In this document: piece by piece, positions 1 to 41,600 of the stretch
Numbering within the stretch: the stretch's first letter is position 1
Layout of the letters: the number at the start of each line of letters is the position of its first letter
From: Streptomyces violaceoruber
Lineage (GTDB): Bacteria; Actinomycetota; Actinomycetes; Streptomycetales; Streptomycetaceae
NCBI GenBank assembly: GCA_000720805.1
Contig: JODI01000073.1
Span: forward strand, 1-41,600
Reading direction: 5' to 3'
Length of the DNA stretch: 41,600 bases
Made by a program: the position numbers and the translations under genes
The notes under the pieces: model-generated
Databases searched by the model: none
Seen by the model: the letters and a program-made list of their open reading frames with translations, nothing else
Told to the model about the DNA's origin: nothing

Positions 1-35
1 CCCCGGCACCCCCCACCCCGGACACCACCGGCCAT

Positions 36-665
36 GTGGCCCTGCCGCCCGGCGGCCCCGTCACCATGCCCAGCGCGCCGCCCGCCACGGCCGCCCCCGA
101 CCCGGCCGCCACCACCCTCGCGGTGCTGCTCATCGGCCCCGCGGGCGCCGGCAAGACCAGTGTCGCCAAATACTGGGCGGACCACCGCCGGGTCCCCACC
201 GCCCACATCAGCCTCGACGACGTCCGCGAATGGGTCCGCTCCGGCTTCGCCGACCCCCAGTCCGGATGGAACGACCACTCCGAGGCCCAGTACCGCCTGG
301 CCCGCCGCACCTGCGGCTTCGCCGCGCGCAACTTCCTCGCCAACGGCATCTCGTGCATCCTCGACGACGCCGTCTTCCCCGACCGCCCGGTCGTCGGCCT
401 CGGCGGCTGGAAGCGCCACGTCGGCCCGGGTCTGCTCCCGGTCGTCCTGCTGCCCGGCCTGGAGATCGTCCTGGAGCGCAACGCCGAACGCTCCGGCAAC
501 CGCCGCCTCACCGACGACGAGGTCGCCCGCATCCACGGCCGCATGGCCGGCTGGTACGGCTCCGGCCTCCCGATCATCGACAACTCCCAACTGGACGTAC
601 CGCAGACGGCTCAGCTCCTGGACGACGTACTGGCGAGGTCCATAGCGAGCCCGCCCAACTGGTAG
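36..665 (+). CDS. P-loop ATP-binding protein, zeta-toxin/kinase-like, unknown substrate
   Basis: The product has a Walker A motif (GPAGAGKTS) shortly after an Ala/Pro-rich N-terminus, followed by a hydrophobic strand and a DD pair typical of small P-loop kinases and nucleotidases. The family is not certain and no substrate can be assigned. The reading frame stays open to the first base of the window, so the true start may lie upstream. Internal candidates are GTG at 36 and ATG at 66, and neither has a convincing ribosome binding site. The low-complexity proline-rich stretch before the P-loop could be a linker from a longer protein. It lies upstream of the M24-like gene and efp, in the aro-efp neighbourhood known from other streptomycetes. 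Coding is well supported by GC3 bias, function only at fold level. Confidence 0.7.
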   Translation: MALPPGGPVTMPSAPPATAAPDPAATTLAVLLIGPAGAGKTSVAKYWADHRRVPTAHISLDDVREWVRSGFADPQSGWNDHSEAQYRLARRTCGFAARNFLANGISCILDDAVFPDRPVVGLGGWKRHVGPGLLPVVLLPGLEIVLERNAERSGNRRLTDDEVARIHGRMAGWYGSGLPIIDNSQLDVPQTAQLLDDVLARSIASPPNW

Positions 666-730
666 CCGGCCTCCAGGCGCGCGGTGCTGGATCGATGTGC
701 GCCTCGTCCCCCCTTGCGGGGCTTCGCTCG

Positions 731-745
731 GGCGGTGAGACCGCC
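731..745. terminator. Short hairpin after the P-loop protein gene
   Basis: A perfect 6-bp stem (GGCGGT/ACCGCC) with a GAG loop sits in the 215-bp gap between the ATPase gene and the M24-like gene. It lies next to TTCGCTCG sequence typical of Streptomyces intergenic repeats. It could be a weak terminator or part of a repeat; there is no T-tract. Confidence 0.3.
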
Positions 746-880
746 CTCGTGGGCGCGACCAGCTCCCACGGACCGGCAGACGGCACAGAACCGTCGTACC
801 CGTCCCGTCCCCCGATCGGCTCCTGCCCACTCGGCCTCTCTCAAGCGGCGGCCCACCTGTGGGGCTCCTACGCTCGTGTC

Positions 881-1987
881 ATGTCAGAGGTCCACGCTGC
901 CCGCCGAGCCCGCCTACGGGAACGCTGCCAAGCCAGCGGCAGCGCCTCCGCGCTGGTCTCCCGCCCCGCCAACGTCCGCTACCTCGCAGGTGCCGCCCCG
1001 CACGGCGCCGTCCTGCTCCTCGGCCGGACCGAGGACCTGCTGCTGTGCCCCGGCCCGCCGGACGAGCGCCCCGCGGAGGGCCGGCCCGACGAGGCGCTGC
1101 GGGTGGAGCGGCTGCCCGGTCCCGGCGGTGATCCCGCCGTCGCCGCGGCCGACCTCGCGGCGGGGCAGGGCGGCGAGCGCCTGGCCGTCGAGGAGCACCA
1201 CCTCACCGTCGCCCGGCACCGTGCCATCCGCTCGGTGGTGCCGAGACTGCGCCTGACCGACCTGGGCGGCGCGGTGGAGCAGTTGAGGGTGGTGAAGGAC
1301 GAGGAGGAGATCTCCTGCCTCAGGATCGGCGCCGAGATCGCCGACCAGGCGCTGGGGGAGCTGCTCGAATCCATCCTGGTCGGCCGCACCGAACGCCATC
1401 TCGCCCTCGAACTGGAGCGGCGTCTGGTCGACCACGGCGCCGACGGCCCCGCCTTCGCGACCTCCGTCGCCACCGGCCCGAACTCCGGCAGACGCGGCCA
1501 CCGCCCCACCGACCGACGGGTCGAGGAGGGCGACTTCCTCTCCGTCTGCCTGGGCGCCAGCTATCGCGGCTACCGCTGTGAGATCGGCCGTACCTTCGTC
1601 ATCGGTACGTCCCCCACGGACTGGCAGATCGAGCTCTACGACCTCGTCTTCGCCGCTCAGCGGGCCGGCCGGGAGGCGCTGGCCCCAGGTGTCGCCCACC
1701 GTGACGTGGACCGGGCCGCACGCCAGGTGCTGGACTCGGCGGGGTACGCGGAGAGCCTTCCCGCCCTGACCGGACACGGTGTGGGACTCGAAATCGACGA
1801 GGACCCGCAGTTGGGTCCCGCGGCCATGGGTAAACTGGACGCTTGCGTGCCGGTCACCGTCGAACCGGGGGTCCACCTCCCGGGACGGGGCGGTGTCCGG
1901 ATCGATGACACGCTCGTCGTCCGCCCCGAGGCGGACGGCGGACCCGAGCTACTCACCATCACGACCAAGGAGCTGCTCGCCCTGTAG
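881..1987 (+). CDS. M24-family (Xaa-Pro peptidase-like) protein with substituted metal ligands
   Basis: This 368-residue protein has the two-domain layout of aminopeptidase P/prolidase: a creatinase-like N-terminal domain (about 1-140) and a pita-bread C-terminal domain (about 150-368). Genes like it are usually annotated as Xaa-Pro aminopeptidase and are often linked to efp. Of the five classical M24 metal ligands (D, D, H, E, E), only H299 (in TGHGVGLE) and E328 (in TVEPG) are unchanged. The first aspartate is C223 (SVCLG), the second is E234 (CEIGRTF) and the last glutamate is D342 (RIDD). Dinuclear metal binding and peptidase activity are therefore doubtful. The ATG at 881 starts right at the conserved N-terminus; an in-frame open stretch reaches back to 230 but lacks homology-like sequence. 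Confidence 0.85.
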   Translation: MSEVHAARRARLRERCQASGSASALVSRPANVRYLAGAAPHGAVLLLGRTEDLLLCPGPPDERPAEGRPDEALRVERLPGPGGDPAVAAADLAAGQGGERLAVEEHHLTVARHRAIRSVVPRLRLTDLGGAVEQLRVVKDEEEISCLRIGAEIADQALGELLESILVGRTERHLALELERRLVDHGADGPAFATSVATGPNSGRRGHRPTDRRVEEGDFLSVCLGASYRGYRCEIGRTFVIGTSPTDWQIELYDLVFAAQRAGREALAPGVAHRDVDRAARQVLDSAGYAESLPALTGHGVGLEIDEDPQLGPAAMGKLDACVPVTVEPGVHLPGRGGVRIDDTLVVRPEADGGPELLTITTKELLAL

Positions 1988-2038
1988 GCAGGTGCGTGCG
2001 CCGGGGTCGTCCACGTCAGTCCAGGAGATTCCGCAACC

Positions 2039-2605
2039 GTGGCTTCCACGAACGACCTCAAGAACGGCCTGGTGCTCAAGCTCGAAGGCGGCCAGCTCTG
2101 GTCCGTCGTCGAGTTCCAGCACGTCAAGCCCGGCAAGGGCCCGGCCTTCGTGCGCACCAAGCTCAAGAACGTGCTCTCCGGCAAGGTCGTCGACAAGACC
2201 TTCAACGCCGGCGTCAAGGTCGAGACGGCCACGATTGACAAGCGCGACATGCAGTTCTCCTACATGGACGGCGAGTACTTCGTCTTCATGGACATGGAGA
2301 CCTACGACCAGCTCATGGTCGACCGCAAGGCCGTCGGCGACGCCGCCAACTTCCTGATCGAGGGCTTCACGGCCACCGTCGCGCAGCACGAGGGCGAGGT
2401 GCTCTTCGTCGAGCTGCCGGCCGCCGTCGAGCTCGTGGTCCAGGAGACCGAGCCGGGCGTCCAAGGCGACCGCTCCACCGGCGGCACCAAGCCCGCCACG
2501 CTGGAGACGGGCCACCAGATCCAGGTCCCGCTCTTCATCACCACCGGCGAGAAGATCAAGGTCGACACCCGCACGAGCGACTACCTCGGCCGGGTGAACA
2601 GCTAA
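2039..2605 (+). CDS. efp: Elongation factor P
   Basis: At 188 residues this is a full-length EF-P with KOW-like domain I and two OB domains. EF-P enters the ribosomal E site and relieves stalling at polyproline stretches. The tip loop of domain I reads KPGKGP (residues 30-35) with lysine 33 at the apex. This is the actinobacterial palindromic loop reported to work without the lysine modification needed in E. coli. It starts at a GTG and ends 2 nt before nusB, so the two genes are almost certainly co-transcribed. The proline-rich proteome of a high-GC organism is a plausible reason for strong demand. Confidence 0.97.
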
Positions 2606-2607
2606 CC

Positions 2608-3042
2608 GTGGCTGCCCGCAACACGGCCCGCAAGCGCGCCTTCCAGATCCTCTTCGAGGGCGACCAGCGCGGGGCCGACGTCCTGACCGTCCTCGCGGAC
2701 TGGATCCGGCTCTCCCGGGGCGACACCCGGCAGCCGCCCGTGAGCGAGTACACGATGCAGCTCGTCGAGGGCTACGCGCAGCACGCGAAGCGCATCGACG
2801 AGCTGCTCGCTCAGTACTCGGTCGGCTGGACGCTCGACCGGATGCCGGTCGTCGATCGCAACATCCTGCGCCTCGGCGCCTACGAGCTGATCTGGGCGGA
2901 CGAGACGCCGGACGCCGTCGTGCTCGACGAGATGGTGCAGCTGGCCAAGGAGTTCTCCACGGACGAGTCACCCTCGTTCGTCAACGGTCTGCTCGGCCGG
3001 CTCAAGGACCTCAAGCCCTCGCTGCGCCGGGACGAGGCGTAA
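2608..3042 (+). CDS. nusB: Transcription antitermination factor NusB
   Basis: The 144-residue all-helical protein carries NusB hallmarks: ARKRAFQILFEGDQRG near the N-terminus, VDRNILRLGAYEL around residues 87-99 and FVNGLLG near the end. NusB binds boxA RNA with NusE (S10) to promote rRNA antitermination. The GTG start lies 2 nt after the efp stop, implying translational coupling. Transcription is closed by a very strong inverted repeat immediately downstream. Confidence 0.97.
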   Translation: MAARNTARKRAFQILFEGDQRGADVLTVLADWIRLSRGDTRQPPVSEYTMQLVEGYAQHAKRIDELLAQYSVGWTLDRMPVVDRNILRLGAYELIWADETPDAVVLDEMVQLAKEFSTDESPSFVNGLLGRLKDLKPSLRRDEA

Positions 3043-3080
3043 GAGCGCCAGGAACGCCAGGAGCACCGCAGAGCCAGGAA

Positions 3081-3124
3081 ACGCCCAGGGGCCCACAGCG
3101 AGATCGCTGTGGGCCCCTGGGCGT
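3081..3124. terminator. 20-bp perfect inverted repeat after nusB
   Basis: The arms at 3081-3100 and 3105-3124 are perfectly complementary over 20 bp around a 4-nt AGAT loop. It sits 39 bp after the nusB stop. Being symmetric it can act in both directions and would also protect nusB from bldD read-through. No T-tract follows, as is usual in Streptomyces. Confidence 0.85.
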
Positions 3125-3160
3125 CGCGCTGCCCGAGAGCCCCCCGAAGGGCACAGAAAG

Positions 3161-3204
3161 CCGCCGGGGCGGCTGGAACCGTGAAGTTCCGGCCACCCCG
3201 GCGG
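3161..3204 (-). terminator. Terminator hairpin of bldD
   Basis: The arms 3161-3179 and 3186-3204 pair over 19 positions with one mismatch and one G-U, around a 6-nt loop. Read on the minus strand, the hairpin lies about 40 nt after the bldD stop and is followed by CTTTCTG, a short T-rich tract. Confidence 0.75.
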
Positions 3205-3245
3205 TACGTTTCTGCTGAACTCGTGCGGCAGACCCGGTGGAGCGC

Positions 3246-3749
3246 TCAGCTCTCCTCGTGGGAGGCCACCGCGCGACGCGCGTCCGCGTCCAGGACGCCC
3301 CAGCTGATCAGCTGCTCGGTGAGGACCGAGGGCGACTGGTCGTAGATGACGGCGAGTGTGCGCAGGTCGTCCTGACGGATCGAGAGCACCTTGCCGTTGT
3401 AGTCACCGCGCTGGGACTGGATCGTGGCCGCATACCGCTGCAGCGGACCCGCCTTCTCGGCCGGCACGTGGGCCAGCCGCTCCAGGTCCAGGACCAGCTT
3501 CGGCGGCGGCTCGGCGGCGCCGCCCGGGGTGGTGCCCGGCAGCAGCTCCTGCACAGGAACGCCATAGAAATCGGCCAGCTCGGCAAGACGCTGCACGGTC
3601 ACGGCGCGGTCGCCGCGCTCGTACGATCCGACCACCACGGCCTTCCAGCGCCCCTGGGACTTCTCCTCGACACCGTGGAGGGAAAGGCCCTGCTGGGTGC
3701 GGATGGCCCGGAGCTTGGCCCCGAGCTGTTTGGCGTATTCGCTGGACAT
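3246..3749 (-). CDS. bldD: Developmental regulator BldD (c-di-GMP-binding repressor)
   Basis: The 167-residue product is essentially identical to known Streptomyces BldD. An Xre-type HTH domain occupies about residues 1-70, followed by a Pro-rich linker and a C-terminal domain. The c-di-GMP-binding signature RGD-X8-RQDD is intact (R114, G115, D116 and R125, Q126, D127, D128). In the family, tetrameric c-di-GMP clamps two BldD monomers so that they repress sporulation genes during vegetative growth. The ATG at 3749 is chosen because a GGGGAG site precedes it and it gives the standard length; the frame is open 22 codons further upstream. It is divergent from pyrR, and a perfect BldD box lies upstream, consistent with autorepression. 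Confidence 0.98.
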   Translation of the reverse strand: MSSEYAKQLGAKLRAIRTQQGLSLHGVEEKSQGRWKAVVVGSYERGDRAVTVQRLAELADFYGVPVQELLPGTTPGGAAEPPPKLVLDLERLAHVPAEKAGPLQRYAATIQSQRGDYNGKVLSIRQDDLRTLAVIYDQSPSVLTEQLISWGVLDADARRAVASHEES

Positions 3750-3821
3750 ATAGCTCCCCGGACACTGTGTCGACGCGACTGGGTTGGGGTCCAGGCCGCG
3801 CGGCTGGTAACTCACTGTGAG

Positions 3822-3836
3822 GTTACGCAGCGTTAC
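3822..3836 (-). promoter_or_regulatory. BldD operator in the bldD promoter
   Basis: On the minus strand the site reads GTAACGCTGCGTAAC, matching every fixed position of the published BldD consensus nTnACnC(A/T)GnGTnAn. It lies 73-87 bp upstream of the bldD start codon. An adjoining imperfect palindrome at 3807-3826 (GTAAC...GTTAC with TCAC/GTGA) may be a second site. Autoregulation by BldD is established in S. coelicolor. Confidence 0.85.
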
Positions 3837-3954
3837 TCTCCCGCGTCAAGCCGAATGGTCCACACCGACGCTTCCGTGGAAGCGGGCACCGATTGAGCCA
3901 GGAGAGTGGTCCCGGGTCGCCGAGGGGGCGATCCGGGCGGTCGAGCGGGCCTGC

Positions 3955-3960
3955 TACCGT
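3955..3960 (+). promoter_or_regulatory. Candidate -10 element of the pyr operon
   Basis: TACCGT fits the TANNNT pattern of HrdB promoters. A start about 7 nt downstream would give a leader of about 58 nt, just long enough to hold the hairpin over the pyrR ribosome binding site. No good -35 hexamer is visible, so this rests on position and the -10 alone. Confidence 0.35.
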
Positions 3961-3979
3961 GGATGGCGCAAATCCGACG

Positions 3980-4658
<679 letters not shown>

Positions 4659-4749
4659 CAGCAAGGCGTACGTCACTGCCGTACGCCCCGCTCACACGCC
4701 CGCGCCTGCCCGAATTCTCCCCAATGAACTGCCTTACGGAGCCTGACAG

Positions 4750-5727
4750 ATGCAGCGTCATCTCATCTCGGCCGCCGACCTCACCCGCGACGACGCCGTC
4801 CTGATCCTCGACACCGCCGAGGAGATGGCCCGGGTCGCCGACCGGCCGATCAAGAAACTGCCGACCCTGCGCGGCCGCACGGTCGTCAACCTCTTCTTCG
4901 AGGACTCCACCCGGACCCGGATCTCCTTCGAGGCCGCCGAGAAGCGGCTGTCCGCGGACGTCATCAACTTCTCCGCCAAGGGCTCCAGCGTCTCCAAGGG
5001 CGAGTCGCTGAAGGACACCGCCCAGACCCTGGAGGCCATGGGTGTCGACGCGGTCGTCATCCGGCACGGCGCCTCCGGAGCGCCGTACCGCCTCGCCAAC
5101 TCCGGCTGGATCGACGCGGCCGTCATCAACGCCGGTGACGGCACCCACCAGCACCCCACCCAGGCACTGCTCGACGCCTTCACCATGCGCCGCCGCCTGG
5201 TCGGCCGGGACGCCGGGATCGGACAGGACCTGGCCGGCAAGCGCATCACGATCGTCGGCGACATCCTGCACAGCCGGGTCGCCCGCTCCAACGTCGACCT
5301 GCTGCACACCCTCGGCGCCCACGTCACCCTCGTCGCCCCGCCCACCCTGGTGCCGGTCGGCGTCGGGACCTGGCCCTGCGAGGTGTCGTACGACCTGGAC
5401 AGCACGCTTCCCAAGTCCGACGCCGTGATGATGCTGCGCGTGCAGCGCGAGCGCATGAACGCGGCGTTCTTCCCGACCGAGCGCGAGTACGCGCGGCGCT
5501 ACGGTCTCGACGGCGACCGCATGGCGCGGATGCCCGAGCACGCCATCGTGATGCATCCCGGTCCCATGGTCCGCGGCATGGAGATCACCGCCGAGGTCGC
5601 CGACTCCGAGCGCTGCACCGTCGTGGAGCAGGTCGCGAACGGAGTCTCCATCCGGATGGCCGTCCTGTACCTGCTTCTGGGCGGCAACGAACCGGCCGGC
5701 TCCCACACCCGTACCGAGGAGAAGTAA
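4750..5727 (+). CDS. pyrB: Aspartate carbamoyltransferase, catalytic subunit
   Basis: The 325-residue enzyme makes N-carbamoyl-aspartate from carbamoyl phosphate and aspartate, the first committed step of UMP synthesis. Visible signatures are the carbamoyl phosphate motif STRTR (53-57), the swing loop GSSVSKGES (78-86) with K83, HPTQAL (135-140) and HPGPMVRG near the C-terminus. No pyrI regulatory gene is present, so control probably comes through PyrR. A GGAG precedes the ATG. The stop is 5 nt before pyrC. Confidence 0.98.
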
Positions 5728-5732
5728 GACAC

Positions 5733-7019
5733 ATGAGCAAAGTTCTGATCCGTGGTGCGAAGGTGCTCGGCGGCGCGCCGCAGGACGTGCTGATCGACGG
5801 CGCGCAGATCGAGGCGGTCGGCAGCGGGCTCTTCGCCGAGGGCGCCGAGGTCGTCGAGGCCGACGGGAAGGTGCTGCTGCCGGGCCTGGTCGACCTGCAC
5901 ACCCACCTGCGGGAGCCGGGTCGCGAGGACTCCGAGACCGTGCTGACCGGCACGCGCGCGGCCGCCTCCGGCGGCTACACCGCCGTGTTCGCCATGGCCA
6001 ACACCTTCCCGGTCGCCGACACCGCCGGTGTGGTCGAGCAGGTCTACCGGCTCGGCCAACAGCACGGCTACTGCGATGTGCAGCCCATCGGGGCGGTCAC
6101 CGTCGGCCTGGAGGGCAGGAAGCTCGCCGAGCTGGGCGCCATGCACGAGTCGGCCGCAGGGGTCACCGTCTTCTCCGACGACGGCAAGTGCGTGGACGAC
6201 GCCGTGATCATGCGACGGGCGCTGGAGTACGTGAAGGCCTTCGGCGGAGTCGTCGCCCAGCACGCGCAGGAGCCGCGGCTGACCGAGGGCGCCCAGATGA
6301 ACGAGGGTGTCGTCTCCGCCGAGCTGGGGCTGGGGGGATGGCCCGCGGTGGCCGAAGAGTCGATCATCGCCCGAGATGTCCTGCTCGCCGAGCACGTCGG
6401 CTCCCGCGTCCACATCTGCCACCTGTCGACCGCCGGCTCCGTCGAGATCGTCCGCTGGGCCAAGTCCCGCGGCATCGACGTCACTGCCGAGGTCACTCCG
6501 CACCACCTCCTCCTCACGGATGAGCTGGTGCGTACCTACAACCCCGTCTACAAGGTCAACCCGCCGCTGCGCACCGAGCGTGACGTGTACGCCCTGCGGG
6601 AGGCGCTCGCCGACGGCACGATCGACATCGTCGCCACCGACCACGCCCCGCACCCGCACGAGGACAAGGACTGCGAGTGGGCCGCTGCCGCCATGGGCAT
6701 GGTGGGCCTGGAGACCGCCTTGTCAGTGGTGCAGGAGACCATGGTCGAGACGGGCCTGCTGGACTGGGCCCAGGTCGCCGAGCGCATGTCCTTCCAGCCC
6801 GCGCGGATCGGGCGGGCAAACGGACATGGACGCCCCGTCTCGGCAGGTGAGCCCGCCAACCTCACGCTCGTCGACACGGCATACCGTGGGTCCGTGGACC
6901 CCGCGGGCTTCGCCTCGCGCAGCCGGAACACCCCGTACGAGGGGCGTGAGCTGCCGGGCCGTGTCACGCACACGTGGCTCCGGGGCAAGGCCACGCTCGT
7001 CGACGGGAAGCTCACGTGA
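5733..7019 (+). CDS. pyrC: Dihydroorotase (class I)
   Basis: The 428-residue amidohydrolase converts carbamoyl-aspartate to dihydroorotate. The metal-binding DLHTHLR (54-60), the EDSETVLTGT segment, the histidines in VTPHH, and ATDHAPH are all intact, so this is an active class I enzyme and not a structural partner. It begins 5 nt after pyrB with a GAGGAGA site inside the pyrB end. Its TGA overlaps the GTG of the next gene (GTGA), indicating coupled translation. Confidence 0.97.
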   Translation: MSKVLIRGAKVLGGAPQDVLIDGAQIEAVGSGLFAEGAEVVEADGKVLLPGLVDLHTHLREPGREDSETVLTGTRAAASGGYTAVFAMANTFPVADTAGVVEQVYRLGQQHGYCDVQPIGAVTVGLEGRKLAELGAMHESAAGVTVFSDDGKCVDDAVIMRRALEYVKAFGGVVAQHAQEPRLTEGAQMNEGVVSAELGLGGWPAVAEESIIARDVLLAEHVGSRVHICHLSTAGSVEIVRWAKSRGIDVTAEVTPHHLLLTDELVRTYNPVYKVNPPLRTERDVYALREALADGTIDIVATDHAPHPHEDKDCEWAAAAMGMVGLETALSVVQETMVETGLLDWAQVAERMSFQPARIGRANGHGRPVSAGEPANLTLVDTAYRGSVDPAGFASRSRNTPYEGRELPGRVTHTWLRGKATLVDGKLT

Positions 7020-7609
7020 CACCTGCAACTGCGCTCGCCGCCGGATTCGCGACCCACCTCGCGGCCGACAGGAAATCGGCCGAGGTCACCGACTGGGCAG
7101 CCCGCGTGGGCTGGCTCGTCGGACTCGCCCTCTTCGTCGCGCTCGTCTACTGGCTGATGCGCGAGGGCTGGAAGTGGCGTGGCACGCTCCAGGGCGACCT
7201 GCCCGAGTTGCCCGCCGCGCCGTCCGAGCCCGGCGAGGCCAGACTGACGATGAGCGGCCGCTACCACGGCTCCACCACCGCCGGACAGTGGCTCGACCGC
7301 ATCGTGGCGCACGGCCTCGGCAACCGCAGCCGGGTCGAACTCACGCTGACGGACGCCGGGCTGGACGTCGTACGCCCCGGCGCGACGGACTTCTTCGTCC
7401 CCCGTGAGGCGCTGCGCGAGGCCCGGCTGGACAAGGGCATCGCCGGCAAGGTCCTCACCGAGGGCGGCCTGCTCGTGGTGACCTGGGCGCACGGCGAGCG
7501 GCTGATCGACTCCGGGTTCCGCTCCGACCACGCCGCCGAACACCGCGCATGGGTCGACCTCATCAACTCCATGACCAAAACAACCACCACGGAAGGCGCC
7601 GAACGATGA
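7016..7609 (+). CDS. Conserved actinobacterial membrane protein with PH-like domain, pyrimidine operon
   Basis: The 197-residue protein has one predicted transmembrane helix (about residues 30-47, [20 protein letters not shown] region) followed by a soluble domain rich in short strands that looks PH-like. No catalytic motif is visible and the function is unknown. The GTG at 7016 overlaps the pyrC stop by 4 nt and its own TGA overlaps the carA ATG, so it is locked into the operon translationally. A membrane protein gene lies at the same place between pyrC and carA in Mycobacterium tuberculosis (Rv1382), so the position is conserved across actinobacteria. A role as membrane anchor or regulator of the pathway enzymes is conjecture. 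Confidence 0.88.
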
Positions 7610-8740
7610 CGACCTCCACCAGGGGATCCGTGAAGGTTCCCGCCGTACTCGTCCTGGAGGACGGCCGGGTCTTCCGCGGCCGCGCCTACGGGGCCGTGGG
7701 GGCGACCTTCGGCGAGGCCGTGTTCTCCACCGGCATGACCGGCTACCAGGAGACCCTCACCGACCCGTCGTACCACCGCCAGGTCGTCGTGATGACCGCC
7801 CCGCACGTCGGCAACACCGGCGTCAACGACGAGGACCCCGAGTCCCAGCGCATCTGGGTCGCCGGATACGTCGTGCGCGACCCCGCGCGCGTGCCCTCCA
7901 ACTGGCGCTCCCGCCGCTCGCTCGACGACGAGCTGCGCGCGCAGGGCGTCGTCGGCATCTCCGGCATCGACACGCGCGCGCTGACCCGCCATCTGCGCGA
8001 GCGCGGTGCCATGCGCGTCGGCATCTTCTCCGGCCAGGCGCTGCCCGACGAGGGCACCATGCTGGCCGAGGTGCGTCAGGCCCCCGAGATGAAGGGCGCC
8101 GACCTCGCCGCCGAGGTCGCCACCAAGGAGGCGTACGTCGTCCCGGCGCTCGGCGAGAAGAAGTTCACCGTCGCCGCCGTCGACCTCGGCATCAAGGGCA
8201 TGACCCCGCACCGGATGGCCGAGCGCGGCATCGAGGTGCACGTGCTGCCCGCCACGGCGAGCGTCGAGGAGGTGTACGCCGTCCAGCCCGACGGCGTGTT
8301 CTTCTCCAACGGGCCCGGCGACCCGGCCACCGCCGAGCACCCCGTCTCCGTGATGCGGGCCGTCCTGGAGCGCGGCACGCCGCTGTTCGGCATCTGCTTC
8401 GGCAACCAGATCCTGGGGCGGGCCCTCGGCTTCGGCACCTACAAGCTGAAGTACGGCCACCGGGGCATCAACCAGCCGGTGCAGGACCGTACGACCGGCA
8501 AGGTCGAGGTCACCGCCCACAACCACGGCTTCGCCGTCGACGCCCCGCTCGACGGTCCCGCCGACACCCCCTACGGCCGTGCCGAGGTCTCCCACGTCTG
8601 CCTGAACGACAACGTGGTGGAGGGTCTGCAGCTCCTCGACCGCCCGGCCTTCAGTGTCCAGTACCACCCCGAAGCGGCAGCCGGCCCGCACGACGCCGCC
8701 TACCTGTTCGACCGCTTCGTATCCCTGATGGAGGGCCAGC

Positions 8741-8748
<8 letters not shown>
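7606..8748 (+). CDS. carA: Carbamoyl phosphate synthetase small (glutaminase) subunit
   Basis: The 380-residue subunit hydrolyses glutamine and channels ammonia to CarB. The class I amidotransferase domain has nucleophile C264 in GICFGNQ and partner H354/E356 in QYHPEA. The ATG at 7606 overlaps the previous stop (ATGA) and gives the usual length; the frame is open 19 codons further back but without a start signal. The last 8 nt overlap carB. Confidence 0.98.
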
Positions 8749-12049
<3,301 letters not shown>

Positions 12050-12056
12050 CAGCCCC

Positions 12057-12084
12057 GAGGGGGACACCGGAAGGTGTCCCCCTC
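12057..12084 (+). terminator. GGAA-loop hairpin between carB and pyrD
   Basis: The arms 12057-12068 and 12073-12084 form a perfect 12-bp stem capped by a GNRA-type tetraloop (GGAA). It starts 8 nt after the carB stop and 31 nt before the pyrD start. It may be a partial terminator, an mRNA stabiliser or processing signal inside the operon. Confidence 0.6.
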
Positions 12085-12114
12085 TGTGTGAGGCTGTGTG
12101 AGGACACATCTGAG

Positions 12115-13223
<1,109 letters not shown>

Positions 13224-13227
<4 letters not shown>

Positions 13228-14066
13228 CGTGGGAGTCCTTCGGAGCGCGTCTTCGCCGGGCGATGGACGAGCGCGGTCCGCTGTGCGTCGGCATCGACCC
13301 GCACGCCTCCCTGCTGGCCGAGTGGGGCCTGGACGACGACGTGGCCGGTCTGGAGCGGTTCAGCCGTACCGTCGTGGAGGCGATGGCCGACCGGGTGGCC
13401 GTGCTCAAGCCGCAGAGCGCGTTCTTCGAGCGCTTCGGCTCGCGCGGTGTCGCCGTTCTGGAGAAGTCGGTCGCCGACGCCCGGGCGGCCGGCGCGCTGG
13501 TCGTGATGGACGCCAAGCGGGGCGACATCGGCTCGACCATGGCCGCGTACGCCGAGTCCTTCCTGCACAAGGACGCCCCGCTGTTCTCCGACGCCCTGAC
13601 CGTCTCGCCGTACCTCGGCTACGGATCGCTCTCGCCGGCCGTCGCGCTGGCGCGGGAGAACGGCGCCGGCCTGTTCGTGCTGGCGCTGACCTCCAACCCG
13701 GAGGGCGGCGAGGTCCAGCACGCGGTCCGCGCCGACGGCCGGGACGTCGGTGCCACGATGCTGGCGCACCTCGCGGCCGAGAACGCAGGGGAGGAGCCGC
13801 TGGGGTCCTTCGGGGCGGTGGTCGGCGCCACGCTGGGCGACCTGTCGTCGTACGACCTGAACATCAACGGTCCGCTCCTGGCGCCCGGCATCGGCGCTCA
13901 GGGGGCCACCCCGGCGGATCTTCCCGCGGTCTTCGGGCGGGCGGTGCGCAACGTCGTTCCGAACGTCAGCCGGGGTGTTCTGCGTCACGGTCCCGACGTC
14001 AGCGCGCTGCGGGCGGCCGCGGACCGGTTCGCGCAGGAGATCCGGGCCGCCGTGGACGCTTCCTGA
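13224..14066 (+). CDS. pyrF: Orotidine 5'-phosphate decarboxylase, type 2
   Basis: The 280-residue barrel enzyme makes UMP from OMP. The charged catalytic network is visible in VMDAKRGDIGST (94-104; D96, K98, D101), and GIDPH (23-27) is present. The sequence and length fit the long, type 2 (mycobacterial/myxococcal) family. It overlaps pyrD by 4 nt and ends the pyr operon. pyrE is not in the window. Confidence 0.97.
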
Positions 14067-14112
14067 GTCCTCCGGCCCATCGGTCAAGTCCTCCGATGAG
14101 TGCTCCGAGGAC

Positions 14113-14140
14113 GACTTGAGGCTGAATACATCCTCAAATC
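14113..14140 (+). terminator. Weak hairpin after pyrF
   Basis: A 9-bp stem with one mismatch (14113-14121 with 14132-14140) around a 10-nt AT-containing loop lies 47 nt after the pyrF stop. It is the best terminator candidate for the pyr operon but weak for Streptomyces. Confidence 0.35.
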
Positions 14141-14204
14141 CGGGGCAGTATGTTCGAAATGTCCGACCTCGCAAAGGCTGACCAGGACTTTTCCGCTGTT
14201 CTCG

Positions 14205-14233
14205 CTGACTCTGGCGCCCTCGGCCGCTAGTCT
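14205..14233 (+). promoter_or_regulatory. Candidate HrdB-type promoter for the sIHF gene
   Basis: CTGACT (14205-14210) and TAGTCT (14228-14233) are separated by 17 bp, a good fit to the housekeeping promoter pattern. A start near 14240 would give a leader of about 135 nt before the sIHF GTG. The same 309-bp gene-free stretch (14067-14375) also holds the weak pyrF hairpin and the structured leader described next. Confidence 0.5.
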
Positions 14234-14240
14234 CCGACGA

Positions 14241-14318
14241 GTGGGGACACCTCCCACGTAATTAAAACAGTGGGGGAGAACGGGCAAGCGTGTTGCTCGT
14301 GGCTCCCCAGGTGTGGGG
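14241..14318 (+). promoter_or_regulatory. Leader with alternating pairing segments upstream of sIHF
   Basis: Five short segments can pair in mutually exclusive ways: GTGGG (14241-14245), CCCAC (14253-14257), GTGGGGGAG (14270-14278), CTCCCC (14303-14308) and GTGTGGGG (14311-14318). An unusually AT-rich patch (GTAATTAAAACA) lies between the second and third. The layout resembles an attenuator or switch, but G- and C-runs pair easily in DNA of this composition. Confidence 0.3.
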
Positions 14319-14375
14319 CGACTAGGTTCCTCACCGGTCCGTATCCGACAGTTCGACATCCGAGGTGACGTAGGC

Positions 14376-14699
14376 GTGGCTCTTCCGCCCCTTACCCCTG
14401 AACAGCGCGCAGCCGCGCTCGAAAAGGCCGCCGCGGCTCGCCGGGAGCGGGCCGAGGTCAAGAATCGACTCAAGCACTCCGGCGCCTCCCTGCACGAGGT
14501 CATCAAGCAGGGCCAGGAGAACGACGTCATCGGCAAGATGAAGGTCTCCGCGCTGCTCGAGTCCCTGCCGGGCGTGGGCAAGGTCCGCGCCAAGCAGATC
14601 ATGGAGCGACTCGGCATCTCCGAGAGCCGCCGTGTACGCGGTCTCGGTTCCAACCAGATTGCCTCCCTGGAGCGTGAGTTCGGCAGTACCGGTTCCTGA
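14376..14699 (+). CDS. sihf: Actinobacterial integration host factor (sIHF/mIHF)
   Basis: The 107-residue nucleoid-associated protein is nearly identical to Streptomyces sIHF, a small helical DNA-binding protein affecting nucleoid compaction, development and antibiotic production. A long N-terminal helix rich in A/R/E (about 8-35) is followed by an H2TH-like region ([16 protein letters not shown]) and the basic ESRRVRG tail. The GTG at 14376 is chosen because it gives [10 protein letters not shown], the known N-terminus; the frame opens upstream without a start signal. It precedes gmk, as mihF does in mycobacteria. Confidence 0.95.
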
Positions 14700-14721
14700 A
14701 TCCGGGTACTTGGGACAGGAA

Positions 14722-14740
14722 GTCCCGGGCACCCCGGGAC
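14722..14740 (+). terminator. GTCCCGGG hairpin between sIHF and gmk
   Basis: An 8-bp perfect stem (14722-14729 with 14733-14740) with a 3-nt CAC loop lies in the 59-bp gap. An overlapping alternative stem (GGGAC 14712-14716 with GTCCC 14722-14726) could compete. It may partly end sIHF transcription. Confidence 0.45.
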
Positions 14741-14758
14741 AGCTGGAATAATCGCTGC

Positions 14759-15316
14759 ATGAGCGAACGTCCGCGGCTGACCGTGCTCTCCGGCCCCTCC
14801 GGGGTCGGCAAGAGCACGGTCGTCGCCCATATGCGCAAGGAACACCCCGAGGTCTGGCTCTCGGTGTCGGCGACGACCCGCAAGCCCCGCCCTGGTGAGG
14901 AGCACGGCGTCCAGTACTTCTTCGTCACCGACGAGGAGATGGACAAGCTGATCGCCAATGGTGAGCTGCTGGAGTGGGCCGAATTCGCCGGCAACCGGTA
15001 CGGCACGCCGCGTGCCGCCGTACTGGAGCGCCTGGAGGCGGGTGAGCCCGTCCTCCTGGAGATCGACCTCCAGGGCGCCCGGCAGGTCAGCGAGTCCATG
15101 ACGGACGCTCAGCTGGTGTTCCTGGCTCCTCCCTCCTGGGAGGAGCTCGTGCGCAGACTCACCGGGCGGGGCACCGAGCCGCCCGAGGTGATCGAGCGTC
15201 GTCTGGACGCGGCGAAGGTCGAACTGGCGGCCGAGCCGGAGTTCGACGTGACCCTGGTCAACACCTCCGTCGAGGATGTGGCGCGTGAGCTGCTAGCCTT
15301 GATGGATGTTGTGTGA
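14759..15316 (+). CDS. gmk: Guanylate kinase
   Basis: The 185-residue enzyme phosphorylates GMP to GDP. The P-loop GPSGVGKST (12-20), the GMP-binding TTRKPRPGE segment and [10 protein letters not shown] are intact. It stands between sIHF and rpoZ, an order kept in mycobacteria. In Bacillus and some other bacteria Gmk is inhibited by (p)ppGpp; whether that applies here cannot be told. Confidence 0.97.
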
Positions 15317-15389
15317 TCGCGGGTACTCCGGGATTCTGACGGGCTCAGTGATCACGACCGATCTTTTCCCATCCATCGGAAGGTAGAGC

Positions 15390-15662
15390 GTGTCCTCTTC
15401 CATCTCCGCGCCCGAGGGCATCATCAACCCGCCGATCGACGAGCTCCTCGAGGCCACCGACTCGAAGTACAGCCTCGTGATCTACGCGGCCAAGCGGGCC
15501 CGCCAGATCAACGCGTACTACTCGCAGCTCGGCGAGGGCCTCCTCGAGTACGTCGGTCCGCTCGTGGACACCCACGTCCACGAGAAGCCGCTCTCGATCG
15601 CCCTCCGCGAGATCAACGCGGGTCTGCTGACGTCCGAGGCCATCGAAGGCCCGGCGCAGTAA
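15390..15662 (+). CDS. rpoZ: RNA polymerase omega subunit
   Basis: The 90-residue omega subunit helps fold and hold the beta' subunit. [20 protein letters not shown] (about 21-40) is the conserved core. The GTG start follows GGAAGG by about 8 nt. It lies 73 bp after gmk. Confidence 0.97.
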
Positions 15663-15688
15663 TATTTTCGGTTCGCGGTTGACTTTTC

Positions 15689-15723
15689 CACAGGCCCGGC
15701 AGCGCGACTGCCGGGCCTGTGGT
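15689..15723 (+). terminator. 15-bp perfect terminator hairpin after rpoZ
   Basis: Arms 15689-15703 and 15709-15723 are perfectly complementary around CGCGA. It lies 27 nt after the rpoZ stop and separates it from coaBC. Confidence 0.8.
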
Positions 15724-15783
15724 GTGTGATGGAGCCGTACGGCGGGAGCCGCGGCGTACGTTTCCGAGGTGCGGGGAGAGACG

Positions 15784-16986
15784 GTGGACAAGCCGAAGGT
15801 CGTTCTGGGCGTCAGCGGTGGCATCGCCGCGTACAAGGCCTGTGACCTGCTGCGCAGACTGACCGAGTCGGGGCACGACGTGCGCGTCGTCCCCACCGCC
15901 TCCGCGCTGCACTTCGTGGGCGCCGCCACCTGGTCCGCCCTCTCCGGCAACCCGGTCTCCACCGAGGTGTGGGACGACGTCCACGAGGTCCCCCACGTCC
16001 GCATCGGCCAGCACGCCGACCTGGTCGTCGTCGCCCCGGCCACCGCGGACACGCTCGCCAAGGCCGCCCACGGCCTCGCCGACGACCTCCTCACCAACAC
16101 CCTGCTCACCGCCCGCTGCCCGGTCGTCTTCGCGCCCGCCATGCACACGGAGATGTGGGAGCACCCGGCCACCCGGGAGAACGTGGCGACGCTGCGCCGC
16201 CGGGGCGCCGTCGTCATCGAACCCGCCGTCGGCCGCCTCACCGGCGTCGACACGGGCAAGGGCCGGCTGCCCGACCCGGCCGAGATCTTCGAGGTCTGCC
16301 GAAATGTGCTCGCCAGAGGGGTGAGGGAACCGGACCTGGCCGGCCGGCACGTGGTCGTGAGCGCCGGCGGCACCCGCGAGCCCCTCGACCCCGTCCGCTT
16401 CCTCGGCAACCGCTCCTCCGGCAAGCAGGGCTACGCGCTCGCCCGCACCGCCGCCGCCCGGGGTGCCCGGGTCACCCTGGTCGCCGCGAACACCGGACTG
16501 CCGGACCCCGCCGGTGTGGACGTGGTCCCGGTCGGGACCGCGGTGCAGCTGCGGGAGGCGGTCCTGAAGGCGGCCGCCGACGCCGACGCGGTAGTGATGG
16601 CGGCGGCGGTCGCCGACTTCCGTCCCGAGACCTACGCGGCCGGGAAGATCAAGAAGAAGGACGACAAGGACCCGGACCCCATCGTGCTCGTACGGAATCC
16701 GGACATCCTCGCGGAGATGTCCGCCGACCGAGCCCGCCCCGGCCAGGTGGTCGTCGGCTTCGCCGCCGAGACGGATGATGTCCTGGCCAACGGCCGTGCC
16801 AAGCTCCGCCGCAAGGGCTGCGATCTGCTCGTGGTGAACGAGGTGGGGGAGCGCAAGACCTTCGGCTCCGAGGAGAACGAGGCCTTGGTGCTGGGCGCGG
16901 ACGGCAGCGAGACCCCGGTCCCGCACGGACCGAAGGAAGCCCTGGCCGAAACCGTGTGGGATCTGGTGGTTCATCGTCTGAGCTGA
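15784..16986 (+). CDS. coaBC: Bifunctional phosphopantothenoylcysteine decarboxylase / phosphopantothenate-cysteine ligase
   Basis: The 400-residue fusion performs two consecutive steps of coenzyme A synthesis. The CoaC flavoprotein half (1-180) has [10 protein letters not shown] (9-18), catalytic H71 and a PAMHTEMW motif (118-125), where the classical PxMNxxMW asparagine is replaced by H121. The segment equivalent to the E. coli ACGD cysteine loop reads TGVDTGKGR without cysteine. The CoaB half (about 187-400) has NRSSGKQG (209-216), AAVADFRP and KIKKKDD. GTG 15784 is preferred over 15769 because GGGGAGAG lies just upstream of it. Confidence 0.95.
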
Positions 16987-17011
16987 AGGTTTCCCGCTGC
17001 CCAAGGTTCGC

Positions 17012-17036
17012 CCACGCCTCGCAGATTGAGGCGTGG
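17012..17036 (+). terminator. Hairpin after coaBC
   Basis: A 9-bp perfect stem (17012-17020 with 17028-17036) with the loop GCAGATT sits 25 nt after the coaBC stop, ahead of metK. Confidence 0.6.
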
Positions 17037-17225
17037 CGACCCTGGCCAAGCCCACGTCGGATTGGGCAGAATGCCCGTGCCGCAGGTCACCGCGCTCCCG
17101 AGTGGCGAGACAGGAGGGCCTGTGGCCGAGTGCGACCGATAAACTGTTCTCGGACGACGCCGGGCGCAGCCCCCGACCCGTCCGCCAATGATCAGCCAGC
17201 AGCCGCTGCAACCCCAGGGAGCGTT

Positions 17226-18434
17226 GTGTCCCGTCGTCTGTTCACCTCGGAGTCTGTGACCGAGGGTCACCCCGACAAGATCGCTGACCAGATCAGCGAC
17301 ACCATTCTCGACGCGCTTCTGCGAGAGGACCCGACTTCCCGGGTCGCCGTCGAGACGCTGATCACCACCGGCCTGGTGCACGTGGCCGGCGAGGTCACCA
17401 CCAAGACCTACGCACCCATCGCGCAGCTCGTGCGCGACAAGATCCTGGAGATCGGCTACGACTCCTCGAAGAAGGGCTTCGACGGCGCCTCCTGCGGCGT
17501 CTCGGTGTCCATCGGCGCGCAGTCCCCGGACATCGCCCAGGGCGTCGACACCGCCTACGAGTCCCGGGTGGAGGGCGACGAGGACGAGCTGGACCGCCAG
17601 GGCGCGGGTGACCAGGGCCTGATGTTCGGGTACGCGTGCGACGAGACCCCCACCCTGATGCCGCTGCCGATCTTCCTGGCGCACCGGCTGTCGAACCGCC
17701 TGTCCGAGGTCCGCAAGAACGGCACCATCCCCTACCTGCGCCCCGACGGCAAGACGCAGGTCACCATCGAGTACGACGGCGACAAGGCGGTCCGCCTCGA
17801 CACCGTCGTCGTCTCCTCGCAGCACGCCTCCGACATCGACCTGGAGTCCCTGCTCGCCCCGGACATCCGCGAGTTCGTGGTGGAGCCGGAGCTGAAGGCG
17901 CTGCTCGACGAGGGCATCAAGCTGGAGACCGAGAACTACCGTCTCCTGGTCAACCCGACCGGCCGCTTCGAGATCGGCGGTCCGATGGGTGACGCCGGGC
18001 TGACCGGTCGCAAGATCATCATCGACACGTACGGCGGCATGGCCCGCCACGGCGGCGGTGCCTTCTCCGGCAAGGACCCGTCCAAGGTCGACCGCAGCGC
18101 CGCATACGCGATGCGCTGGGTCGCCAAGAACGTCGTCGCCGCGGGCCTCGCCACCCGCTGCGAGGTCCAGGTGGCGTACGCGATCGGCAAGGCCGAGCCG
18201 GTGGGCCTGTTCGTCGAGACCTTCGGCACGGCCAAGATCGACCACGAGAAGATCGAGAAGGCGATCGACGAGGTCTTCGACCTCCGCCCGGCCGCCATCA
18301 TCCGCGACCTCGACCTGCTCCGCCCGATCTACGCCCAGACCGCGGCGTACGGCCACTTCGGCCGCGAGCTGCCGGACTTCACCTGGGAGAAGACGGACCG
18401 CGTGGAGGCGCTGCGCAAGGCGGCGGGACTGTAG
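17226..18434 (+). CDS. metK: S-adenosylmethionine synthetase
   Basis: The 402-residue enzyme makes AdoMet from ATP and methionine, a metabolite known to stimulate antibiotic production in streptomycetes. Signatures seen are [12 protein letters not shown] (10-21, with H15, D17, K18), [12 protein letters not shown] and the lysine-rich [19 protein letters not shown] 17226 gives the standard N-terminus [10 protein letters not shown]; an AGGGAG lies upstream. The frame is open far upstream but without homologous sequence. No SAM riboswitch fold could be recognised in the 239-bp leader. Confidence 0.97.
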
Positions 18435-18459
18435 GGCTGTAGAGCCCACGGTTTTGGCG

Positions 18460-18495
18460 CGAGGCCCGGTTTCCCCTCGGGGGAGCCGGGCCTCG
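18460..18495 (+). terminator. Terminator hairpin after metK
   Basis: A perfect 10-bp outer stem (18460-18469 with 18486-18495) encloses a CCCC/GGGG inner stem. It begins 26 nt after the metK stop. Confidence 0.75.
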
Positions 18496-18667
18496 GCATG
18501 TCCTCGCTCGGGCCGGACGAATCCCGGAGGATCCCGGACGGATCTGAGCCGGGCGTCAACGGCGGGTTCGGGTGATACGCCCGAGGGGCCCGGGCAGAGC
18601 GCCTGCCGCCGACGGCGGGGCACGTGGGCATCGTCGGTTGTCAGTGGAGTTTGGTAAGAATGCAAGC

Positions 18668-20821
18668 GTGAGCAGCGAGAACGGGTCGACGGGCGGCGGG
18701 CCCGAGGGGGCGCCGCCCGAGCAGCTTGCGCTCATTCGGGAGAGTGTGCGGAAGGCGCAGGTGCCGCGCGCGAAGCCGCGGACGTGGCGGGGGGCGGCGC
18801 TTGCGGAGGCGTTGCCGGTCGCACGGGTGCTCGTCGACAAGGGTGTGCTGCATCTCGACCGGTACTTCGACTACGCGGTGCCCGCCGAGCTCGACGCCGA
18901 CGCGCAGCCCGGGGTGCGGGTGCGGGTGCGGTTCGGCGCCGGGCGGCATCGGGTGCGCGACGGACGGCGTGAAGGCGGGGGCCTGATCGGCGGGTTTCTC
19001 GTGGAGCGGCTCGCCGAGTCCGACTACTCCGGGCCGCTGGCCGCGCTGGCGCAGGTCGTGTCACCCGAGCCCGTGCTCAGCGAGGAGCTGTTGCAACTGG
19101 CCCGGGCCGTCGCCGACCGGTACGCCGGGAGCCTTGCCGATGTGCTCCAGCTGGCGGTGCCGCCGCGCAACGCCCGCGCCGAGCAGCGGCCCTCGCCCGC
19201 TCCGCTGCCACCGCCCGGCCCGCCCGACACGGGGTCCTGGGGAAGGTACGAGCACGGGGCCGCGTTCGTGGAGTCGCTGGCCGCCGGGGCCGCCCCGCGC
19301 GCGGTGTGGAACGCGTTGCCCGGGCCCGACTGGAGCGACGAACTGGCGCGGGCCGTCGTGGCGACGCTGGCCTCCGGGCGTGGCGCGCTGGTCGTGCTGC
19401 CGGACGGGCGGGCGGTCGCCCGGGTCGACGCCGCGCTGACCGCGCTGCTGGGGGAGGGGCGGCATGCGGTGCTCACCGCCGACGCCGGGCCCGAGAAGCG
19501 GTACCGCGAGTGGCTGGCCGTGCGGCGGGGGAGCGTACGGGCCGTCGTGGGGACGCGGGCCGCCATGTTCGCACCGGTGCGGAACCTCGGGCTCGTCGCG
19601 ATCTGGGAGGACGGGGACGACAGCCACAGCGAGCAGCACGCGCCGCAGCCGCATGCGCGGGAGGTGCTGTTGCTGCGGGCCGCGCAGGACAAGTGCGGTT
19701 TCCTGCTGGGGAGTTGGAGCTGCACCGTGGAGGCCGCGCAACTCGTGGAGAGCGGGTGGGCCCGGCCGCTCGTCGCCGGACGGGAGCAGGTGCGTGCCGC
19801 CGCGCCGCTGGTCAGGACCGTCGGCGACGGGGACCTCGCGCGGGACGAGGCGGCCCGGGCCGCGCGGCTGCCGACCCTTGCCTGGCAGGCCGTGCGCGAG
19901 GGGCTGCGGCACGGGCCGGTGCTGGTGCAGGTGCCTCGGCGGGGGTATGTGCCGCGGATGGCCTGTGCCAACTGCCGGGCGCCCGCGCGGTGCCGGCACT
20001 GTTCCGGGCCCCTGCAGGCCCAGGATTCCGGGGCCGATGTGCGCTGTGAGTGGTGCGGGCGTGAGGACGGCGCCTGGCACTGTCCGGAGTGCGGGGGGTT
20101 CCGGCTGCGGGCCCAGATCGTGGGGGCACGGCGGACCGCCGAGGAACTGGGGAGGGCGTTTCCGGCGGTTCCGGTACGGACGTCGGGGCGTGAGCACGTG
20201 CTGGACACCGTTCCGGCGGCGCCCGCGCTCGTGGTGAGCACACCGGGGGCCGAACCCGTCGCCGAGGGCGGCTACGCGGCAGCCCTGCTGCTGGACGGCT
20301 GGGCCATGCTCGGACGACCCGATCTGCGCGTCGGCGAGGACGCGCTGCGGCGATGGATCGGGGCGGCCGCGCTGGTACGGCCCCAGGGCGCGGGAGGCAC
20401 CGTCGTGATCCTCGCCGAGCCCACGCTGCGGCCCGTGCAGGCGCTGGTGCGGTGGGACCCGGTCGGTCATGCGGTACGGGAGCTCGCCGAGCGGGCCGAG
20501 CTGGGATTTCCGCCGGTGTCGCGGATGGCGGCCGTGTCGGGGGCCGCGGAGACGGTCGCGGAGTTTCTGCGGGCCGTGGAACTGCCCGGGGACGCCCAGG
20601 TGTTGGGTCCCGTTCCGGTACCCGTCACGACCGCGGGCCGTCCGCGCCGGGCGGGAGCGCCGCCTTACGGGGAGCACTGGGAGCGGGCGTTGATCCGGGT
20701 GCCTCCGGGGAGCGGGGCGGCGTTGGCGTCCGCGCTGAAGGCGGCGCAGGCGGCGCGGATGGCGCGCGGGGGTACGGAGGCGGCGGTTCGGGTGCGGATC
20801 GATCCGCCGGACATCGGTTGA
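18668..20821 (+). CDS. priA: Probable primosomal protein N' (PriA) lacking helicase motifs
   Basis: The 717-residue protein keeps the PriA layout: an N-terminal 3'-DNA-binding domain with LDRYFDYAVP (about 61-70), a central region and eight cysteines in CxxC pairs (C433 to C475) that would bind two zinc ions. The helicase signatures are missing. No Walker A (GxGKT) appears where a P-loop would lie (residues about 235-260), and the DEEH box is replaced by WEDGDDSH (313-320). This degenerate form is typical of actinobacterial PriA and suggests a structural rather than ATP-driven role in replication restart. GTG 18668 is preferred over upstream in-frame starts. Confidence 0.9.
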   Translation: MSSENGSTGGGPEGAPPEQLALIRESVRKAQVPRAKPRTWRGAALAEALPVARVLVDKGVLHLDRYFDYAVPAELDADAQPGVRVRVRFGAGRHRVRDGRREGGGLIGGFLVERLAESDYSGPLAALAQVVSPEPVLSEELLQLARAVADRYAGSLADVLQLAVPPRNARAEQRPSPAPLPPPGPPDTGSWGRYEHGAAFVESLAAGAAPRAVWNALPGPDWSDELARAVVATLASGRGALVVLPDGRAVARVDAALTALLGEGRHAVLTADAGPEKRYREWLAVRRGSVRAVVGTRAAMFAPVRNLGLVAIWEDGDDSHSEQHAPQPHAREVLLLRAAQDKCGFLLGSWSCTVEAAQLVESGWARPLVAGREQVRAAAPLVRTVGDGDLARDEAARAARLPTLAWQAVREGLRHGPVLVQVPRRGYVPRMACANCRAPARCRHCSGPLQAQDSGADVRCEWCGREDGAWHCPECGGFRLRAQIVGARRTAEELGRAFPAVPVRTSGREHVLDTVPAAPALVVSTPGAEPVAEGGYAAALLLDGWAMLGRPDLRVGEDALRRWIGAAALVRPQGAGGTVVILAEPTLRPVQALVRWDPVGHAVRELAERAELGFPPVSRMAAVSGAAETVAEFLRAVELPGDAQVLGPVPVPVTTAGRPRRAGAPPYGEHWERALIRVPPGSGAALASALKAAQAARMARGGTEAAVRVRIDPPDIG

Positions 20822-20873
20822 GGGAGCGGGCAGGCGGTGGGGCCGTGGGCTGTGGATCGGTGCCCACATGCGG

Positions 20874-20902
20874 CTGCCCTCCCGGATGCGCCGGGAGGGC
20901 AG
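20874..20902. terminator. Bidirectional terminator between priA and the HTH gene
   Basis: A perfect 12-bp stem (20874-20885 with 20891-20902) with an ATGCG loop lies between the convergent priA and HTH genes and could stop both. Confidence 0.8.
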
Positions 20903-20921
20903 AGGGGGAGTGGGGCGGCCG

Positions 20922-21924
<1,003 letters not shown>

Positions 21925-22857
21925 ATGAAGCTTGTCTTCGCCGGTACCCCCGAGGTCGCCGTTCCCGCTCTGGACGCTCTGCTGGCCTCCGGGCGCCATG
22001 AGGTGGCCGCCGTCGTCACGCGGCCCGACGCGCCGGCCGGGCGGGGGCGCAGGCTGGTCGCCTCTCCCGTCGCCGAGCGGGCCGAGGAGGCCGGGATCGA
22101 GGTGCTCAAGCCCGCGAAGCCACGGGACCCGGAGTTCCTGGAGCGGCTCCGGGAGATCGCCCCGGACTGCTGTCCCGTCGTCGCGTACGGTGCCCTGCTG
22201 CCCAGGGTCGCCCTCGACGTCCCCGCCCACGGCTGGGTCAACCTGCACTTCTCGCTGCTGCCCGCCTGGCGTGGGGCCGCTCCCGTGCAGCACGCCATCA
22301 TGGCGGGCGACGAGATCACCGGTGCCTCCACCTTCCTGATCGAGGAGGGGCTCGACTCCGGACCCGTCTACGGGACGGTGACCGAGACCATCCGGCCCGC
22401 CGACACCAGCGGTGACCTGCTGACCCGGCTCGCCTTCGCCGGTGCGGGGCTGCTGGCCGCGACCATGGACGGGATCGAGGACGGCTCCCTGAAGGCGGTA
22501 CCGCAGCCGGCCGAGGGCATCACCGTCGCCCCGAAGATCACCGTCGAGGACGCCCAGGTGGAGTGGAGTGCGCCCGCGCTGCGGGTGGACCGGGTGGTGC
22601 GCGGGTGCACCCCGGCGCCCGGCGCCTGGACCACGTTCCGCGGTGAGCGGCTCAAGCTCATCCAGGTGCGGCCCGTCCCCGAGCGGACCGACCTCGCCCC
22701 GGGCACGCCGGCCGTCGGCAAGAACGACGTCCATGTCGGCACGGGGTCGTACGCCGTCGAGCTGCTGTGGGTGCAGGCGCAGGGCAAGAAGCCGATGAAG
22801 GCCGCCGACTGGGCGCGGGGCGTACGCATCGGCGAGGGCGAGACCCTGGGCGGCTGA
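21925..22857 (+). CDS. fmt: Methionyl-tRNA formyltransferase
   Basis: The 310-residue enzyme formylates initiator Met-t[16 protein letters not shown] starts the formyltransferase domain, and the catalytic N107, H109 and D144 are seen in [15 protein letters not shown] and EGLDSG. The C-terminal OB domain (about 205-310) is present. ATG 21925 is the family start. rsmB follows 195 bp downstream. Confidence 0.97.
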
Positions 22858-22893
22858 GGGGCGGGGAGCCCTCCGGCAGTCGAGGCACGGGCA

Positions 22894-22944
22894 GACTCTC
22901 GGCGTACGAGAGTCGTCCGGGCGGACTCTCGGCGTACGACAGTC
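22894..22944. repeat. Tandem dyad repeat upstream of rsmB
   Basis: Two copies of a 21-bp hairpin-forming unit, GACTCTCGGCGTACGAGAGTC at 22894-22914 and the same with one change at 22924-22944, lie 30 bp apart centre to centre. The first has a perfect 8-bp stem (GACTCTCG/CGAGAGTC) and the second has one mismatch. Three helical turns separate them, as expected for a cooperative operator. An RNA function is also possible. Confidence 0.6.
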
Positions 22945-23052
22945 GAGTACACCTCCTCGCAGGACGGCCGCGCGCACCCTCGGCGAGTGAGTCGTTGGTC
23001 GGCGGACTTACGCTTGGTGCGTATCCCTTCCTGAAATCCGGAGCACCTTTTC

Positions 23053-24480
23053 GTGAGCGACCAGCCCCGTCGGCCCCGTAAACCCGGCAAGCCCTACCGT
23101 CGGCCCCAGAAGGACCCCGTCCGCATCCTCGCCTTCGAGGCGCTGCGGGCCGTGGACGAACGGGACGCGTACGCGAACCTCGTTCTGCCGCCGCTGCTGC
23201 GCAAGGCGCGGGAGAAGGAGGGATCCGACAAGTTCGGCGCACGGGACGCGGCCCTGGCGACCGAGCTGGTGTACGGCACGCTGCGGCGGCAGGGGACATA
23301 CGACGCCGTCATCGCCGCCTGTGTGGACCGGCCGCTGCGAGAGGTCGACCCGCCGGTGCTCGACGTGCTCAGCCTCGGTGTGCACCAGCTGCTCGGGACG
23401 CGGATCCCGACGCACGCCGCCGTCTCCGCCTCCGTCGAGCTGGCCCGGGTCGTGCTCGGCGACGGGCGGGCCAAGTTCGTCAACGCCGTGCTGCGGAAGG
23501 TCGCGCAGGACGATCTGGAGGGGTGGATCGAGAAGGTCGCCCCGCCCTACGACGACGATCCCGAGGAGCACCTCGCCGTCGTCCACTCGCACCCCCGCTG
23601 GGTCGTCTCCGCGCTGTGGGACTCCCTCGGGGGCGGGCGGGCCGGAATCGAGGAGCTGCTGGAGGCCGACAACGAGCGGCCCGAGGTGACCCTGGTGGCC
23701 CGGCCGGGGCGGTCCACGGCCGAGGAACTGCTCCGGGAGGAAGCCGCCGTACCGGGGCGCTGGTCGCCGTATGCCGTGCGGTTGAGCGAGGGCGGTGAGC
23801 CCGGTGCCGTGGAGGCCGTGCGGGAGGGCCGGGCCGGGGTCCAGGACGAGGGAAGCCAGCTCGTGGCGCTGGCGCTCGCCAACGCGCCGCTCGACGGACC
23901 GGACGGGAAGTGGCTCGACGGGTGTGCTGGACCGGGGGGCAAGGCCGCACTGCTGGGCGCCCTCGCCGCCGAGCGCGGAGCCTTCCTGCTCGCCTCCGAG
24001 AAGCTGCCGCACCGGGCCGGGCTGGTCGCCAAGGCCCTGGCCGGGAACCCGGGGCCGTACCAGGTCATCGCCGCCGACGGGACACGGCCGCCGTGGCGGA
24101 ACGGCTCCTTCGACCGGGTGCTGATGGACGTGCCCTGCACCGGGCTCGGCGCCCTGCGGCGGCGGCCCGAGGCGCGGTGGCGCAGGCGGCCCGAGGACCT
24201 GGACGGGTTCGCGCCGCTGCAGCGCGGACTGCTGCGCACGGCCCTCGACTCCGTGCGGGTCGGCGGGGTCGTCGGCTACGCCACCTGCTCCCCGCACCTG
24301 GCCGAGACCCGGGCCGTCGTCGACGACGTGCTCAAGCAGCGGCCCGAGGCCGAACTTCTCGACGCGCGGCCCTTGTTGCCCGGCGTACCGGATCTGGGCG
24401 ACGGTCCCGACGTACAGCTGTGGCCGCATCGGCACGGGACGGACGCCATGTATCTGGCCCTCATTCGGAGGACTGGCTGA
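23053..24480 (+). CDS. rsmB: 16S rRNA m5C967 methyltransferase RsmB (Sun/Fmu)
   Basis: The 475-residue protein joins an N-terminal NusB-like RNA-binding domain (about 20-170) to a SAM-dependent methyltransferase domain. SAM-binding LDGCAGPGGKAALLG and the two catalytic cysteines, C362 in DVPCTGLG and C412 in ATCSPH, are present. The first residues are basic and Pro-rich. The GTG at 23053 is 10 nt after CGGAG. The fmt-rsmB-rpe order is shared with mycobacteria. Confidence 0.95.
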   Translation: MSDQPRRPRKPGKPYRRPQKDPVRILAFEALRAVDERDAYANLVLPPLLRKAREKEGSDKFGARDAALATELVYGTLRRQGTYDAVIAACVDRPLREVDPPVLDVLSLGVHQLLGTRIPTHAAVSASVELARVVLGDGRAKFVNAVLRKVAQDDLEGWIEKVAPPYDDDPEEHLAVVHSHPRWVVSALWDSLGGGRAGIEELLEADNERPEVTLVARPGRSTAEELLREEAAVPGRWSPYAVRLSEGGEPGAVEAVREGRAGVQDEGSQLVALALANAPLDGPDGKWLDGCAGPGGKAALLGALAAERGAFLLASEKLPHRAGLVAKALAGNPGPYQVIAADGTRPPWRNGSFDRVLMDVPCTGLGALRRRPEARWRRRPEDLDGFAPLQRGLLRTALDSVRVGGVVGYATCSPHLAETRAVVDDVLKQRPEAELLDARPLLPGVPDLGDGPDVQLWPHRHGTDAMYLALIRRTG

Positions 24481-24804
24481 CCCGCTTCGCCCAGGGCGTC
24501 GTTGCTCCCCGCCGTCCTGCCGGGCCGGCCGGTGCGGACACCCCACCTTCGGCCCACGTCCAGGAAAAGCGACGTGACCAGCACCGACAGCACGATGAGG
24601 GTGTCCAGGAGGGCGCCGGGGGCGGCCGCGAAGCCGATCTCCGCGACGGCGATCGGGAGGGGCGCCGAAGGTGGCGGAGGTGTCGGCCAGGACCGGGCCG
24701 GCGGAGGTGGTGACCGCGCCCGTCGCCGCCGGGCCCGTCAACGTGCCGGCGCGGGCACGAACGGCGAGCGCGGGAATCTGCTCCTGCCTGAAGCCCTCGG
24801 AGAT
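24481..24804 (-). pseudogene. Frameshifted C-terminal remnant of an MMPL-family (RND-type) transporter
   Basis: Two minus-strand frames together give the conserved C-terminal end of an MmpL protein. The upstream piece (down to about 24667) reads TGAVTTSAGPVLADTSATFG, like the TGAVITSAGxVLA helix of the family. The next frame, from about 24655, reads AEIGFAAAPGALLDTLIVLS and then VLVTSLFLDVGRRWG, like the final helix and tail. A single frameshift lies at about 24650-24666, and an in-frame stop at 24805-24807 cuts the 5' side. About 90% of the gene is missing and the 3' end abuts rsmB. The rest of the 516-bp stretch to rpe holds nothing else recognisable. Confidence 0.6.
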
Positions 24805-24996
24805 CTACGGGACTTGTGTGATCCCCCGTCGGCCGTGCCGGTTCTCCCGGGGCTCGGTCATGGCCACCCCCCGCAGTCCTGTGCCGACCCGAACAGCCGC
24901 CCCGCATGATAGGCACGGACCCCGCACAACATCCGATGAACTGTTTAGGTCTGGACCGGCGCGAACATTCGTGCCCGGGCATGGGAGGCTTGGGTC

Positions 24997-25683
24997 ATGG
25001 CCGTGCAGATCAATCCCAGCATTCTGTCCGCCGACTTCGCCCGCCTCGCGGACGAGGCGAGGGCGGTGGAAGGAGCCGACTGGCTCCACGTAGACGTCAT
25101 GGACAACCATTTCGTCCCGAACCTCACGCTCGGTGTACCGGTCGTGGAGTCGCTGGCCCGTGCGACGGACACTCCGCTGGACTGCCATCTGATGATCGAG
25201 GCCCCCGATCGCTGGGCGCCCCAGTACGTGGAGGCGGGGGCCTCGTCCGTCACCTTCCACGTCGAGGCGGCCGCCGCCCCGGTCCGGCTCGCTCGCGAGA
25301 TCCGCGCCAAGGGCGCCCGCTCCTCGATGGCACTGAAGCCGGCGACGCCGATCGAGCCGTACGAGGATCTGCTCCCCGAACTCGACATGCTGCTGATCAT
25401 GACGGTGGAGCCGGGATTCGGCGGACAGGCGTTTCTCGACATCATGCTCCCGAAGATCCGCCGCACCCGCGAACTGATCAGCAAGCACGGTCTGGAGCTG
25501 TGGCTCCAGGTGGACGGCGGAGTTTCGGCCTCGACGATCGAGCGGTGCGCGGACGCCGGCGCGGACGTGTTCGTTGCGGGATCGGCGGTCTACGGGGCGT
25601 CCGACCCGGCAGAGGCGGTACGTGCATTGCGCACCCAAGCCGAGGGGGCGAGCGCCAAGGCGAGCTGGGCGTGCGACCACTGA
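24997..25683 (+). CDS. rpe: Ribulose-phosphate 3-epimerase
   Basis: The 228-residue TIM barrel interconverts ribulose-5-P and xylulose-5-[11 protein letters not shown] (5-14), [12 protein letters not shown] (31-42, metal ligands H31 and D33), H64 in [16 protein letters not shown] and VDGGV are all conserved. The ATG follows GGGAGG by 9 nt. The regulator of the SorC family follows about 100 bp downstream. Confidence 0.97.
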
Positions 25684-25785
25684 ACCAAGGGAAGTTGAAC
25701 GGCTCCCATCAGGGCTGATCAAGAGCGCCGGATCTGCAAGGATGAACGGCGAATCCAGAATGTGAACAGCAGTGAGGAGATCGCC

Positions 25786-26805
25786 GTGTCGGGTATGTCG
25801 GCGGGCCGGTCAGCCATGCGGATGGGACCCGCTGAGCTGGTGCAGGCGGCGGCCATGGCCCGCCGCTTCTACCTCGAGGGCAAGTCCAAGATCCAGATCG
25901 CTGAGGAGTTCGGCGTCAGCCGCTTCAAGGTGGCCCGGGTCCTGGAGACCGCTCTCGAACGGGATCTCGTGCGGATCGAGATCCGGGTGCCGGCCGAACT
26001 GGACGCGGAGCGCTCCGACGCGCTGCGCGCCCGCTACGGCCTCAGGCACGCCGTCGTGGTCGAGTCCCCGGCCGACGCCGAGGAGACGCCCGACCCGGAG
26101 AACCTGGGAGAAGTGGCCGCCGACCTGCTCGGCGAACTCCTGAACGAAGGTGATGTGCTCGGCCTGGCCTGGGGCAGGTCCACCATCCACATGGCCGCGG
26201 CGCTGGACCGGCTGCCGCCCTGCACCGTGGTGCAGCTGACGGGCGTGTACGACGCCGGGACCGCCGAACGCGGCTCCGTCGAGGCCGTGCGCCGTGCCGC
26301 CCAGGTGTCCGGCGGCGACGCCCACCCCATCTACGCGCCGATGCTGCTGCCGGACGCGGCCACCGCGCAGGCGCTGCGCCACCAGACCGGGATCGCCCGC
26401 GCCTTCGAGTACTTCGACAAGGTCACGGTCGCCTGTGTCTCCATCGGCTCGTGGGAGCCGGGCATCTCCACGGTGCACGACATGCTCAGCGACGAGGAGC
26501 GTTCGCACTACGCCTCGCTCGGCGTCGCCGCCGAGATGTCCGCGCACCTCTTCGACGCCGAGGGCCGCCGGGTGGGGCGGGACCTGGGCGAGCGGTGCAT
26601 CACCGTCAAGGCCGACCAGCTCCGCCGTATCCCCGAGGTCGTCGCGATCGCGGGCGGGCAGCGCAAGGCGGCGGCGATCGACGCGGTGCTGCGGTCGGGG
26701 CTCGTCACCAGCCTGGTGACGGACACGTCGGCGGCGGACTACCTGATGACGGCGGGGTCGACGCCGAAGCCGGCGCTCAACCGGGCCGATCCGGACGGGA
26801 TCTGA
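25786..26805 (+). CDS. SorC/DeoR-family sugar-responsive transcriptional regulator
   Basis: The 339-residue protein has an N-terminal HTH (YLEGKSKIQIAEEFGVSRFK, about 30-49) and a long SorC-type sugar-phosphate-binding domain, with LAWGRS and SIGSWEPG segments. In the family a phosphorylated sugar releases the regulator from DNA. Its place directly after rpe suggests a pentose phosphate effector, but this is inference. GTG 25786 is chosen because GAGGAGA lies 5 nt upstream; an in-frame GTG at 25762 would add 8 residues. Confidence 0.9.
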   Translation: MSGMSAGRSAMRMGPAELVQAAAMARRFYLEGKSKIQIAEEFGVSRFKVARVLETALERDLVRIEIRVPAELDAERSDALRARYGLRHAVVVESPADAEETPDPENLGEVAADLLGELLNEGDVLGLAWGRSTIHMAAALDRLPPCTVVQLTGVYDAGTAERGSVEAVRRAAQVSGGDAHPIYAPMLLPDAATAQALRHQTGIARAFEYFDKVTVACVSIGSWEPGISTVHDMLSDEERSHYASLGVAAEMSAHLFDAEGRRVGRDLGERCITVKADQLRRIPEVVAIAGGQRKAAAIDAVLRSGLVTSLVTDTSAADYLMTAGSTPKPALNRADPDGI

Positions 26806-26817
26806 CGGGCCGTCGGG

Positions 26818-26841
26818 CGGGGGCGGCCACGGCCGCCCCCG
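26818..26841 (+). terminator. Terminator after the SorC regulator
   Basis: An 11-bp perfect GC stem (26818-26828 with 26831-26841) lies 12 nt after the stop codon. Confidence 0.75.
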
Positions 26842-26858
26842 TCACGGTTCGGGGTCGG

Positions 26859-26985
26859 TCGGTAAGTGCCCGCGGTTGGTCGGCAACGGAAGCGCGGCCG
26901 GCCAAGGGCCCGCGACCGGCCGGGAACGGAAGCGCGGTCTGTCGGCAACGGGCCCGCGACTGTTCGGCAACCGGTCCGCGGACGG
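26859..26985. repeat. Degenerate 22-bp tandem repeat upstream of guaB1
   Basis: About six diverged units of the pattern TCGGCAACGGNNNCGCGNNNGG follow one another. The clearest are 26880-26901, 26920-26941, 26942-26963 and 26964-26985, each 22 bp. The array occupies most of the 360-bp gene-free stretch between the SorC regulator and guaB1. The remainder (26986-27165) probably holds the guaB1 promoter but no strong hexamers were found. Confidence 0.6.
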
Positions 26986-27123
26986 GGCGCGTCGGCTCCG
27001 GTGTCGGCCCCAGGGCCTTGGAGGTTCCTCCTACAGCCCCTCTGACCAGCCTGGATGTTTCGCCCGGGCATCGAATTCCGGTCGGCATGGGAGAATGAAG
27101 TACGTGCTCTTCCCCCTGGCTGA

Positions 27124-28608
<1,485 letters not shown>

Positions 28609-28696
28609 GGCGACCCCTTGACCGAGCAGGGCCGGGTGCTCGCGCAGGACGCCGACCAGGGCTGACGCGGGTCGTGCGCCACGGTCGGCGGTCTGC

Positions 28697-28755
28697 GCGC
28701 AATGAACGCCCGCCCACCCCCGATGAACGCAACGATCCTGCGGAGACGCGCAAGG
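28697..28755 (+). promoter_or_regulatory. Phased GCGCAA boxes upstream of the amino acid permease
   Basis: Three boxes GCGCAATG (28697), ACGCAACG (28727) and GCGCAAGG (28748) start 30 and 21 bp apart, close to whole helical turns. Similar boxes with the same geometry precede davA. Lrp/AsnC proteins bind such phased arrays as multimers, and the lrp gene of this transcription unit is the natural candidate. Confidence 0.55.
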
Positions 28756-28763
28756 GTGCTGCA

Positions 28764-28793
28764 TTACCCGGGCGACGCTCCGGCTCATAGGGT
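28764..28793 (+). promoter_or_regulatory. Candidate promoter of the permease-lrp unit
   Basis: TTACCC (28764-28769) and TAGGGT (28788-28793) are 18 bp apart, with the last GCGCAA box starting 16 bp before the -35. The transcript would begin near 28800 and contain a 7-bp hairpin (28817-28823 with 28832-28838) in its 5' leader. The davA promoter has identical spacing. Confidence 0.5.
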
Positions 28794-28900
28794 CATCCCC
28801 TGTACGTGGCGTGGCGGGGACCCCGCTCGGCGGGTCCCTGCTCTCGCAGGTGCGCCGCCGGTCCCCGTCGCCCCCCAGACAGCGACAAAGGAGTCAGCGC

Positions 28901-30394
28901 GTGCTCGACCATGGCGCACCCTCGCGACAGGGCAGTGCAACGGACCCCTCGTCCCCGGGGCTCGGTGCGCGTCTCATGCGTCGTAAACCGGTGGAACAGC
29001 TGGTCGCGGAGGGTGGCCAGGGCGAGGGAGGCAGCCTGCGCCGCTCCCTGGGGCTGTGGCAGCTGACCATGATCAGCATCGGGGCCACCCTCGGCACCGG
29101 CATCTTCGTCGTCCTCGGCGAGGCCGTCCCCAAGGCGGGCCCGGCCGTCACCCTCTCCTTCGTGATCGCCGGCCTCACCGCACTCTTCTCGGCGCTCTCC
29201 TACGCCGAGCTCGCGGGCACCATCCCGGTCGCCGGCTCCTCGTACTCCTACGCGTACGCGACGATGGGGGAACTGATCGCCTGGGTCTGCGGCTGGTGTC
29301 TGGTCCTGGAGTACGGCGTCTCGGTCGCCGCCGTCGCCGTCGGCTGGGGCGAGTACCTGAACGAGCTGCTCGACGGCACCATCGGCGTCACCATCCCGGA
29401 CGCGCTGTCCGCCCCGCCCGGCGACGGCGGCCTCCTCAACCTGCCGGCGCTGATCGTGGTCCTGCTGGCGATGGCCTTCCTGCTCGGCGGCGCCCGGGAG
29501 TCCGCCCGCGCCAACACCGTCATGGTCGCCGTGAAGATCGCCGCGCTGGTGCTGTTCTGCGCGATCGGCGTCCAGGGCTTCCGCTCCGGCAACTACGACC
29601 ACTTCATGCCGCTGGGCATGGCCGGCGTCAGCGCCGCGGGCGCCACCCTCTTCTTCTCGTACATCGGCTTCGACGCCGCCTCCACCGCCGGTGAGGAGGC
29701 GAAGGACGCCCAGCGCGACCTGCCGCGCGCGATCATGCTCTCCCTGGTCATCGTCACGGCCCTGTACGTCCTGGTCGCCGCCGTCGCCGTCGGCGCCAAG
29801 CCCTGGCGGGAGTTCACCGACTCCGAGGCCGCCCTCGCCCAGATCATGCGCGAGGTCACCGGGCAGGGCTTCTGGGGCACCCTGCTGGCGTTCTGCGCGG
29901 TCGTCGCCATCGCGAGCGTCGTCCTGACCGTCCTCTACGGCCAGACCCGCATCCTCTTCGCGATGTCCCGGGACGGCCTGGTGCCCAAGGTGTTCTCCCG
30001 GGTCCACCCGAAGAGCGGTGCGCCCCGCGCCAACACGCTGATCGTGTCACTGTTCTGCGGGGTGCTGGCCGCCGCTGTTCCGCTGGGCCGGCTCGCCGAC
30101 GCCACCAGCATCGGCACCCTGTTCGCCTTCGCGCTGGTCAACGTCGCGGTGGTCGTGCTGCGCCGCACGCGTCCCGACATGCCCCGCACCTTCCGGGTGC
30201 CGCTGTCACCCGTCCTGCCCGTCGTGGGGTTCGCCCTCTGCGTCTGGATGATGGGCAGCCTGTCCGCCGTCACCTGGGTGGTCTTCGGGGTCTGGATGGC
30301 CGTCGGGCTCGTGTTCTACTTCGGGTACGGCCATCGCCGCTCCCGACTCGCACCACCGGCACCACCCGCACCCCGCGCACCATCCGAGAAGTGA
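28901..30394 (+). CDS. APC-superfamily amino acid permease (cationic amino acid type)
   Basis: The 497-residue protein has about 12 transmembrane helices and the family signature IGATLGTGIFVVLGE near the first helix, with FFSYIGFDAASTAGEEAKD further in. The best resemblance is to the CAT/YfnA group of amino acid:proton symporters. The substrate is not proved. The shared promoter boxes with davAB suggest lysine or another basic amino acid. GTG 28901 follows AAAGGAG by 7 nt. It lies 10 nt upstream of the lrp gene. Confidence 0.92.
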   Translation: MLDHGAPSRQGSATDPSSPGLGARLMRRKPVEQLVAEGGQGEGGSLRRSLGLWQLTMISIGATLGTGIFVVLGEAVPKAGPAVTLSFVIAGLTALFSALSYAELAGTIPVAGSSYSYAYATMGELIAWVCGWCLVLEYGVSVAAVAVGWGEYLNELLDGTIGVTIPDALSAPPGDGGLLNLPALIVVLLAMAFLLGGARESARANTVMVAVKIAALVLFCAIGVQGFRSGNYDHFMPLGMAGVSAAGATLFFSYIGFDAASTAGEEAKDAQRDLPRAIMLSLVIVTALYVLVAAVAVGAKPWREFTDSEAALAQIMREVTGQGFWGTLLAFCAVVAIASVVLTVLYGQTRILFAMSRDGLVPKVFSRVHPKSGAPRANTLIVSLFCGVLAAAVPLGRLADATSIGTLFAFALVNVAVVVLRRTRPDMPRTFRVPLSPVLPVVGFALCVWMMGSLSAVTWVVFGVWMAVGLVFYFGYGHRRSRLAPPAPPAPRAPSEK

Positions 30395-30404
30395 TCCACC
30401 CACT

Positions 30405-30857
30405 GTGCTGAACGAACTCGACGAACGCATCGTGCACGCCCTCGCCGAGGACGCCCGCCGCTCCTACGCGGACATCGGGCACCTCGTCGGCCTGTCCGCG
30501 CCTGCCGTGAAACGGCGCGTGGACCGGCTGCGCGCCACCGGGGCCATCACCGGCTTCACCGTACGGGTGGACCCGGCGGCCCTCGGCTGGGAGACCGAGG
30601 GGTTCGTCGAGATCTACTGCCGTCGCAAGACCTCGCCGGAGACCATCCAGCGCGGTCTGGAGCGCTACCAGGAGGTGGTGGCCGCGTCGACCGTCACCGG
30701 CGACGCGGACGCGATCGTCCAGGTCTTCGCCTCCGACATGCGGCACTTCGAACGCGTCCTGGAACGGATCGCGGGGGAGCCGTTCGTGGAGCGCACGAAG
30801 TCGGTGCTGGTGCTGTCGCCGCTCCTGCGCCGGTTCTCGTCCGGGTCGCCGACCTGA
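30405..30857 (+). CDS. Lrp/AsnC-family transcriptional regulator
   Basis: The 150-residue protein has an N-terminal HTH (about 20-43, YADIGHLVGLSAPAVKRRVD) and a C-terminal RAM ligand-binding domain (about 65-140, with TVTGDADAIVQV). Such proteins form octamers that bind phased sites and respond to amino acids. It is co-transcribed with the amino acid permease (10-nt gap), and its likely sites lie before the permease and davA. It is convergent with the next gene, 12 nt between stops. Confidence 0.93.
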   Translation: MLNELDERIVHALAEDARRSYADIGHLVGLSAPAVKRRVDRLRATGAITGFTVRVDPAALGWETEGFVEIYCRRKTSPETIQRGLERYQEVVAASTVTGDADAIVQVFASDMRHFERVLERIAGEPFVERTKSVLVLSPLLRRFSSGSPT

Positions 30858-30869
30858 CCGCCCGCGCCC

Positions 30870-31310
30870 CTACTCCGCTCGGCGACGGATCGCCGACAAC
30901 AGGCGCCCGGTGAGCACGGCGTGCCCGCCCGAGGCGACGACCAGCAGCCGGTAGAGACCCCCGCCCGGGCCGGGGAACCTGGCGCGGGTCTCGGCCCGCA
31001 GCCGAGTCCGACCCGGGCCCGCCTCGTCGAGTCGGAAGACCAGGGCGTACGTCGAGAAGTAGTGGCGGCCGATCAGGACCAGCTCCCGGCCCGGGTCCGC
31101 GGAGGCCACCCGGAAGCCGGGCACAGTCGAGCCGGCGGCCGGCGGCCGGGGCCCGGACGCCGTACGGTCCGCGCAGCCCACCAGGCGCGCGTAACCGGGC
31201 CCGGGCCCGGAGTGGTCCAGGACGTCGCCGATGCCGCGCCAGACGGCGTCGGCGTCGGCCGCGATGACGGTGGCGTGTTCGTCGACGTACGGCAGGGCGG
31301 CGATCTCCAC
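30870..31310 (-). CDS. SRPBCC/DUF2867-like small protein
   Basis: The 146-residue product resembles the helix-grip (START-like) fold: an amphipathic N-terminus (YVDEHATVIAADADAVWRG), several strands and the segment RHYFSTYALVFRLDE. The ligand is unknown. GTG 31308-31310 is chosen because AAGGAGG lies 5 nt upstream. It follows the GntR gene by 11 nt on the same strand, so the two are probably one operon. Confidence 0.82.
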   Translation of the reverse strand: MEIAALPYVDEHATVIAADADAVWRGIGDVLDHSGPGPGYARLVGCADRTASGPRPPAAGSTVPGFRVASADPGRELVLIGRHYFSTYALVFRLDEAGPGRTRLRAETRARFPGPGGGLYRLLVVASGGHAVLTGRLLSAIRRRAE

Positions 31311-31321
31311 GAGGGCCTCCT

Positions 31322-32062
31322 TCAGTCGGCCGTCTTCCGGGCAAGCGCGTTGTTGCCTATCGAGTTGTGCACGCTGAAACTCACCGCGTCCGAACGGTAG
31401 CGGTCGTCCGACCACTCCACCGGACGCCCTTCGCGGGTCGTGGTCACCCGCCGGACCCGCAGCAGCGGGCTGGTCCGGCGGACGCCGAGCAGTTCGGAGT
31501 CCCGGGCGCCCGCCGCCACCGCGTCGATCACGTGCTCACCGTAGGCGAAGACGAGGCCGGTGTCGTCGAGGAGGCGCTGCGTCACGGAGGGACAGTCCGG
31601 TTCGATCGTCTCGACGGCGGGGGAGATCCAGTCGGCGTAGACGGTCCGCTCCAGGAGCACCGGCTCGCCGTCCAGTCCGCGCACCCGCAGGACGTGCAGT
31701 ACCGGTGTCCCCTCGCGCAGGTGGAGGCGTACGGCGTCCTCGGTGGTCGCCGGGCGGTACTCCTGCGCCACCACGCGCCCCGTCGCCTCGCGGCCCATCG
31801 CGCGCGCCCACTGGGCGAAGCTGCGCAGTTCGGCGAAGCTCTGGCTGCGGCGGCTGGCCAGCACCACCCGGCGGGCGCCCTGGCGGGAGCCGATCAGCCC
31901 CTCGGCGGTCAGGGCCGCGATCGCCTGGCGGATCGTGCCGCGGGAGACGCCGTAGTGGGCCGCGAGGTCCGTCTCGCCGGGCAGCAGAGCGCCGACCGCG
32001 TACTCCTCGCGGTCGATCGCCCGGCGCAGTCCGTCGGCGATCTCCTCGTGTCGCGCCCCCAT
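31322..32062 (-). CDS. GntR-family (HutC/UTRA subfamily) transcriptional regulator
   Basis: The 246-residue protein has a GntR winged HTH (about 5-70, with PGETDLAAHYGVSRGTIRQA) and a UTRA effector domain (about 90-240). HutC-type members bind TTGT-(N4-6)-ACAA palindromes and answer small metabolites. The ATG at 32062 follows AGGGGAA. It is divergent from the ABC importer, with a perfect palindrome in the intergenic region, so it probably regulates both. Confidence 0.93.
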   Translation of the reverse strand: MGARHEEIADGLRRAIDREEYAVGALLPGETDLAAHYGVSRGTIRQAIAALTAEGLIGSRQGARRVVLASRRSQSFAELRSFAQWARAMGREATGRVVAQEYRPATTEDAVRLHLREGTPVLHVLRVRGLDGEPVLLERTVYADWISPAVETIEPDCPSVTQRLLDDTGLVFAYGEHVIDAVAAGARDSELLGVRRTSPLLRVRRVTTTREGRPVEWSDDRYRSDAVSFSVHNSIGNNALARKTAD

Positions 32063-32215
32063 GCTTCCCCTTCGAGTCGGCAGCTGTGCACACCGTGACC
32101 AGCCTAGTCGAGAGCGGTCGGGTGTCTGTGCTCCTCGGAACTGTGCAGGAACGTAGGGGCCAGCGTTTCGCCAGAGTTTACGAGCAGGACACCGGAGACG
32201 GTCCTACTGAGGCCA

Positions 32216-32231
32216 ACTTGTTCAGACAAGT
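32216..32231. promoter_or_regulatory. Palindromic operator ACTTGT-TCAG-ACAAGT
   Basis: A perfect 6-bp dyad with a 4-bp centre lies between the divergent GntR gene and the ABC importer. It matches the half-site pattern (TTGT...ACAA) of the HutC/GntR subfamily. It sits 113 bp before the lipoprotein gene. It is the only such palindrome noticed in this region. Confidence 0.65.
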
Positions 32232-32267
32232 CATCGCCGTTCCGCCGTGTCGTCGCCTCCGCGCCTT

Positions 32268-32309
32268 CGTTCCGTCCGTTCCTTCGTTCCCTCCGTTCCC
32301 TCCGTTCCG
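32268..32309 (+). repeat. Short TCCGTTCC-type tandem repeat
   Basis: About five imperfect copies of a 9-bp unit (CCGTTCC(C/T)T) lie in the 5' leader of the lipoprotein gene. They could form by slippage and have no evident function. Confidence 0.5.
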
Positions 32310-32343
32310 CTTCCTGCACCCTCGCGCGTCCCCTGGAGAAGCC

Positions 32344-33501
32344 GTGACCGTGTCCCTGCCGACAACAGCCGTCCGCGGCGGCGCCCTCGCCGTCGTCGCC
32401 GCGCTCGCCCTGAGCGCCTGCGGCGCCGCCCCCGACAACGCCTCGGCCACCGCCGACGGCAAGAGCGCCGCCACCGCCACCTCCCTCGCCGACTTCGGGG
32501 GGCTGGCCGCGCTGGTCAAGGCGGCGAAGAAGGAGGGCACGCTGAACGCCATCGCGCTGCCCCGCGACTGGGCCAACTACGGTGCCCTCATCGACGGCTT
32601 CCAGAAGAAGTACGGCATCAAGGTCGCGGTCGAGAACCCGGACGGCACCAGCCAGGACGAGATCAACGCCGTGACCTCCCGCAAGGGGCAGGGCCGGGCG
32701 CCGGACGTGCTCGACCTCGGCAGCTCCTTCGCGCTGAGCGCGGCCCAGCAGGGACTCCTCGCGCCGTACAAGGTGGCGGCCTTCGCCGACATTCCGGCGC
32801 AGCAGAAGGACCCGCGAGGACGCTGGTACAACGACTACGGCGGGTACATCTCCATCGGGTGCGACGCGAAGCGGGTCACCACCTGCCCCACCACCTTCAA
32901 GGACCTCCTCGAGCCGCGGTACAAGGGCCAGGTCGCGCTCAACGGCAACCCCACCAAGTCCGGTTCGGCCTTCGGCGGGGTCTGGGCGGCGGCGCTGGCG
33001 AACGGCGGCTCCTTCGACGACATCCAGCCCGGTCTCGACTTCTTCGCGAAGTTGAAGAAGAGCGGAAACTACACGCCCGTCGAGTCGACCCCGGCCACCG
33101 TCGAGAAGGGCGAGACGCCGATCAGCATCGACTGGGACTACCTCAACGCCGGGTACGCCGACGAGTTCACGTCCAAGGGCGTGCAGTGGAAGGTGTCGGT
33201 GCCGAGCGACGGCCAGTTCTCGCAGTACTACTCCCAGGCGGTCAACAAGGACGCCCCGCACCCGGCGGCCGCCCGTTTGTGGCAGGAGTACCTCTACAGC
33301 GCCGACGGCCAGAACCTGTGGCTCAAGGGATACGCCCGCCCGGCCCTGATGACCGCCATGGAGAAGGCCGGCACCCTCGACAAGACGGCCGCCGCCAAAC
33401 TGCCCGAGGTCTCCGGAACCCCCTCCTTCCCGACCGAGGCCCAGCAGGACAAGGCCAAGACGGTCCTCGGGCAGGGCTGGGCGAAGGCCGTCTCCGGATG
33501 A
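32344..33501 (+). CDS. ABC importer substrate-binding lipoprotein
   Basis: The 385-residue protein has a lipoprotein signal ending in lipobox LSAC (C26), followed by a type II periplasmic-binding fold like family 1/6 solute-binding proteins (iron, thiamine, polyamine, organophosphate or aminoethylphosphonate importers). The substrate is not clear. The GTG at 32344 follows GGAGAAG; upstream in-frame sequence is not signal-like. The stop overlaps the first permease by 4 nt (ATGA). Confidence 0.92.
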   Translation: MTVSLPTTAVRGGALAVVAALALSACGAAPDNASATADGKSAATATSLADFGGLAALVKAAKKEGTLNAIALPRDWANYGALIDGFQKKYGIKVAVENPDGTSQDEINAVTSRKGQGRAPDVLDLGSSFALSAAQQGLLAPYKVAAFADIPAQQKDPRGRWYNDYGGYISIGCDAKRVTTCPTTFKDLLEPRYKGQVALNGNPTKSGSAFGGVWAAALANGGSFDDIQPGLDFFAKLKKSGNYTPVESTPATVEKGETPISIDWDYLNAGYADEFTSKGVQWKVSVPSDGQFSQYYSQAVNKDAPHPAAARLWQEYLYSADGQNLWLKGYARPALMTAMEKAGTLDKTAAAKLPEVSGTPSFPTEAQQDKAKTVLGQGWAKAVSG

Positions 33502-34394
33502 CGGCGACGCTCCCACGGGTCGACACGGCGACCGCCGCCGCGGTGAAGCGGCGGCGCCGTCCGCTCGGCTGGCTCGCCGTAGTCCCGCTGCTCGCCTTCA
33601 CCGCGGTCGCCTTCGGGGTACCCGCCCTGGCCATGCTCGACGGCGCCTTCACCGCCAAGGACCCGGCCACGGGCGCCGGTTCGTACACCGTCGACAACCT
33701 GACCGCCTCGCTGCGGGGCGCGTATCTCACGGCTCTGCTCGGCAGCGTGAAACTGTCCGCCGTGTCGGCCGGGATCGCCTCCGTGGTCGGACTGCCCCTC
33801 GCGCAGGCCGTCGTGACCTCCCGGTTCCGCGCGCTGCGCGAGGCCGTGCTCACCGCCTCCGGGGTCCTCGCCAACTTCGGTGGTGTCCCGCTGGCCTTCG
33901 CCTTCGTCGCCACGCTCGGCAACGCCGGGGTACTGACCCGGCATCTGGGACTCACGGACAAGGGCTGGGACCTCTACAGCTTCTGGGGTCTGGTGATCGT
34001 CTACCTGTACTTCCTGATCCCGCTGATGGTGCTCACCATCACCCCGGCCCTGGACGGCCTGCGCTCCCAGTGGCGCGAGGCCGCCCAGAACAACGGCGCC
34101 ACGTCCGTGCAGTACTGGCGGCACGTCGCCCTGCCCGTCCTGCTGCCCTCGTTGCTCGGCGGCCTCGTGCTGCTGTTCGGCAGCGCCTTCGCCGCGTACG
34201 CCACCGCCGCCGCGATGGTCGGCAGCTCCATTCCGCTGGTCACCCTCCAGATCGCCGACGCCCTCTCCGGCAACGTGCTTGTCGGGCAGGAGAACGTGGC
34301 GCTCGCCCTCAGCCTCGACATGGTGCTGGTCGCGGGCCTGGTGATGGCCGTCTACCTGCCCCTGCAACGACGGAGCGCGCGATGGCTCGCCTGA
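33498..34394 (+). CDS. ABC importer permease protein 1
   Basis: The 298-residue protein has about six transmembrane helices and an EAA-type loop (EAAQNNGATSVQYWRHVALP, about 196-215) that contacts the ATPase. It overlaps the lipoprotein gene by 4 nt and the second permease by 13 nt. Its pairing with an Ugp/Pot-like partner is typical of iron, polyamine and phosphonate systems. Confidence 0.93.
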   Translation: MTATLPRVDTATAAAVKRRRRPLGWLAVVPLLAFTAVAFGVPALAMLDGAFTAKDPATGAGSYTVDNLTASLRGAYLTALLGSVKLSAVSAGIASVVGLPLAQAVVTSRFRALREAVLTASGVLANFGGVPLAFAFVATLGNAGVLTRHLGLTDKGWDLYSFWGLVIVYLYFLIPLMVLTITPALDGLRSQWREAAQNNGATSVQYWRHVALPVLLPSLLGGLVLLFGSAFAAYATAAAMVGSSIPLVTLQIADALSGNVLVGQENVALALSLDMVLVAGLVMAVYLPLQRRSARWLA

Positions 34395-35194
34395 CCCTGT
34401 GGCGGTGGGGCGTACTCGGCCTCGCCGGCCTGTACTTCCTGGTCCCGCTGGCCGCGTCCGTGGTCTTCACGGTCGACGTGCCCGGGCAGGGCATCGATCT
34501 CGACGCCTACACGCAGATCTTCTCCACCGGCGGCTTCACCTCCAGCCTGCTCCTCTCGCTGGAACTGGCCGCCGCCACCATCGTCCTCGTCCTGTTGCTG
34601 ATGGTGCCCGCCATGGTCGCCCTGCGGCTCGGCGCGTCCCGGCTGCGGCCGGTGGTCGAAGTGGTCTGCTCGCTGCCGTTGGTGGTGCCGCCGATCGCGT
34701 TCGTCGCCGGGATCGGGACGGTGCTGAAGTGGGGGCCCGAACACCTCTCCCGCACACCGCTGTTCCAGACCTTCGTGGCGATCCAGAACCCCGGCTTCCC
34801 GTTCGTCCTCGTCCTGGCGTACGTCGTGATGGCCCTGCCGTTCGTGTACCGGGCCCTGGACGCGGGGTTGCGCTCGGTCGACGTACGCACCCTCGTCGAG
34901 GCCGCCCGCAGCTGCGGGGCCAACTGGCCGCAGGCCCTCGTCCGGGCCGTGCTGCCCAACCTGCGCGGCGCGCTGCTCAACGCGTCGTTCCTCACGCTGG
35001 CCCTGGTCCTCGGCGAGTTCACCGTGGCACAGCTGCTCGGCTTCCAGCCGTTCGCGGTGTGGATCGTGAACATCAGCGGCTCGCAGGCCCAGCTGTCCGT
35101 CGCCGTGTCCGTGCTCAGCCTGCTCGTGACCTGGGTGCTGCTCCTCACCCTCGCCGGCTTCGGCGGCCGTACCCGTACTACCTCCCGGGGATGA
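34382..35194 (+). CDS. ABC importer permease protein 2
   Basis: The 270-residue protein has about six transmembrane helices and the EAA-type segment EAARSCGANWPQALVRAVLP. The two permeases form the heterodimeric channel. ATG 34382 lies inside the end of permease 1; the ATPase begins 4 nt after the stop. Confidence 0.93.
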   Translation: MARLTLWRWGVLGLAGLYFLVPLAASVVFTVDVPGQGIDLDAYTQIFSTGGFTSSLLLSLELAAATIVLVLLLMVPAMVALRLGASRLRPVVEVVCSLPLVVPPIAFVAGIGTVLKWGPEHLSRTPLFQTFVAIQNPGFPFVLVLAYVVMALPFVYRALDAGLRSVDVRTLVEAARSCGANWPQALVRAVLPNLRGALLNASFLTLALVLGEFTVAQLLGFQPFAVWIVNISGSQAQLSVAVSVLSLLVTWVLLLTLAGFGGRTRTTSRG

Positions 35195-35198
35195 ACCC

Positions 35199-36287
35199 AT
35201 GACCGTTACCACACCCGACACGGCGGCGACCGTGGAATTCCGGGGCCTGCGCAGGGAGTTCGGGCCGACCGTCGCCCTCGACGGACTCGACCTGACCGCC
35301 CGCCCCGGCGAACTCCTCGCCCTGCTCGGCCCGTCCGGCTGCGGCAAGACGACCGCGCTGCGCATGCTCGCCGGGTTCGAACACCCCGACTCCGGCGAGG
35401 TGCTGGTCGACGGCGAGGACGTCACCCGCGTCCCCGCGCACCGGCGCGACGCCGGGATGGTCTTCCAGTCGTACAGCCTCTTCCCGCATCTCGACGCGCT
35501 CGACAACGTGGCGTTCGGGCTGCGCATGCGCAAGGTCCGCACGGCCGGGCGGCGGGCCCGTGCCGCCGAGCTGCTGGAGCTGGTGGGCCTCGCCGACAAG
35601 GGCAGGAGCTTCCCGCACCAGCTCTCCGGCGGTCAGCAGCAGCGTGTCGCGCTGGCCCGGGCCCTCGCCCTGCGCCCGCGTGTGCTGTTGCTGGACGAAC
35701 CGCTGTCGGCGCTGGACGCCAAGGTGCGGCTGACGCTGCGCGAGGAGATCCGGCGGCTCCAGCGGGAGCTCGGCATCACCACCCTGTTCGTGACCCACGA
35801 CCAGGAGGAGGCGCTGTCCATGGCGGACCAGGTCGCCGTGATGCACGCCGGCCGACTCGAACAGTGCGCCGCTCCGGCCGAGTTGTACGGGCGGCCCGCC
35901 ACCGCCTTCGTCGCCGAGTTCGTGGGCACGATGAGCCGGATTCCGGGGCGGCTCGTCGAGGGCGGCGTCGAGGTGCTGGGGCAGCGGCTGCCGATCGACG
36001 GCCAGGCGCCCGAAATGTCCGCGACGTCCGAGGCGTCCGAGGCGTCCGAGGTGGACGTCCTGGTGCGGCCGGAGGCGGTGGGGGTGCGGGCGGACGACGC
36101 CGGCAGCGCGCGGGTGGTCGCCACCGCGTTCCTCGGCGCCGCCGTCCGCGTCACCGTACGGCTCGCCGACGGAACCGAGGCGAAGGCCGACCTGCCCACG
36201 CACGAGGCCGCCGCACTCGTCGCGGGCGCCGCCGTGAGCGTGTCGCTGCCGCAGCGGCCCGTGCTGGTGGCCGAACGCACCCGCTGA
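35199..36287 (+). CDS. ABC importer ATP-binding protein
   Basis: The 362-residue ATPase has Walker A GPSGCGKTT (44-52), a Q-loop (VFQSYSLFPH), signature LSGGQQQR, Walker B LLLDEPLSALD and the H-loop THDQEEA. A TOBE-type C-terminal domain (about 250-360) marks the PotA/FbpC/PhnT group. A linker before it holds a 9-bp tandem repeat (GTCCGAGGC three times, 36027-36053), giving SEASEASE. Confidence 0.95.
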   Translation: MTVTTPDTAATVEFRGLRREFGPTVALDGLDLTARPGELLALLGPSGCGKTTALRMLAGFEHPDSGEVLVDGEDVTRVPAHRRDAGMVFQSYSLFPHLDALDNVAFGLRMRKVRTAGRRARAAELLELVGLADKGRSFPHQLSGGQQQRVALARALALRPRVLLLDEPLSALDAKVRLTLREEIRRLQRELGITTLFVTHDQEEALSMADQVAVMHAGRLEQCAAPAELYGRPATAFVAEFVGTMSRIPGRLVEGGVEVLGQRLPIDGQAPEMSATSEASEASEVDVLVRPEAVGVRADDAGSARVVATAFLGAAVRVTVRLADGTEAKADLPTHEAAALVAGAAVSVSLPQRPVLVAERTR

Positions 36288-36328
36288 CCCCCCACATGAA
36301 GGAATTCTCAGGAAAGAGGACAGCAATC

Positions 36329-37024
36329 GTGACTCCACTCCCGCTCCAGGCCGTCCTGTTCGACATGGACGGCACGCTCGTCGACACCGAGCGGCTGTGG
36401 TGGGAGGCGGTGGAACGCGTGGCCGGACGGGCGCTGACCGAGGCGGACCAGCCGGAGGTCCTCGGCCGTCCCGTCGAACACACCGCGAGCTGGCTGGCCG
36501 CGGCCACCGGCACCTCGGCCGCAGACCTCGCCCGCGCGCTCCACCGGGAGTTCGCCGACCGGGTGCGCACCGGCATCGTGCCGCGCCCCGGCGCACTCGA
36601 CCTGCTCGACGCCCTGGCCCGCGAGGGCGTGCCGACGGCCCTGGTCACCGCCTCTCCCCGGGCCGTCGCCGACCGGGTCCTCGACGCCCTCGGCGCGAGC
36701 CGCTTCGCGGTCTCCGTCACCGCCGACGACACCGAGCACACCAAGCCCGCCCCCGACCCCTACCTCGCCGCCTGCCGCGCCCTCGGCGTCACCCCGGCGG
36801 CCTGTGTGGCCGTCGAAGACACCTGGACCGGGGTCACCTCCGCCGAGGCGGCCGGATGCGCGGTCCTCGCCGTGCCCTCGCTCGCGCCGATCGAGCCCGC
36901 CCCCGGCCGGACCGTCCTGGCCGGCCTGGTGGGCGTCACCCCGCAGTCGCTGCGCTCCCTGCTGACGCGCGTGTCACCGCATCGGTGTCATCAGCCGCCA
37001 CCCGGTCACGGCCCGTTGCGGTGA
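36329..37024 (+). CDS. HAD-superfamily phosphatase (beta-phosphoglucomutase-like)
   Basis: The 231-residue hydrolase has nucleophile motif FDMDGTLVD (11-19; D12, D14), the TAS motif, HTKPAPDPY and VEDTWTG, with a helical cap after motif I. Located 41 nt after the ABC ATPase, it probably acts on the imported compound, for instance an organophosphate or phosphonoacetaldehyde; this is inference. GTG 36329 is preferred over ATG 36296 because AGGAAAGAGGA lies before it. The C-terminal 20 residues look unstructured. Confidence 0.87.
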   Translation: MTPLPLQAVLFDMDGTLVDTERLWWEAVERVAGRALTEADQPEVLGRPVEHTASWLAAATGTSAADLARALHREFADRVRTGIVPRPGALDLLDALAREGVPTALVTASPRAVADRVLDALGASRFAVSVTADDTEHTKPAPDPYLAACRALGVTPAACVAVEDTWTGVTSAEAAGCAVLAVPSLAPIEPAPGRTVLAGLVGVTPQSLRSLLTRVSPHRCHQPPPGHGPLR

Positions 37025-37205
37025 CGCTGCCGGCGCCGGCGCCGAGGTGGACGTCCGGACCGCCCATCTCCCCGACACGCCGTACGTCAGCGGCCGGCCC
37101 CGCCGCTGGCCTGACGCCGAGGAGAACGGCCGGCCGCCGACCACGCCGCGGTGATCACCACATTCTCACTGGGCGGCGGGGCCGGACATGTCTAGCATGG
37201 GCGCC

Positions 37206-37223
37206 ATGACCTGGCGACATTGA
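37206..37223 (+). CDS. Possible leaderless leader peptide MTWRH upstream of the MFS gene
   Basis: An ATG at 37206 opens a five-codon frame (ACC TGG CGA CAT) ending in TGA. TAGCAT at 37193-37198 would place a transcription start about at the ATG itself. Short leaderless frames upstream of exporter genes can control attenuation in actinobacteria. Chance occurrence cannot be excluded. Confidence 0.25.
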   Translation: MTWRH

Positions 37224-37300
37224 TCCAGCAGCCGTGCCTCCCGAGGGCCGCCTCGGACGCCGTACCTCCGGCATCCGATTCGTCCCTGCGGGAAGGCCTC

Positions 37301-38515
37301 ATGACACTCTCACCTGCGCGTGTGCCCGACACCGGTCTCCGGCGGCTCACGGTCACGCTGTACGGCTACGCGTTCCTCGACGACTTCGTCCTGCTGTATC
37401 CGGTGTACGCGCTGCTGTTCGCCGACACCGGTCTGTCCGTCTGGCAGATGTCCTCCCTGTTCGCCCTGTGGTCCCTCACCGGTGTCCTGCTGGAGGTGCC
37501 CTCCGGCGCCTGGGCCGACGCCGTCTCGCGCCGGCTGCTGCTGTGGCTCGGCCCTCTGCTCACCGCGGTGGGCTTCGCCCTGTGGGTGCTGGTCCCCTCG
37601 TACTGGGCCTTCGCGGCCGGCTTCGTCCTGTGGGGCGTACGCGGGGCACTCGGCTCGGGTGCGCTGGAAGCCCTCGTGTACGAGGAGTTGGTCAGGCTCG
37701 GCGCGGCCGACCGGTACGCCCGTGTCATGGGCCGGGCCCGGGCGGCGGGGCTGCTGGCCGTGATGGCGGCGATGGGTGCCGCCGGACCGGTGTTCGCGCT
37801 CGGCGGCTACCCCGCCGTCGGCGCCGCGAGCATCCTGGCCTGCCTGCTCACCGCGCTCACCGCGACCCGGTTCCCGGAACACCGGGTGCCCGCAACCGTC
37901 GGTGCCGACTGGGCCGCGACCCTGCGGGACGGACTCGCCGCCGCCCGCACCGACCGGTCGCTGCGCCGGGCCCTGCTGCTCGTCCCGGCCGTCGGTGCCG
38001 TGTGGGGCGCGCTCGACGAGTACACCCCGCTGCTGGTCCGGGACACCGGTGTCCCGGACGAGGTGGTCCCCTATCTGCTTCTGCTGATCTGGACGGGCGC
38101 CACCGCCGGAAGCCTGCTGGCCGGCCCGGCCGAACGCCTCGGCGGCCGCGGGCTCGCCTGTCTCCTCGGGGGCGCCGCGCTCGCCCTGGCCGTCGGCGCG
38201 GCGGCGCGGACACCGGCCGGACTGGTCCTCGTGGCCGTCGCCTTCGGCGGCTTCCAGCTCGCGACCGTGCTGGCCGACGTCCGCCTCCAGCACCGCATCG
38301 AGGACACCGGCCGCGCCACCCTGACCTCGGTGGCGAGCCTGGGCACGGAGTTGGCGACCGTCGTGGTGTACGCCGCCTACGCGGGCATCGCGAGGGGCGC
38401 CACGCACGGCACGGTGTTCGCGGTGTTCGCTGTGCCGTATCTGGTGACGGCGCTAGGGGTGGCGAGGGGTGCACGGGCGGCTTGTGGGGCCCGGTGGGAG
38501 GAGGGCGGTCGGTGA
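37301..38515 (+). CDS. Major facilitator superfamily transporter
   Basis: The 404-residue protein has about 12 hydrophobic helices and MFS-like charged loops (GAWADAVSRR after helix 2, RARAAG, HRIEDTGRATLTS). No substrate is evident; the family includes drug efflux proteins. ATG 37301 follows GGGAAGG; in-frame sequence back to 37220 is not conserved. The 276-bp gap before it contains the candidate mini-ORF. Confidence 0.9.
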   Translation: MTLSPARVPDTGLRRLTVTLYGYAFLDDFVLLYPVYALLFADTGLSVWQMSSLFALWSLTGVLLEVPSGAWADAVSRRLLLWLGPLLTAVGFALWVLVPSYWAFAAGFVLWGVRGALGSGALEALVYEELVRLGAADRYARVMGRARAAGLLAVMAAMGAAGPVFALGGYPAVGAASILACLLTALTATRFPEHRVPATVGADWAATLRDGLAAARTDRSLRRALLLVPAVGAVWGALDEYTPLLVRDTGVPDEVVPYLLLLIWTGATAGSLLAGPAERLGGRGLACLLGGAALALAVGAAARTPAGLVLVAVAFGGFQLATVLADVRLQHRIEDTGRATLTSVASLGTELATVVVYAAYAGIARGATHGTVFAVFAVPYLVTALGVARGARAACGARWEEGGR

Positions 38516-38606
38516 TCCAGGCGGCGCGGGACCAGGGCGCCCGGGGGATGTGACAGCGCCGCGGCCGAGGTGCGCCGTACCCCGTGGCCCACGGCGCCCC
38601 GGCCGC

Positions 38607-38667
38607 GCGCAACGAATCGCCGTCGCTGCGCAAGTGCACGCAACAAACCGCCCACCGGCGCGCAACG
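38607..38667 (+). promoter_or_regulatory. Phased GCGCAA boxes upstream of davA
   Basis: Boxes GCGCAACG (38607), GCGCAAGT (38628), ACGCAACA (38638) and GCGCAACG (38660) start 21, 10 and 22 bp apart, all close to multiples of one helical turn. The last box starts 16 bp before the -35, exactly as before the permease. This fits binding by the Lrp/AsnC protein. Confidence 0.6.
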
Positions 38668-38675
38668 GCTGCTTC

Positions 38676-38705
38676 TTGTCGGCCCGAGCCCGCCGCCCGT
38701 ACCGT
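38676..38705 (+). promoter_or_regulatory. Candidate promoter of davAB
   Basis: TTGTCG (38676-38681) and TACCGT (38700-38705) are 18 bp apart, giving a start near 38712 and a 47-nt leader. Spacing from the last GCGCAA box is identical to that of the permease promoter. Confidence 0.5.
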
Positions 38706-38758
38706 CTAGGTGGCCCCCTCAACCACCTTCCGCCCCCCCGTCCCGGTGAGGAACACGC

Positions 38759-39547
38759 ATGCGCACCGCCCTGCTCCAGAGCTCCGGCCGCCCCGGCTCG
38801 ATCGCCGCGAACCTCAAGGTTCTCGACGAGGCCGCGGGCCGGGCCGCCGCCGCGGGCGCCGGGCTGCTGGCCGCGCCGGAGATGTTCCTCACCGGGTACG
38901 CGATCGGCGACGACATCGCCCGTCTCGCCGAGCCCGCCGACGGCGACTCGGCGGACGCGATCGCCGAACTCGCCACCCGGCACGGCCTGGCCGTCGCCTA
39001 CGGCTACCCGGAACGCGCCGGCGAGACGGTGTACAACTCCGCCCAGCTGATCTCCGCCGACGGCACCCGCCTGGCCAACTACCGCAAGACCCACCTCTTC
39101 GGCTGCTTCGAGCGCGACCACTTCACGCCGGGAGAGCGGCCGGTCGTCCAGGCGGAGCTGGGCGGACTGACCGTCGGACTGATGATCTGCTACGACGTCG
39201 AGTTCCCGGAGAACGTCCGCGCCCACGCCCTGGCCGGCACCGATCTCCTCCTGGTGCCGACCGCACAGATGCACCCGTTCCAGTTCGTCGCCGAGTCGGT
39301 CGTACCGGTGCGCGCCTTCGAGAACCAGATGTACGTCGCGTACGTCAACAGGGTCGGCCAGGAAGGGGAGTTCGAGTTCGTCGGCCTCTCCGCGCTCGCC
39401 GGACCCGACGGGGTCGCCCGCACCCGGGCCGGCCGTGGCGACGAACTGCTGCTCGCGGACGTCGACCCCGCCTTCCTCGCCGCCTCCCGCGAGGCGAACC
39501 CGTATCTGCGGGACCGGCGTCCCGGCCTCTACGGGTCCCTGATCTGA
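38759..39547 (+). CDS. davA: 5-aminovaleramide amidohydrolase (nitrilase superfamily)
   Basis: The 262-residue C-N hydrolase converts 5-aminovaleramide to 5-aminovalerate. The catalytic triad E41 (APEMFLTGY), K110 (YRKTHLF) and C144 (ICYDVEFPE) is intact, and these segments match Pseudomonas DavA closely, as does the length. It lies 49 bp upstream of the monooxygenase that makes its substrate. The ATG follows GTGAGGA. Confidence 0.9.
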   Translation: MRTALLQSSGRPGSIAANLKVLDEAAGRAAAAGAGLLAAPEMFLTGYAIGDDIARLAEPADGDSADAIAELATRHGLAVAYGYPERAGETVYNSAQLISADGTRLANYRKTHLFGCFERDHFTPGERPVVQAELGGLTVGLMICYDVEFPENVRAHALAGTDLLLVPTAQMHPFQFVAESVVPVRAFENQMYVAYVNRVGQEGEFEFVGLSALAGPDGVARTRAGRGDELLLADVDPAFLAASREANPYLRDRRPGLYGSLI

Positions 39548-39596
39548 CCCTCCTGAGCTTCCCCCTGGTTCGTTCCGTGCAAGGAGTCCGTACCTC

Positions 39597-41309
39597 ATGA
39601 CGTCCACCGTGCCCAACGCCGTCGAGCACGCTGACGAGCAGCAGCCGCCGATCACCATGTTCGGTCCGGACTTCCCGTACGCCTACGACGACTTCCTCGC
39701 CCACCCGGCGGGCCTCGGCCAGATCCCGGCGACCGAGCACGGCACCGAGGTCGCGGTCGTCGGCGGTGGTCTGTCCGGCATCGTGGCCGCGTACGAGCTG
39801 ATGAAGATGGGCCTCAAGCCCGTCGTGTACGAGGCCGACCGGATCGGTGGGCGCCTGCGGACCGTCGGCTTCGAGGGGTGCGACCCGTCCCTCACCGCCG
39901 AGATGGGCGCGATGCGTTTCCCGCCGTCCTCCACGGCCCTGCGGCACTACATCGACCTGGTGGGCCTCACGACCCGCCCCTTCCCCAACCCCCTTGCCGA
40001 GGTGACCCCTTCGACCGTCGTCGACCTCAAGGGCGAGTCCCACTACGCCGAGACGATCGACGACCTGCCCCAGGTCTACCGGGACGTCGCCGCGGCCTGG
40101 AACAGGTGCCTCGAAGAGGGCGCCGACTTCTCCGGGATGAACCAGGCCATGCGCGAGCGTGATGTGCCGCGCATCCGGGAGATCTGGGCCAGGCTCGTCG
40201 AGAAGCTCGACAACCAGACCTTCTACGGCTTCCTCTGCGACTCCGAGGCCTTCAGGTCCTTCCGGCACCGCGAGATCTTCGGCCAGGTCGGATTCGGCAC
40301 CGGCGGATGGGACACCGACTTCCCCAACTCCATCCTGGAGATCCTCCGGGTCGTCTACACCGAGGCCGACGACCACCACCGCGGCATCGTCGGAGGGTCC
40401 CAGCAACTGCCGCTCAGGCTCTGGGAGCGCGAGCCGGAGAAGATCGTGCACTGGCCGTACGGGACCTCCCTCGCGAGCCTGCACCCGAACGGCGAACCCC
40501 GCCCCGCCGTCACCCGCCTGCACCGCACGGCCGGCAACCGGATCACCGTGACCGACGCCGACGGTGACATCCGCACCTACCGGGCGGCCGTCTTCACCGC
40601 CCAGTCCTGGATGCTCCTGTCCAAGATCGACTGCGACGACTCGCTCTTCCCGATCGACCACTGGACCGCGATCGAGCGCACCCACTACATGGAGAGCTCA
40701 AAGCTGTTCGTCCCCGTGGACCGGCCCTTCTGGCTGGACAAGGCCGTCGACGACAGGGGAATTCCGACCGGGCGGGACGTCATGTCGATGACGCTCACCG
40801 ACCGTATGACCCGAGGCACCTACCTCCTCGACGACGGCCCGGACCGGCCCGCCGTCATCTGCCTCTCCTACACCTGGTGCGACGACAGCCTGAAGTGGCT
40901 GCCGCTGTCCGCGAACGAGCGGATGGAGGTCATGCTGAAGTCGCTCGGCGAGATCTATCCGAAGGTCGACATCCGCAAGCACATCATCGGCAGCCCGGTC
41001 ACCGTCTCCTGGGAGAACGAGCCGTACTTCATGGGCGCGTTCAAGGCCAACCTGCCCGGCCACTACCGCTACCAGCGGCGCCTGTTCACCCACTTCATGC
41101 AGGACCGGCTGCCCGAGGACAAGCGGGGCGTCTTCCTCGCCGGCGACGACATCTCGTGGACGGCCGGCTGGGCCGAGGGCGCCGTGCAGACCGCGTTGAA
41201 CGCGGTGTGGGGCGTCATGCACCACTTCGGCGGGACGACCGACCCGACGAACCCGGGCCCGGGGGACGTGTACGACGAGATCGCGCCGGTCGAGCTCCCG
41301 GAGGACTAG
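39597..41309 (+). CDS. davB: L-lysine 2-monooxygenase (flavin amine oxidase family)
   Basis: The 570-residue flavoenzyme converts L-lysine and O2 to 5-aminovaleramide, CO2 and water. The FAD-binding dinucleotide fold VAVVGGGLSG (52-61) followed by VVYEADRIGGR (76-86), a substrate region and a C-terminal FAD segment (FLAGDDISWTAGWAEGAVQT) are present. N-terminal ITMFGPDFPYAYDDF and HPAGLG match Pseudomonas DavB very closely, which favours lysine over tryptophan or phenylalanine monooxygenase. The ATG follows AAGGAG by 10 nt. Further steps (davT/davD) are not in this window. Confidence 0.9.
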   Translation: MTSTVPNAVEHADEQQPPITMFGPDFPYAYDDFLAHPAGLGQIPATEHGTEVAVVGGGLSGIVAAYELMKMGLKPVVYEADRIGGRLRTVGFEGCDPSLTAEMGAMRFPPSSTALRHYIDLVGLTTRPFPNPLAEVTPSTVVDLKGESHYAETIDDLPQVYRDVAAAWNRCLEEGADFSGMNQAMRERDVPRIREIWARLVEKLDNQTFYGFLCDSEAFRSFRHREIFGQVGFGTGGWDTDFPNSILEILRVVYTEADDHHRGIVGGSQQLPLRLWEREPEKIVHWPYGTSLASLHPNGEPRPAVTRLHRTAGNRITVTDADGDIRTYRAAVFTAQSWMLLSKIDCDDSLFPIDHWTAIERTHYMESSKLFVPVDRPFWLDKAVDDRGIPTGRDVMSMTLTDRMTRGTYLLDDGPDRPAVICLSYTWCDDSLKWLPLSANERMEVMLKSLGEIYPKVDIRKHIIGSPVTVSWENEPYFMGAFKANLPGHYRYQRRLFTHFMQDRLPEDKRGVFLAGDDISWTAGWAEGAVQTALNAVWGVMHHFGGTTDPTNPGPGDVYDEIAPVELPED

Positions 41310-41353
41310 GGCCCTTCTGACGGATCTCCGCGGCGTCGCGACGCCCGGCACGC

Positions 41354-41395
41354 ACTCCCCCACTCTCGACTTCGCTCGAGCGGGGAGACCCCCAT
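41354..41395. repeat. Streptomyces-type intergenic palindromic repeat
   Basis: The sequence CCCCCACTCTCGACTTCGCTCGAGCGGGG and flanks (41354-41395) has nested dyads (CTCGA/TCGAG inside CCCC/GGGG). Elements like it are common between Streptomyces genes. It may help end davB transcription. Confidence 0.65.
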
Positions 41396-41409
41396 GCCGC
41401 ACGGCGCGA

Positions 41410-41438
41410 AGGGCCAGGTGGCTCCGCCACATGACCCT
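41410..41438 (+). terminator. Imperfect hairpin downstream of davB
   Basis: A 13-bp stem with two mismatches (41410-41422 with 41426-41438) around a TCC loop lies 100 nt after davB. It is the likely terminator of davAB. Confidence 0.55.
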
Positions 41439-41535
41439 CCACACCGCACTCGGAGGCAAGCCGCCAATCAGCCGTGTGAACAACCCTGCGGGCCAATACA
41501 ACTAGTGACCTGGTCTTGAGTTCACGTTTCGCCAC

Positions 41536-41600
41536 GTGAGTCGTCGTTCGTTTCAGATTGCGGTGTGGGTGGTGACGGCGGCTGCCGGCTGCGGTCTGCT
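41536..41600 (+). CDS. Possible start of a membrane or exported protein, cut by window end
   Basis: A GTG at 41536 opens a frame that reaches the window end. The first 21 residues are basic then hydrophobic (SRRSFQIAVWVV then TAAAGCGLL), like a signal or membrane segment. No clear ribosome binding site precedes it and too little is visible to name it. Confidence 0.35.
   Translation, partial: MSRRSFQIAVWVVTAAAGCGL

Follow-up and report, generated by a model that had tools for sequence, protein, structure and literature searches.

How a bacterium would coordinate the import of an amino acid with its oxidative breakdown, when the genes for the two tasks lie apart on the chromosome, is the question raised by this locus of Streptomyces violaceoruber. 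In the window, meaning the whole stretch of 41,600 nucleotides analysed here, an amino-acid permease gene is followed by a gene for an Lrp/AsnC regulator, which starts 10 bp past the permease stop codon. The davA gene lies about 8 kb from lrp, and the davA and permease promoters are about 10 kb apart. A preliminary description of this DNA had noticed phased GCGCAA boxes in both promoters and ascribed them to the Lrp protein. The reading preferred here, with a probability of roughly 0.8, is that the boxes would be the sites of the permease-linked Lrp, which would jointly control import and oxidative breakdown.

Genes and promoter boxes of the locus

The genes of the locus and the elements of its two promoters are collected in Table 1. 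The permease is read from a GTG start, picked by eye from a conserved AAGGAG and a conserved start. The protein encoded behind it holds both domains of the Lrp/AsnC family above cut-off, an AsnC-type helix-turn-helix (PF13404) and a ligand-binding domain (PF01037). The gap between davA and davB is 49 bp, and the carbon-nitrogen hydrolase (PF00795) is thus encoded together with the flavin enzyme. Neither DavA nor DavB belongs to an NCBIfam family above its cut-off. DavA of the window is 99% identical to DavA of S. cellulosae NRRL B-2687.

Table 1. Genes and promoter elements of the davA and permease transcription units, in window coordinates
Feature	Position	Strand	Basis or remark
APC-family amino-acid permease	28901..30394	+	PF13520 and TIGR00909 above cut-off; conserved start region
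Lrp/AsnC regulator, proposed box binder	30405..30857	+	PF13404 and PF01037 above cut-off
davA, carbon-nitrogen hydrolase (probable 5-aminovaleramidase)	38759..39547	+	PF00795
davB, flavin amino-acid monooxygenase/oxidase (probable lysine 2-monooxygenase)	39597..41309	+	PF01593
Permease box A, worn here (GCGCCA)	28676..28681	+	Intact in most relatives' permease promoters
Permease box B, GCGCAA	28697..28702	+	Read in the sequence
Permease box C, ACGCAA; in relatives often CGCAA-N5-TTGCG	28727..28732	+	-21 from box D
Permease box D, GCGCAA	28748..28753	+	Anchor of the permease geometry count
Permease -35-like hexamer TTACCC	28764..28769	+	Begins 16 bp past the box D start
Permease -10-like hexamer TAGGGT	28788..28793	+	Read in the sequence; leader alignment
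davA box 1, GCGCAA, opening the conserved GCGCAACGAATCGCCG	38607..38612	+	Conservation
GCGCAA claimed as a davA box, probably fortuitous	38628..38633	+	Not conserved
davA box 2, ACGCAA	38638..38643	+	22 bp before box 3
davA box 3, GCGCAA	38660..38665	+	GCGCAA in 72 and ACGCAA in 6 of 81
davA -35-like hexamer TTGTCG	38676..38681	+	Begins 16 bp past the box 3 start; within the anchor
davA -10-like hexamer TACCGT	38700..38705	+	TACC columns 0.92-1.0

The preliminary description had listed seven GCGCAA boxes. All of them lie at the coordinates it gave, five reading GCGCAA and two (38638 and 28727) ACGCAA. Three of its four davA boxes (38607, 38638, and 38660) are conserved. The remaining one, at 38628, was dropped as unconserved, since among the best 80 of 544 relatives it is seen, by eye, only in locus L001, whose DavA is 99% identical. 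The three permease boxes (28697, 28727, and 28748) hold, and most relatives have four, with the extra one at the place of 28676. The near-whole-turn spacing claimed for both promoters is retained in the conserved steps of 31/22 bp at davA and 30/21 bp at the permease, and the davA steps of 21 and 10 bp fall with 38628. With 38628 removed, the match between the two promoters is closer than had been described (31/22 vs 30/21 bp). The downstream geometry is exactly as described: in both promoters the last box starts 16 bp before the -35-like hexamer, which starts 24 bp before a TANNGT hexamer (38660/38676/38700 and 28748/28764/28788).

Other features of the window were recorded in passing. Within 31322-36287 of the window, a GntR/UTRA regulator resembling PhnF (125.8 bits, below the cut-off of 156.8) is encoded near ABC transporter genes, perhaps for phosphonate uptake; many relatives lack this regulator in the interval from lrp to davA. 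The permease leader (window 28794-28900) has a mean column identity of 80% over the 24 promoters with a leader and contains a possible stem, in which none of 28 predicted pairs changed on both sides; no Rfam family reached its gathering score in this leader. The Rfam Streptomyces-metK RNA (RF03063) is found at 17105-17221 on the forward strand, with 124.2 bits.

Conservation of the box arrangement

In a GC-rich genome, boxes of this kind could be a chance cluster, and this explanation can draw on the fact that lone GCGCAA occurs at chance level in the window (24 found, against a mean of 21.99 in shuffles) and that one of the seven boxes is unconserved. The arrangement, and not the single hexamer, is what matters. 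The triple pattern CGCAA-N24-26-CGCAA-N15-17-CGCAA occurs twice in the window and never in 100 shuffles. Throughout the 10.5-Mb genome to which the window belongs, it is found in three places, namely the davA promoter, the permease promoter, and one site on contig C158, and its reversed control is found in none. The match on C158 was rejected as a regulon site, lying as it does inside a 519-codon open frame. The pattern is present in 133 of 150 Streptomyces genomes (this one included), against 27 matches of the reversed control in 24 of the 150, as counted by us from the table. Judged by eye, most of the matches listed have the gaps of the davA promoter (26/17) or those of the permease promoter (25/16), and a few resemble chance matches. 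Given these counts and a spacing that is fixed across relatives, a chance origin has practically no probability left, and conservation has already refuted it.

The conservation at davA was followed in 81 sequences, the window and the best 80 of 544 relatives, which are hence close (DavA 86-99% identical). Among them, box 2 lies 22 bp ahead of box 3 in 80, and the distance from box 1 to box 2 is 31 bp in 74 and 32 bp in one, with six missing the expression. One miss, L061, is due to a misplaced anchor and was counted as such though its boxes are visible; it was excluded from alignment A2. All three boxes have the strict form RCGCAA in 66 of the 81, and when only CAA is asked for 53 bp ahead of box 3, where box 1 is expected, all 81 comply. 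The anchor fixed the AA of box 3 together with TTG[TC] of the -35, so conservation there is partly by construction, as it is for the letters of box 2 in the column table, whose 79 rows were selected for CGCA in that box. These choices do not touch box 1 or the -10, and box 1 serves as the independent measure: its AACGAATC columns stand at 0.99-1.0, compared with around 0.4-0.7 upstream of it and over much of the interval that separates it from box 2.

The permease promoter behaves in the same manner in 39 promoters (40 were found, and L001 was left out because of a contig edge). Counted from box D, box C lies at -21 in all 39, and box B, by a permissive expression, at -51 in 37 and -52 in two. 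Box A is present in 32, at -72 in 31 and -71 in one, and seven promoters, including that of the window, are without it. The usual layout is therefore 21-30-21 bp. Box spacing is fixed at both davA (81 sequences) and the permease (39 promoters) while the flanks vary, and the conserved steps (21/30/21 and 31/22 bp) amount to whole turns, two or three, as is typical of Lrp/AsnC sites. Sites of the Lrp/AsnC type are (semi-)palindromes of some 13-15 bp with an AT-rich centre. Self-symmetry over 15 bp is clear in permease box C (r 0.61) and davA box 1 (r 0.60), and the other five of the seven aligned boxes, at 0.19-0.39, show no clear symmetry. The conservation in orthologous promoters that the preliminary description had named as a check is thus strongly borne out at both promoters, and its proposal of one regulator common to the two is, because of this, well supported.

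The davB gene is found in 34 of 246 genomes of the class, 13 of which are outside Streptomyces, and nine of these 13 became loci and were read. In six of the nine, davA stands beside davB, and their promoters, read by eye, show a box pair 31 bp apart in four cases, a pair 22 bp apart in one, and none clear in one. An Lrp of 59-61% identity is encoded just downstream, on the opposite strand, in five of the nine loci.

The candidate regulator

The genome encodes many proteins of the family (22 Lrp domain matches, 20 of them over cut-off), and the permease-linked Lrp is the best candidate for binding the boxes. Its gene is present in all 47 davA loci in which the upstream guaB1 is in view, where the permease is found in 40. 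Among the davA loci of the best 80 of 544 relatives, Lrp is seen in 62; in the other 18 the fetched stretch holds no Lrp, and the linkage lies outside the view. Of the neighbours measured, Lrp has the highest median identity (95.3%), followed by davB (93.3%), davA (89.3%), and the permease (71.8%). The seven loci without permease retain both Lrp and the davA boxes (one with a worn box 1), and the boxes that would lie between guaB1 and lrp have been lost there or have decayed, within the last 420 bases of the intervals. In four loci (L015, L024, L065, and L071), remnants resembling the 3' end of the permease gene are seen by eye between guaB1 and lrp, suggesting a deletion of the permease with retention of lrp.

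Lrp and davB also occur together. In a set of 24 genomes, Lrp (at least 78% identity) and davB (at least 80%) are both present in the same 19 and both absent from the other five; 17 of the 24 had been chosen as lacking the exact triple pattern, and two of the five double absences are incomplete assemblies. The davA promoter is readable in 18 of the 19 genomes, and each of these has at least two boxes recognisable by eye; in some, L108 and L112 among them, the third has worn or is lacking. Three genomes, L115, L116, and L117, contain a second davB-like gene elsewhere (62-65% identity), whose product may act on another amino acid; that of L115 belongs to no NCBIfam family above cut-off. In another genus, a davB relative (64%; G269:C25:5599-7251) carries one in-frame TGA.

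A different regulator could bind the boxes instead, such as GlnR or the product of the nearby GntR gene. The latter was dropped as a candidate, as its gene is present in only 7 of the 47 neighbourhoods. The consensus of GlnR is GTNAC-N6-GaAAC, and matches with at most one mismatch to GTNAC-N6-GNAAC are found in 45 of 81 davA promoters, against 25 of 405 random stretches. This loose pattern is partly satisfied by the boxes alone, and the test was redone with match positions and a stricter pattern. The best loose match includes the box letters GCAAC or their complement in 67 of the 81 davA promoters, typically at box 3, so that the boxes themselves feed the match. The enrichment at davA persists under the stricter pattern, GTNAC-N6-GAAAC, from which 55 of 81 promoters and 82 of 405 random stretches deviate by at most two mismatches. 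The permease promoter stays near background (10 of 39 by the same strict measure), and three or four phased boxes are not accounted for by GlnR. The overlap of the matches with the boxes and the background level at the permease argue that the layout is not explained by GlnR. At davA, the partial match at box 3 may nevertheless provide some GlnR input. As the binder of the boxes, another regulator is improbable.

The strongest indirect evidence for binding of the boxes by an Lrp-family protein comes from a sister system. A paralogue of the permease-linked Lrp, about 55% identical, is encoded directly before ddaH, also in the own genome of the window, on contig C159. The ddaH product scores above the cut-off of the dimethylargininase profile (NCBIfam DiMArgaseDdahMtb) for L118 and L131 and was judged by eye for L119-L121; in L118, ddaH is followed by an ornithine aminotransferase gene (TIGR01885). 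Counted from the -35, four of the five ddaH promoters have CGCA[AG] boxes at -68/-37/-16 and the fifth at -37/-16, followed by TTGT and a TACC-type -10; the davA boxes lie at -69/-38/-16. The sequence AVKRRVDR, in the helix-turn-helix region, is common to the two kinds of Lrp. Within the ligand domain, the davAB-linked proteins read TG[DE]ADA (seven usable rows, those of L177 and L179, taken from the wrong strand, being left out of alignment A4) and the ddaH-linked ones TGGADA (five rows). Linkage, co-occurrence, and the promoter layout of the sister Lrp thus support the permease-linked Lrp as the predicted shared regulator.

The sister promoter was also found by a search that was blind to it. 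A sequence-only model was built from the davA and permease promoters alone, and 150 of 18356 first-look candidates in the own genome were scored with it. The davA and permease promoter sites reach 64.5 and 59.9 bits, and the ddaH promoter is third best in the genome (22.3 bits, E 0.001). The fourth match, before an ammonium transporter gene, has an E of 0.03, and nothing convincing as a further regulon member emerged beyond davA, the permease, and ddaH among the 150 candidates scored. This ammonium transporter (PF00909) promoter, at about 1500-1550 of L148 (C2:107275-107331), has two ACGCAA 31 bp apart, by eye, and scores 17.5 bits. It also fits a loose GlnR pattern with a single mismatch, and is therefore probably a GlnR promoter.

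There is about an even chance that a paralogous clade of actinobacterial Lrp proteins serves different amino acids with one fixed layout, in which the dimer sites follow each other at about 31 and 21-22 bp and the last starts 16 bp before the -35. If so, effector specificity would diverge while the spacing of the sites stays frozen. For many Lrp proteins so far unstudied, the layout alone could then predict the targets and, taken together with the adjacent genes, the ligands as well. As a second case of nearly the same geometry, ddaH makes it possible to ask how spacing, rather than sequence, sets control by Lrp.

Proposed control, ligand, and relation to known systems

We infer binding by the permease-linked Lrp, a direction of control, and a ligand along the following lines. 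Each box would represent the site of one Lrp dimer, often with a degenerate second half, and the distances between sites, 21/30/21 bp for the permease and 31/22 bp for davA, would correspond to roughly two, three, and two helical turns. Steps of whole turns would place several dimers on one face of the DNA, able to wrap it, and a spacing of Lrp sites by two or three turns is described in the available portion of PMC2995911. The last 15-bp site extends right up to the -35 hexamer, and nothing lies over the -10 or the start site. A site that ends at the -35 without covering the -10 or the start is more usual for activators. This position favours activation by contact with the polymerase, which is rather likely from the promoter layout: Lrp bound at the last site would contact RNA polymerase and turn on two weak promoters. 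The trigger would be lysine or an early breakdown product, and the outcome the joint control of import by the permease and of oxidative breakdown by DavB and then DavA.

The same Lrp might instead repress both promoters until relieved by its ligand, or work in both modes according to its oligomer state. Lrp proteins are known to act either way, with an oligomer state that shifts with the ligand (PMC2995911, in the part available). The free -10 and start site beyond the last Lrp site speak against repression, which is possible and clearly the less likely direction.

As for the ligand, the best solved relative of DavB is 3we0, an L-amino acid oxidase/monooxygenase, with 778.8 bits, the next one following at 197.5, and 3we0 is taken by us to act on lysine. 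The best solved relative of Lrp is PH1519, presumably FL11 of Pyrococcus, with 63.9 bits. FL11 is lysine-responsive according to the available part of PMC2995911. On the strength of the closest solved relative of DavB and, weakly, of PH1519/FL11, lysine or an early product is a likely trigger. The resemblance to PH1519 does not by itself decide the ligand, as a second group of solved proteins follows closely with 62.5 bits.

The main alternative to lysine is arginine: Lrp would bind the boxes as proposed, DavB would be an arginine 2-monooxygenase, and the pathway and ligand would concern arginine or another basic amino acid. Monooxygenation of arginine occurs in Streptomyces, and a paper reportedly deals with arginine-derived guanidinobutyramide. 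The permease family is not substrate-specific, and DavB fits no NCBIfam family above cut-off. On the other side stand the closeness of DavB to 3we0, the fact that a separate Lrp gene adjoins the arginine-breakdown gene ddaH in this genome, and the proteins conserved downstream of davB, among which no ureohydrolase was recognised by eye. Arginine is thus unlikely, and lysine is kept as the probable ligand.

Under this lysine-centred reading, two target promoters, a predicted DNA site, and a likely ligand can be assigned to one of about twenty unstudied Lrp-family genes. Several Streptomyces products are fed by lysine, so that the way in which its breakdown is controlled may matter for strain engineering.

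The probable local Lrp/AsnC regulon of davAB and a permease is apparently unreported so far, as searches of the open literature, judged from titles and the openings of abstracts, showed no report of this Lrp, its promoter, or its motif in Streptomyces. Local catabolic regulators of the family include AldR with ald, BkdR with bkd, and PutR with put. BarR is reportedly another local regulator of this type. Like them, the system described here has the regulator gene beside breakdown and uptake genes, several phased sites ahead of the promoter, and an amino-acid effector (features given in the available part of PMC2995911), with site binding and effector being predictions in the present case. It differs from them in its davAB-type pathway and permease, in its CGCAA-based sites, and in its two promoters about 10 kb apart. 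By sequence, FL11 (PH1519) shares family and fold with the Lrp studied here (63.9 bits), but it is an archaeal global regulator with about 200 transcription units predicted, according to the same portion of PMC2995911. SSP_Lrp of Streptomyces spiramyceticus is also a Streptomyces regulator of the Lrp family; its sites, however, were looked for by means of the E. coli-type YAGHAWATTWTDCTR motif, and the regulon has to do with spiramycin, as stated in the accessible text of PMC6379999. In Mycobacterium tuberculosis, Rv2324 adjoins the arginine cluster Rv2323c-rocDE (PMC4569260, in the part available), just as the sister Lrp adjoins ddaH and rocD; that system resembles the ddaH-linked paralogue and not the davAB system. 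Local Lrp regulons are a known kind, and it is the layout, nearly fixed across two paralogous systems, that is the part most worth following.
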